From the NCBI GenBank assembly GCA_003600225.1, contig QZFT01000038.1, positions 23,076 to 87,075 of the forward strand: a stretch of 64,000 nucleotides of DNA, written 5' to 3'. The notes under the pieces are model-generated. The model had not been told where the DNA came from, did not search any database, and worked only from the letters and a program-made list of their open reading frames with translations. Of the stretch, positions 1-64,000 are shown one piece after another (position 1 is the stretch's first letter; each line of letters begins with the position of its first letter). The position numbers and the translations under genes are program-made. Source of the stretch: Pseudonocardiaceae bacterium YIM PH 21723 (GTDB lineage: Bacteria; Actinomycetota; Actinomycetes; Mycobacteriales; Pseudonocardiaceae).

Positions 1-1469
1 GATTCGGTTCGGTTCTGGTACAGCCAGATATGGTCGTGTTCGAACACAGACGGGTTCACGCCGAGCTCACCCCTGTCGGTCGCGGTGGTGAAGGCGGACC
101 TGAGCCCGGGCTTCACGTCCCCGATGTACAGCACGTTCTTCGCGGACTCCGGTGGCACACCGAAGTACCAGTAACCCCGGCTCGGGCTGTACGGCCTTGG
201 TAGACCATGTGCTTCGCCGTAGACGTCCAGCGCGCTGGCCATCCAGTAGCTGCCGCCGATGATCGCGGTGTCCTGGCGGACCTCCGGCGGCAGTCCGTTG
301 TAGACGCCTCCCACCTTGTCGGTCACCTGCGGCCAGCCGAATTCGCCGAGGGTCAACGCGTCGAACACATTGCTCGGCTGGGCCTTGAACTCCTCGGCCG
401 ACTTCCACGGCGGGATGAACACGCACGACATCACCAGCGATCCGACCATCGCGTACCGCCCCGCCGACCAGCGCCACGACCGGTGACCGAATCCCCGTTC
501 CAGGTGGATCGCCCCCGCCGCCCAGCACACCGGCAGCAGGCCCATCACGTAGTAGGGCCGTCCGTTCACCAGCAGCACGAACACGGTGAGCAGGACGAAG
601 GTCCAGCCGAGGAACCGGTATTCGCGAACCAGATCCGAGGCCAGCAACCGGGTCAGGCCGTAGACGAACAGCACCACGCCGGACACCAAGCCGGACATCA
701 GCAACAGCAGCGGAACGAAGGTCAGCTGCCCGCCGATGTAGTCCTGCTCGATGGAGATCTGCTGGCCCATCGCGATCTGCGGCCAGTCATGCCGGGCCTG
801 CCAGAGCAGCCCGGGGATCCAGGCGAGGATGGCGACCAGCGCGCCCAGGTACAGCGCCGGGCGACGCAGCATGTCCCGCGGCCCGAAGATCAGCACGCTG
901 ATGCCGAGCATCAGCCAGAACCCCGGGATCAGCCACTTCATCTGCAACGACAGCGCGGTCAGCACCCCGGCCCAGAACAGGTTCGCGTCGCGCCGGGTCC
1001 GCATCCAGCGCACCAGGAACAGGGTGATCCCGGTCCACAGTGGAATGTCCAGTGTGTTGGTGGACAGCAGGTGCGCGCCGCCGATCGCGGTGAGCGCGTA
1101 GGCGCCACCGGTCACCCATTGGGCCTGCCGGCCGCCGCCCATCTCCCTGGCCGTGAGCGCGGCCAGCCAGATGCCCGCCAGTTCCAGCAGCAGGGCCGGG
1201 AAACGCACCCACCACACCGACTGCGGCGCCAGGCCGTCCATGATGTGCGCCAGCAGCGGAGCCAGTGGGGGCTGGTCGGCATACCCCCAGTCCAGATGCC
1301 TGCCCGCCGAGACGAAGTAGATCTCGTCCCCGAAGTACCCGTACTTCCCGTTGGTCAGCCCGACCACCACGGCTACCACCGCGGTGATCAACGTCAGCGG
1401 TCCCCACGGCACCGGGGCGGGCTGTTCCACCGCCTGCCCCTCCATCGCCGCCGGTGCGGTGACACTCAT
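1..1469 (-). CDS. ArnT/PMT-like membrane glycosyltransferase (3' end beyond window)
   Basis: Integral membrane glycosyltransferase of the GT39/GT83 type (dolichyl-phosphate-mannose mannosyltransferase / ArnT-like), which moves a sugar from a polyprenyl-phosphate donor on the outer face of the membrane. The ATG at 1469 follows a GGGGGAG ribosome site by 6 bases. Near residue 50 it carries the family acidic motif GYFGDEIYF followed by HLDWGYADQPP; many hydrophobic segments follow. The frame stays open to base 1, so the C-terminal end lies outside the window. It starts 11 bp after the stop of the homologous upstream gene, and the two share protein motifs and the sequence around the start, so they are a tandem duplication in one operon. 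Sugar and acceptor are unknown. Confidence 0.8.
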   Translation of the reverse strand, partial: MSVTAPAAMEGQAVEQPAPVPWGPLTLITAVVAVVVGLTNGKYGYFGDEIYFVSAGRHLDWGYADQPPLAPLLAHIMDGLAPQSVWWVRFPALLLELAGIWLAALTAREMGGGRQAQWVTGGAYALTAIGGAHLLSTNTLDIPLWTGITLFLVRWMRTRRDANLFWAGVLTALSLQMKWLIPGFWLMLGISVLIFGPRDMLRRPALYLGALVAILAWIPGLLWQARHDWPQIAMGQQISIEQDYIGGQLTFVPLLLLMSGLVSGVVLFVYGLTRLLASDLVREYRFLGWTFVLLTVFVLLVNGRPYYVMGLLPVCWAAGAIHLERGFGHRSWRWSAGRYAMVGSLVMSCVFIPPWKSAEEFKAQPSNVFDALTLGEFGWPQVTDKVGGVYNGLPPEVRQDTAIIGGSYWMASALDVYGEAHGLPRPYSPSRGYWYFGVPPESAKNVLYIGDVKPGLRSAFTTATDRGELGVNPSVFEHDHIWLYQNRTE

Positions 1470-1480
1470 CGAACTCCCCC

Positions 1481-2995
1481 TCAACCCAGCGTGTTCAGTT
1501 CCGGCCACAGCGTGGCCCAGGATTCCCGGCGGTTCTCGTATAGCAGGATGTGGTTGTCATCGAGCACGGACATCGGCAGGCCGATCGGTCCCTGGTCGGT
1601 GACCTTGGCGAACTTCGCCTTCAGCTTGTCACTGGGTAAGCCGAGCCACAGCACGTGCTTCGCCGATTCGGGTGGTGCGCCGAAGTACCAGTACCCCCGG
1701 TCGGGGCTGTACGCGGTCGGCAGTCCACGGGTCCGGCCGTAGAACTCCAGGGCGCTGGCCCCGAAGTAGCTGTCGGACAGGATCGCGGTCTGCTCCCGCT
1801 CCGCCGGTGGCAGCGCGCGGTAGGCCGCCGCCACCTTGTCGGTCAGCTCGGGCCATTCCAGCTCGGCCATCGGAATGAACATCGCCGCCCGCTCGGTGTC
1901 CGTCGCCGGAGGCTGGGTCAGCGGCTGCCACGGCGGGGTGAACACGCAGGTGCCGATGAGGGTCAACGCGACCGCGTACCGGCTCACCGACCAGCGCCAC
2001 CACCGCTCACCGGCCCCTCGTTCGGCGTGCACCGCCCCCGCCGCCCAGCACACCGGGAGCAGTCCCATCAGGTACCACGGGTGCCCGTTCACCAGGATGA
2101 CGAACGCGGTCAGCAGCACGAACGTCCAGCCGAAGAACCGGTACGGGCGCATCAGGCCGGAACCCAGCAACCGGGTCAGGCCGTAGACGAACAGGGTCAG
2201 GCCGGCCAGGATCCCGCACATCAGCAGGAACAGCGGCAGCAACGTCCACCGTCCGCCGACCGCATCCTGGTCATGGGCGATCTGCGCTCCCATCGCGATC
2301 TGCGGCCAGCCGTGGCTCGCCTGCCAGATCAGGCCCGGGACCCAGGCGGCGATCGCCACCGCGGCCCCCAGCCACAGGGCGGGACGTCCCAGCATCCGGC
2401 GTGGTCCGAACAGCAGCACGCTGATCCCCAGCATCAGCCAGAACCCCGGGATCAGGAACTTCACCTGGAGCGACACGGCGGTCAGCACGCCCGCCCAGAA
2501 CAGGTTCATGTCCCGCCGGGTCCGTACCCAGCGCACCAGCAGCAGCGTGATCGCCGTCCACAGTGGAATGTCCAGTGCGTTGGTGGACAGCAGGTGCGCC
2601 CGGCCGATCGCGGTGATGGCGTAGGCGGCCGCGGTCATCCACTGCGCCCGGCCTCCGCCGCCCATCTCCCTGGCGATCAGCGCAGCCAGCCAGATCGCGG
2701 TCAGCTCGCCCAGCAGCACCGGGAACCGCAGCCACCACAGCTGCCCGGGTGCGACCGTGTCCATCAGGTGGGCCAGCAGCGGCGCCATCGGCGGCTGGTC
2801 GGCATACCCCCAGTCCAGATGCCGTCCCGCGATGACGAAGTACAGCTCGTCGCCGAAATAACCACGTCTGCCGTTGGTCAGCCCGACCACGACCGCGACC
2901 AGCGCGGTGATCAGCGCGATCGGCCGCCAGCACACCGGGGCGAGCCGGTCCCCCACCGGCTCCGTCACCGGTTCTGCCTGCAGTGTCGTACTCAT
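1481..2995 (-). CDS. ArnT/PMT-like membrane glycosyltransferase
   Basis: Protein of 504 residues, paralogue of the next gene downstream. It has the GYFGDELYF acidic motif after the first membrane segment, then HLDWGYADQPPMAPLLAHLMD, and about ten hydrophobic helices, as in GT39/GT83 polyprenyl-phosphate-sugar transferases. The C-terminal soluble part contains YWYFGAPPESAKHV, also present in the paralogue. The start was placed at 2995 (MSTTLQAE) because a GAGGGGGAG site precedes it and the paralogue starts in the same sequence context; the frame is open further upstream but without protein-like sequence. Probably glycosylates an envelope lipid or protein; the substrate cannot be told from sequence. 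Confidence 0.82.
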   Translation of the reverse strand: MSTTLQAEPVTEPVGDRLAPVCWRPIALITALVAVVVGLTNGRRGYFGDELYFVIAGRHLDWGYADQPPMAPLLAHLMDTVAPGQLWWLRFPVLLGELTAIWLAALIAREMGGGGRAQWMTAAAYAITAIGRAHLLSTNALDIPLWTAITLLLVRWVRTRRDMNLFWAGVLTAVSLQVKFLIPGFWLMLGISVLLFGPRRMLGRPALWLGAAVAIAAWVPGLIWQASHGWPQIAMGAQIAHDQDAVGGRWTLLPLFLLMCGILAGLTLFVYGLTRLLGSGLMRPYRFFGWTFVLLTAFVILVNGHPWYLMGLLPVCWAAGAVHAERGAGERWWRWSVSRYAVALTLIGTCVFTPPWQPLTQPPATDTERAAMFIPMAELEWPELTDKVAAAYRALPPAEREQTAILSDSYFGASALEFYGRTRGLPTAYSPDRGYWYFGAPPESAKHVLWLGLPSDKLKAKFAKVTDQGPIGLPMSVLDDNHILLYENRRESWATLWPELNTLG

Positions 2996-3080
2996 CGAAT
3001 CTCCCCCTCGGATGGCACGGCACCACCCTGACAGCGCGAGGCAGCCCTCCGGCAGCGGGCAAGGTCGGGAGTTGAACCGA

Positions 3081-3117
3081 CGAAAGTAGGGATCACCGCG
3101 CAGGCCCCCTACTTTCG
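3081..3117. promoter_or_regulatory. 10-bp inverted repeat in divergent promoter region
   Basis: CGAAAGTAGG at 3081-3090 and its exact reverse complement at 3108-3117 are separated by 17 bp. They lie between the glycosyltransferase operon (minus strand) and the two-component genes (plus strand). Spacing of arm centres is 27 bp. This is a plausible operator, for example for the adjacent NarL-type regulator controlling itself and the glycosyltransferases. That assignment is inference. Confidence 0.45.
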
Positions 3118-3146
3118 TAGGTTCTCCCGGCGCGAGACCGGTGACC

Positions 3147-4340
3147 ATGGGTAGCGTGACCAGGGTGAACCGTCCGCTCTGGTCCAACAGGCACGATCTG
3201 CTGTTCGACATCGCCCTGACCCTGGGCACCATGGTCGCGCTGTACTTCATGCTGCGCGGGCTCGCCGGGCAGTACGGCTACCAGGGCATGGTGCTGCAGG
3301 AGTTCAACGCGGTGTTCCTGCTGATCCGCCGCCGGTTCCCGCTGGTGCTGGGCGGGGTCACCCTCGCCTGCGACGTGGCGCTGCTGATCTCCGCGCGGAC
3401 CGATCCGGCGCTGCTGCACTCCGCGATCGGCCCCGGCGACCTGTGGATCACCCTGGCCACGCTGTTCGCCACCTACGCCGTCATGGTCTACGTGGACAAC
3501 CGGCGGACCAGTGCGTTGCTGGTGATCGCGTTCGTGCTGGTGGGCAGCCGGTTCGGGGTCACCGACCTGGGCACCGTGCTGGCCGGCCTGCTGATCCTGT
3601 TGACCATCGCGGGCATCGGCGCCTATGTCCGCACGCTGACCGACCGCACGGAGCAGGCGATCGCCGAGCAACGGCTGCTCGCCGAGCGGGCCAGGGTGGA
3701 CGAGCGGGTCCGGCTGGCCGGCGAGATGCACGACGTGGTCACCCACCGGCTGAGCCTGATGGTGTTGCAGGCGGGTGCGTTGCGGGTCAGCAGCGCCGAA
3801 CCCGCCGTCAAGGAGGCGGCCGAGGAGCTGCGCAGCCTGGGCAGTCAGGCCCTGGAGGAGCTGCGTGACCTGGTCGGCGTCTTACGCACCGACACCGGCG
3901 AACTGGAACTCTCCGAACCGGACGGCCACTGTCCGGATCTGTCCACTGTGGTCGCCGAGTCCGAATCCGTCGGCCTGCCGGTGGAACTCATCGAGGTGGG
4001 CAACCGGCAGTCGATCTCGCCGGTGGTCGGCCGCACCGCCTACCGGATCGTGCAGGAGGCACTGACCAACGTGCGCAAGCACGCACCGGGTGCCTCGACG
4101 AAGGTGGTGGTGCGCTACGCCGGCGACCGGATGCGGCTGACCGTCACCAATGCCCGGGCCACCGAGCCGGTCGATCAGGATCTGGTGGCGACCGGATCGG
4201 GGACCGGGCTGCTCGGCCTGCGGCAGCGGGTGGAACTGGTGCACGGCACGTTCAAGGCCGAGCCGCTCACCGGCGGAGGCTTCGAGGTCAGTGCGATACT
4301 GCCCGCCTATGTACCGACGGGGGACGGGGGTGCCGGGTGA
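3147..4340 (+). CDS. NarL-type two-component sensor histidine kinase
   Basis: Membrane sensor kinase of 397 residues (HisKA_3 / HATPase_c). About five hydrophobic segments fill residues 20-165 without a large extracellular domain, suggesting sensing within or at the membrane. A short coiled region leads to the dimerisation box with the phosphoacceptor motif EMHDVVTHR (His about 195). The ATP-binding domain shows the N box RIVQEALTNVRKHA (Asn about 308) and the G box GTGLLGLR. ATG 3147 was taken; an in-frame GTG at 3141 is the alternative and neither has a strong ribosome site. Its end overlaps the response-regulator start by four bases (GTGA), so the pair is translationally coupled. Such actinobacterial kinases often respond to envelope stress. 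Confidence 0.85.
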   Translation: MGSVTRVNRPLWSNRHDLLFDIALTLGTMVALYFMLRGLAGQYGYQGMVLQEFNAVFLLIRRRFPLVLGGVTLACDVALLISARTDPALLHSAIGPGDLWITLATLFATYAVMVYVDNRRTSALLVIAFVLVGSRFGVTDLGTVLAGLLILLTIAGIGAYVRTLTDRTEQAIAEQRLLAERARVDERVRLAGEMHDVVTHRLSLMVLQAGALRVSSAEPAVKEAAEELRSLGSQALEELRDLVGVLRTDTGELELSEPDGHCPDLSTVVAESESVGLPVELIEVGNRQSISPVVGRTAYRIVQEALTNVRKHAPGASTKVVVRYAGDRMRLTVTNARATEPVDQDLVATGSGTGLLGLRQRVELVHGTFKAEPLTGGGFEVSAILPAYVPTGDGGAG

Positions 4341-4987
4341 TCCACGTGGTCGTGGTGGACGACGAGGTCATGGTCTGTGCCCACCTGCGCACCATCCTGA
4401 ACTCGGCGGCGGACATCGAGGTCGTCGACCAGGCGCACGACGGCGCGGCCGCGGTAGAGGCGGTGATCCGGCACCGCCCGCAGGTGGTGCTGATGGACCT
4501 GCGGATGCCAGGGGTCGACGGACTGACCGCGATCGACCGGATAGCCCAGCTGCCGAACGCGCCCGCCGTCGTCGCGCTGACCACCTTCGACGCCGACCAC
4601 TACGTGATCAGGGCGCTGCGCGCGGGCGCGGCCGGTTTCCTGGTGAAGTCGACCCCACCCGAGGACCTGATCGGCCTGGTCAGAGTGGCCGCCGACGGGC
4701 ACACGGTGCTCTCCCCCGCCGCCGCCCGCAGGCTGGTCGCGGCCACCGGGCAGGAGCAGGCCGCCCGGGACCGCGCGACGGCCCAGGTCGCCACCCTCAC
4801 CGACCGGGAGACCGAGGTCCTCACCTGCCTGGGCGAGGGCCTGTCCAACGCGCAGATCGCCGAGCGCCTGCACCTGTCCGAGGCGACGGTGAAGGGTTAC
4901 GTGTCCCGGATGCTGGTCAAGCTGGACTGCGCCAACCGCACCCAGATCGGCCTGCTCGCCTATCACGCCGGCCTCGTCACCCGCTGA
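4337..4987 (+). CDS. LuxR/NarL-family response regulator
   Basis: Response regulator of 216 residues. The receiver domain has the acidic pair D8-D9, the phospho-acceptor Asp54 in VVLMDLRMPG, a conserved Thr in LTTFD and Lys in GFLVKS. Residues about 150-212 form a LuxR-type helix-turn-helix (LTDRETEVL, then LSNAQIAERLHLSEATVKGY). It starts with GTG inside the kinase stop region, so it is the cognate partner of that kinase. The likely targets are its own operon and possibly the divergent glycosyltransferases, through the inverted repeat at 3081-3117. Confidence 0.88.
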   Translation: MIHVVVVDDEVMVCAHLRTILNSAADIEVVDQAHDGAAAVEAVIRHRPQVVLMDLRMPGVDGLTAIDRIAQLPNAPAVVALTTFDADHYVIRALRAGAAGFLVKSTPPEDLIGLVRVAADGHTVLSPAAARRLVAATGQEQAARDRATAQVATLTDRETEVLTCLGEGLSNAQIAERLHLSEATVKGYVSRMLVKLDCANRTQIGLLAYHAGLVTR

Positions 4988-5036
4988 GCCATTTCCATGG
5001 AAACTGCGCTCTTTGCAGTTTCCATGGAAATGGCTC
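4986..5036. terminator. CCATGG-core hairpin, family 1 copy 1
   Basis: Perfect 22-bp stem (4986-5007 with 5015-5036) and a 7-nt loop, beginning inside the response-regulator stop codon and ending 10 bp before the stop of the convergent DUF427 gene. Each arm contains the self-complementary core TTTCCATGGAAA. There is no long T tract. It probably acts as a bidirectional terminator. Related copies are at 18164-18230, 61041-61106 and 63446-63492. Confidence 0.75.
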
Positions 5037-5046
5037 CCCTCCGCGG

Positions 5047-5640
5047 TCAGCCGACGGTGAGCTGGACCTTCTCGTTGTAGAAGCACACCAGGCCGGCGAT
5101 GGGGTGCACGGCCGCGAGGGGAAAGTCGTAGGCCCAGGCGATGTCCGCCGGGCCACCGGCGACCGACCAGTAACCGCTGGTCACACCCTTGTACGGGCAG
5201 GCCGTCTCGGTGTCGCTGGCCGTCAGCTTGTCCCAGTGCACGCTGGTGCGCTCCAGGTAGTACCGGGTCGGCAGGCCGGTCTCGAAGACCATCACCGGGG
5301 CGGCCGACTCGGCCAGCAGCACACCGTCGTGCTCCACGCGCACCGGCCGGGAGGACCGCAGGGCGTCGACGCGGTGGTAGGGGTCGCGTGGATGGACGAA
5401 GACCTCCTCGTCCTCCTCGAACCAGCTGTCCATGTCCCGCCAGGCGAAGCGGAGGAGCCCGTCCTGGGTCGTCTGTGGTTCCGGTGCTCCGGCTCGGACG
5501 TCGCCTTCGGGGATGTAGTAGGCGGGGTAGTACTCCTTCTCCCAGACGTACCGGGCCCCAAGGGTGTCCAGTACGAGTTGCCCGCCTCGATAGGCGCGGA
5601 TACGCCGCGGTACCGCTTCGCTGTGTCCCACAGGTTTCAT
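5047..5640 (-). CDS. DUF427 domain-containing protein
   Basis: Protein of 197 residues matching the DUF427 family. The hallmark C-terminal half is visible: TACPYKGVTSGYWSV (about 147-161), then DIAWAYDFPLAAVHPIAGLVCFYNEK to the end. The N-terminal half repeats the same style of fold with LVLDTLGARYVWE. DUF427 proteins are small soluble proteins of unknown biochemical role, common in actinobacteria. It is convergent with the two-component system and separated from it by a hairpin. No operon partner is evident. Confidence 0.8.
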   Translation of the reverse strand: MKPVGHSEAVPRRIRAYRGGQLVLDTLGARYVWEKEYYPAYYIPEGDVRAGAPEPQTTQDGLLRFAWRDMDSWFEEDEEVFVHPRDPYHRVDALRSSRPVRVEHDGVLLAESAAPVMVFETGLPTRYYLERTSVHWDKLTASDTETACPYKGVTSGYWSVAGGPADIAWAYDFPLAAVHPIAGLVCFYNEKVQLTVG

Positions 5641-5659
5641 GACCCCAGCCTAGTGAAAA

Positions 5660-5698
5660 GCGCGACTTTCCTCGCTGCGGAATCGAGGAAAGTCGCGC
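5660..5698 (-). terminator. Hairpin terminator after DUF4360 gene
   Basis: Perfect 15-bp stem (5660-5674 with 5684-5698) and a 9-nt loop, 45 bp beyond the stop of the minus-strand DUF4360 gene, followed on that strand by TTTTC. Consistent with an intrinsic terminator that separates it from the DUF427 gene. Confidence 0.7.
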
Positions 5699-5742
5699 CT
5701 GCCGGAATTCTCCCGGCGAGGAGAGGAATTCCTAATGTGGAA

Positions 5743-6414
5743 TTACCGCGGGCACTGCATCCAGGAGAAGTGGTACTCGGTGGAGATGCCGCCGTCCGTG
5801 GAGTCCATGGTGATGAAGCTCGTGGAGTTGGCGGTGTCGGAAGTCCCGCCTGCCACGCGCAGCTCGGAGTTGATGTTGAAGTTGCGCTCTTCCCCACAGG
5901 GTTTGTAGACGACCGCGGCGAGCTCGGTCTCATCGGTGGTCTGCCAGTTGTCCTCCAGCGCACCCTTGAAGCTGTGCGTCCGGTAGTCCGTGGCGGACAT
6001 TCCCTGGAAGTAGTAGGTGGCCCGCTCGGTCGCGGTGGCGCCGGCCTGCAGCGAGGCGAAGCCCCGGTAGTCGACCTTGGAAACGCCGTAGGTGAAGCCA
6101 CCCGGCACGTGTACCCGCAGGTTGAGCTGGCAGTTCTTGCGCATGTCCGTCGGCTTGCTGCCGACGCCGACCATCGCGGTGTAAGCGCTGTAGGTCACGG
6201 TGAAACTGGTGTTGTCATCGGACACGGCGACCGCGGCGGTACCCGCCGGGCAACCGGATCCGTTCACGGTGACGACATCGATGACGATCTTGTCCGGCGG
6301 CGGGTTGCCGTTCGGGTAACCGGGCCAGGACCCGGCCGACGCCATCGGTGCGCTCACCAGTGATGCGGTCAGTAGCGAAACGGCCAGCAGCCTGGCCGCG
6401 AGCATGTTCAGCAT
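5743..6414 (-). CDS. Secreted DUF4360 family protein
   Basis: Exported protein of 223 residues. An N-terminal signal peptide (LLAVSLLTASLVSAPMASA, about 9-27) is followed by the DUF4360 hallmarks: VTVNGSGCPAGTAAVAV, a central KNCQLNLRVHVPGGF segment, TYYFQG and CGEERNFNINSELRV near the end. Start ATG 6414 was chosen because a GGAGG site lies 8 bases upstream; ATG 6420 would be too close to it. A paralogue lies at 19477-20079. DUF4360 proteins are secreted beta-rich proteins of unknown function. The region upstream to 6761 holds no other gene. Confidence 0.85.
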   Translation of the reverse strand: MLNMLAARLLAVSLLTASLVSAPMASAGSWPGYPNGNPPPDKIVIDVVTVNGSGCPAGTAAVAVSDDNTSFTVTYSAYTAMVGVGSKPTDMRKNCQLNLRVHVPGGFTYGVSKVDYRGFASLQAGATATERATYYFQGMSATDYRTHSFKGALEDNWQTTDETELAAVVYKPCGEERNFNINSELRVAGGTSDTANSTSFITMDSTDGGISTEYHFSWMQCPR

Positions 6415-6761
6415 GGGCATTTCCTCCAATACCTGAAAACATGTGAGGCATACCGTAGGCGGCCATTTCTGTCCCAATAAGGACTGAATGGAGCAACGAA
6501 TTAAACGCAATTAACATAGGTTTGAAAAAGAGATTCCGATTCGACCTCTGCGTCGCGTCATAAACGCGGCCGGATCGTCTTTTCAGCTAGGCGCAGGGAC
6601 GCGGACACCCACCGGAACCGCTGACTCAGGGTGCCACAGCGGCCGGGCGCCCGCCCACCCGAGCTCTCATCGCACCGACGCGATACCCGCGCAGCGACAG
6701 GGCCCGGTTCCGGCCGCACTCCAGAACGGAGGCGGCCGGAACCGGGCCCGGCACGCAGTGA
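6415..6761. other. Gene-free region with one terminator
   Basis: About 350 bp between two minus-strand secreted-protein genes. It contains the promoter side of the DUF4360 gene (AT-rich stretch around 6470-6540) and the hairpin at 6700-6749. I see no convincing coding sequence in it. Confidence 0.6.
6700..6749 (-). terminator. Strong GC hairpin after small secreted protein gene
   Basis: Perfect 18-bp GC-rich stem (6700-6717 with 6732-6749) and a 14-nt loop, 12 bp beyond the stop of the minus-strand gene at 6762-7196. No T tract. A likely terminator. Confidence 0.65.
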
Positions 6762-7196
6762 TCAGTGGTTCCAGTCGACAATCGCACCGAGCACGTTGAT
6801 GGACTTGAATTTGATGGCCGGGGTCGCCAACGCATTACCCCAGGCCAATGGACCGCTCTGTCCCCGGGTACCCGCGCCGAATTCGGACCACTTCTCCGGG
6901 CCCGGATTGGTGCCGTCCTTATTGGTGTAGTGCTTCGCGGACGCGTGAATCGGACTCGCGTCCGACCGAGAGGTGTAGCTGTAGCCGACGGTCCAGCCCG
7001 GCGAGCCGAAGATGCTGGTGTTCGACTGCGACACCGGCCCCCAGCCACCTCCGGGCGGGGCGTAGCCACTGCCGCCACCACCGGCGATGGCCGGCGGCGC
7101 GAATTCCGGCGCGGAATTCTCCGCAGCGGTGGCGGTACCGGCCAGCGACACCGCCAGCAATGCTCCAATGGACAATGCGACCATTGTCTTCTTCAT
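6762..7196 (-). CDS. Small secreted protein A1 (duplicated family)
   Basis: Exported protein of 144 residues: MKKTMVALSIGALLAVSLAGTATA signal peptide, a Gly/Pro-rich linker (GGGGSGYAPPGGGWGPVS), then a conserved domain with SIFGSPGWTVGYSYTS, SPIHASAKHYTNK and the ending NVLGAIVDWNH. ATG 7196 follows a GGGGGAG site. It is the same length as its paralogue at 11390-11824 and clearly homologous along its whole length. No function is known to me. A distant likeness to lactococcin-972-type secreted peptides (small exported protein, SAKHxT-like motif) is a weak idea only. It is followed by a terminator, so it is monocistronic. Confidence 0.75.
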   Translation of the reverse strand: MKKTMVALSIGALLAVSLAGTATAAENSAPEFAPPAIAGGGGSGYAPPGGGWGPVSQSNTSIFGSPGWTVGYSYTSRSDASPIHASAKHYTNKDGTNPGPEKWSEFGAGTRGQSGPLAWGNALATPAIKFKSINVLGAIVDWNH

Positions 7197-7223
7197 GCTC
7201 TCCCCCAATTCGGGCGACGAGGT

Positions 7224-7244
7224 TCAATACGCCAATGACGCTAA
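7224..7244 (-). promoter_or_regulatory. Conserved 21-bp upstream box of protein A genes
   Basis: This 21-bp stretch, 27 bp upstream of the A1 start, matches the stretch at 11848-11868, which is 23 bp upstream of the paralogue A2 start, at 18 of 21 positions. Read on the minus strand it begins TTAGCGTC and continues TGGCGTA. It is probably a shared promoter or activator site; which regulator uses it is unknown. Confidence 0.45.
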
Positions 7245-7410
7245 ACAGTGCGTCCGGATGGCGCAAACAACTCCATTCGACACCGAAATGAGAAAAGGAA
7301 ACACATTTCGGGGAAACACGAATTCTCCCCGGCCGGAGGACGCGGGTACGCCTGCGGTGTCCCGCGAAGCGGTGAAAAGATCGACTTCAGCGGGTGGCCG
7401 GGCCTGCCCA

Positions 7411-7422
7411 TGCGGTACCAAC
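7411..7422 (+). promoter_or_regulatory. TGCGGTACCAAC box before DUF4239 gene B1
   Basis: The 12-mer TGCGGTACCAAC occurs 5 bp before the GTG start of B1 (7428) and, identically, at 10188-10199, 4 bp before the GTG start of paralogue B2 (10204). The one-base difference in spacing would shift the frame if it were coding, so conservation is at DNA level. It may be a promoter element of a nearly leaderless mRNA or an operator. Confidence 0.5.
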
Positions 7423-7427
7423 ACCCT

Positions 7428-8201
7428 GTGCCAGAACCCGAAAGCATTGCATTCTTCCTGGTCCTAGCCCTGATGATGATCATCCTGCTGGCCGCGGTGG
7501 TCGGCGTGGCCATCTACAGCGGGCGCTCGGATCAGGCCAAGGAAGGCAAATTCAACAGCCAGGTGGTCACGATCACCGCAGGGCTGATCAGCGCGCTGTT
7601 CATGATGTCGCTGGTGTTCCTCGCCGCCACCTCGTGGCAGAACTCCACCCAGGCACGGCTGCGTACCTACACCGAGGCCGGCGCCATCGCGGAGATCTAC
7701 GCGCTGGCCGCGCCGATCCCGGAAGAGCCCCGCGCCAAGATCCGCTCGCTGTCCAAGTCCTACCTCGAAGAGGTCAAGGGCGCCGAGTGGACCCTGCTCG
7801 CGGTCGGCGACCGCAGCGAGAAGGCGGGCGCGCAGCTGAGCAGCCTCCGGAACGAGATCATCGGCATCCAGGTGTCCGGTGACGCGGTGAAGACGGCCCG
7901 GGACCGGATGATGGACCGGGTCCGGGAGGCCACCGACGCCCGCCGGATGCGGATCAGTGACGCCGAGTCCACCCCGTCCACCTATCTGACGGTCCAGCTG
8001 CTGCTCAACGGCCTGCTGGTGATCGCCGTGCCGATGATCATCGGGTACACGATCAACCGGCGCAGCGTGATCATGCAGGCGTTGGTGGCGCTGTCCGTGG
8101 CGGTCGCGATCCTGGTCGTCACGGATCTGACCCGGCCGTTCAGCGGCGTGGAGCGGGTGACTGCCACCGCGTACAGCCTGGCCCTGGATCAGATGCACTG
8201 A
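7428..8201 (+). CDS. DUF4239 (bestrophin-like) membrane protein B1
   Basis: Membrane protein of 257 residues resembling DUF4239 (bestrophin-like) proteins. Two N-terminal membrane helices flank a short KEGKFNSQVVTITAG loop; a long soluble helical region (about 80-175) is followed by two or three C-terminal helices. The start was set at GTG 7428 because this gives exactly the same length (774 nt) as paralogue B2 and both follow the same 12-bp DNA box; the frame is open much further upstream but the sequence there is not protein-like. It lies between the A1 and C1 genes and converges on C1 through a hairpin. Channel or transport function is possible but unproven. Confidence 0.72.
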   Translation: MPEPESIAFFLVLALMMIILLAAVVGVAIYSGRSDQAKEGKFNSQVVTITAGLISALFMMSLVFLAATSWQNSTQARLRTYTEAGAIAEIYALAAPIPEEPRAKIRSLSKSYLEEVKGAEWTLLAVGDRSEKAGAQLSSLRNEIIGIQVSGDAVKTARDRMMDRVREATDARRMRISDAESTPSTYLTVQLLLNGLLVIAVPMIIGYTINRRSVIMQALVALSVAVAILVVTDLTRPFSGVERVTATAYSLALDQMH

Positions 8202-8206
8202 CCGCC

Positions 8207-8249
8207 GATGGACGCCATCGAGCACCCGATGCGCTCGATGGCGTCCATC
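8207..8249. terminator. Bidirectional hairpin between B1 and C1
   Basis: Perfect 17-bp stem (8207-8223 with 8233-8249) with a 9-nt loop, 6 bp after the B1 stop and 8 bp from the end of convergent C1. It serves both genes. It is not related to the CCATGG family. Confidence 0.75.
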
Positions 8250-8256
8250 CGATTTC

Positions 8257-10068
8257 CTAGTCGTTGCTCATCCGGATCGCACCGCCCGCGACGATGACCA
8301 TGGCGATCAGCGCCGCCCAGGCCAGCACCACACCGTCATCCGCGGCCCCCTGCTCCGCGTGATCCTGGAACACCAACGCCAGTTTCGGCCGCACCACATC
8401 GAATCGCGCCTCGGCGCCGGCCGACACCTGCCTGCCGGATTCGTCGGTGGCGGTCAGTCGAATCGTGTTGGTGAACCCTTCCTCGACCGCCGCGATGGCG
8501 CACCGCAAGGTCACCGTCTGGCCGGGTTCGACGACACCCGCGTCCCGGTTGACACAGCCGGTGCCCAACTCGTTGTCCATGGTCAGGCCGGTCAGCAGCG
8601 AGTCACCGGTGTTCCGGACGGTGATGGTGAACCCGGCGGTGCCCCCGGCCGTCACCTGCTCCGCGTCGGCGACCATCCGGACCTCCATCCCCGGATGCAC
8701 CACCCGGACCGGCACGTCCGCACTGCGCTGGTAGGTCTCGCCGAGCAGGTTCTGCCCGCTGGCCTTCGCGGTGACCGTCTGGGTCTGTGCTCCGGCCGCA
8801 CCCGCGCAGGCGAAGCTCTGCGTCGCGCCCGGTTCGAGCCGATCGATCCGCTGGGCGCAGCCCGGCAACTGGTCGGATTCGATGACGAGGCCCCGCAGCA
8901 CGGCGCCGCCGGGATTGCGCAGGGTGAACCGGTAGGTCACCTGATCTCCCGGCCGCACGGCCGACTGCTCGGCGGCCACGTCCAGGGCCAGTTCCGGGCG
9001 GGGCACGGAGATCGCCGCGCCCGCGGCCAGGAAGGCGTCCTGATCGGACACGAACGCCAGATCGGTGCCGGTGCGCATGTCCGCCTCGGGCACCTCGATC
9101 GTCCGCGCGTCCACACTCAGGTTGTTCAGGTGTGCCGGGGACACCGCGCCGTCGGCGACGCTGCGGAAGAACGGTCCGGCCGAGGGCTGGGTGCTGGATC
9201 CGACGAGCAGGTAACTGCCCACGCCGGACCAGTCGCCCTCGTAGGCCACGACCCCGACCCGGGCGGTGCCTCCGGCGTACCGGAGTCCGGTGTTGCCGAC
9301 CGTGGCCCGGGGTCCGACGACCGGCAGGTGTGCGTGGCCGTCGTAGACGATGACCTGGTTCTTCGCCGGGGCGTAGTCGGGCTGCGGCTGGTCGTAGGCC
9401 CACACCGCGGTCAGCGCCCAGCCGCCGTAGCAGTCGGGTCCCTGCTGCGCCCAGACGTTCGCCACGGTCACGTCGACCGTGCCGTCCACCCCGGCGAACC
9501 GCCCGGTCACGTCGGCGTGCGCGCTGTAATAGACGCCGTCCTCGTCCTTGAGCTGCCCCGGCGAGTCGGCGGTGAACCGCTGGGCGGCGACGCCGACTCC
9601 GTTCAGCAGCACCGATTGCCCGGCCGGATCGCCGGGCGGCTTGGTGCGGGGGTCGTCGACGCAGGTGGCACCGGCCCGGCCGATCGCACCGGACCAGGAC
9701 AGCCCCGCGTACGCGATGTGCGCGCCCGGCGGGATGGTCAGCCGGGCGGTGGACGAGTCGTAGACGCCGTCGGAACCGTTGGCCCACCGCATGAAGTGCC
9801 CGTTGTTCCGCGCGCCTTCGCCGCTGCCGATCAACCGTTCGGCGTCCTGGCACCGCTGCACCGGGAAGCCCATGCCGGGCTCGTCGTGGGAGGGGCAGTC
9901 GAGCACCGCGTTGCCGATCACGGTGAAGTCGCCGTAGAGCTCCTGGTCGAACACCGGCACCAGGGCCGAGTCGGCGGCCCGGGTGGGCGGCATCGGCGCC
10001 ATCGCCCAGGTCAATCCCAGTACGCCGGCCACCGCCAGCATCCGTACCCCGAGGGAACGCACAGTCAT
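8257..10068 (-). CDS. Secreted DUF11-repeat protein with C-terminal anchor (C1)
   Basis: Exported surface protein of 603 residues. A signal peptide (LGVRMLAVAGVLGLTWAMA) is followed by a large N-terminal domain (about 35-350) with paired Cys and the motifs LYGDFTVIGNAVLDCP and VWAQQGPDCYGGWALTAVWAYD. Two DUF11-type beta domains follow (VRPGDQVTYRFTLRNPGG and VTAGGTAGFTITVRNTGDS). The end has a hydrophobic helix (VVLAWAALIAMVIVAGGA) and a short basic tail, so the protein is probably tethered to the membrane and faces outward. The start ATG 10068 aligns with paralogue C2. The gene pairs with a DUF4239 gene in both copies of the cassette. Confidence 0.78.
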   Translation of the reverse strand: MTVRSLGVRMLAVAGVLGLTWAMAPMPPTRAADSALVPVFDQELYGDFTVIGNAVLDCPSHDEPGMGFPVQRCQDAERLIGSGEGARNNGHFMRWANGSDGVYDSSTARLTIPPGAHIAYAGLSWSGAIGRAGATCVDDPRTKPPGDPAGQSVLLNGVGVAAQRFTADSPGQLKDEDGVYYSAHADVTGRFAGVDGTVDVTVANVWAQQGPDCYGGWALTAVWAYDQPQPDYAPAKNQVIVYDGHAHLPVVGPRATVGNTGLRYAGGTARVGVVAYEGDWSGVGSYLLVGSSTQPSAGPFFRSVADGAVSPAHLNNLSVDARTIEVPEADMRTGTDLAFVSDQDAFLAAGAAISVPRPELALDVAAEQSAVRPGDQVTYRFTLRNPGGAVLRGLVIESDQLPGCAQRIDRLEPGATQSFACAGAAGAQTQTVTAKASGQNLLGETYQRSADVPVRVVHPGMEVRMVADAEQVTAGGTAGFTITVRNTGDSLLTGLTMDNELGTGCVNRDAGVVEPGQTVTLRCAIAAVEEGFTNTIRLTATDESGRQVSAGAEARFDVVRPKLALVFQDHAEQGAADDGVVLAWAALIAMVIVAGGAIRMSND

Positions 10069-10110
10069 AGGTGAATCGATAGCGCTTTCCCGGCGATTTT
10101 TCCTGCTCAG

Positions 10111-10130
10111 CCACCCTTTAGGGATCACCC
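10111..10130 (-). promoter_or_regulatory. Conserved upstream box of protein C genes (copy 1)
   Basis: Read on the minus strand, this stretch (GGTGATCCCT, short variable part, GGGTGG) sits exactly 42 bp upstream of the C1 start codon. A nearly identical stretch at 13857-13877 sits exactly 42 bp upstream of the C2 start. Same sequence and same distance argue for a shared promoter or operator. It also lies in the divergent region upstream of B2. Confidence 0.5.
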
Positions 10131-10187
10131 GGGAGATCGCTCGAAGGAGTGGAGCGGCCGAATTCGCCCGGTGACACGCCCGAGCGC

Positions 10188-10199
10188 TGCGGTACCAAC
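10188..10199 (+). promoter_or_regulatory. TGCGGTACCAAC box before DUF4239 gene B2
   Basis: Second copy of the 12-mer found before B1 (7411-7422), here ending 4 bp before the GTG start at 10204. The remainder of the 5' region is not conserved between the two genes. Confidence 0.5.
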
Positions 10200-10203
10200 G
10201 ACT

Positions 10204-10977
10204 GTGCCTGAAGCCGGAACGGTGATGTTCTTCTTAGTCCTCGGTGTCCTGATGGTCGTCCTGGTCGGCGTGGTCGCGGTGATCACCATGGCCGCCGGAC
10301 GACTGAAACGGGCGAAGGAAGGCAAGTTCAACGGCCAGGTGATCACCATCGCCGGCGGCCTGATCAACGCGTTGTTCATGATGTCCCTGGTGTTCCTGGC
10401 CGCCACGGCCTGGCAGAACTCGGCCCAGGCCCGCGTCCGCACCTTCACCGAGGCGGGCGCCATGGTGGAGATCAACTCCCTGTCCTCGCCGCTCCCGCAG
10501 GAGAAACGCGACCGGCTGCACTCCCTCACCCGGGACTACCTGACCCAGGTGAGCACCGACGAGTGGCGGCTGATGGAGAGCGGTCAACGCAGCCAGCAGG
10601 CCGCCGGGCTGCTCACCAGCATCCGCTCCGAGGTACTCGGCATCTCCGTCACCGGGGACACCGTCAAGACGGTGCGCGACCGCATGCTGGACCGGGTCCG
10701 CGACGCCTCGGACGCCCGCCGGATGCGGATCAGCGACGCCGCCACCGCGCCGAGCCGCTATCTGCTGCTGCAGCTGGGACTGAGCGGTCTGCTGGTGGTC
10801 GGCTTCCCGCTGCTGGTCGGCTTCAGCCCGGACCCGCGGCACATCGCCCTGGTCTGCGCGATCACCTTCGGGGTGGTGGCGTGCATCCTGGTCGCCGTCG
10901 ACCTGAGCAGGCCGTTCGCCGGGGTGGAACGGATCACCCCGGACGCCTACACCCTCGCCCTGGAACAGATCGGCTAG
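10204..10977 (+). CDS. DUF4239 (bestrophin-like) membrane protein B2
   Basis: Membrane protein of 257 residues, full-length paralogue of B1 (shared KEGKFNxQV loop, LFMMSLVFLAAT helix, a DRMxDRVRxAxDARRMRISDA stretch around residue 165-185 and a RPFxGVERxT end). Two N-terminal and two or three C-terminal membrane helices enclose a soluble helical core. The GTG start at 10204 gives the same length as B1; an upstream in-frame GTG at 10171 would add 11 unconserved residues. It is divergent from C1, and its stop overlaps the convergent lipoprotein gene by 4 bp. Function unknown; DUF4239 proteins are related to bestrophin-type channels. Confidence 0.72.
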   Translation: MPEAGTVMFFLVLGVLMVVLVGVVAVITMAAGRLKRAKEGKFNGQVITIAGGLINALFMMSLVFLAATAWQNSAQARVRTFTEAGAMVEINSLSSPLPQEKRDRLHSLTRDYLTQVSTDEWRLMESGQRSQQAAGLLTSIRSEVLGISVTGDTVKTVRDRMLDRVRDASDARRMRISDAATAPSRYLLLQLGLSGLLVVGFPLLVGFSPDPRHIALVCAITFGVVACILVAVDLSRPFAGVERITPDAYTLALEQIG

Positions 10978-11387
10978 GGCTTCATCTCGCAGATCCGGTA
11001 ACCGTCCCGGTACTGCCGGATCTCCACGTGCTGGCTGGCCGTCTGCTTTCCGGATTCGGTATTCGCCGAACCGGTCATCGTGGCCCGGATGACGTTCTTC
11101 TCGGACTTGTCCACGGTCACCGAGTCGACGGTGACGGGGTGCTCGCGCATTGCCCGGACGGTGTCCTGCCGTTCCTCGTCATTCAGCCGCAACAAATTGT
11201 CCGTTGAGCTGTAAAGGCCCTCACAGGATTTCCCCAACATGGCCCGCAGATCACCGGAATTGCGTACATCGATGTACTCCCGCACGGCCTTGTCGGCCGC
11301 CCCCGCGGGGCCGGAGCCCGGCTCCGGTCCCGCACCGCACGCGCTCACCACGGCGAGCGCGACCAGAGCCAGGCCCCAGCGCCACAT
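10974..11387 (-). CDS. Small lipoprotein
   Basis: Lipoprotein of 137 residues: signal peptide with lipobox VVSAC (Cys about 17), a short Gly/Pro/Ala linker and a compact domain of about 100 residues resembling small NTF2/Cystatin-like lipoproteins (KAVREYIDVRNSGDLRAML, then strands DSVTVDKSEKNVIRATMTG). It starts 2 bp after the stop of the A2 gene, so the two form an operon; paralogue A1 has no such partner. It converges with B2 with a 4-bp overlap and no terminator between. Function unknown. Confidence 0.75.
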   Translation of the reverse strand: MWRWGLALVALAVVSACGAGPEPGSGPAGAADKAVREYIDVRNSGDLRAMLGKSCEGLYSSTDNLLRLNDEERQDTVRAMREHPVTVDSVTVDKSEKNVIRATMTGSANTESGKQTASQHVEIRQYRDGYRICEMKP

Positions 11388-11389
11388 GA

Positions 11390-11824
11390 TCAGTGCTGCC
11401 AGTCCACGATGGCACCGAGCACGTTCAGCGACTTGAACTTGATCTCCGGGTTGGCGGCGGCGTTACCCCAGACCAGCTGGCCACTGCGCCCGCTGGTGCC
11501 GAAACCGAATTCGCTCCACTTCGCCGGGCCGGGGTTGGTCCCGGTCTTGTTGGTGAAGTGCTTCGCGGACGCGTGGATCGGGCTCGCGCCCGACTGCGAG
11601 GTGTAGGCGTACACGACGGTCCAGCCCGGCGAGCCGAAGATGGCGGTGTTCGACCTGGAGACCGGCCCCCAACCGCCCCCGGGCGGGGCGTATCCGGTGC
11701 CACCGGCGGCGGCGCTCGCCGGCGCGGTGAATTCCGGAGCCGAATTCCCTTCGGCCGCCGCGGTACCGGCGGTCGACACGGCCAGCAATGCACCAATGGA
11801 CAATGCGACGAACGTCTTCTTCAC
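11390..11824 (-). CDS. Small secreted protein A2 (duplicated family)
   Basis: Secreted protein of 144 residues, same length as A1 and homologous throughout: signal peptide KKTFVALSIGALLAVSTAGTAAA, linker GGTGYAPPGGGWGPVS, then IFGSPGWTVVYAYTS, SPIHASAKHFTNK and NVLGAIVDWQH at the end. The start codon is GTG (11824) with a GGGGGGAAG site upstream; A1 uses ATG at the equivalent point. Operon with the following lipoprotein gene. The mature part has no Cys and many aromatic residues. Function unknown. Confidence 0.75.
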   Translation of the reverse strand: MKKTFVALSIGALLAVSTAGTAAAEGNSAPEFTAPASAAAGGTGYAPPGGGWGPVSRSNTAIFGSPGWTVVYAYTSQSGASPIHASAKHFTNKTGTNPGPAKWSEFGFGTSGRSGQLVWGNAAANPEIKFKSLNVLGAIVDWQH

Positions 11825-11847
11825 GACTTCCCCCCTGCATACGGCAA

Positions 11848-11868
11848 TCAGTACGCCACAGACGCTAA
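11848..11868 (-). promoter_or_regulatory. Conserved 21-bp upstream box of A2
   Basis: Partner of the box at 7224-7244 (18 of 21 positions identical), here 23 bp upstream of the A2 GTG start. Sequence around it is far less conserved. Confidence 0.45.
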
Positions 11869-11910
11869 GCAATACGCGACCGTTCCGAAAAGATTTCGGG
11901 CCACCTCGAA

Positions 11911-11995
11911 TCCCCTGAAAGTGGCTTTCCTTCGGTAGAAGTCGGTGAAGGTGGCTTCCGGTCGGATAGACCGAAAGGAAGCCACATTCAGCGGG
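11911..11995. repeat. 81-85 bp inverted-end element, family 4 copy 1
   Basis: Element whose outer ends are inverted copies of each other, ending in GAAGCCACATTCAGCGG, with further internal copies of GTGGCTTNC and TTCGGT. In reverse orientation it matches 49785-49866 over its whole length. It lies between the C2 stop (11997) and the A2 promoter and could also act as a terminator for C2. Confidence 0.7.
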
Positions 11996-11996
11996 A

Positions 11997-13814
11997 TCAG
12001 TCGGTGCGGATGCTGGGCACGAAACAGAGCATCACCACGATCAGGATGATGCTCAGCGCCGCCACGTAGCCACCGTCGGTGAAGACCTCCTCCTCCCGGC
12101 CCTGGAACGCCAGCTGCGCCTTGGCATCCAGGGTCTTGGGGTGCAGCACGGTGAAGGCCGCCTGGGCGGTGGCGGCGATGGGTTTGCCCGCCTCGTCCCT
12201 GCCCGCCAGCCGCACCGCGTTGGCGAAGCCCTCGTCGCCGGCCTCCACGGTGCAGGTGAGCGTCAGCTGCTTACCCGGTTCCAGGGTGCCGACGTCCTTG
12301 GCGCAGGAGGTGCCCTGCTGGTTGGTCAGCGCCAGCCCGGACAGCGTCGTGTCGCCGGTGTTCTTGGCGACCACGGTGAAGGTGACCGTCTGCCCGGTCA
12401 GGATGTTCGCCGGCTCCGCGGTCATGCCGAGCGAGAGTCCCGGATGCACCACCCGCACCGGGACACCGGCCGCCGCGCTGCTCAACGCGTCGCCGAGCAG
12501 GTTCTGCCCGGTGACCGTGATCGGCACCGTGGTGTCCTTGTCCGGGGCCGGGATCGAACACTCCACGACCTGGGTGGCCCCCGGTGCGAGCTGGTCCACC
12601 TTCTTGGAGCAACCGCCCGCGGTGATGACGATGTCCTTGGCCGGGGCGCCGCCGGGATTGCGCAACGTGACCCGGTAGGTGATCGGATCGCCGGCGTGCG
12701 CCGGGGGCGGCGTGGCGATGCTGATGGACAGCTCCGGCCGGGGCGCGGCGATCGCCACCGTGGTCAGCAGGTAGGCGTCCTTGCCGGCGGCGAAGCCCAA
12801 CTGGCTGTTGCTCCGGAGATCGGCCTCGGCGACGTCGATGGTCTTGGCGTCCACGCTGAGGTTGTTCAGGTGGTTCGGCCGCGCCGCGCCGTCGGCGTGA
12901 CCGTTGAAGAACGGGCCCTGGGCGGCCTGCTGTCTGCCGTTGACCAGGAATCCGTTGCCCGTGCCCGCCCAATCGCCCTCGTAGGCGACCAGGCCGATGC
13001 GCCCGGTGCCACCGGCGAACTTCAGTCCGGCGGCGGCCGATGTCAGCTGGGTGTCGACGATCGGCACATGCAGGTGTCCTTTGTAGACGACCACCTGTTT
13101 CCGCGCCGGGGCCTGCTCGGTGGCCTTGTCGTACGCCCACACCGCGGTCAGCGACCAGCCGCCGTAGCAGTCGAATCCCTGCTGCGCCCAGACATCGGAC
13201 ACGGTGATCGGCACCGCGGTGCCGCCGGGGATGCCCGCCAGCTCCCCGGTGACCTCGCTGCGCGCGCTGTAGTACTGGCCGTCCAGCTGCCCCAGCGATC
13301 CGAGCTCGTCGACGGTGTAGCTGAACCGGTCCGGTCCCAGGCTGACGGCGGGCCGGTCGCCCACCTTCAGCCGCACCGGTTGCGTGGCCGGGTCGCCGGG
13401 CGGCCTGCCCGCGGTGTCCTTGCCGCAGGGCACGGCCAGGGGGCCTTCCTGGGGTCTGCCGGTGGCCGCCGACCAGTCCAGCCCGGCGTACACCACCCTG
13501 GCGCCGGCCGGGATGACCAGGTTCGCAGTGGACCCGCCGGGGATCAGCCGCATGGAGTGACCGTTGTTCTGCGCCCCGGCGCCGGTGCCCTTCCGGTTCT
13601 CCGCGTCCCGGCAGGCCGCAGCCGGGTGGGTGGCGCCGGGAAAACCGTCCGGCGGGCAGTCCAGGACGCTGTTCCCGATCACCGCGAAATCCCCGTATAT
13701 CTCCTGGTTGAACACCGGAGCGAGCGCGGGTTCGGCCGCTTCGACGGGCGACATCGGGGCCATTGTCCACACCAGGCCCAGCACGGCGGCCAAGGCTAAC
13801 CCGCGGGTTCTCAT
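11997..13814 (-). CDS. Secreted DUF11-repeat protein with C-terminal anchor (C2)
   Basis: Exported surface protein of 605 residues, paralogue of C1. Signal peptide (LALAAVLGLVWTMAPMSPVEA), then a domain with IYGDFAVIGNSVLDCPP and VWAQQGFDCYGGWSLTAVWAYD, then two DUF11-type domains (HAGDPITYRVTLRNPGG and LTGQTVTFTVVAKNTGDT). The C-terminal hydrophobic helix (YVAALSIILIVVMLCFV) ends in a short tail RTD. ATG 13814 shares its 42-bp leader spacing and promoter box with C1. It lies 58 bp downstream of the end of hrpA. Probably a membrane-tethered extracellular protein; partner and ligand unknown. Confidence 0.78.
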   Translation of the reverse strand: MRTRGLALAAVLGLVWTMAPMSPVEAAEPALAPVFNQEIYGDFAVIGNSVLDCPPDGFPGATHPAAACRDAENRKGTGAGAQNNGHSMRLIPGGSTANLVIPAGARVVYAGLDWSAATGRPQEGPLAVPCGKDTAGRPPGDPATQPVRLKVGDRPAVSLGPDRFSYTVDELGSLGQLDGQYYSARSEVTGELAGIPGGTAVPITVSDVWAQQGFDCYGGWSLTAVWAYDKATEQAPARKQVVVYKGHLHVPIVDTQLTSAAAGLKFAGGTGRIGLVAYEGDWAGTGNGFLVNGRQQAAQGPFFNGHADGAARPNHLNNLSVDAKTIDVAEADLRSNSQLGFAAGKDAYLLTTVAIAAPRPELSISIATPPPAHAGDPITYRVTLRNPGGAPAKDIVITAGGCSKKVDQLAPGATQVVECSIPAPDKDTTVPITVTGQNLLGDALSSAAAGVPVRVVHPGLSLGMTAEPANILTGQTVTFTVVAKNTGDTTLSGLALTNQQGTSCAKDVGTLEPGKQLTLTCTVEAGDEGFANAVRLAGRDEAGKPIAATAQAAFTVLHPKTLDAKAQLAFQGREEEVFTDGGYVAALSIILIVVMLCFVPSIRTD

Positions 13815-13856
13815 AGCTGTATCGGTAGCGTGTTCTCCCGGCTTCCGTCGGACTAT

Positions 13857-13877
13857 CCACCCGTTCAGGGATCACCC
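13857..13877 (-). promoter_or_regulatory. Conserved upstream box of protein C genes (copy 2)
   Basis: Partner of the box at 10111-10130, at the same 42-bp distance from the C2 start. It overlaps the last codons of hrpA, so its conservation with an unrelated intergenic site near C1 is not explained by coding. Confidence 0.5.
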
Positions 13878-16800
13878 AGGCAGTTTGTCGATCGCGGTGA
13901 AGATCCGCTTTTCCGAGATCGGGTAAGCGGTTCCCAGCGGCTGGGCGAAGTAGCTGATCCGTAGCTCCTCGATCATCCACCGGATGGCGCGCAGCTCCGG
14001 GCCGGGTTGCCTGCCCGGTGGAAGCGCTTTCACCAGGTCCCGGTACTCCGCGTCGATGTCCTGCACCTGGTGCATCCACTGTTCGTCGCGGTCGAACTTC
14101 TCCGGCAGCTTGTCCAGCCGGTGTTCGATGCCCTTGACGTACCGCGGCAGCTGTCCCAGCTGCGCGTATCCGGTGGCGGTGGCGAATCCGGGACCGATCA
14201 ACGCCTTCAGCTGGGCGGTCATGTCGGCCACCGCCGCCTTGAACACCGGGGCGGTGACCGTGTCCAGCTTGCGTTCCGCGATGTGCCAGGCGGCCAGCGC
14301 GGCCCGTACCTGGTCCAGCACGATCAGCGTGGCCTGGCCGAGCTGGCTCTTGGCGTGCGTCAGGATCCGGTCGAACCCGGCCTGGTTCCAGGCAGGCCCG
14401 CCACAATCACTGATGATCTTGTCCATGGCGCAGTCCACGCAGTCCGCCAGCAGCGCCGGTACCCCGCCGTGCGGGTTCCGGGACAGCACCAGCTTGGCCT
14501 CGTTGGCCAGCTTGCGCTGCACCAGTTTCACCGGCGACGGGGTGTTCAGCAGCAGCAACCGGCGGGTGCCGCGCCACATCAGGTCCTGCTGAGCGGCCGC
14601 GGTATCGAGGACCCGGATGGCCACGGTGGCGCCCTCGTCGACCAGCGCCGGGTAGCCGGTGACCCGGTGCCCGGCGTGGGTGCGTTGCACGACCTTGTCC
14701 AGGGTGCCGAAGTCCCACGTCGTCAGGCCGGTCTTCTGCACGTCCTTGGCCGCGGTGGAGATGGTCTCCCGCACCTTCGGCTTCAGCCGCTCGCGGAGTT
14801 CCTCCAGGTCCTTGCCCTCAGCGACGATCTTGCCGCTGTTGTCCTGCACCTGGAAGGTGATCTTCAGGTGTTCCGGGACGTGGTCCCAGCGCCAGTCGTC
14901 GCGGGCCACCTGCACACCGGTGAGCGCCGCGAGCTCACGTTCCAGGGCGTCGAGGAGCGGTTCCTCGGTGTTGGTCATCCTGGCGAGGACCGCGGTGACG
15001 TAGTCGGGCACCGGCACGAAGTAGCGGCGGATGGTCTTGCGCAGCGATTTGAGCAGCGCGGTGACGAGTTCCTGGCGGAGGCCGGGGACCTGCCAGCTGA
15101 ACTGCTCGGCCTTCACCTGGTTCAGGCCGGCCAGGGGAATGACCACCGAGACGCCGTCCCGTTGCGTGCCGGGTTCGAACTTGTAGTCCAGCTTCAGCGA
15201 TGTGCTGTCCATGCCGGGCGTCTCGCTGCGCCACTGGCTGGGGTACGCCTGTTCGCTGACGTCCTTGGCGTTCTCGTTCAGCAGCAGCTGCCGGTCGAAG
15301 TCCAGCAGCTGCGGACTCGTCTTGCGTTCGTCCCGCCACCAGCGGTCGAAGTGCGCGCCGGAGACGACGTCCTTGCCCACCCGGGCGTCGTAGAACTCGT
15401 AGAGCGTCTGGTCGTCGACCACCAGGTCACGGCGGCGCACCTTCTCCTCGAGTTCCTCGACCTCCTTGCGCAGCCGCTCGTTGTGCTCCAGGAACTTGTG
15501 GTTCGACGGCCAGTCGCGTTCGACCAGGGCATGCCGGATGAACAACGCGCGGCACAGCTCCGGGTCGATCTTGCCGAAATTGATCTTCCGCGAGGCGATG
15601 ATCGGCAGGCCGTAGAGGGTGACCTTCTCGTAGGCGACGACCGCGCTGACCTTGCGTTCCCAGTGCGGCTCGTTGTACTGCCGTTTGACCAGGTGCGGGG
15701 CCAGTTCCTCGGCCCACTCGGGCTCGATCTTGGCGTTCATCCTGGCCCACAGCCTGCTGGTCTCCACCAGCTCGGCGCTCATCAGCCAGCGCGGGGTCTT
15801 CCGGAACAGGGCCGAGCCCGGGAAGATGCCGAACTTCGCGCCCCGGGCGCCGAGGTAGTCCGGCGGGTTGGCCGGGTCCTTGAAGCCGATGTGCGACAGC
15901 AGGCCGGCCAGCAGTGCGCGGTGCACGACGTCACCGGCGGCGGGTGAGTCCTCGGGATTGTTCTCCACCGTGGCGCCGAGCTGACGCATGACCTCGCGCA
16001 GCTGGCTGTAGATGTCCTGCCATTCGCGCACCCGCAGGTAGTTCAGGTACTCGTTGCGGCACATCCGGCGGAACTGGTTGCTGGTCAGTGCCTTCTGCTG
16101 TTCGCGGAGGTAGCGCCACAGGTTCAGCAGGCCCATGAAGTCGGACTCTTTGTCCACGAACCGGGCGTGCTGCTGGTCGGCCTGCGCCTGCTGGTCACTC
16201 GGCCGCTCGCGGGGGTCCTGAATGGACAGTGCGGCGGTGATCACCATGACCTCGTGCACGCACCCGGCCTGCTGCGCCTCGACGACCATGCGGGCCAGCC
16301 GCGGGTCGACCGGCAGCTGAGCCAGCTTGCGGCCCATCGCGGTGAGCCGCTTCTCCGGCCCACTGTCCTGGGCGAGAGCGCCCAGCTCCTCCAGCAGCGC
16401 GATGCCGTCGTTGATGTTGCGCCGGTCCGGCGGGTCCACGAACGGGAACGCGGCCATGTCGCCCAGGCCGAGCGAGGTCATCTGCAGGATGACCGAGGCC
16501 AGGTTGGTGCGCAGGATCTCCGGATCGGTGAACTCGGAGCGGGCCAGGAAGTCGTTCTCGCTGTACAGCCGGATGCAGATACCGTCGCTGGTCCGGCCAC
16601 AGCGGCCCTTGCGCTGGTTCGCGGACGCCTGGGAGACCGCCTCGATCGGCAGCCGCTGCACCTTGAGCCGGTTGCTGTACCGGGAGATGCGCGCGGTGCC
16701 CGGGTCGATCACGTACTTGATCCCGGGCACGGTCAGCGAGGTCTCGGCCACGTTGGTGGCGAGCACGACCCGGCGGCCGCCGTGCGGCTGGAACACCCGG

Positions 16801-17759
16801 TGCTGCTCGGCGTAGGACAGCCGCGCGTACAGCGGCAGCACGTCGAGGGGGAAGCCCTGTTGGGTTCGGTGCCGTTCCAGGGCGTCCGCGGTGTCCCGGA
16901 TCTCCCGCTCACCGGAGAGGAAGACCAGGATGTCCCCCGGTCCCTCGGCGCGCAGTTCGTCGACGGCGTCGACGATGGCGGTGACCTGGTCCTTGTCGGA
17001 AGCAGTCTCTTCGGCCTCGTCGTCGAAGATCGGCCGGTAACGGACCTCGACCGGGTAGGTGCGGCCGGAGACCTCGACGATCGGCGCGTCGGAGAAGTGC
17101 TTGGCGAACCGCTCCGGGTCGATGGTGGCCGAGGTGATGATCACCTTGAGGTCGGGCCTGCGCGGCAGCAGCTGTTTCAGGTAACCGAGCAGGAAGTCGA
17201 TGTTGAGGCTGCGCTCGTGCGCCTCGTCGATGATCAGCGTGTCGTACTGGTACAGCGAGCGGTCCTGCTGGATCTCGGCCAGCAGGATGCCGTCGGTCAT
17301 CAGCTTGACCAGGGTGTCGTCACTGGACTTGTCGGTGAACCGCACCTTGAAGCCGACGGTGCTGCCCAGCGGTTTGCCCAGCTCCTCGGCGATGCGGTCG
17401 GCCACCGTGCGCGCGGCCAGCCGCCGGGGCTGGGTGTGCCCGATGAGTCCCCGGACGCCGCGGCCCAGTTCCAGGCAGATCTTCGGCAGCTGAGTGGTCT
17501 TACCCGAACCCGTTTCACCCGCGACGATCACCACCTGGTGATCCCGGATCGCGGCGGCGATGTCCTCCCGCCGCTGGCTGATCGGCAGTTCCTCGGGATA
17601 GTTGATCTTCGGCACCGATTCGCGGCGCAGCGCGGCCTTGAGCTCGGCTGTCTCCAGATCCGAGGTGATCGACTCGGGTCCGGACTTGTCCAGCCGGCGG
17701 CGCAGGCGGCGCTCATCGCGCAGCGTGAGCTGCGCCAGACGGGTATTCAGGGTTTCCAT
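13872..17759 (-). CDS. hrpA: ATP-dependent RNA helicase HrpA
   Basis: DEAH-box helicase of 1295 residues, the usual length for HrpA. Walker A GETGSGKT at about 81-88, Q/Ia motif HTQPRRLAARTVA, DEAH at about 178-181, SAT motif IITSATID, then TNVAETSLTVPGI and QRKGRCGR (motifs V/VI), the helicase-associated and OB regions, and the long HrpA-specific C-terminal extension. HrpA rescues stalled ribosomes and remodels RNA in other bacteria. Start ATG 17759 was chosen; an upstream TTG would add seven residues. It is transcribed alone; the C2 gene follows 58 bp after its stop. Confidence 0.95.
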   Translation of the reverse strand: METLNTRLAQLTLRDERRLRRRLDKSGPESITSDLETAELKAALRRESVPKINYPEELPISQRREDIAAAIRDHQVVIVAGETGSGKTTQLPKICLELGRGVRGLIGHTQPRRLAARTVADRIAEELGKPLGSTVGFKVRFTDKSSDDTLVKLMTDGILLAEIQQDRSLYQYDTLIIDEAHERSLNIDFLLGYLKQLLPRRPDLKVIITSATIDPERFAKHFSDAPIVEVSGRTYPVEVRYRPIFDDEAEETASDKDQVTAIVDAVDELRAEGPGDILVFLSGEREIRDTADALERHRTQQGFPLDVLPLYARLSYAEQHRVFQPHGGRRVVLATNVAETSLTVPGIKYVIDPGTARISRYSNRLKVQRLPIEAVSQASANQRKGRCGRTSDGICIRLYSENDFLARSEFTDPEILRTNLASVILQMTSLGLGDMAAFPFVDPPDRRNINDGIALLEELGALAQDSGPEKRLTAMGRKLAQLPVDPRLARMVVEAQQAGCVHEVMVITAALSIQDPRERPSDQQAQADQQHARFVDKESDFMGLLNLWRYLREQQKALTSNQFRRMCRNEYLNYLRVREWQDIYSQLREVMRQLGATVENNPEDSPAAGDVVHRALLAGLLSHIGFKDPANPPDYLGARGAKFGIFPGSALFRKTPRWLMSAELVETSRLWARMNAKIEPEWAEELAPHLVKRQYNEPHWERKVSAVVAYEKVTLYGLPIIASRKINFGKIDPELCRALFIRHALVERDWPSNHKFLEHNERLRKEVEELEEKVRRRDLVVDDQTLYEFYDARVGKDVVSGAHFDRWWRDERKTSPQLLDFDRQLLLNENAKDVSEQAYPSQWRSETPGMDSTSLKLDYKFEPGTQRDGVSVVIPLAGLNQVKAEQFSWQVPGLRQELVTALLKSLRKTIRRYFVPVPDYVTAVLARMTNTEEPLLDALERELAALTGVQVARDDWRWDHVPEHLKITFQVQDNSGKIVAEGKDLEELRERLKPKVRETISTAAKDVQKTGLTTWDFGTLDKVVQRTHAGHRVTGYPALVDEGATVAIRVLDTAAAQQDLMWRGTRRLLLLNTPSPVKLVQRKLANEAKLVLSRNPHGGVPALLADCVDCAMDKIISDCGGPAWNQAGFDRILTHAKSQLGQATLIVLDQVRAALAAWHIAERKLDTVTAPVFKAAVADMTAQLKALIGPGFATATGYAQLGQLPRYVKGIEHRLDKLPEKFDRDEQWMHQVQDIDAEYRDLVKALPPGRQPGPELRAIRWMIEELRISYFAQPLGTAYPISEKRIFTAIDKLPG

Positions 17760-17908
17760 GACATCCGCAAGCTTAGGCAACGCGCTGGTCGCAGCGCGCG
17801 TGGATTACCGTCACTGCTCTTTTCCGGGAGATCGAGTCGCGGTTTGCGCCCATACGGGGGAAGGTGTACGCGCACGACCTCCCGCCTGATTACAGGAGAT
17901 ACAGCGGT

Positions 17909-18157
17909 ATGGGCATCTTTGACAACATCGCGGACAAGGCAAAAGACCTCGCCAAGGAACACTCGGACGTGGTGAAGCAGGGCATCGACAAGGCAGGCGA
18001 CTTCGTCGACCAGAAGACCGGCGGCAAGTTCAGCAGCCAGATCGACCAGGGCGAGGACCTCGTGGCGAAGCAGCTCGGGTTGGGGCAGAACCCTGAGCAG
18101 CACCAGCAGCAGAACCAGGATCAGCAGCAGAACCAGGACCAGCAGAACCAGCAGTAA
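17909..18157 (+). CDS. MT0933-like antitoxin family protein
   Basis: Small protein of 82 residues. Residues 1-60 match the Rv0909/MT0933-type antitoxin family: MGIFDNIADKAKDLAKEHSD, then KQGIDKAGDFVDQKTGGKFSSQIDQG. The last 25 residues are almost only Gln, Asn and Asp (HQQQNQDQQQNQ). GGAGAT lies 9 bases before ATG 17909. No toxin gene is adjacent: the neighbours are hrpA (divergent) and a convergent DUF3037 gene. The family is often found without a toxin and its antitoxin label is tentative in such cases. Confidence 0.75.
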   Translation: MGIFDNIADKAKDLAKEHSDVVKQGIDKAGDFVDQKTGGKFSSQIDQGEDLVAKQLGLGQNPEQHQQQNQDQQQNQDQQNQQ

Positions 18158-18163
18158 GTAAGA

Positions 18164-18230
18164 GCACTTTCCATGGAATCTGCTCCCGCCCGGGGCGACT
18201 CGGGTGGTGAGCAGATTCCATGGAAAGTGC
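18164..18230. terminator. CCATGG-core hairpin, family 1 copy 2
   Basis: Perfect 22-bp stem (18164-18185 with 18209-18230) and a 23-nt loop, filling the gap between the convergent antitoxin-like and DUF3037 genes to within 7 bp on one side and 0 bp on the other. The arms are the same sequence, over 21 bp, as those at 61041-61106. Confidence 0.78.
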
Positions 18231-18602
18231 CTACAGGACCAGCAGGTCCAGCAGGCGGTCGAGGTCCTTGGCCGGGTCCACCGTGATGCCGGTGTGCACC
18301 GGGCCGGCCTGGATGATCGTGCTGCGCGGGGCGGTGAGCCAGCGGAACCGCTCCCCCGGTTTCATGACCACCGCCGGTCCTTCGCCGGTGCAGGTGCGCT
18401 CCCAGGACCGCAGCGCGGTGTCCACGTCGGCCACGTCGCTGTTCGGGTCCAGGCAGTGCAACCGGCCGGTGTCCAGGTGCACCCGCGCGCCGAGGAAGTC
18501 CTTCTGCTGGCAGTAGAGCAGCACGCCGACGTTGATGAACTCCCCGCGCTGCACCCTGGGCACGGCGCGGATGACGGCGTATTCGAACGGGCTGTGCGTC
18601 AC
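18231..18602 (-). CDS. DUF3037 family protein
   Basis: Protein of 123 residues with DUF3037 features: FEYAVIRAVPRVQRGEFINVGVLLYCQ at residues 5-31, and a conserved RFRWLTAPRSTIIQAGPVHTG stretch in the C-terminal half. The GTG start at 18602 overlaps the stop of the upstream HipA-like gene (GTGA), so the two are translationally coupled. DUF3037 proteins are regularly encoded next to HipA-like kinases, which suggests a functional pair, perhaps kinase plus substrate or regulator. The biochemical role is unknown. Confidence 0.78.
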   Translation of the reverse strand: MTHSPFEYAVIRAVPRVQRGEFINVGVLLYCQQKDFLGARVHLDTGRLHCLDPNSDVADVDTALRSWERTCTGEGPAVVMKPGERFRWLTAPRSTIIQAGPVHTGITVDPAKDLDRLLDLLVL

Positions 18603-19357
18603 GCAACGACCACCTTCGGCAGCCACTGGGCGCGGGCGTCCAGCCGGGCCAGCAGATGGCTCAGGTAGGCGGCGCGGGTCTCCGCCGGGGAGGGCAGGCC
18701 GGACTCCTCCAGCCAGGCGTCGGGGATCAGCGCCAGTACCTCCGTGAGCAGTTCCTCGGTCACCATGCCCGCCAGCCGCTCGTCGGCCTCGGGCAGCCGG
18801 GTGGCATAGCCGGCCAGTACATGGTCGGCGGCATCGTATGCCCTGGCCACGTTCTTCTGCGCGCTCGCCCAGTTGTGGTGGAAGTAAAGCGAGGCGCCGT
18901 GGTCGATCAGCCACAGCCTGCGGTGCCACATCAGCAGGTTCGGGTTGCGCCAGCTGCGGTCCACGTTCTCGGTGAACGCGTCCAGCCACAGCACGGCGGA
19001 GGCCAGGTCAGGCTCGATCTCGTGGACCACCGGGTCGTAGCCGAGGGAACCGGGCAGGAAGTCCATGCCCAGATTCGTACCGGGGCTCGCGTACAGCAGC
19101 TCCTGGATCTCCTCGTCCGGCTCGGCCCTGGCCACCACCGGATCGAACTCGAGCACGACCAGTTCGGGAACCCGCAGCCCCAGCCTGCGGGCGAGTTCCC
19201 CACTGATCACCTCGGCGACCAGAGCCTTGGGGCCTTGACCGGCACCACGGAACTTGGCCACATAGGTGCCGAGATCATCGGCCTCTACGACGGCGGGCAG
19301 CGAGCCCCCTTCGCGCAGCGGCGTCACATAGCGGACCGCTGTCACCTCACGCAACAT
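18599..19357 (-). CDS. HipA-like kinase family protein
   Basis: Protein of 252 residues resembling the compact HipA-family kinases. Lys in TYVAKFRGAGQGPKALVAEVISGELARRLGL matches the ATP-binding lysine region, LWLDAFTENVDRSWRNPNLL the catalytic Asp/Asn segment, and LWLIDHGASLYFHH the metal-binding Asp. The start ATG 19357 has no ribosome site but a TACAGT hexamer lies 7 bases upstream, so the mRNA may be leaderless. Coupled to DUF3037. Unlike classical hipBA there is no HipB-type helix-turn-helix gene beside it. Kinase activity is inferred from the family. Confidence 0.75.
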   Translation of the reverse strand: MLREVTAVRYVTPLREGGSLPAVVEADDLGTYVAKFRGAGQGPKALVAEVISGELARRLGLRVPELVVLEFDPVVARAEPDEEIQELLYASPGTNLGMDFLPGSLGYDPVVHEIEPDLASAVLWLDAFTENVDRSWRNPNLLMWHRRLWLIDHGASLYFHHNWASAQKNVARAYDAADHVLAGYATRLPEADERLAGMVTEELLTEVLALIPDAWLEESGLPSPAETRAAYLSHLLARLDARAQWLPKVVVA

Positions 19358-19476
19358 GTGTTCACTGTAGAGACCCACTGCCAGCGAGTTTCCGAGCGGA
19401 GGTCCGTGCACGCGGGAGTGGCCGGGAATCCGTACTCGCCGACGGATTCCCGGTCTCAGGTTCAGCAGCCCTCAGA

Positions 19477-20079
19477 TCAGCAACGCTTCCAGGCGAACCG
19501 GTAGAAGTGTTCCTCCCGCTCCCGCAGGGTGCTGGTGACAGCGTTGTCAGCGCCGGTGGAGACACGCAGCTCGCTGTTCACGTTCAGGTTGCGTTGCTCG
19601 CCGCACGGCGCCCATACCTGGGACGCCGGGTCGATCACCTGGCTGAGTTGCCAGTCCTGCTGCAGCGGGCCGGTGAAGGTGTGGGACCAGGTGGCCTGGT
19701 CCTGGGAACCCTGGAAGTAGTGCGTCGCCTGTACCAGGCCGGTCGCACCGGCGGCGAGGTTCACCGATCCGGAGCGGTCCACCCGGTCGATGGTCCAGGT
19801 GTATCCGGCGGGCACCCGCACGGCCAGATTCGCCTGGCAGTTCTGCCGGGAACTCGTGGTGGGGGCGCCGCCACCGGCCGAGGCCTGGAAGTTGCTGAGC
19901 CGGATGACGAATCCGCTGTTGTCCGGTGCCGGGGCCACGGACACGGTGCCCGCCGGGCAACCGGATCCGTTGATGGTCACGGGGGTGACCTCGACCCGGC
20001 CTGCCGGGGGCGGATCGGGCGGAGCTGCCGGGGCGAGCATGACGGCGAGCAAGCCGGCCAGGGCTACGAAGCCCAACAT
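19477..20079 (-). CDS. Secreted DUF4360 family protein (paralogue)
   Basis: Exported protein of 200 residues, paralogue of 5743-6414: signal peptide MLGFVALAGLLAVMLAPAAP, then ITINGSGCPAGTVSVAP-like opening (VTINGSGCPAGTVSVAP), QNCQANLAVRVPAGYTW, THYFQGSQ and CGEQRNLNVNSELRV. It ends in FYRFAWKRC. AAAGGA lies 7 bases before ATG 20079. It stands alone between the HipA-like gene and a strong hairpin. Function unknown; the conserved Cys pairs suggest a disulfide-stabilised extracellular domain. Confidence 0.85.
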   Translation of the reverse strand: MLGFVALAGLLAVMLAPAAPPDPPPAGRVEVTPVTINGSGCPAGTVSVAPAPDNSGFVIRLSNFQASAGGGAPTTSSRQNCQANLAVRVPAGYTWTIDRVDRSGSVNLAAGATGLVQATHYFQGSQDQATWSHTFTGPLQQDWQLSQVIDPASQVWAPCGEQRNLNVNSELRVSTGADNAVTSTLREREEHFYRFAWKRC

Positions 20080-20143
20080 GGAGCGTCCTTTCGTCGGGGG
20101 TCGATACACCCCGCATACGAATCGGACGGCCGTTTAATACAAA

Positions 20144-20188
20144 GCAGGGAGCCGTGTGCCGAACAGAACGCGGCACACGGCTCCCTGC
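20144..20188 (-). terminator. 18-bp stem hairpin with T-rich tail
   Basis: Perfect 18-bp stem (20144-20161 with 20171-20188) and a 9-nt loop; on the minus strand it is followed by TTTGTATT, so it looks like an intrinsic terminator for minus-strand transcripts coming from the genes at 20199-20740. Confidence 0.8.
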
Positions 20189-20198
20189 ACCAGCCAGG

Positions 20199-20303
20199 TC
20201 AGAGCCTGGTGGACTCCATCGACACGGGTTCGAGGTGCTCAGCGGCCACGTCGGTACCGGCGGTCACCAGCGCACAGGCAACCGGGATTCGATGAATACT
20301 CAC
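20199..20303 (-). CDS. Candidate 34-residue small ORF
   Basis: GTG-initiated ORF of 34 codons preceded on the minus strand by GGGGAGAGAAAGG (a good ribosome site) 4 bases before the start and followed 11 bp later by an intrinsic terminator. Starts MSIHRIPVACALVTAG and ends EPVSMESTRL. It lies 62 bp after the stop of the secreted repeat protein and may share its transcript. No homology is recognised; it could be a short regulatory or functional peptide, or a chance ORF. Confidence 0.35.
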   Translation of the reverse strand: MSIHRIPVACALVTAGTDVAAEHLEPVSMESTRL

Positions 20304-20365
20304 AGCCTTTCTCTCCCCGAGTTGATGGGTTTCGTATCAACTTCAGTGAAGGCCGATCAGTGGAT

Positions 20366-20740
20366 TCACTTCACCGGCTGGGCGGGGATCCAGTCGCCCT
20401 GGGCGATCTCCTCGTCCGTCAGCTTGCGAACGTTCATGCTGCCGTCATCGTTCTTGTCGAGCGCGACACCGCCCGGCTGCTCGGTGCCGTCGACCGGCTT
20501 GGCGGGCTTGGCGTCGTCGCAGCGCACGGTCTGGCTGTACGGGTTGTCCGGGCTGGCCGGCTGCTCGGTGCCGTCCACCGGCTTGGCCGGCTGGTGGTCA
20601 TCGCAGCGCACGACCTGGCTGTGACCGGAGTCGGACGGCGCGGAGGGAGCGGCGGCCATGGCGATGCCTGCGCCCGCCAGACCGGTGAGTGCGAAGGTGG
20701 CGGCACCGGCGATGACCATCTTGCGGGTGGTGAACTTCAT
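20366..20740 (-). CDS. Small secreted protein with internal repeat
   Basis: Exported protein of 124 residues. Signal peptide MVIAGAATFALTGLAGAGIAMA, then two copies of a unit of about 30 residues built on VRCDD--PAKPVDGTEQP (copies near 44-61 and 73-90), each with one Cys, and a C-terminal tail with DKNDDGSMNV and DEEIAQGDW. GAGGAG precedes ATG 20740 by 6 bases. The DKNDDGS string resembles a calcium-binding loop. Followed by a small ORF and a terminator. No known family recognised. Confidence 0.7.
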   Translation of the reverse strand: MKFTTRKMVIAGAATFALTGLAGAGIAMAAAPSAPSDSGHSQVVRCDDHQPAKPVDGTEQPASPDNPYSQTVRCDDAKPAKPVDGTEQPGGVALDKNDDGSMNVRKLTDEEIAQGDWIPAQPVK

Positions 20741-21305
20741 GGTGTGCTCCTCGTTTTCTGGGTTCGTCCTGGGGACACCACTGAAGTTATTCACCGATTT
20801 CTGACATCCGCTGTGAGCAGCCTGAAGAGATCGTGAGAAAACGAGCCCGTGATCGGGGCGAGATACACATGGTGAGGAGTCGTGCACTGAACGGCTCACG
20901 AAGCCGGAGGTCGCCGGGCCACTCGACAGACTGGCCGAGGCCGTCACCGCCGGTCTCCCCGAGCTCATCCCCGGCCGTTCGCAGGCTCAGCTGCCGATCA
21001 CCGGAAAAGTAGACGGTATGTGGCGCCGTTAGGCGTTACGGCACCCCATACCCATGCAACTCAGCGGCACCGGACTACGTCGGCACCGGCTGAGCCGGCT
21101 TGGGATCACCACCGGCGAGCGGCACGCTGCAACGGCAGCTCCTCGCGACTCGATTCACCGTGTGATATATGCGTGAATTAGCCCGTTGGCTCGAACTTAT
21201 GAACCGATTCATGGCTTTCACTGAGCGCGGCCTGAGAAAATCGTGAGAAGTGCCCACCGTGATAGCAGCGAGATAGGAATCGTCGACGCACAGTAATCTG
21301 AGCGC
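20741..21305. other. Gene-poor region with a 90-bp direct repeat and a possible gene remnant
   Basis: 20781-20870 and 21191-21280 align without gaps at 60 of 90 positions, with best matches in CCTGA, TCGTGAGAA, CCGTGAT and GCGAGATA. The second copy lies just upstream of the homocysteine methyltransferase start. After the first copy an open frame without a start codon runs to a TAG at about 21032, with coding-like composition (KPEVAGPLDRLAEAVTAGL); this may be a gene remnant left with its old promoter. Nothing else seen. Confidence 0.4.
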
Positions 21306-22136
21306 ATGGTGTTGGTACTGGACGGCGGGCTGGCCACCGAACTGGAGGCGCGGGGGCACGACCTGTCCGGGGCCCTCTGGTCGGCCCGGCTGCTGAGCGA
21401 TGACCCGGACGCGATCACCGCGGCGCACCGGGCGTTCTTCGACGCGGGCGCCGATATCGCCACCACCGCCTCGTACCAGGCGAGCCCGCCCGCACTGGGT
21501 GCCGAGGCCGAGCGGCTGCTGCGAGACAGCGTGCCCCTGGCCCGCGCCGCGATGCGCACACCGGACAACCTGGTGGCCGCCTCGGTCGGTCCGTACGGCG
21601 CCGCGCTGGCCGACGGCAGCGAATACCGGGGGCGATACGGCTTGAGCGTGGCCCGGCTCCGGGATTGGCACCGCCTGCGGATCGAGATCCTCGCCGACGA
21701 AGGCCCTGACCTGCTGGCCCTGGAGACCATCCCCGATCTGATCGAGGCCGAGGCGCTGGCCGGCCTGCTCCCCGGACTCGGGGTGCCCGCCTGGCTGAGC
21801 TACACGATCTCCGGCGAGCGCACCGCCGCCGGGCAGCCGCTCACCGAGGCGTTCGCGATCGCCGCCGGCGTTCCGGAGATCCGGTATGTCGGCGTGAACT
21901 GCTGTGATCCGGCCGATGTGTTGCCCGCCGTCGAACTCGCCCACGCCGTCACCGGCAAACCGGTGATCGCGTACCCGAACAGTGGCGAGACCTGGAATGG
22001 CGGCTGGTCAGGGCGGTCGACCTACTCCCCCGCGCTGGTGGCGGACTGGATCGCGGCCGGCGCGGAGATCATCGGCGGCTGCTGCCGGGTCGGACCCGCC
22101 CTGATCGCCGAGCTGGCTGCCATCGTCGCGCCCTGA
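21306..22136 (+). CDS. mmuM: Homocysteine S-methyltransferase
   Basis: Protein of 276 residues of the Zn-dependent homocysteine methyltransferase family (MmuM/BHMT type), which methylates homocysteine to methionine using S-methylmethionine or SAM. Visible: VLDGGLATELEARGHDL at the start, TTASYQA, ASVGPYGAALADGSEYRG, ETIPDLIEAEAL, GVNCCDP (first zinc Cys) and GGCCRVGP (the Cys pair) near the end. There is no ribosome site before ATG 21306, but TAATCT lies 7 bases upstream, so the transcript may be leaderless. Followed 14 bp later by the Gfo/Idh gene in the same direction. Confidence 0.9.
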   Translation: MVLVLDGGLATELEARGHDLSGALWSARLLSDDPDAITAAHRAFFDAGADIATTASYQASPPALGAEAERLLRDSVPLARAAMRTPDNLVAASVGPYGAALADGSEYRGRYGLSVARLRDWHRLRIEILADEGPDLLALETIPDLIEAEALAGLLPGLGVPAWLSYTISGERTAAGQPLTEAFAIAAGVPEIRYVGVNCCDPADVLPAVELAHAVTGKPVIAYPNSGETWNGGWSGRSTYSPALVADWIAAGAEIIGGCCRVGPALIAELAAIVAP

Positions 22137-22150
22137 CATAGGGTGATCCC

Positions 22151-23074
22151 ATGTCAGTGCGGGTGGGAATGGTCGGGCTGGGGTCGATCGCGCAGAAGGT
22201 CTACCTGCCGTATCTGTCGGCGCACCCGGACGTGGACATCGTGTCGATCGTCAGCCGCAGGCAGTCCACGGTGGACGAAGCGCTGAGCCGATACCGGCTG
22301 GCGCACGGCAGTACCGATCTGGCCGCACTCCTGGGGCAGCGCCCGGATCTGGTGTTCGTGCACGCACCCACGGCTCACCACGTGCCGATCCTGACCACGC
22401 TGCTGGATGCCGGAATCCCGGTGTACGTGGACAAGCCCCTGGCCGAGAACCTGTCCGACTCCACGGCACTGGCCAACCGAGCGGCCGAGCGCGGGCTGCT
22501 GCTGGCGGTGGGCTTCAACCGGCGTTTCGCCCCCGCTTATCTCCGCGCCCGCGACCGGATCCTGGAGTCCGGTCCGATCGAGCACATCACCGCGCTCAAG
22601 CATCGGCCCAGCCCGATCGAGGGCAGCCTCCGGGAGATCGTCTACGACGACCTGATCCACCTCATCGACCTGCTCGCCTGGCTCGGAGGTGACGGCACCG
22701 AACTGGACGCGGGCACCCTGCACACGGATTCCGCAGGAAGGCTGACGCTGGCCGCCGGCCAGGTTCGACTGCCCACCGGGACGGGCTCCTTCGCCATGCA
22801 CCGCAACGCCGGCTCGGATCAGGAGTACCTGTTCCTGCATGGCGCCGAACGTTCGGCGGCGGTGGAGAACCTGGAGATCCTTCGATTCCCGGACCTCGGC
22901 GCCGAGCCGGAGACGCCCGTTCCCTCGGAGTCCCCCGCGCACCGCCGGGGTTTCGCCCCGCTCATCGACCATGTGCTGGCCACCTACCGGAATCCATCAG
23001 CCTGCCAGGTTCGCGCCGACCTGACGCTCACCTCGCACCGGCTGGCCGAGGACCTACTCAGCCGAACTGGCTGA
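22151..23074 (+). CDS. Gfo/Idh/MocA family oxidoreductase
   Basis: NAD(P)-dependent oxidoreductase of 307 residues. The Rossmann GLGSIAQ motif is at 9-15, the EKP-type catalytic motif appears as VDKPLAEN (about 96-103), followed by GFNRRFAP and the C-terminal sheet domain; HLIDLLAWL fits the catalytic His region. Substrate not predictable. It starts 14 bp after mmuM and may be cotranscribed. Its end overlaps the convergent SnoaL-like gene by 17 bp. Confidence 0.85.
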   Translation: MSVRVGMVGLGSIAQKVYLPYLSAHPDVDIVSIVSRRQSTVDEALSRYRLAHGSTDLAALLGQRPDLVFVHAPTAHHVPILTTLLDAGIPVYVDKPLAENLSDSTALANRAAERGLLLAVGFNRRFAPAYLRARDRILESGPIEHITALKHRPSPIEGSLREIVYDDLIHLIDLLAWLGGDGTELDAGTLHTDSAGRLTLAAGQVRLPTGTGSFAMHRNAGSDQEYLFLHGAERSAAVENLEILRFPDLGAEPETPVPSESPAHRRGFAPLIDHVLATYRNPSACQVRADLTLTSHRLAEDLLSRTG

Positions 23075-23606
23075 CCACGCGGTCCAGCGTCTGTCGCACG
23101 GAGCAGGGCAGCCCGGGCCCCTCGGCCTGAACCAAGCCCTGACGCACCGCGGAGTCCAGCATGTTGACCACGCCGAGGCCGCGATTGATCAGGCCGTGGC
23201 GCAGCTGGAACATGCTGACCCCACCCGTTTCCAGCCGCCTCCCGGTCGGCGCCCAGCCACGCGGGTGCGCGTGGAACCGGTTCCGCCAGTAGAGCAGTTC
23301 GCCGGTGAAGTCGCCGGTCATCCGGTAGCCGACGGCCAGGCTGTGCCCGTCCAGCGAGAAATGCACCGGACCGACCTGCCGCACCTCCAGGTTGGGAAAC
23401 GCGGTGAACACGGCCTTCAGGTAGCGAAAGTACTCGGCACGACCGCAGATCGGCTCGCTGCCGGACATCGGGTCCTCGAACACGACGTCGCTGGTCACCA
23501 GCCAGGAGAAGGCCTCCGGATCCCTGGTGTTCCAGGCATCCAGCCACCGGCCCATCAACCGCTCCGCCTGGTCGACCGGGTCCACATCCACCACTGCCAA
23601 GCCCAT
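23058..23606 (-). CDS. SnoaL-like / NTF2-fold protein
   Basis: Protein of 182 residues with an NTF2-like fold, similar to SnoaL-like polyketide cyclases and related ester-handling proteins: RLMGRWLDAWNTRDPEAFSWLVTSDVVFEDP, YFRYLKAVFTAFPNLEV and GDFTGELLYW. Proteins of this type are often annotated only as nuclear transport factor 2 family. ATG 23606 was preferred to upstream starts because the frame before it overlaps the palindromic operator at 23629-23670. Probably controlled by a TetR-type repressor not encoded in the window. Confidence 0.75.
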   Translation of the reverse strand: MGLAVVDVDPVDQAERLMGRWLDAWNTRDPEAFSWLVTSDVVFEDPMSGSEPICGRAEYFRYLKAVFTAFPNLEVRQVGPVHFSLDGHSLAVGYRMTGDFTGELLYWRNRFHAHPRGWAPTGRRLETGGVSMFQLRHGLINRGLGVVNMLDSAVRQGLVQAEGPGLPCSVRQTLDRVVSQFG

Positions 23607-23628
23607 GTCCTCACACCCCTCACCAGGT

Positions 23629-23670
23629 CTATACCGATCGTTATATTCGGGACTATAACGGTCGGTATAG
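23629..23670. promoter_or_regulatory. 17-bp palindromic operator upstream of SnoaL-like gene
   Basis: Arms 23629-23645 and 23654-23670 are inverted copies (16 of 17 match) with an 8-bp centre; each arm is itself close to a palindrome of the kind TATACCGAYCGTTATA. This is typical of TetR-family operators bound by two dimers. It sits 23 bp upstream of the SnoaL-like start and no regulator gene is adjacent. Confidence 0.65.
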
Positions 23671-23685
23671 ATCTGTCCAAGGGAT

Positions 23686-25128
23686 TCAGCCGGATTTCCG
23701 CCCGGTGGATGCCAGGATCCGTTGCGCCTCCTCGCGACCGGCGTGCTCGGCCCAGCCAAGCGGGGTGGCGCCGAACTCGTCGTCGGCAATGGTGGGGTCG
23801 GCTCCGAGCTCCAGTAACACCCGGATCGCGTCGAGGTGCTCCTCGTAGGCGGCCTGGTGCAAGGCCGTCCGCCCGGTGCTGTGGTCCACGTCGAATCCCA
23901 GCTCGGCGAATCGGCGGATCGCGGCCGGGCGGTTCAGCCCCGCCGCCACCGCGACCGCGTCCGGCCTGACTTGAACAGCCAGCCGTACCGTGTCCTCGTC
24001 CGGCTGGACCTCCCGGCCGGCCAGCACATCGGCGACCAACCCGAGCGCGGGATCCAGCTGGACCGGTATCCCGCCGGCGGCCAGCAACCGGTCCACGACC
24101 GCGGTGTTCCCGTTGCCCACCGCCAGCTCCATGGCCCGCAGGCTCGGCGGGACACCATTCTTCAGCAGCAACGCCACCCTGGCCGGCATATCGCGCTCGG
24201 CGGCCCAGTTCAGCTGATCGGCCAGCATCCGTTGTGGTGAGGGATGGGTGACCGCGAACCGGCGATGCCAGGGCCCGCCGTCTCCGGTCCCCAGGCCGGC
24301 CTCGAACAACAGGTGCAGGTGCGAGTCGTCGCGGTCGAACTGGCGGTTGTACAATGCCTGGCTGTCGTTCGGATCCGCCCCAGCGGCCAGCAGCACCATG
24401 GCCAGTTGCTGACCGAACTGGTGCGGCGGCTGATTGGTGCGGTCCTCTCCCCCGCCGAGAGCACCGGTGAGCGCGGTGAACGGCGAGGTCAGACCGTCCC
24501 ACAGATACCCGGAGTTGGGATCGGCGCCGTGCCGCAGCAGCAGGGCCGCACACTCCAGCGTCGACTCGGTATAGCCGGGGTTGGGCAGCCGCGAATAGCA
24601 GGCGTACAGCAGCGGAGGCCAGTCGTGCGGGCCACCGGTCGCGCGCACCAGTTCCGGGTCCTCGCCGAGCATCCGGTGCACCGCGGGTACGTTCCCCGCG
24701 GCGCAAGCGATGAAGATGTCCTGCTCGACCATCTCCGGATCGGTCGCCAGCAGCGTGGCCGCGTCGGCCCAGCGCTGCGGATCATCGGCGCGATAGACCA
24801 GGCAGGCCAGCCGGAGGAACTCCGCCACCCGCTGGTCCCGGGTGCCGACCGGGCCGCCGATCTCCGCCAGGAACGGGGTCCGGGTGTACTCGTGCACCAG
24901 GTCGATGTGTTCCTTGGCCCGCGCCCAGCTGGTGAACCCGTATGACCGGGCCAGCGCCAGCTGCGCCTCGGCCAGCTTGAACTTGGTGCGGTCCACATAA
25001 CCGTGGAAGAACTCGTCGGTGAGCGCCAGCGCCTCGGTGTTCCCCGCGCGCACCCGGGACAACAGGTTCTTGGCCTGCTTCCTGAGCTGCTCCAGGTCGG
25101 GCTTGTCCGGCAGACGACGGGTAGGCAT
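23686..25128 (-). CDS. Ankyrin-repeat protein
   Basis: Soluble protein of 480 residues without signal peptide. N-terminal helical part (QLRKQAKNLLSRVRAGN, residues 14-30; FKLAEAQLALARSYGFTSWARAKEHID) resembles the start of other actinobacterial ankyrin proteins. Ankyrin units are visible in the middle (ECAALLLRHGADPNSG, MVLLAAGADPND) and clearly at the end (TGRTALHQAAYEEHLDAIRVLLELGADPTIADDEFGATPLGWA). AAGGAGG lies 6 bases before ATG 25128. Likely a protein-interaction scaffold. The gene ends 57 bp before the operator region of the SnoaL-like gene, in the same orientation. Confidence 0.85.
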   Translation of the reverse strand: MPTRRLPDKPDLEQLRKQAKNLLSRVRAGNTEALALTDEFFHGYVDRTKFKLAEAQLALARSYGFTSWARAKEHIDLVHEYTRTPFLAEIGGPVGTRDQRVAEFLRLACLVYRADDPQRWADAATLLATDPEMVEQDIFIACAAGNVPAVHRMLGEDPELVRATGGPHDWPPLLYACYSRLPNPGYTESTLECAALLLRHGADPNSGYLWDGLTSPFTALTGALGGGEDRTNQPPHQFGQQLAMVLLAAGADPNDSQALYNRQFDRDDSHLHLLFEAGLGTGDGGPWHRRFAVTHPSPQRMLADQLNWAAERDMPARVALLLKNGVPPSLRAMELAVGNGNTAVVDRLLAAGGIPVQLDPALGLVADVLAGREVQPDEDTVRLAVQVRPDAVAVAAGLNRPAAIRRFAELGFDVDHSTGRTALHQAAYEEHLDAIRVLLELGADPTIADDEFGATPLGWAEHAGREEAQRILASTGRKSG

Positions 25129-25374
25129 GACAGCCTCCTTCTCCAGATGCGCCCGCGTCCGCGTGCTCGGGCCGGAAAAGAAGACTCAATGACTATGACA
25201 GGAAACTGCTATCCGTCAGGTGAGCTCTGCTCTTCCCGCGGACCGGAGGCGTCCTGAGGCGCCTGCGGCCACCATAACAATGCCGACCGACATCGGCCAC
25301 GGAATTAACTCGCGCGCTCACGCGACGACCGTCCCGCACCGATTCTCCAGTCGACACCTGGAGAAGGAGCCCAC

Positions 25375-25947
25375 ATGTGGATCTCCCGCAGGACGATCCT
25401 GATCGCGGCACCGGCCGTCGCACTGCTGGCCGCGTTCGGCGTGGCCGCCGCGTTCACCGATGACACTCCGGCCACCCCGGTCGCGGCGACCAGTTCGACG
25501 GTCACCACCACGACGACCAGCAGCTACCGATCCACATACTCGACCACCAGCAGCAGCCGGAGCCGCACCACTACCAGCGACGACGAGACCACCACGTCCC
25601 GCCGGAGCACAACGCGGACGACGACCAGTACCGGATCCCGGTGGGCCGACGTGCTGCCCGGTGCCTGGAAGGCCTCCCACCCGGCGGGTGGCGACGAGCT
25701 GTACTCGTTCAACGGCAAGAACCGGACGGTGTCGGTCCAGTACTACCCCGGTGGTCTCGGCACCGGGAATCCGCTGAACAACGGCCGTCCGGCGCCGATA
25801 TACAGCTACGACTACAGCGTCAGCGGGAGCACCCTGACCCTCACCAGGGTCAGCACCCGGACCTACCGGAACCTGCGTAGCAGCGGGAACTGCTTTCTGG
25901 CCGACTCCGATGGGGGCAGCATGCGGTTCTGCCGGTACTCGCCTTGA
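25375..25947 (+). CDS. Secreted Ser/Thr-rich protein
   Basis: Exported protein of 190 residues: N-terminal hydrophobic segment (TILIAAPAVALLAAFGVAAAF), a low-complexity Ser/Thr/Arg linker (about 37-83, mostly T and S) and a globular C-terminal domain of about 100 residues with two Cys (WADVLPGAWKASHPAGG, LYSFNGKNRTVSVQYYPGG, SGNCFLADSDGGSMRFCRY). AAGGAG lies 5 bases before ATG 25375. The linker could be glycosylated or span the wall. The C-terminal domain recalls lipocalin-like secreted modules but no family is claimed. The 246-bp gap upstream holds no supported gene. Confidence 0.75.
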   Translation: MWISRRTILIAAPAVALLAAFGVAAAFTDDTPATPVAATSSTVTTTTTSSYRSTYSTTSSSRSRTTTSDDETTTSRRSTTRTTTSTGSRWADVLPGAWKASHPAGGDELYSFNGKNRTVSVQYYPGGLGTGNPLNNGRPAPIYSYDYSVSGSTLTLTRVSTRTYRNLRSSGNCFLADSDGGSMRFCRYSP

Positions 25948-25971
25948 AGGTTGAGTCTGGTTGTTTGGGGA

Positions 25972-26446
25972 AAGACGCTTTGGAGGAGGAGTTGGGCGGG
26001 TGGGGGCGTCTTTCCTGCCGGGGAGTTGGGTGGGGGGCACGCCGGACTGGGCTGCTGGGCTTTGTTTGGGGCCTGATCGCCTCTGGTGCGGATCTGCGCG
26101 TGGCTGGTGGGGCTGCTGTGGCTGTTGGTGTTCTTGTGGGTGAACGGGGTGGGGTTGTTCCACGTTAAAGACGATTTTGGGGCCTGGAATCGTCTTTAAC
26201 GTGGAACAACGCCTTCGTCCACAGTGGACTGGATGCCCGTTTGCCGGGACTCGCCAGGCAATCCGGGCCGTGACCACCACGGACCGTCACCCGAGCCACC
26301 CCCGGACCACGAAGGCCAGCACCACCGGGCATCCCGACCACACCAAGTCACCCCGACCAACCCCAACGGCCGGACAGGCGTGCCCCCACCCAACACGCAG
26401 GCAGGAAAGTCGCGACCCGAAGCCCGTCTCCCCCTCCAAAGCCATC
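25972..26446. repeat. Large imperfect palindrome, family 3 copy A
   Basis: Outer arms (about 25972-26047 with 26372-26446, roughly three quarters identical as inverted copies) enclose a perfect 23-bp inner stem (26154-26176 with 26188-26210, containing GTTAAAGACGATT) and a GTCCACAGTGGAC palindrome just after it. The stretch 26085-26230 is strongly conserved with copy B (39180-39325). It lies between convergent genes. Predicted ORFs inside it are by-products of the repeat. Confidence 0.75.
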
Positions 26447-26484
26447 CTTCGCCAACCCGCCAGACCCGACCCCCACACAGACCA

Positions 26485-26525
26485 AAGGGCGCTTCCCGGG
26501 CGGCGCGTGCCCGGAAAGCGCCCTT
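26485..26525 (-). terminator. Hairpin after M4-M28 peptidase gene
   Basis: 17-bp stem with one mismatch (26485-26501 with 26509-26525), 7-nt loop, 10 bp beyond the stop of the minus-strand peptidase gene, followed on that strand by TGG. A likely terminator. Confidence 0.7.
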
Positions 26526-26535
26526 CAGACGACTA

Positions 26536-28947
26536 CTAGCTGGTCACCGCCATCTTCCAGATCGCGTACGCGATGGCGTCCGCGCTCCGGTCGAGGATGG
26601 TGTTGTTGATGTTGGTCGTGGTGTCGCACGCCGAGTGGTAGCAGGCGTCGTAGGCACCGTTGGCCGTGCCGCCCCACTTCTGGGCCTGGGCGGCGGTCTT
26701 CTTGTAGCTCGCACCGGCGGCGATACCGCTGGTCGCTACGCCACCGCGGCGGAACGACGCGTCATCGGACCGGTTGGCGCCCTCGGTGTTCTCCTCGGCC
26801 GCGACGCCGATGCTCTTGTAGTACTCCACAAAAGCCTGCGCCGAGGGCGTGGTGATGTTGTTGATGAAGTAGCCGCCGTTGGGCGAGCCGACCATGTCGA
26901 AGTTCAGGTAGTCCTTGATCTTCGCCTTGTCCGCCGCCGCCAGCTTGTTGACGTAGAACGTCGAGCCGATCAGGCCCTGCTCCTCGCCGGCCCACCAGGC
27001 GAAACGCAGGTGCCTGGACAGGTTCGGCTTGGTCTGGGCCACGTTCAACGCCACCTCGAGGATGCTCGCCGAGCCGCTGCCGTTGTCGTTGATCCCCGGA
27101 CCGGCCTGCACGCTGTCCGAGTGCGCGCCCAGCATCAGCACGTTGTTCTCGTCCCCACCGGGGAAGTCCGCGATCAGGTTCTGCGAACCGGCGCGGCAGG
27201 TGGTGCAGTCCTGCCGGGCGGTGGTCCACCCGGCGGCCTTCAGCTTGCCCTCGATGTAGTCGACGGTGGCCTTGTGACCGGCGCTGCCGGACAGCCGGTT
27301 GCCACCGGATGCCCCGCTCTGCAGCGTGGTCAGGTGGGCCTTCACATTGTCCACACTGATATCCGGGGCGGCAGCCGCACCACCCAACGCGCAGGTGGCT
27401 TCACCGGACTGCGCCGGGACCTTGATCGCGTCGAACGCGGCCTTGGCGGCGTTGAACTCCTCGCAGGAGCCGGGGAAGGTGTCCTTCGCGGCCTGCAGCA
27501 TGGCCTTGCGGCCGTTGGCGTAGTTCCAGCTGGAGGTCTTGCGCTGCAGCCCGGCCAGGAACAGCTGGCCCGCCTTCTTGACGCCGATGCCGGCGAACTG
27601 GGTACCGGCGCTGCAGAAGGCCGCCGCCGGCTTACCGGCCGGGTTGCTGCCCTCGGACAGGGCGTAGAACCACAGGTTCTGCGGACCGGCCGAGTAGTGC
27701 ACGTCCAGGTTGCCGATGGTCGAGGACCAGCAGTTCGGCGACTTGCCGTCGGACTTCGGGTCGTACATGTTGCGCAGCGGCTTGCCGTTGCCGTAGATGT
27801 CGACCTGCTCGCCGACCAGGAAGTCGGGGGTGTCCACGGCGTTGTTCGCGTAGTGCTCGGTGAGCGCGCCGAAGATGTCACCGGTGGACTCGTTCATGCC
27901 GCCGGCCTCACCGCCGCCGCCACCGCCGGAACCGGAGAACTGGAAGATGCCGTGGCCGAACTCGTGGCCGACGACATCCATCGAGGTGAGCTGCTTGGTA
28001 CCCGGCTGGTTGTGGCCGAACTGCGCGTTCGAGCCGTTCCAGTAGGCGTTGACCGCGTTCAGGTTGACGTAGGCCGGGTAGTTCTGGCCCTTGCCGTTCA
28101 CGCCGTCGCGGCCGAACCACTCCTTCAGCATGGAGATCTCACGCTGGCCGGAGTAGTAGGCGTCCACGCAGGCGGTTTCCAGGTCGGTACCCGACCCGTT
28201 GCCCCAGGTGTCGGTCGCCTTCTTGTACGGCTGACCGTTGACCGGGCCGCAGGACAGACCCTTGCGGGTCGCGTCGACCATCGAGTACTGGCCACCGGAG
28301 TTGGTGGTCTCGATGGTGACGGTGCCCTCGTTGTTGCCCTTGCCCTCGCCGGCCTTGACCTCGTCCTCGGTGCCGAGGACCTGGCCGGACACCGCGTCGA
28401 CCCACACGTGCAGCTTGGTGGGGTCGGCGCCCTTGGTGCCGGTGACGACGCTCTCCCAGGCCAGGGCCTGCTTGCCCTCCAGGGCGTAGACCACCAGTTC
28501 CGGCGCGGTGGCGCCGTCCACGGTTCCGACCTGGCCGCGCGCGGTCCCCAGGGCCTGCAGGGCTGAGACCTTGGGCGCCGTGTCGACGTTGATCGGGTTC
28601 GTGTTGGCCACCTGCACGTCGGTGACCGTGCCGTCCGGGCGCGCGACGACGACCGAGTCGCCACCGACCACCCGCAGGTTCTTGAACTTCTTCTGGTAGC
28701 TGACGTACTGCAGGCCCGCGGGGCCGCCCAGCACGTTCTGCCGCTGTACGGATTCGTCCTCGGTGAGCCGCATTTTCGCGGTGAAACCTGAAGCGAGGGC
28801 ATCGGCGGAGGCGACCGCCTTCTCGGCTGAAATACCGCTCTGTGCTCCTGACGGATCCGCGGTCACAGTCGTGACCACGCCGGTTGCCGCACCGATGACC
28901 GTCAGGGAACACAGCAGAGCGGCACCCAGCGTGAGTTTCCTTCTCAC
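26536..28947 (-). CDS. Secreted two-domain peptidase: M4 (thermolysin) fused to M28 (aminopeptidase)
   Basis: Exported protein of 803 residues. Signal peptide and FTP/PepSY-type propeptide (about 30-215), then an M4 thermolysin domain with zinc motif HEFGH (about 328-332) and NESTGDIFG about 25 residues later supplying the third ligand. A linker at about 510-545 leads to an M28 di-zinc peptidase domain: GAHSD (His609, Asp611), GINDNGSG (Asp621), AGEEQG (Glu655, Glu656), Asp684 in NFDMVG and His771 in CYHSACD. All catalytic ligands of both domains are present. GTG 28947 follows AAAGGAG by 8 bases. One secreted polypeptide would carry an endopeptidase and an aminopeptidase. Monocistronic. Confidence 0.88.
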   Translation of the reverse strand: MRRKLTLGAALLCSLTVIGAATGVVTTVTADPSGAQSGISAEKAVASADALASGFTAKMRLTEDESVQRQNVLGGPAGLQYVSYQKKFKNLRVVGGDSVVVARPDGTVTDVQVANTNPINVDTAPKVSALQALGTARGQVGTVDGATAPELVVYALEGKQALAWESVVTGTKGADPTKLHVWVDAVSGQVLGTEDEVKAGEGKGNNEGTVTIETTNSGGQYSMVDATRKGLSCGPVNGQPYKKATDTWGNGSGTDLETACVDAYYSGQREISMLKEWFGRDGVNGKGQNYPAYVNLNAVNAYWNGSNAQFGHNQPGTKQLTSMDVVGHEFGHGIFQFSGSGGGGGGEAGGMNESTGDIFGALTEHYANNAVDTPDFLVGEQVDIYGNGKPLRNMYDPKSDGKSPNCWSSTIGNLDVHYSAGPQNLWFYALSEGSNPAGKPAAAFCSAGTQFAGIGVKKAGQLFLAGLQRKTSSWNYANGRKAMLQAAKDTFPGSCEEFNAAKAAFDAIKVPAQSGEATCALGGAAAAPDISVDNVKAHLTTLQSGASGGNRLSGSAGHKATVDYIEGKLKAAGWTTARQDCTTCRAGSQNLIADFPGGDENNVLMLGAHSDSVQAGPGINDNGSGSASILEVALNVAQTKPNLSRHLRFAWWAGEEQGLIGSTFYVNKLAAADKAKIKDYLNFDMVGSPNGGYFINNITTPSAQAFVEYYKSIGVAAEENTEGANRSDDASFRRGGVATSGIAAGASYKKTAAQAQKWGGTANGAYDACYHSACDTTTNINNTILDRSADAIAYAIWKMAVTS

Positions 28948-29172
28948 GTGAGCACTCCTTTGAGCTGTGCAAATCATCAAGTGCGAGAAGGTTAGGTCTC
29001 ATATGCCGAGATGGGAATAGGTCGGGCGGTATCGCCCATTCAATGACCGGCTCCACCAAAAAGGCGCGATTCGAGCATTACGCCGGTGAAATCCCGGTTT
29101 GGCGCCTTGACGGATCACCCGATCGGCCCTGTTCAACACGCATCGAGTGGTTGCATCGCCGCAGAAAACAGC

Positions 29173-29213
29173 AGGATGGCCGCATAGCATTCACTCAGCT
29201 ATGCGGCCGTCCT
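29173..29213 (-). terminator. Hairpin after PiT operon
   Basis: 16-bp stem with one G-T type mismatch (29173-29188 with 29198-29213) and a 9-nt loop, 11 bp beyond the stop of the small membrane protein on the minus strand. The AT-containing stem (GCATAGC) differs from other hairpins in the window. Confidence 0.72.
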
Positions 29214-29223
29214 TGAATTCAAC

Positions 29224-29442
29224 TTATTTGGCGACGATCAAATAGAGCCCGTACAGAATGATCAGCGCGCAGACGGCCAGTGCCGCGATCGACAGACCAC
29301 GCTGCCCGCCGGTGGCGGTCGCGCCGTTCTCCCGATCACCCAGCAGGCCGGACATGCCGAAGGAGTACAGCGAGGTGACCAGCACCGAGGCCACCAGTCC
29401 GACGAGCGCCACCAACCCGAGTCCTGCCCAGTCGACGGTCAT
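29224..29442 (-). CDS. Small membrane protein coupled to phosphate permease
   Basis: Protein of 72 residues with two hydrophobic helices (GLGLVALVGLVASVLVTSLYSF and LSIAALAVCALIILYGLYLIV) joined by a short polar loop. Its ATG overlaps the permease stop (ATGA), so it is translationally coupled. Such small two-helix proteins accompany PiT permeases in many actinobacteria and may be a subunit or assembly factor; this is inference. Confidence 0.75.
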   Translation of the reverse strand: MTVDWAGLGLVALVGLVASVLVTSLYSFGMSGLLGDRENGATATGGQRGLSIAALAVCALIILYGLYLIVAK

Positions 29443-30551
29443 GCCGGCACCACCTCCGGGGTGTTGATGTTGGTGGAGTCCACGGTGTTCCGCCGCGAGG
29501 CCAGGTAGATCAGGCCGGAGATGACGATCAGCGCCACCGCGACCAGCGTGGTCCCGGCCGGGCCGGAGCTCGCCACCTCACTGGCGATCGCACCCATCAC
29601 CGCGGCGGCGGGCAGCGTGAGCAGCCAGGCGATGACCATTCGACCGGCCACGCTCCACCGGACGTTCCCGTTGTCCTTGCCCAGGCCGGAGCCGATCACA
29701 CTGCCCGAGGCCACGTGCGTGGTGGACAGGGCGAACCCGACGTGCGACGAGGCCAGGATGACCGCCGCCGCGCTGGTCTCCGCCGCGAACCCCTGCGGGG
29801 AGTCCACCTCGGTGACCTTGTGGCCCAGGGTGCGAATGATCCGCCAGCCACCCATGTAGGTGCCGCCGGCGATCGCCAGGCCCGCGGTCAGCACGACCCA
29901 CCACGGCGGCGCCGAGCCGGCAGCGAGGGAGCCGGTCGAGATCAGCGTGAGGGTGATGATGCCCATGGTCTTCTGGGCGTCGTTGGTGCCGTGGGCCAGC
30001 GACAACAGCGAGGCGGACAGCACCTGGCCGTGCCGGAAGCGACGGCGACGCTGTTCCTCGTTGATCCGACCGGTGATGCGGTAGGTCAGGTAGGTGGCCA
30101 CCAGGGCGATCAGCCCGGCGATCACCGGTGAGGCCACCGCGGGCACCAGTACCTTCTGCACCACGGTGCCGAAGTGCACGGCCCCGGATCCGGCAGCCAC
30201 CCACGTGGCGCCGATCAGGCCACCGAACAGCGCGTGCGAGGAGCTGGACGGGAGGCCGAAGTACCAGGTGGCCAGGTTCCAGACGATCGCACCGACCAGC
30301 CCGCCGAAGACGATGGCAGGGGTGATCTTCAATTCGTCGACGATGCCGCCGGAGATGGTCTTGGCGACCTCTACCGACAGGAAAGCACCGATGAGATTCA
30401 ATGCCGCCGAGATGGCCACGGCTACCTTGGGCCGCAGCGCACCGGTGGCAATGGAGGTGGCCATCGCGTTGGCCGTGTCATGAAATCCGTTGGTGAAGTC
30501 GAATGCCAGTGCCGTGATGATGACCATCAGCACCAGGAATGAGATCTCCAC
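29439..30551 (-). CDS. pit: PiT-family inorganic phosphate transporter
   Basis: Permease of 370 residues of the PiT/PHO-4 family, which imports phosphate (as a metal complex) by ion gradient. Both inverted halves show the signature: FDFTNGFHDTANAMATSIATGAL at about 18-40 and SLAHGTNDAQKTMGIITL at about 185-200, plus GLPSSSSHALFGG and ALSTTHVASGSV. Around ten membrane helices. The upstream region contains GTTCACGG-like words on the minus strand near 30690 that could belong to a PhoP box, but no clear direct repeat. Operon with the small membrane protein. Confidence 0.92.
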   Translation of the reverse strand: MEISFLVLMVIITALAFDFTNGFHDTANAMATSIATGALRPKVAVAISAALNLIGAFLSVEVAKTISGGIVDELKITPAIVFGGLVGAIVWNLATWYFGLPSSSSHALFGGLIGATWVAAGSGAVHFGTVVQKVLVPAVASPVIAGLIALVATYLTYRITGRINEEQRRRRFRHGQVLSASLLSLAHGTNDAQKTMGIITLTLISTGSLAAGSAPPWWVVLTAGLAIAGGTYMGGWRIIRTLGHKVTEVDSPQGFAAETSAAAVILASSHVGFALSTTHVASGSVIGSGLGKDNGNVRWSVAGRMVIAWLLTLPAAAVMGAIASEVASSGPAGTTLVAVALIVISGLIYLASRRNTVDSTNINTPEVVPA

Positions 30552-30909
30552 GCAACACCTCCCCGTAGGTTCGCGTTACCCCAACGACGGTACGCCGATG
30601 ATCAACTTCAGCTGTCACGATCAAGTTGCAAGTTTCCGAACTTCACCCGGCACCGCGACGAACACGCGGAAACCTCGCGTCCGTGAACAGTCTGTGCACG
30701 CGACCGGCAGTTTCGCATGATCAATTCACGCCTTCAGTGAGCAACCCCTCTAGATCAACTGGGCGACGGTGAAGATCACTACCTGAGGTGATCTTCCGGG
30801 TTCATGATCACTAAGCGCTCCGGTTGCCGGGTCCACCCTGCGGAACGAGCATCCTTGGAAGTGTTGATCGACTTTCTCGGAGCAGCACGGTATTGGAGGT
30901 TCAACGTTC
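30552..30909. other. Divergent promoter region, no gene
   Basis: About 360 bp between the PiT operon and a small secreted-protein gene. AT-richer stretch at 30600-30660 probably holds the promoters. No ORF with a ribosome site was found. Confidence 0.5.
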
Positions 30910-31233
30910 ATGACTCGACGACTGGCAACCCTCCTCGGCATCGTGGCCGTCGGCACCCTGTTGGGTGCGACGCCGGCCCTCGCCGACGGCATCACCAACA
31001 ATGACGCGATCATCTCGCAGCTGAACCCCACCGGCACCGGCATCCCGCTCTGCTTCGGCCCCAACGGCATCCCCGGTGGCGGAGTCAGCGCGCTCGGCAA
31101 CTGGAACGCCAACGCCGGAGCCGTGATGTTGCAGCAGGTGGCTCAGCTGCACGGCAGCCAGCACGACGTGTACAACATCGCGTCGCAGGGCAATGTGATC
31201 ACCGACGGTACGCACTACTGCTTGCAGGGCTGA
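30910..31233 (+). CDS. Small secreted protein
   Basis: Exported protein of 107 residues: signal peptide LATLLGIVAVGTLLGATPALA, mature part rich in Asn, Gly and Ile (DGITNNDAIISQLNPTG, LCFGPNGIPGGGV, LGNWNANAGAV) with two Cys, probably disulfide linked. GGAGG lies 11 bases before ATG 30910. It ends in a strong hairpin facing the convergent L,D-transpeptidase. No family recognised; the size and Asn/Gly bias recall small surface proteins of sporulating actinobacteria but no chaplin motif is present. Confidence 0.65.
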   Translation: MTRRLATLLGIVAVGTLLGATPALADGITNNDAIISQLNPTGTGIPLCFGPNGIPGGGVSALGNWNANAGAVMLQQVAQLHGSQHDVYNIASQGNVITDGTHYCLQG

Positions 31234-31251
31234 TCCCCCGTTAAACGTCAA

Positions 31252-31288
31252 ATCGGCCCGTCCGACAGCCACAGCCGGACGGGCCGAT
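31252..31288. terminator. Bidirectional hairpin between small secreted protein and L,D-transpeptidase
   Basis: Perfect 13-bp GC-rich stem (31252-31264 with 31276-31288), 11-nt loop, 19 bp after the stop of the plus-strand gene and 51 bp beyond the minus-strand gene end. Confidence 0.7.
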
Positions 31289-31339
31289 CCTGACAGCACA
31301 GTGTGTGTTACTGCACGGTATTACTGCGCAGGCACCAGA

Positions 31340-31861
31340 TTAGCCTTGTTGCACGATCTGAACAGAGTCTCCGACCTGCAAATAATTGAAGAAGGCCTCC
31401 GCGTTCGCGGGCTCCAGGTGCACGCAGCCGTGCGAGAGCCAGTCGACCCGGCCCTGGTGGAACGCGTGACCCTGATTGGTGAAGTAGACCGAGTTCTTCA
31501 TCGGAGCATTGAATTCCTTGCTCCAGTCGTCCTTCACCTTGCGCTTGACCGAGAAGATTCCGGTCGGGGTGGCGGTCTCCGGGCTGGGAGCGCCCGCGGA
31601 CATCTCCACCGCCTGGTACGGCACGCCGTTGTTGACCAGCATCGCCGTGCCGAAGCCTGTGCTCCGCATGATCACGCAGGCTCTGACGGTCGGTGCACAC
31701 GGCATCGTCACGGCGTTCACCGCCGGGGCCGCGGCCGGGGCCGCCTGCGACACAGTCGGCAGACTCGGAACCGGATCAGCGCTGGCGGTCGCCGCGAAAG
31801 TACCTGCTGCCGCCATGGCCAGCACGATGGCCGCCACGACCAACAGCTTCTTTCCACGCAT
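31340..31861 (-). CDS. L,D-transpeptidase (YkuD domain)
   Basis: Exported enzyme of 173 residues that makes 3-3 peptidoglycan cross-links or anchors proteins to the wall. Signal peptide LLVVAAIVLAMAAAGTFAATASA, an Ala/Pro linker, then a minimal YkuD domain with TPTGIFSV, the AFHQG histidine segment and the catalytic SHGCVHLEPANAEAFFNYL (Cys about 146). It lacks the Ig-like and lipoprotein domains of the larger mycobacterial Ldt enzymes. Start ATG 31861 follows AAAGGAG by about 5 bases. Divergent from the O-antigen-ligase-like gene. Confidence 0.9.
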   Translation of the reverse strand: MRGKKLLVVAAIVLAMAAAGTFAATASADPVPSLPTVSQAAPAAAPAVNAVTMPCAPTVRACVIMRSTGFGTAMLVNNGVPYQAVEMSAGAPSPETATPTGIFSVKRKVKDDWSKEFNAPMKNSVYFTNQGHAFHQGRVDWLSHGCVHLEPANAEAFFNYLQVGDSVQIVQQG

Positions 31862-32039
31862 GGGTTTTCACTCCTTTCCTCTACTCGAGCGGTTCCCCAG
31901 GCAGTCTGATCTTGCCGGACCGCCCGTTAACCCGATCGGGCCGGGGTCATTACTCCGAAAGGGGTCTCGTCGGCAACGTGACCACTGGTGCTTGCCTGTT
32001 CGTCTCATGTTGGACACATGCGGCAGGGACGGTAGGCAC

Positions 32040-33509
32040 GTGACTGCTGGCACCGCTTTGGTAGCGACACCGGCGCCCGTACAGCAGCCGCGGGAGCGAA
32101 CCGGGCCGACCTCGTCCGCAGTGCGGGCGGAGCGGCCCCGGACCGCCATCGTGGTGACCTTGCTGTGCGTCGCGGCGTTGCTGTTCGACGCCGCCGCGGG
32201 TGTCCTGCCCGACACCCCGTACTTCAAGATCGTCACCTGGCAGCGCCTGGCGATTCTCTGCGGCCTGGTTTCCCTTTTCGTTGCAGGGGCCAAACTTCGG
32301 GACTTCCGCACGCGGTTGGACCTGCCGATTCTGGTGCTGGCGCTGGCCTCGCTGGTCGCCGGTCTGCGGTCCGGTTCCGGTGGCGCCCAGCTGCGCTACC
32401 TGGCGTCGTACATCGCGGTCTACTACCTGATCACCGGCCTGATGCGGGTGGAGAAGCAGGCCTGGCGCACCGTCGTCATGCTGGCCTCCAGCGCGGTCAC
32501 CGTGACGGGCGCGGTGGCCGTGGCACAGGTGAGCACCGATACGCCGACCGGGTTCTGCCGCTCCGGCCTCATCGGGGACACGGCGTGTGAACCCGGCATG
32601 CTGGTGCGCGCGATCGGCACGTTCTCCAACCCGAACCTGCTGGCGGCGTTCCTGCTGTTGTTCGCCCCGCTCGGGGTGCTGGCGATCGCCACCATCACCG
32701 ACCGGATGCACCAGATCTGCGTGCTGGCGCTGACCGTCGTGGCCTACTTCGCACTGATCGCCACCTTCTCCCGCGCGGCGTACATCGCCGGCCTGGCGGG
32801 TGCGCTGGTCCTGGCCTGGCAGCGATTACGGCCGCGGCTCACCGACAAACAGGTCCGCCAGGCCACCTGGACAGGCGCCGGCATCCTCGTGGTGGCGTTC
32901 ATCGGGCTCGCGGTGCTGTCCCGGGCGGGCCGCGCGCTCGGCGTCCGCAACGAGGCGTGGTCCACCGCGGTGCAGATCGCCCTGGACAACCCGCTCGGCG
33001 TGGGACTCGGCCGGGCGGGAGCCGAGGTGAACTCGCGCATCCACGGCACCGAGGTCTTCGTCCACGTGCACAACCTGTGGCTCAACTGGCTGGTGGAGAC
33101 CGGATTCCTCGGTCTGCTCGCCATCACGGCGATCACCGGCGGCGTCCTGGTCACCGCGGCCGGCCTGGCCCGTCGCGGCCTGCCGATCGGCTTCGCCGGT
33201 TTCGCCGGGCTGCTCGGCTTCCTGATGATGTGCATGCTGGACCACCCGTCCAACCTGGTGCGCATCTCCATCGGCTTCTGGCTGCTGCTCGGCGTCGTCA
33301 TGGGCTCGGCCCCGGTGACCTGGCGGGTGCGGCGGGAGACCGAGGTCGCCGATCGCGGCACCCGGTCCCAGCCGCGGATCGCTCCGGCGCCGCGTACCGA
33401 GGAGCAGACGGCGAGCCATCAGCAACTGGTGGAGCTCACCGCGCCGCTGACCCCGATGGAGACGACCATGCCGATCAGCCCGGTGCGTAATTCCGCCGGT
33501 CGAAGCTGA
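32040..33509 (+). CDS. O-antigen ligase/polymerase-like membrane protein
   Basis: Membrane protein of 489 residues with about eleven helices and the large extracytoplasmic loop of the Wzy/WaaL (O-antigen ligase) superfamily. Conserved features are TFSNPNLLAAFLLLFAPL, FSRAAYIAGLAG and the final VHNLWLNWLVETGFLGLLAI (His-Asn segment of WaaL_C). It would ligate or polymerise a lipid-linked glycan, or modify an exported glycoconjugate; Gram-positive members are of uncertain role. GTG 32040 was chosen; ATG 32007 is an alternative. The hydrophilic C-terminal tail overlaps the convergent NACHT gene by 35 bp. Confidence 0.78.
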   Translation: MTAGTALVATPAPVQQPRERTGPTSSAVRAERPRTAIVVTLLCVAALLFDAAAGVLPDTPYFKIVTWQRLAILCGLVSLFVAGAKLRDFRTRLDLPILVLALASLVAGLRSGSGGAQLRYLASYIAVYYLITGLMRVEKQAWRTVVMLASSAVTVTGAVAVAQVSTDTPTGFCRSGLIGDTACEPGMLVRAIGTFSNPNLLAAFLLLFAPLGVLAIATITDRMHQICVLALTVVAYFALIATFSRAAYIAGLAGALVLAWQRLRPRLTDKQVRQATWTGAGILVVAFIGLAVLSRAGRALGVRNEAWSTAVQIALDNPLGVGLGRAGAEVNSRIHGTEVFVHVHNLWLNWLVETGFLGLLAITAITGGVLVTAAGLARRGLPIGFAGFAGLLGFLMMCMLDHPSNLVRISIGFWLLLGVVMGSAPVTWRVRRETEVADRGTRSQPRIAPAPRTEEQTASHQQLVELTAPLTPMETTMPISPVRNSAGRS

Positions 33510-36500
33510 CCTCGGATCCGAGGTTTTCCAGCCCCCTGACCTGCTGGTTCGGTTCCAGCCATACGCTGATCGGCCTGCCGTGCTCCTTGAGCGGCGTGAG
33601 ATCCAGTCCCGGGGTGGCGCCGCGCAGGTCCAATCGACTCAGGTTGGGCAGACCGACGAGGGGCTCGATGCCCGCAAGCTCAGTACTCGTCAACGAGACG
33701 TTGGTCAACGACTTCATCCCCTGCAGTGCGGACAAACTGCTCACCGCACACCTCGTCAGCCACAGATGGCGCAACGGACTGTCCGCCACATCGGCGAGGT
33801 CGAAGGTATTGGGCAAGTTGTGCAGGTTCAGCATCGTCACTCGATCGAGCAAGCTGCCGAGATCACGGATCTGGAACTCGGCGGCAGGCCTGTCCAGGGA
33901 AAGATCGGTGATACCGGGATGAGCGGAGAGTGGGCCGAAGTCAGTCAGATTCGGGCAGTTCCAGAGCTCCAGCTGGGTCAGTTCGGTGAAATCGGCAAGG
34001 CCGTCCAGCGCGGTCAGTTCCCGGCAGCCCCGGACGTCCAGCGACTCGAGGCGCTCGAGCCCGGGCAACCAGCGCAGATCATGATGGCCGCGCGCCTGGT
34101 GCATCCGGAGATCCTTGAGCGCGGGCAGTCCGGCGAGGTGCTGATGGCCACGGCAGCTCTCGGACCCGTGGAGCAGCAGCATCTCCAACCGCTCGTTGTC
34201 CGTCAGCACGGCGAGATCCGCCTCGTAGCGCGGATCCAGCTCCACGGTCAGCACGCGGAAGTTCGTCTGACCCGCTACGAAGGACAGGTCGCGCAGCGGA
34301 CCAGCGCGAAGCGTCTGCACGGTAGCCGGTGGAGGATCGCGCAGCAGCGACAGGTACGGCACATGCTCGGGGCGCGAGAGCCGGGGAAACCGCGGCCAGC
34401 TACGGACCTGGCTCAGCACCTGCTCGACATAGCGCCGGGGCTCCCAGAATTCCCAGCCGTGCAGCAAGGCCTTGCCGAGCCGCGGATCCTGGGCGTATCC
34501 GATCAACTTCCGCAGCGCTCGGTCGCCGTTCACCAGACTCAGTAACCACACCGTTGCCTCGGCGGCGCTGGTCGTCAGCGTGCTCGGATCATCGGGCAGC
34601 AGGTCGACGACCGCCTCACCAGCTGTGGCGAGTGCGGGCACCTCACGGGCGTTCCGGGGCGGCAGCAGCTCGGCGAGCGCCTGACCGGCTCGCCTACTCA
34701 CCTCCGGGGACAGTACCTGTCCGCTGTCGATCGCGGCGACGGCGAGCAGCCGCAACCGGCGCCGGTGCCTGGGCTCCTGGTCGGCCCGGTCCAGCAGGCC
34801 GATGACCAGGTCGGCGCGTAACCGATCCGTGCAGTGCCCGGCGGCGAGCAGGATGGTCTCCCGCCACTGATCCTTGTGCGCGTTGAGGACCAGTACCTCG
34901 ATGAGGTGCTCGGAGACGAAGTACTTGCCGGCCAGGTACTCCTGGAAGGTGCGGTGGATGAAGTCGATCCGCTGCTCGCTGGGCCGCCGGATGATGCCGC
35001 TGCGTTCCAGCAGATGGTCCACGATCTCCTGGGGATCACCGGACACGTGCGGCATGCGTTCCAGGAAGTGCCCGACCCGATGCACCGCGTCCTGCACGGT
35101 GAGCTCGGCGCGGGCGCGCATGGTCAGCCACCAGGCCAGGTACTGGAGCAAGGCCAGCTTGGTCCGGCTGTCCAACGCCAGGTCACTGAAGCAGAGGTCG
35201 CGCTCGGCGTCCCGGCGTTCGATGAGCAGCTCGATGGCCGCTTCGTAGAGCTTCATCCGGTCCGGTGGCAGCTGCTTGCGGCGATCCAGGTTGAGGGCAC
35301 ACAACATGGCACACAGCAGTGGACTGGCAGCAAGGGCGCGCAGGTGTTGTTTGGTCTCGAACTGCCGGATGATCGACGCTTCGTACTCGGCGAGCTCGTC
35401 GATCTCGCAGTGCAGCTGGGCGCCGTTCCGCACAGACTCCCGGATGGCCTCGTGCCAGCGACGGCAGAAGGCCTCGATGTCCGGGCCGGTCATGGGTTCC
35501 AGCAGCAGCGCGTGGAAGCCGAGCGCGTCCAGCCACCGCGGTTCCGCGGCCCCAGGGCGGGAGGTGACGATCACAATGATGTCCGGGTAGGTGGACAGCA
35601 GATCGCCGAGCCAGCGGTGCACGGTGCGCCGGCGGGACGCCTTCAGCTCGTCGACGCCGTCCACCAGCAGCAGCGCGCTGCCGTCGGCGAACCGGCGATG
35701 TGCCCAGCCTTCCGGCATGAACTCGGCGACCGTGCCCACCATCTCGCTCGGCTTGGGCAGCGGTCCCTCGGCGTGGCTGCGCAGCCGGACGAAGAACGGC
35801 ACCCTGCCGTTCCACGCTTGCAGCGGGCCGGTGAAGGTGCTCCTCGCGGCGTTGACCGCGACCCATTGCAGCAACGTGCTCTTGCCGGATCCGGCTTCGC
35901 CACGCAGCAGGACCCGGCCTCGGTTGGCCAGGGCCTGCTCGATGCGCCGGCTGGAGGTCTCCTCGTCCACAGCACCCAACGGATCGACCGGCTGGGCCGC
36001 GCCGGTGACCGTCAGGCTCAGGTACGCGGTGCCGACCGAGGTGCGCGCGGTGTAGCGGCGGACGTCGACGCCGAACAGTTCCAGGCGGTCCAGCCGCTCG
36101 GCGATGAAGCGGCGGTAGCGGCCGGCGAACTCGGTGTCGTGGTCGGTGCCCCGGGGCGCGTCCAGGGTGGTGCGCGGCAGCCGGTCGAGGATCTCCGGGA
36201 TGCCGGACATCCGGCTGAGCAGTTCGGTCTGGGCCCGGTTGGTGAACTCGGGCAGATTGCGCACGATGGTGGCCAGGCAGACGCAGGTCTCGTCGAGCAC
36301 CAGTTGGTAGAGCTTGGCGGCCGGTTCACTGAGCCCGGCGCGGAACTCGGCGGCCGGAACCTGGTCGCGGACCTGCCGGGCCAGCCGGATCGGGTCCAGG
36401 TCGGTCGCGAACAACGCCGCGTCGGACAGATCAGCCTCGGTCAGGGTGTCGACCACGGCATCCAGCGCCGCCGTGCGTTCGTGCTCGGCGAGGCCGGATT

Positions 36501-36708
36501 CCAGCAGCGGGGCGACCCTGGTGGCGACCTGGTCGCCGATCTCCTCCAGCTGGCGGGCGAGCCGCCGACGGAACAGCTGGTCGGTGACCGATACCGCCAG
36601 GAGATCCACCAGGTCGCCGGACTGCACCGCCTTGCGGTGATTCAGCCAGGCCTTGGTGACATGAGTGATGACCTGCTGCCCCAGTTTGAGGGCTGTTCCC
36701 TCCAGCAC
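33475..36708 (-). CDS. NACHT-NTPase with C-terminal leucine-rich repeats (bacterial NLR-like)
   Basis: Soluble STAND protein of 1077 residues. N-terminal helical domain (1-250), then NACHT: Walker A GEAGSGKS (about 270-277), Walker B LLLVDGVDE (about 347-355), sensor IVIVTSRPG, followed by the helical and winged-helix parts with IDFIHRTFQEYLAGKYF. From about 810 on come irregular leucine-rich repeats (LPALKDLRMHQARG, LERLESLDVRGCREL, LTQLELWNCPNLT, LPNLSRLDLRGA). Bacterial NACHT proteins include antiphage sensors; here the repeats would be the sensor. No separate effector domain is obvious. GTG 36708 is the only plausible start after the stop of the upstream gene. It follows a type VII secretion cassette on the same strand. 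Confidence 0.85.
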   Translation of the reverse strand: MLEGTALKLGQQVITHVTKAWLNHRKAVQSGDLVDLLAVSVTDQLFRRRLARQLEEIGDQVATRVAPLLESGLAEHERTAALDAVVDTLTEADLSDAALFATDLDPIRLARQVRDQVPAAEFRAGLSEPAAKLYQLVLDETCVCLATIVRNLPEFTNRAQTELLSRMSGIPEILDRLPRTTLDAPRGTDHDTEFAGRYRRFIAERLDRLELFGVDVRRYTARTSVGTAYLSLTVTGAAQPVDPLGAVDEETSSRRIEQALANRGRVLLRGEAGSGKSTLLQWVAVNAARSTFTGPLQAWNGRVPFFVRLRSHAEGPLPKPSEMVGTVAEFMPEGWAHRRFADGSALLLVDGVDELKASRRRTVHRWLGDLLSTYPDIIVIVTSRPGAAEPRWLDALGFHALLLEPMTGPDIEAFCRRWHEAIRESVRNGAQLHCEIDELAEYEASIIRQFETKQHLRALAASPLLCAMLCALNLDRRKQLPPDRMKLYEAAIELLIERRDAERDLCFSDLALDSRTKLALLQYLAWWLTMRARAELTVQDAVHRVGHFLERMPHVSGDPQEIVDHLLERSGIIRRPSEQRIDFIHRTFQEYLAGKYFVSEHLIEVLVLNAHKDQWRETILLAAGHCTDRLRADLVIGLLDRADQEPRHRRRLRLLAVAAIDSGQVLSPEVSRRAGQALAELLPPRNAREVPALATAGEAVVDLLPDDPSTLTTSAAEATVWLLSLVNGDRALRKLIGYAQDPRLGKALLHGWEFWEPRRYVEQVLSQVRSWPRFPRLSRPEHVPYLSLLRDPPPATVQTLRAGPLRDLSFVAGQTNFRVLTVELDPRYEADLAVLTDNERLEMLLLHGSESCRGHQHLAGLPALKDLRMHQARGHHDLRWLPGLERLESLDVRGCRELTALDGLADFTELTQLELWNCPNLTDFGPLSAHPGITDLSLDRPAAEFQIRDLGSLLDRVTMLNLHNLPNTFDLADVADSPLRHLWLTRCAVSSLSALQGMKSLTNVSLTSTELAGIEPLVGLPNLSRLDLRGATPGLDLTPLKEHGRPISVWLEPNQQVRGLENLGSEVSFDRRNYAPG

Positions 36709-36805
36709 CCCGTGATCATCGCGGATGTCCCGGGGACAGGTAAACCCCGGTGCCTCAACCGAGACCAGCTGCCCGGCCCGGCGGCCGAGCAGCTGACCCG
36801 GTGTC

Positions 36806-38068
36806 CTAGGCGGGGTTGGGGTTGTTCTTCCGCCATTCGGCGTCCGACTGGGCCCAGGCGGCCTCGGCCCGGGTCTGGATGTCGGTGAGCTGGCGGTCGA
36901 CCGTGACGACGTCCTTACCGACCCAGCCGGCGAAGTTCTTGCTGCTCTTCGCGTCGGCGGCACCCTTGATCCACGGGTACGCGTCGGGGAACTCTTTCTT
37001 GATGTAGTTGTCGACCCACTTCGCCTTCTCCGCCGATTCGCCGCCGATTCGCTTCAACCAGTCCTCGTGCTTCTTCACCCAGCCGAAGTCCTGCGGCTTC
37101 AGCGCCGAGTTGGGCGACGGCGGAGCGGGCGGCTCGTGGATGCTGGGGGGCGGCGAAGGGACGCTCGCGGGGTCGATCGTCGACGGCGGCCTGGACGGCG
37201 GCAACGGAACCTCGTGCGGCTCGGGCGTGGGCCGCATGTGCGGGGGCACCGTCGAGGACAACGACGGCCCGGCATCGATCGGCGGCAAGGACGGCGCCGG
37301 ACGCGGAGGGGCGGGCATGTGGGTCATCTCGGCCAGCTCGCCGATCCGGCGGCCGGAGCGGGTCGCCATCCCGGTGAGCGCGCCGATCTTGGTCATCATC
37401 GAGGCGACCTGGACGCTGACCAGGGTCACGCAGGTGGCGACGCCGGCGACGATGGAGGTGCCGAAGCTGAAGAACGCGGCGGCCAGCGCGACCAGCATGA
37501 CGGAGATGATGTCGCCCAGGACCGTGGTGATGATGTCGCGGAACAGCGCCCGGCAGGCCGCGATCAACGCCATGGTGGTCTCGACGATGTAGCCACAGAC
37601 ATCCACCGACTTGCCGGTGGCGTCCATCCGCTCCTTGTGGCCGGTCATCGTGGCCTTGAAGGCGGTGAAGGCGTCGCCTTCCCAGGTCTTGATGTTGGCC
37701 GCGAGGGCGGACTCCATGTCGGTGGCCGCGTGCCGCAGGTCCTGGCCGATCCGGTGCAGCTGGTCGGCGATCAGCTTGATCTGGTCCGGGTTGCCCGCGA
37801 TCTGGTCGAGGGGAAACCGCAGGAACTTGACGTGCTCGATCAGCCAGCCGAGTCCGGCGGAGATCAGTTTCGCGAGGGGGTCGATGGCGGCCGCGACCGT
37901 GTCCAGCACACCGCTGGCCACGCCGAGGCCGATCTCGATGGCGACGGCGGCGCGGTCGGCGCCGTGGGCGTCCTTGAGCGACTCGATCGACACCGCGACC
38001 TGACGCCAGCTGTCGATGACGCCGGCACCGGCGGTGTAGTTGGTCGCCGTGATATCCAGCTGGCTCAT
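36806..38068 (-). CDS. Large WXG100-like (ESX) protein with C-terminal module
   Basis: Protein of 420 residues. The N-terminal helical part (about 1-200) has the ESX-type helix-turn-helix with W-x-G (NIKTWEGDAFTAFK, about 120) and a hydrophobic segment (VMLVALAAAFFSFGTSIVAGVATCV, about 190-215). A Pro/Ser-rich linker (about 255-325) leads to a C-terminal domain of about 100 charged residues (FGWVKKHEDWLKRIGG, KWVDNYIKKEFPDAYPWI). This layout is that of polymorphic toxins or effectors exported by type VII systems, but no catalytic motif is recognised. Its ATG shares a base with the stop of the EspC-like gene (TGATG), so they are coupled. No immunity gene is evident. Confidence 0.7.
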   Translation of the reverse strand: MSQLDITATNYTAGAGVIDSWRQVAVSIESLKDAHGADRAAVAIEIGLGVASGVLDTVAAAIDPLAKLISAGLGWLIEHVKFLRFPLDQIAGNPDQIKLIADQLHRIGQDLRHAATDMESALAANIKTWEGDAFTAFKATMTGHKERMDATGKSVDVCGYIVETTMALIAACRALFRDIITTVLGDIISVMLVALAAAFFSFGTSIVAGVATCVTLVSVQVASMMTKIGALTGMATRSGRRIGELAEMTHMPAPPRPAPSLPPIDAGPSLSSTVPPHMRPTPEPHEVPLPPSRPPSTIDPASVPSPPPSIHEPPAPPSPNSALKPQDFGWVKKHEDWLKRIGGESAEKAKWVDNYIKKEFPDAYPWIKGAADAKSSKNFAGWVGKDVVTVDRQLTDIQTRAEAAWAQSDAEWRKNNPNPA

Positions 38069-38400
38069 CAGGCACCGTCCGGTTTGATCGCGGTGAAGCC
38101 CTGCTTGGTGGTGTCTTCGTGGTGCTCGTAGACCTCGGCGGTCTTGATAACGTTGTCAGCGTGCTCGGTGGTCGCCGTGGCAAGCGCGTTGATGTTGTTC
38201 GTCACCACACCCATCGCGATTCGCGCGGGTACCGCAAGTAATTGTGCCGCGAAGATTCCGAAGGCGGCATTGTCGAACCCATTCGCCGAATAGACACCCT
38301 TGGCCGCGGTGTCGATCTGGCTGTGCGCCGTGCCGGAAAGATATGAGGAGAATTTACGGAGTTCCGCCGGATCGACGTGGAAACCGCCCCCTGCAGTCAC
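38068..38400 (-). CDS. EspC-like type VII secretion target
   Basis: Protein of 110 residues without signal peptide, similar in length and layout to the EspC/T7SS target family: FHVDPAELRKFSSYLSGTAHSQIDTAAKGVYSANGFDNAAFG, then two helices ending in HADNVIKTAEVYEHHEDTT (YxxxD/E-type export signal YEHHEDT). The GTG start lies 2 bp after the stop of the YbaB gene, and the gene runs directly into the WXG-like gene, so all three are one operon. Confidence 0.75.
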   Translation of the reverse strand: MTAGGGFHVDPAELRKFSSYLSGTAHSQIDTAAKGVYSANGFDNAAFGIFAAQLLAVPARIAMGVVTNNINALATATTEHADNVIKTAEVYEHHEDTTKQGFTAIKPDGA

Positions 38401-38402
38401 AG

Positions 38403-38822
38403 CTACCTCCTTCGCTGGATCGGGTCGTCGTAGAAGTCGTCGTCATCATCATCGGCGGGCCGCGCCGGCTTGGCGGGCTCCTGCTGCGGGTCCGCGGGCA
38501 GGAACTGGTTCAGCATCTCCATGGCGGCCGAGCCCTCGCCGACCATGCCACTGAACGCGTCCATCACCTTGAGGCTGACCTGCTGCTGCGCCTTGCCCGC
38601 CAGGGCCATCACCTCAGCGGCCAGCTGCTGCGGGGTGCGGCCGGTGAAGGCCTTCGGGCCGAACTGGAGGTTGGTCAACGAGCCGCCAGGGCTGACGGAG
38701 ACGGACACCGCCCGGTCACCGGAGACAGCGGTCGCCTCAGCAGAACGCAATTTCTGCTGCGCTTCTTCAGCCTTGGCCTTCAACGATTCAATGTGTTTGT
38801 CAAAGTCCACAGAGGGATCCAT
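38403..38822 (-). CDS. YbaB/EbfC family protein
   Basis: Protein of 139 residues. The core (about 5-105) is the YbaB/EbfC nucleoid-associated fold: long helix HIESLKAKAEEAQQKLRS, strand AVSVSVSPGGSLTNLQFG, second helix TPQQLAAEVMALAGKAQQQVS. The tail is Pro/Ala-rich and ends in DDDDDDFYDDPIQRRR. In actinobacteria such paralogues typically lead type VII secretion substrate cassettes, as here; their role is likely as chaperone or partner rather than general nucleoid protein (inference). Confidence 0.8.
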   Translation of the reverse strand: MDPSVDFDKHIESLKAKAEEAQQKLRSAEATAVSGDRAVSVSVSPGGSLTNLQFGPKAFTGRTPQQLAAEVMALAGKAQQQVSLKVMDAFSGMVGEGSAAMEMLNQFLPADPQQEPAKPARPADDDDDDFYDDPIQRRR

Positions 38823-39585
38823 ATTGGGCCAATCGGGTTACTCGTGCCAATAAAGCCATCCTAGTAATATCACGATCATGCACCGTTGATGAACTGGGGC
38901 CATTAAGGTCGCATCGCTGTCACAGCGGCATGAATAAATGGCGTTTACCAGGTAAATTGCACCCAGATTCTCCGTTACCGGATTGCCCGATAATGGGAAT
39001 CCCTTTTACCTTTGTCACCCGGGAGCGGTGGTCGGGGCTTCTGGTCGCCGGCGAAGGATGGCTTTGGAGGGGGAGACGGGTGGGCGGGGGCGTCTTTCCG
39101 GCCGGCGTGTTGGGTGGGGGCACGCCTGCCTGGGTGGTCGGCTGGCGATTCGGGCTTGGTCAGGGTTGGGTCGCGGCTTGCCGTGGATCTGCGTGTGACT
39201 GGTGGGGCTGCTGTGGCCGGTGGTGTTCTTGTGGGTGAACGCGGTGGGGTTGTGCATGGTTAAAGACAAAATCAGGCCTCGAAATTGTCTTTAACCGCGC
39301 AAAACCCACCAGTCCACAGTGGACCCAAGGGAGAAAGCAGGTCCCGCCCCAGATCAGCCATCAGGCCCCGAAAACACAGACCGGCGTGCCCCCACCCTCG
39401 CGCGCTGGCAGGAAAGTCCCCACCCCGAACCCATCTCCCCCTCTAAAGCCATCCTTCGACAACCCCCAGACGCGCCGAACCGCCCGAGCTGACCAGTGAA
39501 GGCCGGACGGCCGGTTCCGGTGATCAACCGATCCGATCGTCCGGCGTAACTCCGGTGTTCACCACCCACACCGGAGGGAAACCCC
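38823..39585. other. Long gene-free divergent region containing family 3 repeat
   Basis: Over 750 bp between the type VII cassette and a secreted-protein gene. 38823-38990 is relatively AT-rich and probably holds the cassette promoter. 39048-39462 is the large palindromic repeat. 39463-39585 contains the promoter of the secreted-protein gene. ORFs that can be drawn here (for example 39012-39263) derive from the repeat. Confidence 0.55.
39048..39462. repeat. Large imperfect palindrome, family 3 copy B
   Basis: Inverted outer arms (about 39048-39132 with 39380-39462), containing on the left GATGGCTTTGGAGGGGGAGA and TTGGGTGGGGGCACGCC and their inverse on the right. An inner hairpin GGTTAAAGACAA / TTGTCTTTAACC is at about 39258-39295, followed by GTCCACAGTGGAC. 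It shares the arms and the central 140 bp with copy A at 25972-26446. Here it lies between divergent genes. Confidence 0.75.
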
Positions 39586-40122
39586 ATGAAATCGCTCCTG
39601 CTCGCCGCTGCCCTGGCCGCGACCGCCCTGCTGTCCACCGGCGCGGCCGCGGCGGCCGAACCCCGGCAGCTCACCCTGGAACAGCTCACCGAGCGCGTCG
39701 CCTGGAATGTGCACGCCACCTACCCGGTGGCCACGCTGACCTCGGCACTCGGCAAGCCGGCCACCGGCACGGCCCAGCACGTCACCGAGTTCTCCCAGTG
39801 GACGTTCGACTTCAGCAACAGCGACCCGTCCTCGCCGATCGTGCACATCACCGTGCAGGCGGACCTCAACGGCGGGATCGGTCAGCCGATCGCTTCCACC
39901 GAGCCGGTGCTGGGCGTGGAGCCGATCACCCTGCCGGTAGGCCTGACCCTGCGCGAGGCCTACCGGGTCCTGCTGCTGAACGGTCACCCCGGGCCCTACT
40001 CCAGCGTGGCCCTCTATGAGGTGCCGGAGGGAGCGCTGGCCTACCACTTCCAGTCGGCCGCAGACCGGTGCGTGTACGACGTCAGCGTCCAGGACAGTGA
40101 GCTCGCGGTCAGCTGCGGGTAG
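39586..40122 (+). CDS. Secreted protein of unknown function
   Basis: Exported protein of 178 residues: signal peptide LLLAAALAATALLSTGAAAAA, then a globular domain with LEQLTERVAWNVHATYPVATLTSALG, TFDFSNSDPSSPIVHITVQADLNGG and a C-terminal Cys pair (DRCVYDVSVQDSELAVSCG). GGAGGG lies 7 bases before ATG 39586. The alternation of strands suggests a beta-rich extracellular domain. No family recognised. It ends just before the palindrome at 40131. Confidence 0.65.
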   Translation: MKSLLLAAALAATALLSTGAAAAAEPRQLTLEQLTERVAWNVHATYPVATLTSALGKPATGTAQHVTEFSQWTFDFSNSDPSSPIVHITVQADLNGGIGQPIASTEPVLGVEPITLPVGLTLREAYRVLLLNGHPGPYSSVALYEVPEGALAYHFQSAADRCVYDVSVQDSELAVSCG

Positions 40123-40130
40123 TCCACCGG

Positions 40131-40168
40131 CCGGTCAGTAGGCTACTAGTCAGTAACCTACTGACCGG
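40131..40168. promoter_or_regulatory. Strong palindromic operator upstream of DUF4442 gene
   Basis: Inverted arms CCGGTCAGTAGG (40131-40142) and its exact reverse complement (40157-40168) with a further partial symmetry inside the 14-bp centre (CTACTAG / CAGTAAC). It ends 13 bp before the ATG at 40182. Typical of a TetR-type operator. No regulator gene adjoins it. Confidence 0.68.
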
Positions 40169-40181
40169 TTAAACTCGCTTC

Positions 40182-40670
40182 ATGTCTGCTTCCACGGTCG
40201 AAGAAGTCGCCACCTCGGTGCTGAAGGCCTACCGCAAGGCCTCCGAGTACCCCCTGGGCAAGCGGCTGTTCTCGCTGGCCTTCTCCCTCAAGGCGCCGTA
40301 CTTCCGCACCGTCCGGCCCTTCGTCGCCGAGCTGCGGCCGCACTACGCCCGGGTCGACATCAAGAAGCGCTGGGGCGTGCACAACCACATCGGCACCGTG
40401 CACGCGATCGCCGCGTGCAACGGCCTCGAAGCCGCCATGGGTGCCCTCGCCGAGGCGACCGTGCCGGCCGGCAAGCGCTGGATCCCCAAGGGCATGGAGG
40501 TCCGCTACACCGCCAAGTCCTCCAGCGACCTGCAGTGCATCGCGGAGACCACCGCCGAGGACTGGGCCAAGGGCGGCGATGTGCCGGTCCGCGTCAAGTG
40601 CGTGCGTACCGACGGGGTGGCCAGCGTCGAAGGCGTGATCACCATCTACGTCAGCGACAAGCCCGCCTGA
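40182..40670 (+). CDS. DUF4442 hotdog-fold thioesterase-like protein
   Basis: Protein of 162 residues of the DUF4442 / PaaI-like hotdog family, probably acting on acyl-CoA or another thioester. RVDIKKRWGVHNHIGTVHAIAACNGLEAAMGAL (about 63-95) is the family core helix with the HNHxGTxH motif; IPKGMEVRYTAKSSSDL follows. The start lies just downstream of a palindromic operator, so expression is likely repressible by an acyl-CoA- or lipid-responsive TetR regulator. Its last 20 bp overlap the convergent kynU gene. Confidence 0.78.
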   Translation: MSASTVEEVATSVLKAYRKASEYPLGKRLFSLAFSLKAPYFRTVRPFVAELRPHYARVDIKKRWGVHNHIGTVHAIAACNGLEAAMGALAEATVPAGKRWIPKGMEVRYTAKSSSDLQCIAETTAEDWAKGGDVPVRVKCVRTDGVASVEGVITIYVSDKPA

Positions 40671-41811
40671 GTTCGGCCATGCCGGCCGCGAGCTGATCGT
40701 CGGTCAGGTACGGGGCCGGGCCGAACCGCAACCGGGAGCCGCGGCTGTCGGTGTGCACGCCGTGCTCGGCCAGGGCGCGCTGCAACTCCCCCGCCCGGGG
40801 TGAGTGCAGCGACAGGAACCCGCCGTAGGCCTCCACCGGCATCGAGCGGTCCCGGTCGATCACCGAGGCGGGCAGGTCCAGGTCGTCGAACAGGGTGCTC
40901 AGCCTGCGCAGCTGCTGCTGGTACAGCGACCTGAGGTTCTTCGGGGTCAGCTGCCAGGCGGCGAAGAACTCGGCCACCCGTACCGCGCGGTAGTGGCTGG
41001 TGGTGTCGTAGGTGGCGCCGGCGAACCGGTCGCCGCCGGTCCCGTAGGCCACCTTCCCTGGTTCACGGGCGTCGGTGAGCGCGCTGAACTCGCTGAACCA
41101 GCCGGTGATCACCGGGCGCGCCTGCTGCGCGTGAGCCGGCAGCCGCAGGAAACAGTTGCCCTCGCCGAACTGCAGGTACTTGTACCCGCCGCCGACGATC
41201 CACGCGTTCTCCAGCCCGGTTCCCCACAGCTCCACCGGCACCGGCCCCAGCGCGTGGTAGGCGTCCACCAGCAGCTCGGCGCCGACCCGCGCGCAGGCAT
41301 CGGCCAGCCCGGCCAGGCCGGGCACGATCCGGGACGTCTCGAACAGCACGGCGGAGACCAGCACCGCCGACGTGCGGTCATCGACCTGAGAAGCCAGCCG
41401 CCCGGCGAGGGTCTCCGGATCATCGGCCGGCACCCGGACGACCTGCACGCCCTCCTCGGCGAGCCGATCCAGCTGCCTGCGCAGCGTGTGGAACTCACCG
41501 TCGGTGCTGATCAGCTTGGGCCGGTCACGCAGGTCCAGCGCGGACAGGAACCGGAGCACCAGATCGTGGGTGTTGGCACCGAGTGCGATGTCGGCCTCCG
41601 GGTCCTGCAACCACATCCGGTAGGTGTCCCGCAGACTGTCGGCCTTGGCGAACGCCCGGCCCCACTTGTCGTCGACGGCGAGCGCGGCGTCCTCGAACGC
41701 CTCCAGCTGACCGTCCAGGGCCACGTCCGGCCAGGCCTGATGCGAGTGCCCGGTGAGCAGGATCCGCTCAGTCACCCGGAACCGGGAGTACTGCCGCGCG
41801 ATGTCGTTCAC
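40651..41811 (-). CDS. kynU: Kynureninase
   Basis: PLP enzyme of 386 residues that cleaves kynurenine to anthranilate and alanine. It shows the aminotransferase-fold features of kynureninases: LGANTHDLVLRFLSAL, STDGEFHTLRRQL, VDAYHALGPVPVEL (PLP Asp and His) and GGGYKYLQFGEGNCFLRLP with the Schiff-base Lys. It lies in an operon with paaX-like and kynA; the GTG start overlaps the kynA stop (GTGA). Its product feeds the anthranilate-CoA genes on the opposite strand. Confidence 0.9.
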   Translation of the reverse strand: MNDIARQYSRFRVTERILLTGHSHQAWPDVALDGQLEAFEDAALAVDDKWGRAFAKADSLRDTYRMWLQDPEADIALGANTHDLVLRFLSALDLRDRPKLISTDGEFHTLRRQLDRLAEEGVQVVRVPADDPETLAGRLASQVDDRTSAVLVSAVLFETSRIVPGLAGLADACARVGAELLVDAYHALGPVPVELWGTGLENAWIVGGGYKYLQFGEGNCFLRLPAHAQQARPVITGWFSEFSALTDAREPGKVAYGTGGDRFAGATYDTTSHYRAVRVAEFFAAWQLTPKNLRSLYQQQLRRLSTLFDDLDLPASVIDRDRSMPVEAYGGFLSLHSPRAGELQRALAEHGVHTDSRGSRLRFGPAPYLTDDQLAAGMAELRRACR

Positions 41812-42602
41812 AGCTGGCTCCGCACGGCCCACAGGTCGGGGAACATCGCCGAGCCGAGAGTCGAGCGCAGGTAGGCGGCGCCGGAGGAGCCGCCGGTTCC
41901 GGACTTGTCCCCGATGGTCCGCTCGACCATCTTCACGTGCCGGTAGCGCCATTCCTGGATGCCCTCGTCCAGGTCGACGAGGCGCTCGGCGATCTGCGCG
42001 GGCTCGCCGTCGTCCTGGTAGGCCTTCAGCAGCACCTGTTGCAGCTCCGGATCGGGCTTCGCGGGCACCGTGACGTCCCGGTCGAGTGCGGATCCGGGCA
42101 CCGGGTAGCCGTGGGCGGCCAGGTAGGCGACGAACGCGTCGTACACCGACGGCAACCGGCACTCGGCCAGGATGCGCGCCCGGTGCTCGCCGCCCTCCGC
42201 GTAGTGCGCGTAGGCGAGTGGATCCCGCCGGCCGAGGACCACTTCGAGCTGCCGGAACTGCACCGACTGGAATCCGCTGGAGGCCTCCAGCCTGCCGCGG
42301 AATCCGGCGAACTGACGCGGGGTCATGGTCTCCAGCACATCGATCTGGTTGACCGCCACCTTGAGGATGGTCAGCACCCGCTTGAGGGTGTGCAGGCTGT
42401 GCGCGGAGTCGCCCGCCGCGAGGCGTTCGCGCAGGTGCGTCAGTTCGTGCAGCAGCTGCTTGAACCACAACTCGTATACCTGGTGGATGACGATGAACAA
42501 CATCTCGTCGTGCTCGGTGGACCGAGGCCGCTGCGCGCCGAGCACCTCGTCCAGGGCCAGGTAGCTGGTGTACGTCAGGGCTGCGTTGTCCGAACCACTC
42601 AT
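41808..42602 (-). CDS. kynA: Tryptophan 2,3-dioxygenase
   Basis: Heme enzyme of 264 residues opening the indole ring of tryptophan to N-formylkynurenine. Typical motifs: LTYTSYLALDEVLGAQ, HDEMLFIVIHQVYELWFKQLLHEL (active-site His and Phe/Tyr), ETMTPRQFAGFRGRLEASSGFQSVQFRQLE, and the heme-ligand His region EWRYRHVKMVERTIGDKSGTGGSSGAAYL. Its ATG overlaps the paaX-like stop (ATGA) and its stop overlaps the kynU start, so all three are coupled. Confidence 0.95.
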   Translation of the reverse strand: MSGSDNAALTYTSYLALDEVLGAQRPRSTEHDEMLFIVIHQVYELWFKQLLHELTHLRERLAAGDSAHSLHTLKRVLTILKVAVNQIDVLETMTPRQFAGFRGRLEASSGFQSVQFRQLEVVLGRRDPLAYAHYAEGGEHRARILAECRLPSVYDAFVAYLAAHGYPVPGSALDRDVTVPAKPDPELQQVLLKAYQDDGEPAQIAERLVDLDEGIQEWRYRHVKMVERTIGDKSGTGGSSGAAYLRSTLGSAMFPDLWAVRSQL

Positions 42603-43432
42603 GACAGTTCCCCTCCAAGGGAGGTGACGCGATCGAAATGCCGCTGCGCGGGCAGGGCCAGCAGCTGGTAGAGCTCGTGGAACAGCCGGACCGCGTCGGC
42701 GCGGGCGGCCGGGGCGGGGGCGATGTCGGTGGGCAGTTCCGGGTCCAGGAACGGGAACTCACGATAGGTGTGCACCAGCCTGGTGCGCAGGTTCAGCGCA
42801 CCCGCGTCGTCCTGTTCGGCGAGCCGGGCGGCCGAGAACTCGGTGACGAAGGCGCGGTATCGCACGTCCAGGCCGGCCAGGTCCCAGGCACGGGAGATCA
42901 ACGCGCCCGCGTCCAGGATCTGCGAGGGCCTGCCGAGCATGAGGCCGGCGAACTTGGCCACGTCCAGCTCCTCCAGCACCGTGCTCACCTGGTGCTCGCG
43001 GTTGCGGGCCGCCAGCCAGGCGCCGTCCTGCAGCTGACCGAAGCCGAGGAACCGCAGCCTGCGGACCAGGCGTTCGCGCGCGGTGCGCCGGTCGTCGGGG
43101 ATGGCGTGCCACAGCACGGTCCACTCGGTGCCGGCCGGGACCCGGCGACCGAGCTGGAAGATCCGCTCGTCGCCCTCGGCGAGCAGCTGGGCCAGGCGCG
43201 GGGTGATCCGGTAGGAGATCATCCGGCCGCTGCGCACCGGTTCCAGCAGCTCACGGCGGACGACCCTGGACAGCGCGACGCGGGCCGCGCCCTCGGAGAA
43301 GCCGAACTCGGTCAGCAGGGCGACCAGGCCGCCGGACCACACCAGGGTGCGTCCGCTGCGGTCGCCGAAGGCACCCATCAACGACAGGATCAGGTCCTGT
43401 GGGGCTGGTTCGAACGCTCCGCTCTCGGTCAC
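42599..43432 (-). CDS. PaaX-like transcriptional regulator
   Basis: Protein of 277 residues of the PaaX family, whose namesake represses phenylacetate genes until phenylacetyl-CoA binds. N-terminal winged helix (SLMGAFGDRSGRTLVWSGGLVALLTEFGFSEGAARVALSRVVRREL), central PaaX domain with WTVLWHAIPDDRRTARERLVRRLRFLGFG, and a C-terminal domain with FPFLDPELP. It is the first gene of the kyn operon and is divergent from the CoA-catabolic genes, so it probably controls both. An aryl-CoA such as 2-aminobenzoyl-CoA would be a logical inducer (inference). Confidence 0.87.
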   Translation of the reverse strand: MTESGAFEPAPQDLILSLMGAFGDRSGRTLVWSGGLVALLTEFGFSEGAARVALSRVVRRELLEPVRSGRMISYRITPRLAQLLAEGDERIFQLGRRVPAGTEWTVLWHAIPDDRRTARERLVRRLRFLGFGQLQDGAWLAARNREHQVSTVLEELDVAKFAGLMLGRPSQILDAGALISRAWDLAGLDVRYRAFVTEFSAARLAEQDDAGALNLRTRLVHTYREFPFLDPELPTDIAPAPAARADAVRLFHELYQLLALPAQRHFDRVTSLGGELS

Positions 43433-43438
43433 CCTCCA

Positions 43439-43472
43439 ACTCTATACACCTCACCGGGCTCATATGTAGAGT
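43439..43472. promoter_or_regulatory. Inverted repeat in kyn / aminobenzoyl-CoA divergent promoter
   Basis: ACTCTATA (43439-43446) and TGTAGAGT (43465-43472) form an imperfect inverted repeat centred in the 88-bp gap between paaX-like and the LLM gene. A site of this kind is expected for the PaaX-like repressor controlling both directions. Confidence 0.45.
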
Positions 43473-43520
43473 CTGCTGGAGTAGTTCTTCCCAGGACGCT
43501 GACATCTACGGGAGACCACC

Positions 43521-44327
43521 GTGCGGATCGGCATCGGCCTGCCCAACACCACCCCCGGACCGAACCCGGCGGTGCTGCTGGACTGGGCCCGCAAAGCGGA
43601 GGACGGACCGTTCTCCACCCTGGGCGTGCTCGACCGGCTGGTCTACGACAGCGTCGAGCCGTTCACCGCCCTCGCCGCGGCCGCGGGCGCCACCACGCGC
43701 ATCGGCCTGGCGACCATGATCGCGATCGGCCCACTGCGCGGCAGCGCCATGCTGGCCAAGCAGGCGACCTCGGTGAACGGCCTCTCCGGCGGCAGGCTCA
43801 CCCTCGGTCTGGCCGTCGGCGCCCGAAAGGACGACTACGTGCAGGCCGGCGTGGAGCACCGCAGGCGCGGCGCGATCCTGGACGACCAGCTGGCCCACCT
43901 GCGCGCCGAGCACCCCGAACTGCCGGTGCTGGTGGGCGGCGGTTCCGGGCAGGCGTTGTCCCGAATGGCCCGGTACGCCGACGGCTACGCCCACGGCGGT
44001 GGCCCACCGCGGGCGTTCGCCTCGGCCGCCGCGAAAGCGCGCGCAGCCTGGGCGGAGTTCGACCGGCCGGGCGAACCGCTGCTGTGGGGCCAGGCCTACT
44101 TCGGACTGGGTGACCCGGACACCGGATCGGCCTACCTGCGCGACTACTACGCCTTCACCGGGCCGTTCGCCGACACCATCGCGGCGGGCAATCTGACCAG
44201 TGCCCGCGCGGTGAAAGACCTGGTGCGCGGTTACGCGGCCGAGGGCTGCCAGGAACTCATCCTGCTGCCCACGCTGTCCGATCCGTCCGAAGTGGACCGG
44301 CTCGCGGACGCCCTGGGGTCACTGTGA
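43521..44327 (+). CDS. LLM-class flavin-dependent oxidoreductase
   Basis: Luciferase-like (LLM) protein of 268 residues using FMN or F420: IGIGLPNTTPG at the start, TRIGLATMIAIGPLRGSAMLAKQATSVNGLSGGRLTLGLAVG (about 58-100) and GGGSGQALSRMARYADGYAHGG. It is somewhat shorter than usual LLM proteins of 300-350 residues. First gene of the catabolic operon, its end overlapping the next start (GTGA). Its reaction in anthranilate breakdown is not established; reduction or oxygenation of a cyclic CoA intermediate is possible. Confidence 0.82.
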   Translation: MRIGIGLPNTTPGPNPAVLLDWARKAEDGPFSTLGVLDRLVYDSVEPFTALAAAAGATTRIGLATMIAIGPLRGSAMLAKQATSVNGLSGGRLTLGLAVGARKDDYVQAGVEHRRRGAILDDQLAHLRAEHPELPVLVGGGSGQALSRMARYADGYAHGGGPPRAFASAAAKARAAWAEFDRPGEPLLWGQAYFGLGDPDTGSAYLRDYYAFTGPFADTIAAGNLTSARAVKDLVRGYAAEGCQELILLPTLSDPSEVDRLADALGSL

Positions 44328-46312
44328 GACGGGTACACATCCTGGGAGCCGGACCGGCGGGCCTGTACCTGGCGATCCTGCTGCGTAAGGCGAATCCGGC
44401 GACCGAGGTCATCGTGACCGAGCGGAACGCGCCGGACGCCACCTTCGGTTTCGGCGTGGTGTTCTCCGAGGAGACCCTCGGCGCCCTGCGCACCGCCGAT
44501 CCGCAGACCTACACGGAGATCACCGACACCTTCGCCCGCTGGGACCGGATCGACATCCGGTACCGCGACCGGACGATGTCCTGCCGGGGCAACGCCTTCT
44601 CCGCCATCGCGCGCATCAAGCTCTTGCGGATCCTGCAGAACCGGGCCACCGAACTGGGCGCGCAGCTGCGGTTCCACACCGAGATCGAGGACGTCTCCGC
44701 GCTGCGCGAGGACGCCGACCTGGTGATCGCCGCCGATGGCGTGAACTCGATCCTGCGCCGGACGATCACCGGATTCGACGCCCAGACAGGCACCGTGGGC
44801 AGTACCTATGTCTGGTTCGGCTCCGACTGGGTCCCCGACGCGTTCACCTTCATCTTCAAGCAGACCGAGCACGGCCTGTTCCAGGTGCACTCCTATCCCT
44901 ACGACGAACACAGCAGCACGTTCATCGTGGAGACCACGCCCGAGACCTGGCGAAAAGCGGGACTGGACCAGGTGTCCGAAGTGGACAGCATGGCGTTCTG
45001 CCAGCACCTGTTCGCCGAAGAACTCGCCGGCCACACGCTGCGCTCCAACAGGTCGCTGTGGCAGCACTTCCCGAAGATCGTGAACAGCACCTGGTCCCGG
45101 GAGAACGTGGTGCTGATCGGCGACGCCGCGCACACCGCGCACTTCTCCATCGGTTCGGGCACCAAGCTGGCCATGGAGGACGCGATCAGCCTGGCCGCCG
45201 CCCTGGAGAACCACAGCGACCTGCGAACGGCACTCGTCGAGTACGAACTTGACCGCAAGCCGATCGTCGAGCGGTTCCAGCAGGCGGCGGGCGACAGTGC
45301 CGCCTACTTCCAGCGCACCGAGCACCTCCAGGACCTGGAGCCGCCGCAGTTCGCGTTCAACCTGCTCACCCGCAGCGGGCGCATCGGGCACGGCAACCTC
45401 GCTCAGCGCGACCCGGGATTCGTGCGCTCGGTGGACAACTGGCTGCACGGAAAGATCCTCTCCCCTCCCCCGCTGTTCACGCCCCTGGAACTGGGCGGGC
45501 TGAGCATCGGCAACCGGGTGGTGGCCGGCTCACCGGAAACGGGCGCGGGACTGGTGATCGGCGAGACCGTCGCGGTGACCGGTAACGGCCGGATCCACCC
45601 CGGCTCCCCCACTCTCGCCGACGCCGGGCAGTGGCCTGACCTGGTCGAATCGGTACACAAGGCGGGCGCGCTACTGGGCCTGCGACTCGGCCACGCCGGA
45701 CGCCGTGGCGCCACCCATCCACCCCAGCGCGGCCGGGACATCCCGCTGCCCGCCGACCAGGCGTGGCCGTTGATCTCGGCCACCGACCAGCCGTACGGCC
45801 CGCGCAGCCAGGCTCCGACGATGGCCACCGAGCAGGAGCTCCAGCAGATCACCGCGGGCTTCACCGAAGGTGCCCGGCTGGCCGCCGACGCGGGCGTGGA
45901 TCTCCTGGAACTGGACATGGCGCACGGCTACCTGCTGGCTGCCTTCCTGCACACCGAATTCCCGTTCACCGTGCTGGAAGCGGTCCGCGCCGAATGGCCG
46001 GTCGACCGGCCGCTGAGCGTCCGGCTCACCGTCACCGACTACCGCAGGGGCGGACTGTCCGAAGAGGACGGAATCGCCCTCGCCGCGCGGCTGAAGGCCG
46101 GTGGGGTGGACCTGATCACCGTCACTGCGGGCCAGTCCGTGCACAGCGATCAACCGCCCTACCGCCGTGGCTACCTGACCGCGTTGTCGGCCCGGGTGCG
46201 CAGTGAGGCGAACGTGGCCACCCTGGTCGGCGGCTATCTGACCACCACCGACGAGGTGAACACGATCATCGCCGCCGGCCGGGCCGACCTGTGCTTCCTG
46301 GAGGGGGCATGA
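44324..46312 (+). CDS. 2-aminobenzoyl-CoA monooxygenase/reductase-like fusion flavoprotein
   Basis: Protein of 662 residues with an N-terminal FAD monooxygenase domain (GAGPAGLYLAILL at 8-20; ADGVNSILR; GDAAHTAHFSIGSGTKLAMEDA) and a C-terminal old-yellow-enzyme domain (about 385-662: FTPLELGGLSIGNRVV, GHAGRRGATHPPQ, DLLELDMAHGYLLAAFLH). This layout is that of 2-aminobenzoyl-CoA monooxygenase/reductase and salicylyl-CoA 5-hydroxylase. In the known anthranilate route the enzyme hydroxylates and then reduces the ring of 2-aminobenzoyl-CoA. The reductase domain is shorter than a typical OYE of about 370 residues and ends in ADLCFLEGA. Its stop overlaps the next ATG (ATGA). Confidence 0.85.
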   Translation: MRRVHILGAGPAGLYLAILLRKANPATEVIVTERNAPDATFGFGVVFSEETLGALRTADPQTYTEITDTFARWDRIDIRYRDRTMSCRGNAFSAIARIKLLRILQNRATELGAQLRFHTEIEDVSALREDADLVIAADGVNSILRRTITGFDAQTGTVGSTYVWFGSDWVPDAFTFIFKQTEHGLFQVHSYPYDEHSSTFIVETTPETWRKAGLDQVSEVDSMAFCQHLFAEELAGHTLRSNRSLWQHFPKIVNSTWSRENVVLIGDAAHTAHFSIGSGTKLAMEDAISLAAALENHSDLRTALVEYELDRKPIVERFQQAAGDSAAYFQRTEHLQDLEPPQFAFNLLTRSGRIGHGNLAQRDPGFVRSVDNWLHGKILSPPPLFTPLELGGLSIGNRVVAGSPETGAGLVIGETVAVTGNGRIHPGSPTLADAGQWPDLVESVHKAGALLGLRLGHAGRRGATHPPQRGRDIPLPADQAWPLISATDQPYGPRSQAPTMATEQELQQITAGFTEGARLAADAGVDLLELDMAHGYLLAAFLHTEFPFTVLEAVRAEWPVDRPLSVRLTVTDYRRGGLSEEDGIALAARLKAGGVDLITVTAGQSVHSDQPPYRRGYLTALSARVRSEANVATLVGGYLTTTDEVNTIIAAGRADLCFLEGA

Positions 46313-47076
46313 CCGAACTGTTCTTCGGCGAGCTCACCTCGGCGCGGCTGACCGAGCTCAAGAACGACGACCGGGACCTGGTGCTGCTGCTACCCGTCGG
46401 GGCCACCGAGCCCCACGGTCCGCATGGTCCGCTGAACACCGATCCGCTGATCTCCCTGGGCACCTGCACCCGCGCCGTCCAGGCACTGCACGAGCATCCG
46501 GCTGTCCGGGCGTTGATCCTGCCGCCGGTCGACTACGGCGTCACCCGGTTCGCGGCGGGCTTCGACGGCGCGCTGCACATCGGCGAGGAGACGCTGCACG
46601 CCCTGCTGACCGATATCTGCGGCTCGCTGATCGATCGGGACCTGCGGCACATCGTCCTGGTGAACAACCACTTCGAACCCGGCCAGGTGGCGACCCTGCG
46701 CCGGGTGGTCGACACCGTGTCGGTGAACCGGGGTGTGACGATCGGTTTCCTGGACCTGGTGCGTCGCCGCCGGGCACAGCGGCTCACCGAGGAGTTCCGC
46801 AGCGGGTCCTGCCACGCCGGGCGGTACGAGACCTCGCTGGTGCTCGCCGACCGGCCGGAACTCGTCGACACCGAGGCCATGACCGGGCTGCCCGCGCTGC
46901 CGGTGAACATGCCGGAACACATGGGCGCCGGTAAACAGGGCTTCCTGGACATGGGCATGGACCGCGCCTACTGCGGCGATCCGGCCGCGGCGACCGCGGC
47001 GGAGGGAGAGAGCACCTACCGCGTCCTCACCGAGATGCTCCTTGAGGTCATCCACGACGTCATCACCCACAACTGA
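46309..47076 (+). CDS. Creatininase-family amidohydrolase
   Basis: Metal-dependent hydrolase of 255 residues of the creatininase family. Metal-binding motifs are visible: LPVGATEPHGPHGPLNTD (about 28-45), VNNHFEPGQ, and GSCHAGRYETS (about 166-176). Family members hydrolyse cyclic amides and formamides, for example the formamide hydrolase of archaeal flavin synthesis. The locus encodes TDO and kynureninase but no classical KynB, so this enzyme is a candidate N-formylkynurenine formamidase; opening of a cyclic intermediate is the alternative. It is coupled to both neighbours by position. Confidence 0.82.
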   Translation: MTELFFGELTSARLTELKNDDRDLVLLLPVGATEPHGPHGPLNTDPLISLGTCTRAVQALHEHPAVRALILPPVDYGVTRFAAGFDGALHIGEETLHALLTDICGSLIDRDLRHIVLVNNHFEPGQVATLRRVVDTVSVNRGVTIGFLDLVRRRRAQRLTEEFRSGSCHAGRYETSLVLADRPELVDTEAMTGLPALPVNMPEHMGAGKQGFLDMGMDRAYCGDPAAATAAEGESTYRVLTEMLLEVIHDVITHN

Positions 47077-47087
47077 CCGGAGTGGCC

Positions 47088-48599
47088 ATGACGAATGCCT
47101 TCAACCTGACCGATTGGTTCGTCGACCGGCACCTGCGCAGCGGCACCGGCGACCACACCGCGCTGTACACCGAGGACGGCGCGATCAGCTACGCCGAGCT
47201 GTCCTACACCGTCAACCGGATCGGCAACGTGCTGCACGACCTGGGCGTGCGGCCCGGTGACCGGGTGCTGCTGGCCCTGCGTGACGGTGTGCAGTTCGTC
47301 GCCTCCTGGTACGCCACGCAGAAGATCGGCGCGGTCACCGCCGAGGTGTACACGTACCTGCAGGCCAAGGACTACGCCTACTACCTGCGCTACACCAGCC
47401 CAGCCGTGGTGATCGCCGACGACAGCACCCTGGAGGTGCTGCGCGCGGCGGGTAATCCGCACCGCACGCTGGTGCTGGGCCAGGCCGAACTGCGCGACGG
47501 TGAACTGCCGTTCCGCGAACTGTTCGCCGCCGCGTCCACCGAGCTGAGCCCGGTCTTCACCGCGCCCGGCGACCCGGCGATCTGGAAGTTCACTACCGGC
47601 AGCACCGGCTCCCCCAAGGCCTGCGTGCACCCGGCGACCACGCCGCTGCGCAGCTTCGAGCACTACGCCCGCGATGTGCTCGGCTTCCGGCCGGACGACA
47701 TCGTGCTGCCGGTGCCGAAGCTGTTCTTCGGCTACGCCAGGGACCTGGCCGCCCTGTATCCGTTCGGCGTCGGCGCCGGCGGGATCGTGTTCCCGGGGCG
47801 CAGCACCGCCGAGGTGATCTATGACCTGATCGAACGCTACCGGCCGACGATCCTGGTGAACGTGCCCACGATGATCAACGCCATGCTGGAGCACCCGCGT
47901 GCGGCGACCGCCGACCTGAGCAGCCTGCGGCTGTGTACCTCGGCCGGGGAGGCGTTGCCGGAGGCGCTGCACCGGCGGTGGCGGGACCGGTTCGGCGTGG
48001 AGATCCTGGACGGGATCGGCTCCTCGGAGGCGTACCACATCTACCTGTCCAACCGGCCCGGCGCGGCGAGACCCGGCACCCTGGGCACCGCCGTTCCCGG
48101 CTACACCCTGCGGCTGGTGGATCCGGCCGGTGACGAGGTCGGCGACGGGGAACCCGGGGAGCTGTACGTCACCGGGGACACCGTGGCGCAGGAGTACTAC
48201 CAGGAGCCGGCGAAGTCGGCGGAGACCTTCCACGGGGACACCGTGCGGACCGGTGACCTGCTGTCCAGGGACGCGGAGGGCTACTACCGGTACCACGGGC
48301 GCGGTGACTCGATGCTCAAGGTCGGTGGGGTGTGGGTGGCCCCGCTGGAGATCGAGAACTGCCTGATCACCCATCCCGGCGTACTGGAGTGCGCCGTCGT
48401 CGGGTATTACCGGGACGGGCTGCAGTTGCCGCGCGCCTGGGTGGTGCGTGGCTCAGCTGACGTGAGTGCCGGGGAACTGACCGGGTACGTGCGCACTCAT
48501 CTGGCCCCGCACAAGTATCCGCGCGATATTCGTTTCGTCGATCGACTCCCGAAGACCGCATCCGGCAAGCTCGACCGCCGCCAACTGCCCGAGGACTGA
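47088..48599 (+). CDS. Benzoate-CoA ligase family enzyme, probably 2-aminobenzoate-CoA ligase
   Basis: AMP-forming aryl-CoA ligase of 503 residues. The phosphate loop TTGSTGSPK is at about 165-173, GIGSSEAYHIYLSN the substrate-side motif A5 of the benzoate-CoA ligase family, YRYHGRGDSMLKVGGVWVAPLEIE the hinge, and PKTASGKLDRRQLP the catalytic Lys near the end. It would activate anthranilate released by KynU. ATG 47088 was chosen, with GGAG 6 bases upstream; GTG 47082 is possible. The next gene starts 1 bp after its stop. Confidence 0.87.
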   Translation: MTNAFNLTDWFVDRHLRSGTGDHTALYTEDGAISYAELSYTVNRIGNVLHDLGVRPGDRVLLALRDGVQFVASWYATQKIGAVTAEVYTYLQAKDYAYYLRYTSPAVVIADDSTLEVLRAAGNPHRTLVLGQAELRDGELPFRELFAAASTELSPVFTAPGDPAIWKFTTGSTGSPKACVHPATTPLRSFEHYARDVLGFRPDDIVLPVPKLFFGYARDLAALYPFGVGAGGIVFPGRSTAEVIYDLIERYRPTILVNVPTMINAMLEHPRAATADLSSLRLCTSAGEALPEALHRRWRDRFGVEILDGIGSSEAYHIYLSNRPGAARPGTLGTAVPGYTLRLVDPAGDEVGDGEPGELYVTGDTVAQEYYQEPAKSAETFHGDTVRTGDLLSRDAEGYYRYHGRGDSMLKVGGVWVAPLEIENCLITHPGVLECAVVGYYRDGLQLPRAWVVRGSADVSAGELTGYVRTHLAPHKYPRDIRFVDRLPKTASGKLDRRQLPED

Positions 48600-48600
48600 C

Positions 48601-49767
48601 ATGCCCCTCGCAAGTACCACCGACCTGCTGGGCCTGGACGCCACGCTGTCCGAGGACGATCGGCTGATCGCCTCGACCGTGCGTGCGTTCCTGGCCGATC
48701 ACGCGTTGCCGCACCTGGCCGAGTGGAATGAGGCAGGGCAGTTCCCCCGGCACCTGGTAGCCGAGTTCGGCAAGCTCGGGCTGCTGGGCATGCACCTGAC
48801 CGGCTACGGCTGCGCGGGCACCAGTGCGGTCGCCTATGGAGTGGCCTGCCGGGAGATCGAGGCCGCGGACTCCGGGCTGCGCAGCTTCGTCTCGGTGCAG
48901 GGCTCCCTGGCGATGTTCCCGATCTGGGCGTACGGCTCCGAGGAGCAGAAGCAGGAATGGCTGCCGGGTATGGCGGCGGGCGAGAAGATCGGCTGTTTCG
49001 GGCTGACCGAACCGGATTCGGGCAGCGACCCGGGTTCGATGCGCACCAACGCCCGCAAGGACGGCGACGACTGGGTGCTCAACGGCGGCAAGATGTGGAT
49101 CACCAATGGTGGTATCGCCGACGTGGCCGTCGTGTGGGCGTCCACTGAGGACGGTGTGCGCGGATTCCTGGTTCCCCGTGGGACGAAGGGGTTCTCGACC
49201 ACCGATATCAAGGCCAAGCACTCGATGCGGGTGTCGGTGACCTCGGCGCTGCACTTCGACGACGTGCGGCTGCCCGCCGACGCGATGCTGCCCGGTGTCC
49301 GCGGGCTGAAGGGTCCGCTGTCCTGCCTGTCGGAGGCGCGTTACGGGATCCTGTGGGGCGTGCTCGGCGCCGCGCGGACCTGCTACGAGACGGCGCTGGA
49401 CTACGCGAACAGCCGGATCCAGTTCGGTAAGCCCATCTCCGCGTTCCAGCTCACCCAGCAGAAGCTGGTGAACATGGCCCTGGAACTGCAGAAGGCCACG
49501 CTGATCGCGCACCGCATCGGTGAGCTCAAGGATGCCGGAACGCTGACCACGGAGCACATCAGCATCGGCAAGCTGAACAACGTCCGCGAGGCCATCGCCA
49601 TCGCCCGCGAGGCGCGAACCATCCTGGGCGCCAACGGGATCAGCAGCGAGTACCCGATCATGCGGCACGCCAACAACCTGGAATCGGTGCTCACCTACGA
49701 GGGCACCTCCGAGGTGCACACCCTGGTGCTCGGTGCGGCGATCACCGGTCAGAAGGCGTTCTCATGA
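48601..49767 (+). CDS. gcdH: Glutaryl-CoA dehydrogenase-like acyl-CoA dehydrogenase
   Basis: FAD enzyme of 388 residues, close to decarboxylating glutaryl-CoA dehydrogenases. Diagnostic stretches: CFGLTEPDSGSDPGSMRT (about 137-154), KMWITNGGIADVAVVWA, KHSMRVSVTSALHFDDVRLP, LSEARYGILWGVLGAARTCYETAL and the catalytic Glu in LTYEGTSEVHTLVLG. It would convert the glutaryl-CoA formed late in this pathway to crotonyl-CoA. It is followed by a repeat element that separates it from the SDR gene in the same operon direction. Confidence 0.85.
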   Translation: MPLASTTDLLGLDATLSEDDRLIASTVRAFLADHALPHLAEWNEAGQFPRHLVAEFGKLGLLGMHLTGYGCAGTSAVAYGVACREIEAADSGLRSFVSVQGSLAMFPIWAYGSEEQKQEWLPGMAAGEKIGCFGLTEPDSGSDPGSMRTNARKDGDDWVLNGGKMWITNGGIADVAVVWASTEDGVRGFLVPRGTKGFSTTDIKAKHSMRVSVTSALHFDDVRLPADAMLPGVRGLKGPLSCLSEARYGILWGVLGAARTCYETALDYANSRIQFGKPISAFQLTQQKLVNMALELQKATLIAHRIGELKDAGTLTTEHISIGKLNNVREAIAIAREARTILGANGISSEYPIMRHANNLESVLTYEGTSEVHTLVLGAAITGQKAFS

Positions 49768-49784
49768 GCGCCCGCACACCGAAC

Positions 49785-49866
49785 CCGCTGAATGTGGCTT
49801 CCTTTCGGTCTATCCGACTGGAAGCCACATTCACCGACCTCTACCGAAGTAAAGCCACATTCAGCG
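49785..49866. repeat. 81-85 bp inverted-end element, family 4 copy 2
   Basis: The ends CCGCTGAATGTGGCTT (49785-49800) and its exact reverse complement (49851-49866) form 16-bp terminal inverted repeats. Inside lies another inverted GAAGCCACATTCAC unit, giving three related units. In reverse orientation it matches 11911-11995. It ends 10 bp before the SDR start, inside the catabolic operon. Confidence 0.75.
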
Positions 49867-49876
49867 GAGTGCTCTC

Positions 49877-50566
49877 ATGAGGACAGTGGTGATCACCGGC
49901 GGCTCCCGGGGAATCGGCGCCGCGATCGCGGAGCGGTTCCGCGCGGCGGGTGACCGGGTACATGCCCTGTCCAGCAGGGAACTGGACGTCACCGACGAGG
50001 GCCGGGTCGTCGAGTACTTCGCCGAACTCGGGCCGGTCGACGTGCTGGTGAACAACGCCGGAGTGGCGGCCAGCGCTCCGCTGCACCGCACCACCCTGGA
50101 CAGCTGGCAGCGGCTGCACGACATCAACGCCACCGGATCGTTCCTGTGCGCCCGCGCGGTGCTGCCGGAGATGCGCGAGCGCGGCACCGGCCGGATCATC
50201 ACCGTGGCCTCCGTCGCCAGCCTCGGCGGCGCCAAGTACATCGCCGCCTACGCCGCCTCCAAACACGCGGTACTCGGCCTGACCAGGGCCATCGCCGCCG
50301 AGGTCGCGGGTACCGGGATCACCGCGAACAGCGTGTGCCCCGGTTACGTGCGCACCGACATGACCGCGGCGAGCATCGCCAACATGGTGGCCAAGACCGG
50401 CCGTAGCGCCGAGGAAGCCGAGCGGTTCCTGGCCGACGGCCAGCCGCTGGGCAGGCTGGTCGAACCGGCGGAGGTCGCACACGCCGTGGCCTTCTTCGCC
50501 TCCCCGGAGGCGGGCGCGATCAATGGACAGTCCCTGGTTCTCGACGGTGGAGGTCTCCAGCAATGA
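49877..50566 (+). CDS. SDR-family 3-hydroxyacyl-CoA dehydrogenase-like protein
   Basis: Short-chain dehydrogenase of 229 residues. NAD(P) motif TGGSRGIG (8-15), NNAGVAAS, catalytic Ser in TVASVASLGG and YAASK (Tyr-x-x-x-Lys, about 137-141), and the C-terminal GQSLVLDGGGL. In this operon it probably oxidises a hydroxyacyl-CoA formed after ring cleavage. It ends in a 4-bp overlap with the enoyl-CoA hydratase gene. Confidence 0.87.
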   Translation: MRTVVITGGSRGIGAAIAERFRAAGDRVHALSSRELDVTDEGRVVEYFAELGPVDVLVNNAGVAASAPLHRTTLDSWQRLHDINATGSFLCARAVLPEMRERGTGRIITVASVASLGGAKYIAAYAASKHAVLGLTRAIAAEVAGTGITANSVCPGYVRTDMTAASIANMVAKTGRSAEEAERFLADGQPLGRLVEPAEVAHAVAFFASPEAGAINGQSLVLDGGGLQQ

Positions 50567-51387
50567 CGTTCCGAGCCAGCGCGGCCTTCACCGATGACTG
50601 GAAGCACTTCCAGTTCACCGTGGACAATGGCGTCGCCACGGTCACCTTCACCCGGCCGGACAAGCTGAACGCGCTCACCTTCGACGTCTACGCCGACCTG
50701 CGTGACCTGATCGCCGAGCTCCCGCATCGCGGCGACGCCCGCGTGCTGGTGATCCGGGGTGAGGGCCGCGGCTTCTGCTCCGGCGGCGATGTCGAGGAGA
50801 TCATCGGCGAGCTGCAGAAGATGGATCCCAAGCAGCTCCTGGAGTTCACCAGGATGACCGGCGCCGTGGTCAAGGCCCTGCGCGAGTGCCCGCTGCCGGT
50901 GATCGCCGAGGTCAACGGCGTGGCGGCGGGCGCCGGATCGGTGATCGCGCTGGCCAGCGACTTCCGCATCCTGGCCGAGTCGGCCAAGTTCGCCTTCCTG
51001 TTCACCAAGGTGGGCCTGGCCGGCGCCGACATGGGCTCGGCCTACCTGCTCCCCCGCCTGGTGGGACTGGGCCGTGCCACCGAACTGCTCATCCTGGGCG
51101 ACAAGATCACCGCCGACAAGGCGGAGCGGATCGGATTGGCCAGCCAGGTGGTTCCGGACGCCGAACTGTCCACGGTGGCCGGTGAGCTGGCCCGGCGGCT
51201 GGCCGACGGCCCGGCACTGGCCTACTCGACGACGAAGGTGCTGCTGACCAGGGAGCTGGACATGGACCTGGGCAGCGCCATCGAGCTGGAGGCCATCACC
51301 CAGGCGCTGCTGATGAAGTCCGCCGACCACGGCGAGTTCTACCAGGCATGGACCGCGGGCCGTTCCCCGCAGTGGACCGGAAGGTGA
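50563..51387 (+). CDS. Enoyl-CoA hydratase/isomerase
   Basis: Crotonase-fold protein of 274 residues: FTRPDKLNALTFDVYADL, oxyanion-hole segments GRGFCSGGDVEEI (about 67-79) and EVNGVAAGAGSVIALASDFRI (about 116-136), and FLFTKVGLAGADMGSAYLLPRLVG. It would hydrate an unsaturated CoA intermediate or open the ring by a beta-oxidation-like step in the aminobenzoyl-CoA route. ATG 50563 overlaps the SDR stop (ATGA). Confidence 0.87.
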   Translation: MTFRASAAFTDDWKHFQFTVDNGVATVTFTRPDKLNALTFDVYADLRDLIAELPHRGDARVLVIRGEGRGFCSGGDVEEIIGELQKMDPKQLLEFTRMTGAVVKALRECPLPVIAEVNGVAAGAGSVIALASDFRILAESAKFAFLFTKVGLAGADMGSAYLLPRLVGLGRATELLILGDKITADKAERIGLASQVVPDAELSTVAGELARRLADGPALAYSTTKVLLTRELDMDLGSAIELEAITQALLMKSADHGEFYQAWTAGRSPQWTGR

Positions 51388-51394
51388 GTATCCG

Positions 51395-51802
51395 ATGACC
51401 CGAGGGCACCAGATCATCAACCCGGACAGCCTGCCCAAGCCGGTCGGCTTCGCACACGCCGTCATCGCCACCCCCGGCCGCACCGTCTACCTCGGCGGGC
51501 AGACCGCGCAGGACATCGACGGCGTGATCACCGGCGCCACCATGGCCGAGCAGTTCGACATCGCCGCCGGCAATGTGGTCACCGCGCTGACCGGCGCGGG
51601 CGGCGCGCCACACCACCTGGTGCAGCTGATCATCTACGTCACCTCGGTCGCCGAGTACAAGGCGGCACTCTCTGAGCTGGGACCGTTGTGGCGCAAGCAC
51701 TTCGGCCGCCACTACCCCGCCGTCGCACTGCTCGGCGTCACCGAACTGTTCGACGCCCCGGCCAAGATCGAGCTCGTCGGCACCGCGGTGATCCCGGAAT
51801 GA
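51395..51802 (+). CDS. RidA family enamine/imine deaminase
   Basis: Protein of 135 residues of the RidA/YjgF family, whose members hydrolyse enamines and imines to ketones and ammonia. GFAHAVIATPGRTVYLGGQTAQD, QFDIAAGNVVTALTGAGG and the C-terminal YPAVALLGVTELFDAPAKIELVG match the family. In the known pathway the product of the fused flavoprotein is a cyclic enamine CoA ester, so RidA here is well suited to release the nitrogen. That step assignment is inference. Its stop overlaps the next start (ATGA). Confidence 0.88.
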   Translation: MTRGHQIINPDSLPKPVGFAHAVIATPGRTVYLGGQTAQDIDGVITGATMAEQFDIAAGNVVTALTGAGGAPHHLVQLIIYVTSVAEYKAALSELGPLWRKHFGRHYPAVALLGVTELFDAPAKIELVGTAVIPE

Positions 51803-52920
51803 CCAGGCACGTCCACCTGACCGACGAGCAGCAGGACCTCCTCGACAGCACCCAGGTGCTGGCCAGGGACATCCTGGCGCCGATCGCCGAGCAGGGCACG
51901 CCGGGCACCGTCAACCGGCCGCTGCTGCGCGCGCTGGCCGAGCACGGTCCACTGAGGACGGTGTTCGGCGACGAAGGCGTGTCCGCCATGCAGCTGTGCC
52001 TGCTGCGCGAGGCCCTCGCCGTGCACTGCACCGAGGCGGAGACCGCACTCGCGGTGCAGGGCCTCGGCTCGTTCCCGATCCTGACCGCGGCCGCCCCACA
52101 CCTCCGGGAGCAGTGGATTCCGCGCGTCGCCGCCGGCGAGGCGGTCGCCGGGTTCGCGCTCACCGAGCCGTCGGCCGGATCGGACGTGGCCAACCTGGAA
52201 CTGAAGGCCACCAAGGACGGCGACGGCTACCGGCTCACCGGCACGAAGATCTACATCTCCAACGCGCCGGACGCCGACATCTACTCGGTGTTCGCCCGCA
52301 CCGGCGACCCCGGATTCCGGGGCATCACCGCGTTCGCCGTTCCCCGCGACCTGCCCGGCCTCACCGGCCGTGCCCTGCAACTGGTGTCCCCGCACCCCAT
52401 CGGCACGCTGGACTTCCAGGACGTGCACGTGCCCGCCGACCACGTGCTGGGCGAGCCGGGCGGCGGCTGGGACGTGGCGATGAAGACGCTGAACCTGTTC
52501 CGGCCGAGCGTCGGCGCCTTCGCCATCGGCATGGCGCAGGCCGCGCTGGACGCCGCCATCGAGCACACCCGCACCCGGCAGGCGTTCGGCAAACCCCTGG
52601 CCGGGTTCCAGGGCGTCAGCCATCCGCTGGCGGACATCGCCACCCAGCTGCACGCCGCCCGGCTGCTGGTGCACAACGCCGCCACCGCCTACGACACCGG
52701 CGCGGACACCATCGCGCAGCTGTCCGCGATGGCCAAGCTCCTGGCCACCGAGACCGCGCAGCGGGCGGTGGACCTGGCCATCCAGGTGCACGGCGCCAAG
52801 GCGCTCGAACAGGGTCACCTGCTAGAACACCTCTACCGCGAGGTCCGCGCCCCCCGCATCTACGAGGGCGCCTCGGAGATCCAACGCGAGATCATCGCCC
52901 GCGCGCTGTACAAGAACTGA
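51799..52920 (+). CDS. Acyl-CoA dehydrogenase
   Basis: FAD-dependent acyl-CoA dehydrogenase of 373 residues, second in this operon and distinct from the GcdH-like enzyme. AGFALTEPSAGSDVANLELKA (about 114-134), LTGTKIYISNAPDADIYSVFA, TRQAFGKPLAGFQ and IYEGASEIQREIIARALY with the catalytic region. It could act on a cyclohexane-type or ring-opened CoA ester. ATG 51799 overlaps the RidA stop. The gene ends one base before a perfect hairpin. Confidence 0.87.
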   Translation: MTRHVHLTDEQQDLLDSTQVLARDILAPIAEQGTPGTVNRPLLRALAEHGPLRTVFGDEGVSAMQLCLLREALAVHCTEAETALAVQGLGSFPILTAAAPHLREQWIPRVAAGEAVAGFALTEPSAGSDVANLELKATKDGDGYRLTGTKIYISNAPDADIYSVFARTGDPGFRGITAFAVPRDLPGLTGRALQLVSPHPIGTLDFQDVHVPADHVLGEPGGGWDVAMKTLNLFRPSVGAFAIGMAQAALDAAIEHTRTRQAFGKPLAGFQGVSHPLADIATQLHAARLLVHNAATAYDTGADTIAQLSAMAKLLATETAQRAVDLAIQVHGAKALEQGHLLEHLYREVRAPRIYEGASEIQREIIARALYKN

Positions 52921-52921
52921 T

Positions 52922-52974
52922 CCGAAGTTGACGATGTTCGGGCACGCCTTTCGCCCGAACATCGTCAACTTCGG
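52922..52974. terminator. Single hairpin of repeat family 2
   Basis: Perfect 22-bp stem (52922-52943 with 52953-52974) and a 9-nt loop, built from GTTGACGATGTTCGGGC and its inverse, between convergent acyl-CoA dehydrogenase and MFS genes. The right arm includes the last codons and stop of the MFS gene. The same arm sequence recurs four times at 58518-58636. Confidence 0.78.
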
Positions 52975-54167
52975 GACAACGACCGGCCGGCCACCAGCAC
53001 GGTGAGCGCCACCAGGCCGCCGGCCGCCAGGAACACCGCGTGCAGCGACCAGTGCACCGCCGCCGGGCCGGCCACCGCCGCGCCCAGCGGCATCAGGCTC
53101 CAGGCGAGCATCCGGTTGGTGTTGCTCACCCTCCCCTGCAGCTCCGGCGGGGTGAGCCGCTGCCGCCGGGTCGCCGACAGCACGTTCCAGCAGCCGCTGG
53201 CCACGCCGAGGAGTCCGAACAACCCGAACGCCGGCGCGGGTGCCGAGACCAGGCCCAGTCCGAGGAAACCCACCGCCAGCAGCACCAGGGACGCGACCAT
53301 CACCGGTCCGTCGCCGCACCGAGCCGAGGCCGGGGGCGCCAGCCGCGCGCCCAGCACGGTGCCCGCGGCGACCGCCGCGCCGAGGAACGGCACCTGGGCC
53401 GCCGTCAGCCCCAGCACCCGCAGGCCGTAGATGATCTCCAGTGCGGTGACCGACCCGGCGGCGAACGCGATCACCGTCACCGCGCCCACCACGGCGCGCA
53501 AGGTGCGGTGGTGCAACAGGTAGCGGAGCCCCTCGGCCATCTCCGCGCCGAGCAACGCGGGCCGGGAGTGATCGCCGACCCGCACCTCCGTCACCGGACG
53601 CAGCAACACGGCTGCGACGACGAAGCACACCGCGTCCACCGCGAAACACACCTCAGGGCGCCAGGCGAACAACACCGAGGCCAGCACCGGACCGGCCACA
53701 GTGGACGAACTGGTCTGCACGACGGACAGAATGCTGTTGGCGCGCAACAGATCCGGTTTGCCGGCCACCGCCACCAGGACCACCTGCCCGGCGGCCTCGG
53801 CGAAGGTCTCCACCGTGGTGATGGCGAACGCGGCCACCGCCATCACCACCAGGCCGGCGTATCCGGTCGCGACGGCGATCCCGAGCAGGGCGGTCAGGAA
53901 CGCGCGCAGCAGGTGCATGCCGACCAGCAGCCGGCGCGGCGCGGCGCGGTCCACGATCGCCCCGGACAGCACGCCGACGAACAGCCAGGGCAGGATCGAG
54001 GCGGCCGTGACGACCGCGGTGGCCACCGGATCGCCGGTGCTGATCGCGGCGTACAGCGGCAGAGCGACCACCCGGATGCCATCGCCGGCCAGCGCGATAC
54101 CCGAGGACCACAGCAATCGGCGGAATTGTCCTGTCGAGACACCGACCGGGCTGATCTCCGACACCAT
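52965..54167 (-). CDS. MFS transporter, EntS-like exporter family
   Basis: Membrane protein of 400 residues with twelve predicted helices, like the EntS/MFS_3 group of drug and siderophore exporters: FRRLLWSSGIALAGDGIRVVALPLYA at the start, LSGAIVDRAAPRRLLVG (loop 2-3 motif), LLRANSILSVVQTSSSTVAGPVLASVLF, and LTPPELQGRVSNTNRMLAWSLMPLGAAVAGP near the end. ATG 54167 has GGGGGGTC just upstream. It is divergent from the putative RiPP genes across a 95-bp gap and may export their product (inference). Its last codons lie inside a palindromic repeat. Confidence 0.82.
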   Translation of the reverse strand: MVSEISPVGVSTGQFRRLLWSSGIALAGDGIRVVALPLYAAISTGDPVATAVVTAASILPWLFVGVLSGAIVDRAAPRRLLVGMHLLRAFLTALLGIAVATGYAGLVVMAVAAFAITTVETFAEAAGQVVLVAVAGKPDLLRANSILSVVQTSSSTVAGPVLASVLFAWRPEVCFAVDAVCFVVAAVLLRPVTEVRVGDHSRPALLGAEMAEGLRYLLHHRTLRAVVGAVTVIAFAAGSVTALEIIYGLRVLGLTAAQVPFLGAAVAAGTVLGARLAPPASARCGDGPVMVASLVLLAVGFLGLGLVSAPAPAFGLFGLLGVASGCWNVLSATRRQRLTPPELQGRVSNTNRMLAWSLMPLGAAVAGPAAVHWSLHAVFLAAGGLVALTVLVAGRSLSRS

Positions 54168-54262
54168 GACCGACCCCCCGACGCCGTTGTCCAGGTCACC
54201 ACAATCCCTCTACATTTGAGAGCAATGGGGCCGGAAAACGTATCCAGCATTGGGAGGTAATC

Positions 54263-54391
54263 ATGAAGAACAACAAGAAGACGGCACTACGGATCAAATG
54301 TCTGAAATCGGTCACCGCCGATTCGCAGCAGGCGGCGGAGCGCCCACTGGGCGTCACGATCGAACTGCCCCGCAGGACGATCGCGAACTGA
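54263..54391 (+). CDS. Putative RiPP precursor peptide
   Basis: ORF of 42 codons with GGGAGG 6 bases before ATG 54263, ending 2 bp before the radical SAM start. It begins MKNNKKTALRIKCLKSVTAD, is basic at the N-terminus, has a middle SQQAAERP and ends PLGVTIELPRRTIAN. Size, position directly before a RiPP-type radical SAM methyltransferase and the strong ribosome site fit a precursor; the C-terminal 12-16 residues (Val, Thr, Ile, Leu and Pro rich) would be the core on which C-methylation acts. There is one Cys at position 13. It has no homologue that I recognise. Confidence 0.6.
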   Translation: MKNNKKTALRIKCLKSVTADSQQAAERPLGVTIELPRRTIAN

Positions 54392-54393
54392 CG

Positions 54394-56199
54394 ATGCCGG
54401 AACTCTGCCTGGTCTCCATGCCATGGCAATCGCTCGCCAGGCCATCGTTGCAGGTGGGGGTGCTGACAGCGGCCTGCGTCCGGGCCGGGCTGCCGGCACC
54501 CTCCAGCTTCCACGGCGACCTGGCGTTCGCCGGCCACCTCCTTGAGCGCTCGGGCGGTGCGCTCACTCCGGCGCACTACGAGGAGGTGGCGGAGAACGGA
54601 TTCGTCCATGCCCTCGGAGATTGGATTTTCACACATACCCTGCACGGAAATGATTTCGGCATCCGGCAGATGGCCGAATACGCCAAGGAGTGGCAGGTCG
54701 ATCTACGCATCGCCACCCGAATGCGTGAACACGCCGAGGAATTCGTGGACATAGCTGTTTCGAAGATTCTCGACATGAATACGGACATTGTCGGATTCAG
54801 TTCCACCTTTATGCAGAACGTCCCCAGCCTGGCGGTGGCCCGGCGAATCAAACGGCGCAGTCCGCGGACCCTGGTGCTGTTCGGCGGCGGCAACTGCGAC
54901 GGCCCGATGGGGGCCGCCCTGCACCGGGAGTTCCCGTTCGTGGACCTGGTCCTCAGCGGAGAGGCCGACGAGAACCTGCCCCTGCTGCTCCGCGCCCTGG
55001 ACTCCGGCGGGCTCGGCGAGGTACCCGGCCTGATCTGGCGGCAGCACGGGGAGCAGCGGATCAACCCGCCCGGCCGCCTGGTGCCGCCGGCGGCCATCGG
55101 ATCCCCCGACTACGACGCCTGGTTCGGCGAGTTCGACCGATCCGCGGTCAGCGAACACCTCACCCCGCAACTGGTGCTGGAGTCATCCCGTGGCTGCTGG
55201 TGGGGCGAACGGCACCAGTGCACGTTCTGCGGCCTCAACGGCACCGGAATGCCGTACCGCAGCAAGCCAGGCCCGGTGTTCCTCGGCGAACTGGAACAGG
55301 CCGTCACCCGCCACCAGGTCCTCGACGTGGTCATGGTGGACAACATCCTCGACCCGCGGTTCACCCGCACCGTGCTGCCCGCGATCGCCGCCCGGGACTG
55401 GGACCTGAACGTGCACTACGAGGTCAAGTCCAACCTCACCGCGGCCCAGATCGCCACCCTCGCGGCGGCGGGCATCCACTCCGTGCAGCCGGGCATCGAG
55501 TCGCTGATCGACGACGTGCTGCGCCGGATGGACAAGGGGGTACCTGCCGCGCGCAACATCCGCACCCTGCGCGACTGCCACACCGAGGGCCTGTCGGTGT
55601 CCTGGAACTGGCTCTACGGCTTCCCCGGCGAACAGGAGCCCGACCTGACCACCGTGCTGGAAACGCTGCCCGCGCTGGTGCACCTGCCACCGCCGTCCGG
55701 GGCCAACCGGATCCAGTTGCACCGCTTCAGCCCGCACTTCACCAATCCGGAGCTGGGGTTCCGCGACCACCGGCCGGCGCGGGCCTACGCCTGCGTCTAC
55801 GACCTGCCGCCGGAGCGGATGGCCGACCTGGTCTACGCGTTCGACACCCCCGACCAGGGACTCACCGACGCGCAGGCCGAGCCGTTGCACGGCGCGATCG
55901 CCCGCTGGCGGGACCACCATCCGGCCAGCGCGCTGACCCAGTCCCGGCAGGAGGACACGATCCTGATCATCGACCGGCGGGCCGGTTTCCCGGCCGCCGA
56001 CCACCGGATCCGGCGGCCGGAACACCTGGCGGTCTGGCGGGAACTGCAGCACGGCAGATCGCTGCCCGCCCTCACCCGCGCCACCGGCGTGGTCGCCGAC
56101 GACTGGCTCGCGGAGCTCCGCGAGGCCGGCCTGGTCTGCGTCGCCGGTGACCGCTGGCTCGCGCTGCCCACCGGACACCTGGCCGGGTACCACCCGTGA
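54394..56199 (+). CDS. Cobalamin-binding radical SAM enzyme, RiPP maturation C-methyltransferase type
   Basis: Protein of 601 residues. N-terminal cobalamin-binding fold (about 1-200: TDIVGFSSTFMQNVPSLAVARRIKR, LFGGGNCDGPMGAALHREFPFVDLVLSGEAD), then a radical SAM domain with the unusual cluster motif C-x7-C-x2-C (Cys268, Cys276, Cys279 in GCWWGERHQCTFCGLNG), as in RiPP maturation radical SAM C-methyltransferases. Later stretches SVQPGIESL and SWNWLYGFPGE are barrel motifs. A C-terminal winged part (about 530-601) may bind the leader. Such enzymes methylate unactivated carbons of peptides. ATG 54394 was chosen since upstream frame overlaps the precursor. Its end overlaps the next gene. Confidence 0.82.
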   Translation: MPELCLVSMPWQSLARPSLQVGVLTAACVRAGLPAPSSFHGDLAFAGHLLERSGGALTPAHYEEVAENGFVHALGDWIFTHTLHGNDFGIRQMAEYAKEWQVDLRIATRMREHAEEFVDIAVSKILDMNTDIVGFSSTFMQNVPSLAVARRIKRRSPRTLVLFGGGNCDGPMGAALHREFPFVDLVLSGEADENLPLLLRALDSGGLGEVPGLIWRQHGEQRINPPGRLVPPAAIGSPDYDAWFGEFDRSAVSEHLTPQLVLESSRGCWWGERHQCTFCGLNGTGMPYRSKPGPVFLGELEQAVTRHQVLDVVMVDNILDPRFTRTVLPAIAARDWDLNVHYEVKSNLTAAQIATLAAAGIHSVQPGIESLIDDVLRRMDKGVPAARNIRTLRDCHTEGLSVSWNWLYGFPGEQEPDLTTVLETLPALVHLPPPSGANRIQLHRFSPHFTNPELGFRDHRPARAYACVYDLPPERMADLVYAFDTPDQGLTDAQAEPLHGAIARWRDHHPASALTQSRQEDTILIIDRRAGFPAADHRIRRPEHLAVWRELQHGRSLPALTRATGVVADDWLAELREAGLVCVAGDRWLALPTGHLAGYHP

Positions 56200-56678
56200 G
56201 GCTCGCGTTCGGCTCGGACATCGAGCAGCGGGCCGCCCTCGACGTGCTGATCACCGCCGCGCAGACCGGGATCCATCCGCTGTGGACACTCGTCGGCGCG
56301 CTGCCCTGGCCACCGCGCACCGTCCAGCACCTGCCTCCGCCGGCCGCCGCCGACGGGGCGGCGGCGACCATGGCGCTGCGGAACTGGCGGGCCGGGTACC
56401 GGCCGGGCAGCTGCCACTACCGGGTGGGGCCCGGGTTCGTCCTGATCACCGACGAGCGGCCCGGCGGGGATCGGCTGCGGATCACCATCACCGGCGAGTG
56501 GCTGCCCGCCTTCGAGCAGATACGCGATGGGCTGCCCTGTTCCGGGCGGGAGGCGGCGCAGTTGCTGGCGGAACTGGTCGAGGTCGGCCTGGCGCTGTCC
56601 TTCGGCGAGCTGGGGCAGGTGCTGCTGGTGCCCCGCGTCGCGCGGCTCAGCTTTTCGGCGCCGCCGGGGCCAGGGTGA
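56196..56678 (+). CDS. DUF5825-like small protein of the RiPP locus
   Basis: Protein of 160 residues, GTG start overlapping the radical SAM stop (GTGA). Helical N-terminus (IEQRAALDVLITAAQTGIHPLWTLVGALPWP), a strand region with YRVGPGFVLITDERPGGDRLRITITGEW, and a C-terminal helix ELVEVGLALSFGELGQVLLVPRV. Proteins of this type (DUF5825) accompany the radical SAM RiPP methyltransferases in other actinobacteria as far as I recall; the assignment is from memory, not from a search. It may be a leader-recognition or partner protein. It converges with a lipoprotein gene with a 32-bp overlap. Confidence 0.55.
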   Translation: MRLAFGSDIEQRAALDVLITAAQTGIHPLWTLVGALPWPPRTVQHLPPPAAADGAAATMALRNWRAGYRPGSCHYRVGPGFVLITDERPGGDRLRITITGEWLPAFEQIRDGLPCSGREAAQLLAELVEVGLALSFGELGQVLLVPRVARLSFSAPPGPG

Positions 56679-57138
56679 AGTCCAGATCCGGATACCGCTC
56701 GGTCAGCACGGCGCGGTCGTGGTCGTTGCCCAGCGCGGTGCTGATCGCGATCCCGGAGCCGTCCTTCGTCGCGGCCAGCCCCATGACCACCACGCCCCGC
56801 GCCCGCAGGGCGGCGTCGTCGGTCCGGATCCGGCCGATCGCGCCGTGCATGTCCTTGATCGAGTACTTCGCGTCCCGGTAATCCACCGGAATCTCGCCCG
56901 CCTCGCGGTACACCCTGTTGTCCAGGTTCACGCTGGGCACCCGGTAGACGATGATCCGGCCGTCGTGCTCCTCGACACCGGCGAACGAACCCTCGAAGTC
57001 GTAACGCAGCACCCGGTCCAGCTTGGCGGTGACGGCCGCCGGTGAGGTCTTGTCCGGCGCCGCGGGTTCTGGCGGATCGCCGGCGCACCCGGCGGGTACC
57101 ACCAGCAGCAACAGCGTGACGACCACTCGGAGCAACAC
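56647..57138 (-). CDS. Lipoprotein
   Basis: Protein of 163 residues. Signal peptide LLRVVVTLLLLVVPAGC with lipobox Cys about 18, then Pro/Asp linker and a domain with DRVLRYDFEGSFAGVEEHDGRIIVYRVPS and a C-terminal strand pair (RYPDLDFTLAPA). No known family. Its 3' end overlaps the DUF5825-like gene by 32 bp, and it is divergent from the amidohydrolase gene. No operon partner on its strand within 2 kb. Confidence 0.72.
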   Translation of the reverse strand: MLLRVVVTLLLLVVPAGCAGDPPEPAAPDKTSPAAVTAKLDRVLRYDFEGSFAGVEEHDGRIIVYRVPSVNLDNRVYREAGEIPVDYRDAKYSIKDMHGAIGRIRTDDAALRARGVVVMGLAATKDGSGIAISTALGNDHDRAVLTERYPDLDFTLAPAAPKS

Positions 57139-57221
57139 AGCTCACAGCCTGCCAGCTGTCTCTCGTTGTCATGAACGCATAAGGTCGAAATCATCTGAAT
57201 GGCCTGGCAGGGGGAGTGATC

Positions 57222-58472
57222 GTGTCCACCATCCGATTCCGCGATGTCCGAGTCTTCACCGGCACCGGCGACCGGCTCAGCGAACCGTGTGACGTGCTGA
57301 TCAGGGACAACCGGATCGACCGGATCGGTTCCGTCGAGGAGCAGGCCGACCAGGAGATCGACGGCCGGGGCCACACCCTGATGCCCGGCATGATCGACGC
57401 GCACTACCACATGGTGTTCTCCACCCTGTCGGTTCCGGAGCTGATGACCGTCGACGCCTCCTACGGCGGCATCCGGTCGGCGCTGGCCGCCAAGGACACC
57501 CTGCTGCGCGGCTTCACCACCGTGCGCGACCTGGGCGGACCGGTGTTCGGCACCAAGCGCGCCATCGACGAGGGCCTGGTCGAGGGCCCGCGGATCTACC
57601 CGTCCGGCGCGATGATCTCCCAGACCTCCGGGCACGGCGACTTCCGCACCGAACACGAGCTGCCCCGTGGCGTCTGCGGCCACTACTCGCACATCGAGCT
57701 GATGGGCGGCGCCGCGATCGCCGACGGCGAGGCCGAGGTGCTGCGGGCCGCCCGCGAGCAGCTGATGAAGGGCGCCACCCAGATCAAGGTGATGGCCGGT
57801 GGCGGCGTCGCCTCCGCGCACGACCCCCTAGATGTCACCCAGTACACGGAGCCCGAGCTGCGCGCCGCCGTCGAGGCCGCCGCGAACTGGGGCACCTACG
57901 TCACCGTGCACGCCTACACCGACCGGGCCGTGCAGCAGGCGATCCGGGCCGGCGTTCGCTGCATCGAGCACGGCCAGCTGCTCGGCGAGGACACGGTCAC
58001 GATGATGGCCGAGCACGACGTGTGGTGGAGCCTGCAGCCGTTCCTGTCCTCCGACACGCAGACCAACAAGCTCAACCCCGCGCAACGGGCCAAGTACGCC
58101 CTGGTCGCCGAGGGCACCGACCGCGCCTTCGCCCTAGCCGCCAAGCACGGCGTGAAGCTGGCCTGGGGCACCGACATCCTGTTCGACCCCAAGCTCGCCG
58201 AGGCCCAGGGCACCCTGCTGGCCGCGACCGGCCGCTGGCTCGACCCGGCCCACCTGCTGCGCACGATCACCTCGGCGAACGCCGAGCTGCTGGCGATGTG
58301 CGGCGAGCGCAACCCCTACCCCGGCAAGCTCGGCGTCATCGAGCCGGATGCCCTCGCCGACGTGCTCCTGGTCCGCGGCAACCCGCTCGAAGACCTCACC
58401 GTCCTCAGCACCCCGGAGACCACCCTCTCGGTGATCATGAAGGACGGCAGGATCCACAAGAACACCCTCTGA
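57222..58472 (+). CDS. Imidazolonepropionase-like amidohydrolase (Xaa-Pro dipeptidase type)
   Basis: Metal-dependent amidohydrolase of 416 residues: MPGMIDAHYHM (HxH metal motif, about 58-68), QIKVMAGGGVAS (carbamylated Lys), YVTVHAYT and RCIEHGQLL (metal His), GTDILFDP (catalytic Asp), and VIEPDALADVLLVRGNPLEDL at the end. The closest described group contains prolidases of the Cc2672/Sgx9260 type and imidazolonepropionase relatives. GTG 57222 lies 5 bases after GGGGGAG; an in-frame GTG at 57216 overlaps the ribosome site. It is not obviously linked to the RiPP genes but lies just beyond them. Confidence 0.85.
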   Translation: MSTIRFRDVRVFTGTGDRLSEPCDVLIRDNRIDRIGSVEEQADQEIDGRGHTLMPGMIDAHYHMVFSTLSVPELMTVDASYGGIRSALAAKDTLLRGFTTVRDLGGPVFGTKRAIDEGLVEGPRIYPSGAMISQTSGHGDFRTEHELPRGVCGHYSHIELMGGAAIADGEAEVLRAAREQLMKGATQIKVMAGGGVASAHDPLDVTQYTEPELRAAVEAAANWGTYVTVHAYTDRAVQQAIRAGVRCIEHGQLLGEDTVTMMAEHDVWWSLQPFLSSDTQTNKLNPAQRAKYALVAEGTDRAFALAAKHGVKLAWGTDILFDPKLAEAQGTLLAATGRWLDPAHLLRTITSANAELLAMCGERNPYPGKLGVIEPDALADVLLVRGNPLEDLTVLSTPETTLSVIMKDGRIHKNTL

Positions 58473-58483
58473 TGCCTCTGCTC

Positions 58484-58636
58484 CGGAGTTGACGATGTTC
58501 GCGCGAGGAACGAGCCCGAACATCGTCAACCCCGGGACGCTCTTCAGGCCGAACATCGTCAACTCCGGGACGCTCTTCAGGCCGAACATCGTCAACTCCG
58601 GGACGCTCTTCAGGCCGAACATCGTCAACTTCGGGA
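58484..58636. repeat. 33-bp-period array of repeat family 2
   Basis: One inverted arm (58484-58502, CCGGAGTTGACGATGTTCG) followed by four direct copies of its reverse complement at 58518, 58551, 58584 and 58617, exactly 33 bp apart. Units share CGAACATCGTCAAC; linkers GGGACGCTCTTCAGGC are identical between copies 2 to 4. Any of the four could pair with the single inverted arm to form a hairpin. Related to the hairpin at 52922-52974. Confidence 0.85.
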
Positions 58637-58730
58637 CCGTGGCGACACCCCGATGACGGGTGGTCTGACCACTTGACCAGCTGAGCACCCGCTCCCTATC
58701 GTCCTGGTTACTCGACGGTAAGGAGCGGGC

Positions 58731-59306
58731 ATGCTGATCAAGCCCATTCAGGCACTGCTGGTCTTCCTGCTCGGCGCCGCAGCCGGCCTCATCGGCGACG
58801 CCGGGCACGTGCTGTCCGGTACCACCCGCTACCTGGACACCGGCGGCGTGCCGTTCCTCTGGGAGAGCCCGTTCTGGTTTCCGCTGGCCATCGGCCTGGC
58901 CACCGTGGCGCTCACCGAGCTCAGCCTGCGCAACCCCGGCCCGACCCGGCCGGCCGACTGGTCGGACGCGGCCGCCATCGTCGCCACCGTGCTCGGCGCG
59001 TACGCGCTCACCACCCTCGAACCCGAGGGCCCCTGGCTGCCGACCACCGTCTTCATCTGGGCCATCGGCATCCTCGCCTGGAAGCACTTCGGTCAGGCCT
59101 CCGCGCGCGCCGCGGTGATCGGCGCGATCACCGCTATCGTGGGCAGCAGCGCCGAGATCGGCCTCTACGCGAACGGCGTGTTCACCTACTCCGAGTCGAT
59201 CAACGTCCTGGCCGGCGTGCCGCCGTGGCTGCCGGGGCTGTACTTCGCTTTCGGCTCGGCAAGCGTTCTCCTGGGTGCCGCGACGGGCAAGGTGTCGACT
59301 TCCTAA
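58731..59306 (+). CDS. Insig-like membrane protein
   Basis: Membrane protein of 191 residues with about six helices. The helix SPFWFPLAIGLATVALTEL (about 44-62) and the ending EIGLYANGVFTYSESINVLAGVPPWLPGLYFAFGSASVLLG (about 141-181) show the order of motifs known from eukaryotic Insig proteins and from the mycobacterial homologue MvINS: WFPL, NGVxxY, WLPxxxFAxG. Bacterial members bind lipids such as diacylglycerol; the role here is unknown. GGAGC lies before ATG 58731 (TAAGGAGCGGGC, spacing about 6). It follows the repeat array and precedes a DHA2 exporter in the same direction. Confidence 0.65.
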   Translation: MLIKPIQALLVFLLGAAAGLIGDAGHVLSGTTRYLDTGGVPFLWESPFWFPLAIGLATVALTELSLRNPGPTRPADWSDAAAIVATVLGAYALTTLEPEGPWLPTTVFIWAIGILAWKHFGQASARAAVIGAITAIVGSSAEIGLYANGVFTYSESINVLAGVPPWLPGLYFAFGSASVLLGAATGKVSTS

Positions 59307-59348
59307 CAGTAGATTGTTTAGTACAGCTAACGACCTTACCGTGGAGGT

Positions 59349-61034
59349 ATGGCCGTTAGTACTGCTGTGGCCAGGGAGAATCCCATCACGGACAACCCTC
59401 GCTACAAATGGATCGTCCTGTCCAACACAACCCTCGGCATGTTGATCGCCACGATCAACATGTCCATCCTGCTGATCGCGCTGCCGGACATCTTCAAAGG
59501 TGTCGGCGTCGATCCCCTCGACCAGGGCAACACCGGTTACCTGCTGTGGCTGATCATGGGCTACATGGTGGTCACCGCGGTTCTCGTGGTCACCTTCGGC
59601 AAACTCGGCGACATGTACGGCCGGGTCCGGATGTACAACGCCGGATTCGCCATCTTCGCCATCTCCTCGATCCTGCTCGCCGCCACCTGGATGTCCGGTG
59701 ACGCCGCTCTGCTGTGGCTCATCCTCATGCGCCTGGTGCAGGGCATCGGCGGCGCCCTGGTGATGGCCAACTCCAACGCGATCATCACCGACGCGTTCCC
59801 GGCGCACCACCGCGGCATGGCGCTGGGCCTCAACCAGGTCGCCGCCATCGCCGGCTCCTTCCTGGGGCTGCTCATCGGAGGCGTGCTGGCGCCGATCGAA
59901 TGGCACCTGGTCTTCCTGGTCTCCGTGCCGTTCGCGCTGGTCGGCACCGTGTGGGCGTACCGCAGCCTGCACGACACCGGCATCCGCCGGCGCTCGAAGA
60001 TCGACTGGTGGGGCAACGTCACCTTCGCCCTCGGCCTGATCTCCGTGCTCACCGCCATCACCTACGGCATCCAGCCGTACGACGGCGAGACCATGGGCTG
60101 GACCAACCCCTGGGTGATCGCCGCGCTGCTCGGTGGCGTAGCGGTCCTCATCCTGTTCTGCGTCATCGAGGCGCGGGTGGCCAACCCGATGTTCCACCTG
60201 GGGCTGTTCCGCAACCGCACCTTCAGCGCGGGCAACGTCGCCAATCTGCTGTCCGGCCTCGGCCGGGGTGGCCTGATGTTCGTGCTGATCATCTGGCTGC
60301 ACGGCATCTGGCTGCCCCGGCACGGCTACAGCTTCGAAGAGGCACCGCTGTGGGCCGGCATCTACATGGTCCCGATGACCATCGGATTCCTGCTGGCGGG
60401 CCCGGTGTCCGGATATCTGTCGGACAAGTTCGGCGCCCGGAAGTTCGCCACCGGCGGCATGATCATCGCCGCGCTCAGCTTCGGGTTGCTCATCGCCCTG
60501 CCGGTGAACTTCGACTACTGGCAGTTCGGCGTGGTGCTGCTGATCAACGGCATCGGTATGGGCCTGTTCTCCGCCCCCAACCGGGCGGCGATCATGGGCA
60601 GCCTGCCCGCCGACCAGCGTGGCGTCGGCGCGGGCATCTCCACCACGTTCCAGAACTCCTCGATGGTGCTGTCCATCGGCATCTTCTTCACCCTGATGAT
60701 CACCGGTCTGGCCGCGACCCTGCCGCAGACGCTGCAGGCCGGGCTGACCGCCAACGGAGTGCCCGCCGCCGAGGCCGCCCAGGTGGCCGGCCTGCCCGCG
60801 GTGGTCGTGTTGTTCGCCGCGCTGCTGGGCTACAACCCGATCGGCTCGCTGCTACCGCAATCCACGCTCGATCATCTGCCGAACGGCGGCGCCGCGACCC
60901 TCACCGGTCACGAGTTCTTCCCGTCGCTGATCTCCGCACCGTTCGCCGACGGGCTGGCCGTCGCGTTCGGCTTCGCCATGGCGTGCTGCCTCATCGCGGC
61001 CATCGCCTCCTGGATCGCGGGCGACGAGCAGTAA
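59349..61034 (+). CDS. DHA2-family MFS drug/proton antiporter (14 TMS)
   Basis: Protein of 561 residues of the EmrB/QacA DHA2 family: about fourteen helices, TFGKLGDMYGRVRMYNAG (loop 2-3 motif A), LVQGIGGALVMANSNAIITDAFPAHHRGMALGLNQVAAIAGSFLGLLIGGVLAP (motif C region). It probably extrudes hydrophobic drugs or metabolites. ATG 59349 has GGAGGT immediately before it, so true initiation might be at GTG 59367 or without a ribosome site. It converges on a TetR regulator across a CCATGG-core hairpin. Confidence 0.88.
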   Translation: MAVSTAVARENPITDNPRYKWIVLSNTTLGMLIATINMSILLIALPDIFKGVGVDPLDQGNTGYLLWLIMGYMVVTAVLVVTFGKLGDMYGRVRMYNAGFAIFAISSILLAATWMSGDAALLWLILMRLVQGIGGALVMANSNAIITDAFPAHHRGMALGLNQVAAIAGSFLGLLIGGVLAPIEWHLVFLVSVPFALVGTVWAYRSLHDTGIRRRSKIDWWGNVTFALGLISVLTAITYGIQPYDGETMGWTNPWVIAALLGGVAVLILFCVIEARVANPMFHLGLFRNRTFSAGNVANLLSGLGRGGLMFVLIIWLHGIWLPRHGYSFEEAPLWAGIYMVPMTIGFLLAGPVSGYLSDKFGARKFATGGMIIAALSFGLLIALPVNFDYWQFGVVLLINGIGMGLFSAPNRAAIMGSLPADQRGVGAGISTTFQNSSMVLSIGIFFTLMITGLAATLPQTLQAGLTANGVPAAEAAQVAGLPAVVVLFAALLGYNPIGSLLPQSTLDHLPNGGAATLTGHEFFPSLISAPFADGLAVAFGFAMACCLIAAIASWIAGDEQ

Positions 61035-61040
61035 GAGGAA

Positions 61041-61106
61041 CACTTTCCATGGAATCTGCTCAGGGCAGTCGTCACCTCTGGTGGGGAGCAGATTCCATGG
61101 AAAGTG
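61041..61106. terminator. CCATGG-core hairpin, family 1 copy 3
   Basis: Perfect 21-bp stem (61041-61061 with 61086-61106) and a 24-nt loop, filling the gap between the DHA2 exporter stop and the TetR stop to within 6 and 1 bp. The arms are the same as at 18164-18230 over 21 bp while the loops differ. Confidence 0.8.
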
Positions 61107-61107
61107 C

Positions 61108-61737
61108 TCAGCCGTAGGTCAGGACGGCCATGACCAGGCGGGTCAACTCGATGATCAGCTGATCGCGCGAGGTGTGCGGGCGCAACGTCCAGTGGTAGAC
61201 CAGCTCGCTCACCGCGCCGATCACCGCCATGCAGGTCATCTGGTAGTCGCGGTCCTGGGCCTCGCCGCGATCCACCGCGCGGCGCATCTCCCCCACCAGG
61301 TACAGGACCCAGCGCCGCCGCCACTCCTGGCGGCTGCGCTCCACCTCGGGACTCACGCCGATGATCTCCACGCAGGCGATGCGCGCCGCGCGCGGATCCT
61401 CGGTGATCGCCTCGATGTAGGCGCGTACCGCCATCTCCACCCGGAACAGCAGGCCCTCGTGGTCCATCTCCCCCATCGCCCGGACCACCGCCTCGGTGGC
61501 CCGGCCGGAGATTCCGTCGTGCAGCTCCAGCAGCAGCGCCTCCCGGCCGGTGAACTCCTGGTAGAAGTTCCGGGTCGAGACACCGGCCGCGGCGCAGAGC
61601 TTCTCGATCGAGGCCGACACATAGCCCTCGGTGCCGAACAACTGCAGTCCGGCCTCCAGCATGCGTTCCCGGCGCTCGGCACGACGCTGCTCAGCGGTAC
61701 GGCCGGCATAGCCGCGCTTGGGCAACGCAGTGGGCAT
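61108..61737 (-). CDS. TetR-family transcriptional regulator
   Basis: Protein of 209 residues: N-terminal helix-turn-helix (AERRERMLEAGLQLFGTEGYVSASIEKLCAAAGVSTRNFYQEFTGREALLLELHDG) and an all-helical ligand-binding domain. ATG 61737 follows GGAGG by 4 bases; an in-frame GTG at 61755 lies before the ribosome site and is less likely. It converges on the DHA2 exporter gene and is the probable repressor of that gene, although a match between operator and repressor cannot be shown here. It might equally control one of the orphan palindromes at 23629 or 40131. Confidence 0.85.
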   Translation of the reverse strand: MPTALPKRGYAGRTAEQRRAERRERMLEAGLQLFGTEGYVSASIEKLCAAAGVSTRNFYQEFTGREALLLELHDGISGRATEAVVRAMGEMDHEGLLFRVEMAVRAYIEAITEDPRAARIACVEIIGVSPEVERSRQEWRRRWVLYLVGEMRRAVDRGEAQDRDYQMTCMAVIGAVSELVYHWTLRPHTSRDQLIIELTRLVMAVLTYG

Positions 61738-61810
61738 CGGGCCTCCAGTAGCCACAGGTCAACTCACCGATGAACCCTGCAATGATGCACCACAGGGCGA
61801 CCGGATGTGA

Positions 61811-62059
61811 CTAGGCCACGGGTCGCAGCAGTGCCATTCCGGTCTCGGTCAGCGTCGCGGCCACCATCGAACCGGCCACGGCGGCTGTACCAGGCTGGAT
61901 GTACCCGGCGTTCACCAGCGACAGCCCGGCCATGCAGTCGCACCAGGCACCGTCCACGGCCAGGTTGCCTCCGCACCCGACCAGCATCTGGGTCCGCCCC
62001 TCCGCGGTCGCGCGCAGCAGAGCCAGTTGCCGTTGGGACACCATCATCATCTCGGTCAT
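61811..62059 (-). CDS. Small hypothetical protein
   Basis: Protein of 82 residues: MTEMMMVSQRQLALLRATAEGRTQMLVGCGGN..., Cys at CGG, CDC and a final LTETGMALLRPVA resembling the wing of a winged-helix domain. ATG 62059 follows GGGAAGGGG by 6 bases. It is upstream of the tetR gene in the same direction but 73 bp away from it. No family recognised; the LxxTGxxLL ending suggests a small winged-helix or dimerisation module. Confidence 0.55.
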   Translation of the reverse strand: MTEMMMVSQRQLALLRATAEGRTQMLVGCGGNLAVDGAWCDCMAGLSLVNAGYIQPGTAAVAGSMVAATLTETGMALLRPVA

Positions 62060-62298
62060 CAGAACCCCTTCCCCCATGGGATTCGTTTTAGCACACCTCA
62101 AGGTTCAATGTGACCTGTTTAACAGTCAGGTTCATTCTGGGCCGAAGCGTTCACCCACCGTGACCGTGATGCACATCTCTCCTCGATAAATCTTCCTGAT
62201 CGAGTGAACACTGCACCGGATAGGCGCAATAGGGCATGCTTTGGCGTACTTTCCGAAGTAATGCGCCTGTACGGGTGAGGACGGAGGTCGCCAATCAG

Positions 62299-62790
62299 AT
62301 GAGTTGGTTGCGCTCCCTACGAATCGATCGGCCCGCCAAGAAGCCTGCGGGGTTCCCACGTCCCGCAGTGACACCCCTGAGTCTCTGGGTCGGCGCCGGT
62401 GCCGCACTGCTGGCCATGCTGCTGGCCACCGACGGCACGATCATCTATCACTCCCCGCCGACCGACCGGGACAGCACCGGACGGGACTCGGCGAACGCGA
62501 CGGTGCCACCGGGCAGGCACCCCGGCGTCACCGGACATCCGCTGGCCGGAGGCGTTCCCGCACCCCACAGCGGCTCCCCGGTGTTGGATCAGGGTCAGGC
62601 CGGACCGGCTGGATCGGGACACCCTGCTCCGACCTCGCCACCGCACGCCCCGGCAGAGGCGATCGTCCCCGGAGTTCTGGGACCTGTCGTGCAACCACTG
62701 ACCGGTCTGACCACGTTGCTGGTCAAGGCGATCAACGGGCTGCACGACCAGGTCGATCCGCCCAAGCCGACCGGCACCCCACCGCGTTGA
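62299..62790 (+). CDS. Single-pass membrane protein of unknown function
   Basis: Protein of 163 residues: short basic N-terminus, one membrane helix (PLSLWVGAGAALLAMLLATDGTIIY, about 25-48), then a Pro/Gly/Thr-rich extracytoplasmic stretch ending in a helix VLGPVVQPLTGLTTLLVKAINGLHDQV. The ATG at 62299 was chosen over the upstream frame, which runs without protein-like sequence. It is 14 bp from the next gene and in the same direction, so the two probably form an operon. Low-complexity composition makes homology hard to judge. Confidence 0.6.
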   Translation: MSWLRSLRIDRPAKKPAGFPRPAVTPLSLWVGAGAALLAMLLATDGTIIYHSPPTDRDSTGRDSANATVPPGRHPGVTGHPLAGGVPAPHSGSPVLDQGQAGPAGSGHPAPTSPPHAPAEAIVPGVLGPVVQPLTGLTTLLVKAINGLHDQVDPPKPTGTPPR

Positions 62791-62804
62791 CAAGGAGGAC
62801 CGAG

Positions 62805-63437
62805 ATGGTTCAGGAGCCGACGGCAGGCCTGCGCCGCGGCGAGACCGCCGACAAGGTGTCGGTGGCCGAACTGTTCCGTCGCCACGGCAAGCCGGTACCG
62901 ACCGGGCTGACCGCCGAGGCGGTCGGCGGCTGGACGGATCACCACGAGGTGCGAAGCCTCCGGATCCCCCACTCCCCCTGGCCCGACCTGGAATCCGCCG
63001 TGACCCCGCCCGCCCCGCGCGCGGCGCCGAAGCTCGGCAGCGCCTGGGCCCTGGGCGCCGCCAGTGGCCACGAGCTGAACTGGCGCGCCCTCGCGCAGCT
63101 GCTCGGTCTCGGGGTGGCCTCGGTGGCCGTCTACTCCACGCTCGTGTGGGCGACGGGCGGCCCGGATCAGCAGCAGCTGGTCGAGGTCAACAAGTCGGAC
63201 AACACCTCGTCGATCCCGAACACGACCACGAGCGCACCGGCCCCGACGACCACCACCCAGGTGGTGGCCCCGCCGGTGAACACGGCTCCGCCACGGGTGA
63301 CCTACGTGGCGCCGAAGCCGACCCCGGTCCAGCAGGAACCGGTGGTCTCCCCGGTGGCACCGCAGCCGCAGCCGCAGCACGCCAAGAAGCCGTGCCAGCC
63401 GGTCTGGATGCCCTGGTGCTTCACCGGGGCCTACTGA
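62805..63437 (+). CDS. Membrane protein with Pro/Thr-rich exterior
   Basis: Protein of 210 residues: cytoplasmic N-terminal part with VSVAELFRRHGKP (about 18-30), one membrane helix (LAQLLGLGVASVAVYSTLVWATG, about 101-123), then a Thr/Pro/Val-rich segment (about 133-193) and a final CQPVWMPWCFTGAY with a Cys pair. AAGGAGG lies 6 bases before ATG 62805. The layout suggests a wall-spanning stalk with a small disulfide tip. Operon with the preceding gene; terminated by a CCATGG-core hairpin. Confidence 0.68.
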   Translation: MVQEPTAGLRRGETADKVSVAELFRRHGKPVPTGLTAEAVGGWTDHHEVRSLRIPHSPWPDLESAVTPPAPRAAPKLGSAWALGAASGHELNWRALAQLLGLGVASVAVYSTLVWATGGPDQQQLVEVNKSDNTSSIPNTTTSAPAPTTTTQVVAPPVNTAPPRVTYVAPKPTPVQQEPVVSPVAPQPQPQHAKKPCQPVWMPWCFTGAY

Positions 63438-63445
63438 AGCCAAAA

Positions 63446-63492
63446 CGCTTTCCATGGATTCCGCTCGTCGCGAGCAGAATCCATGGAAAGCG
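63446..63492. terminator. CCATGG-core hairpin, family 1 copy 4
   Basis: 22-bp stem with one G-T type mismatch (63446-63467 with 63471-63492) and a 3-nt loop, between the convergent membrane protein gene and the YbjN-like gene (8 and 7 bp away). The arms carry the CTTTCCATGGATTC core of the family. Confidence 0.78.
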
Positions 63493-63499
63493 CGGAAAC

Positions 63500-63892
63500 T
63501 CAGTATTCGTCGCCGCCGGTGAACATCTCCTCAAGGCGGTCGGCCGTCCCGGCCAGCAACACCAGCGGGTCCTCGAACTCGTTGAGGTCCAGGTTCTCCA
63601 GCGGCAGTGAGTGCCGGACGACCAGGTGCTCACCCATGATCGCGGCGCCACAGCAGATGGTGGTGTTGCCGATCTCCTCCAGAACCGCCTTCAAATCGAG
63701 ATTGGCGACCACGCCGCACGGCGAGGCGATCTGCACCCACTCGTACTTCTCGTCCAGCACCTCGCGCTGGATGACCATGACCTGGCTGCGCTCGTCCTCG
63801 AACTCGAAGAGGATGCGGATCTCATCCTCGTCCTCACGAATCACCTGGTACTCGTGCCGGACATACTTCAGAAGTTCTTTCCAGGTGGCCAC
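63500..63892 (-). CDS. YbjN-like (type III chaperone-fold) protein
   Basis: Protein of 130 residues. MATWKELLKYVRHEYQVIREDEDEIRILFEFED, SQVMVIQREVLDEKYEWVQIASPCGVVANLDLKAVLEEIGN and VVRHSLPLENLDLNEFEDPLVLLAGTADRLEEMF match the alternating helix and strand plan of the YbjN family. Function is unknown. GTG 63892 follows GGGAGCGGGA. It lies 12 bp after the end of a frame that runs in from beyond the right edge, so it may be second in an operon. It converges with the membrane protein operon across a hairpin. Confidence 0.72.
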   Translation of the reverse strand: MATWKELLKYVRHEYQVIREDEDEIRILFEFEDERSQVMVIQREVLDEKYEWVQIASPCGVVANLDLKAVLEEIGNTTICCGAAIMGEHLVVRHSLPLENLDLNEFEDPLVLLAGTADRLEEMFTGGDEY

Positions 63893-63904
63893 GTCCCGCT
63901 CCCA

Positions 63905-64000
63905 TCAACTGATCGGATGGCAAGCGTAGTCGGGCGGGGCAGGCAAATGCGCCTGCCGCCGGCTCAGCCAGGCACCGATACGCCCGGCGAAAACGCCCAC
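63905..64000 (-). CDS. Possible C-terminal end of a gene beyond the right edge
   Basis: An open frame enters from base 64000 and stops at a TGA (63905-63907) just upstream of the YbjN-like gene. The readable end is FAGRIGAWLSRRQAHLPAPP followed by DYACHPIS. Another frame stops at 63964. Too short to decide; composition is compatible with coding. Confidence 0.35.
   Translation of the reverse strand: MGVFAGRIGAWLSRRQAHLPAPPDYACHPIS

What the first reader, a model, noticed from the sequence alone, without database searches (positions are those of the whole stretch)
54168..56678. Compact candidate RiPP locus: 42-residue precursor, cobalamin radical SAM methyltransferase, DUF5825-like partner, divergent exporter
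The sequence shows a 42-codon ORF with a strong ribosome site, ending 2 bp before a radical SAM gene whose cluster motif is C-x7-C-x2-C (Cys268, Cys276, Cys279) behind a cobalamin-binding fold. This is the layout of RiPP maturation radical SAM C-methyltransferases. A third gene overlaps its stop (GTGA). The peptide ends PLGVTIELPRRTIAN, rich in Val, Thr, Ile, Leu and Pro, which are good targets for methylation at unactivated carbons. The precursor does not match any peptide I know, and an MFS exporter lies divergent 95 bp away. This may be a new C-methylated peptide family.
Basis: partly seen in the sequence, partly recalled or inferred. Interest (0 to 1): 0.88.

Follow-up and report, generated by a model that had tools for sequence, protein, structure and literature searches.

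The report
Methylated-peptide operon with new precursor
A gene for a 42-residue peptide sits directly in front of a vitamin-B12 radical enzyme gene and a helper gene, a set that is predicted to make a small peptide with extra methyl groups; related bacteria carry the same set with recognisably related but different peptides, so it is likely an undescribed branch of a recently discovered kind of natural product.

Summary
The 42-codon ORF (54263-54391) has a strong ribosome site, ends 2 bp before a TIGR03975 B12 radical SAM gene, and is followed by DUF5825; an MFS gene lies divergent. It is very likely a real precursor. A two-block motif built from peptides beside related enzymes ranks it first of 83 small ORFs around its own locus; 1 of 7105 control ORFs scores as high, and that one is a sister-clade precursor candidate. 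Held-out tests rank an ORF upstream of the enzyme first in 8 of 10 loci of the clade (5 independent groups). The kind of system is not new: a B12-rSAM/DUF5825 pair C-methylates clavusporins (passage in PMC12257519). This locus is a separate branch: the [N/H]-[D/S/N]-P leader found in 29 of 38 rows of the other large clade occurs in 0 of 10 here, and no prolyl oligopeptidase gene lies on its contig. Extra result: DUF5825 is a shortened relative of the C-terminal half of its own radical SAM enzyme; an RRE-like (leader-binding) fold is possible but weakly supported. Methylation, its sites, leader binding and export are inferred.

The parts
54252..54258 (+). ribosome-binding site GGGAGGT of the precursor ORF
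   Evidence: sequence; 6-base match to AAGGAGGTGA
54263..54391 (+). 42-aa precursor peptide ORF, MKNNKKTALRIKCLKSVTADSQQAAERPLGVTIELPRRTIAN
54281..54304 (+). leader block TALRIKCL (residues 7-14)
   Evidence: motif shared with precursors beside related enzymes
54347..54364 (+). core block LGVTIE (residues 29-34), likely modification region
   Evidence: motif shared with precursors beside related enzymes; modification inferred
54394..56199 (+). cobalamin-dependent radical SAM enzyme, TIGR03975, 601 aa, C268/C276/C279
56196..56678 (+). DUF5825 partner protein, 160 aa, start overlaps the rSAM stop
52965..54167 (-). divergent MFS transporter, likely exporter
   Evidence: same divergent position in L129; export inferred

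Best explanation
The locus encodes a 42-residue likely precursor peptide, a TIGR03975-family B12 radical SAM enzyme and a DUF5825 protein, and it likely makes a small C-methylated peptide: the short leader block of the precursor would be held by DUF5825 (and perhaps by the related C-terminal domain of the enzyme), and the enzyme would move methyl groups from methylcobalamin to carbons of Val, Thr or Ile in the GVTIEL core. Shown: gene order, family assignments, recurrence of the two-block precursor motif in the clade, and homology of DUF5825 to the enzyme's C-terminal half. Inferred: leader binding, methylation and its sites, removal of the leader by a protease encoded elsewhere, and export by the divergent MFS protein.
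Confidence: 0.78

Rival explanations
1. The enzyme modifies the same precursor but not by C-methylation: a cross-link, epimerisation or other B12 radical SAM reaction.
For: PbsB, a B12 radical SAM enzyme of another RiPP pathway, makes a C-C cross-link (passage in PMC12257519).
Against: TIGR03975 is named C-methyltransferase, a DUF5825-paired homologue methylates clavusporins, and the 42-residue peptide has no Phe, Tyr, Trp or His for an aromatic link (sequence).
Confidence: 0.12
2. The 42-codon ORF is a translated leader that only regulates or couples translation of the enzyme, and the true substrate is encoded elsewhere.
For: It lies 2 bp upstream of the enzyme gene and is very divergent.
Against: Held-out motif tests, a variable core beside a conserved leader in Amycolatopsis-type relatives, tandem candidates in L062 and spacings from 2 to over 100 bp in relatives fit a coupling ORF badly. 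A search of the own genome with the precursor alignment, which contains this ORF, gave three other places, the best at E 0.04.
Confidence: 0.06
3. A degenerate, non-functional RiPP locus.
For: The branch leading to this enzyme is long (0.69 changes per column).
Against: The three genes are open frames, the radical SAM cysteines are kept and the ribosome site is strong.
Confidence: 0.04

Closest known systems
Clavusporins (Zhang et al. 2025, Nat Chem Biol; the paper itself is not held)
   Same: B12 radical SAM enzyme working with a DUF5825 protein; C-methylation of a peptide (passage in PMC12257519).
   Different: The clavusporin leader is removed by the prolyl oligopeptidase MpcP (passage in PMC12951456); no PF00326 match lies on this contig. 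Precursors with an [N/H]-[D/S/N]-P leader, many with alternating Val/Ser cores, which I take to be the clavusporin type by inference, occur in 29 of 38 rows of a separate enzyme clade and in 0 of 10 loci of this one.
Biphenomycin-like gene clusters with YHxYxY precursors
   Same: Carry a second B12 radical SAM gene and a DUF5825 gene (passage in PMC12257519).
   Different: Those clusters have an MNIO and aromatic cores; this peptide has no aromatic residue, and none of the 8 window proteins scanned is an MNIO.
Polytheonamide, bottromycin and other RiPP B12 radical SAM methyltransferases (recalled)
   Same: Methylation of unactivated carbons in a RiPP core.
   Different: Different leaders and clusters and, as recalled, no DUF5825 partner.
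RiPP recognition elements such as TbiB1 (5v1v; that it is an RRE is recalled, the title says 'in complex with the TbiA leader peptide')

Membership tests
TIGR03975 RiPP maturation radical SAM C-methyltransferase | score above curated cut-off | tested here: met
   528.6 against 281.85 bits
TIGR03975 RiPP maturation radical SAM C-methyltransferase | C-x7-C-x2-C cluster motif behind a cobalamin-binding domain | tested here: met
   C268, C276, C279 invariant in 44 sequences; structure matches OxsB, TokK, CysS and TsrM from residue 1 to about 490-532; the Pfam B12-binding match alone is below its cut-off
TIGR03975 RiPP maturation radical SAM C-methyltransferase | methylates a peptide carbon | not testable with these tools
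   needs expression and mass spectrometry
DUF5825 (PF19142) | score above gathering cut-off | tested here: met
   60.8 against 25 bits
Clavusporin system | B12 radical SAM gene paired with a DUF5825 gene | tested here: met
Clavusporin system | prolyl oligopeptidase (MpcP) for leader removal, encoded nearby | tested here: not met
   5 PF00326 matches at E up to 1e-10 in the own genome, none on the window's contig C39; that MpcP is encoded in the clavusporin cluster is taken from its name, and nearness was not tested in the relatives
Clavusporin system | precursor sequence of the clavusporin type | not testable with these tools
   the clavusporin paper is not held
RiPP recognition element | RRE fold in the partner protein | tested here: inconclusive

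The most novel reading that the evidence does not exclude
The partner DUF5825 is a cut-down, cluster-free copy of the enzyme's own C-terminal half that has become a dedicated leader reader, and this clade uses it on a precursor family in which a short beta-strand leader block, sometimes repeated inside one peptide, addresses separate short cores for C-methylation without any N-D-P type cleavage signal.
Probability: 0.4. Interest if true: 0.75.

Novelty: new variant of a known kind. Interest (0 to 1): 0.55.

Why it matters
Enzymes that methylate unactivated carbons in peptides are uncommon and useful. If true, this gives a minimal three-gene set, a motif that finds precursors which single-sequence searches miss, natural variants of the core for substrate tests, and a testable idea of where DUF5825 came from and what it does.

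Tried and rejected
Single-sequence searches with the precursor gave nothing. One search read minus-strand loci in the wrong direction and was replaced. The iterated DUF5825 profile took in rSAM sequences, so its counts are not used; one search repeats the test with a profile of DUF5825 rows only. The downstream amidohydrolase (57216-58472), which has a match below cut-off to an Xaa-Pro dipeptidase model, was considered as leader protease; I did not see it among the neighbour clusters that I looked at (45 clusters listed, 8 opened), and it was not tested further. Promoter and terminator scan of 54000-57300: one promoter-like site at 57166, outside the operon, and no terminator-like site. A profile search of solved structures with DUF5825 gave one weak match, E 0.041, taken as chance. 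An absent RRE row lower in the list proves nothing. Paper searches for DUF5825, clavusporin, TIGR03975 and related terms showed no listing that describes this precursor family; I read passages of three papers only (PMC12257519, PMC12951456, PMC12710340; the last, on RREs, has no hit for 5825). The clavusporin paper could not be read and may hold a survey of precursors. Two further enzymes (L157, L158) came after the tree; their nearest rows are Streptomyces loci outside this clade.

Full report
Observation. The coordinates of the finding hold: the 42-codon ORF 54263-54391, a GGGAGG ribosome site 5 bases before its ATG, a 2-bp gap to the radical SAM start at 54394, a GTGA overlap of the radical SAM stop with the DUF5825 start at 56196, and an MFS gene that starts divergently 95 bp away. 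The enzyme scores 528.6 bits with TIGR03975 (cut-off 281.85) and the third protein 60.8 bits with DUF5825 (cut-off 25). The window, both strands, has 12 ATG-led ORFs of 30-60 aa with a comparable ribosome site, so one placed exactly here is unlikely by chance.

Is the ORF a precursor? A plain search says nothing: no candidate in the protein collection and, apart from itself, nothing better than E 0.08 in 297 genomes of the family. The neighbourhood of related enzymes says more. A quick tree of 120 enzymes (126 loci given; L028-L031, L133 and L154 dropped as short or weak) puts this one in a 12-row clade with SH-aLRT 100, with records labelled Herbihabitans, Kibdelosporangium, Rhodococcus, Actinoallomurus, Amycolatopsis and Nocardia; two pairs are identical, so ten loci are distinct. 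The program warns that this row has a long branch. A short candidate ORF lies upstream of the enzyme in 9 of the 10. In 8 of them a leader block of the form [A/I/S][L/M]x[I/V][K/T] is followed by a core block G[V/T]x[I/V/M] or, in L062, something close to it. Here the blocks are TALRIKCL and LGVTIE.

Tests of the motif. With blocks from the other loci only, this ORF scores 18.1. One of 7105 control small ORFs reaches that, and it is the ORF upstream of the enzyme in the sister clade (L006/L067); 0 of 1747 length-matched controls and 52 of 20000 shuffles of the peptide reach it. With each group of close relatives held out in turn, the best-scoring small ORF of the whole locus lies upstream of the enzyme in 8 of 10 loci, which form 5 independent groups; here it scores 18.3 against 9.5 for the next of 83. 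In L062 the winner is the distal of two tandem candidates, read in a longer frame. It fails in L068 (core block only) and L066 (no candidate; 799 bp upstream held). The block edges were set with this peptide in view, so the figures are somewhat generous. Related precursors show dN/dS of about 0.17 to 0.27 in four pairs, this ORF not among them.

Conserved leader, variable core. The precursor alignment finds 36 database proteins at E up to 0.1; 30 of them are of the Amycolatopsis type. Nearly all of these carry the leader block twice (P0031 lacks the first core, P0036 the first leader): ALTVTNLAES-like, a variable first core, then ALTVTxLAERDE and a nearly invariant GTGRGVTMYNEA. Actinoallomurus (L062) has two tandem candidates instead. 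A search of the own genome with this alignment returns the window ORF at E 2e-9, which is by construction because it is a row of the alignment; the next place has E 0.04.

Exporter and protease. By clustering, a protein of the MFS cluster occurs within the held flanks (up to 6 kb) in 34 of 81 loci including the window; four members were checked with Pfam and are MFS, and a few others are over-long frames. Of the 7 clade loci in that set, 4 have it (window, L062, L068, L129); in L062 and L068 it lies downstream. Herbihabitans L129 has the same divergent arrangement, its MFS 31% identical over 344 positions. None of the five PF00326 matches of the genome lies on the window's contig.

What is known. 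Two held records mention DUF5825, the preprint and the published form of one work. [quoted passage not shown] 2025, which is not held. A passage of PMC12951456 says that MpcP, a prolyl oligopeptidase, removes the clavusporin leader. Precursor candidates with [N/H]-[D/S/N]-P near the N terminus occur in 29 of 38 rows of another large clade, in 0 of the 10 distinct loci of this clade and in 2 of the 70 remaining rows; that these are the clavusporin type is my inference. I file the locus under B12-rSAM/DUF5825 peptide systems, not as a clavusporin.

Mechanism proposed. Leader block held by DUF5825, core offered to the enzyme, methyl transfer from methylcobalamin to Val, Thr or Ile of GVTIEL, leader removal by a protease from elsewhere, export by the MFS protein. 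Shown are only the gene set, the motif and the DUF5825 homology.

Noticed in passing
L002 (own genome, G000:C38:53490-55277): A second gene of this enzyme family (47% identical) with its own DUF5825 match and a candidate upstream peptide in the same genome; it lies in another part of the tree.
   Followed up: partly
52927-52969 and 58488-58629: Seven copies of GAACATCGTCAAC: an inverted pair after the acyl-CoA dehydrogenase gene, and after the amidohydrolase gene an inverted copy followed by four direct copies 33 bp apart; 0.11 expected by chance.
   Followed up: partly
L073, L075, L078, L086, L094, L104, L141: Enzyme and DUF5825 regions appear in one open frame, a possible natural fusion (whose profile was not clean).
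   Followed up: no
L079:5718-5915: Candidate precursor in Nocardiopsis chromatogenes with six tandem copies of PMIR[SN]AA, upstream of a related enzyme.
   Followed up: no
L014 and L015, upstream of the enzyme: Candidate precursors ending in a run of Val and Ile (PVVVVVVIIVRR, PVIVVVVVIVRR).
   Followed up: no
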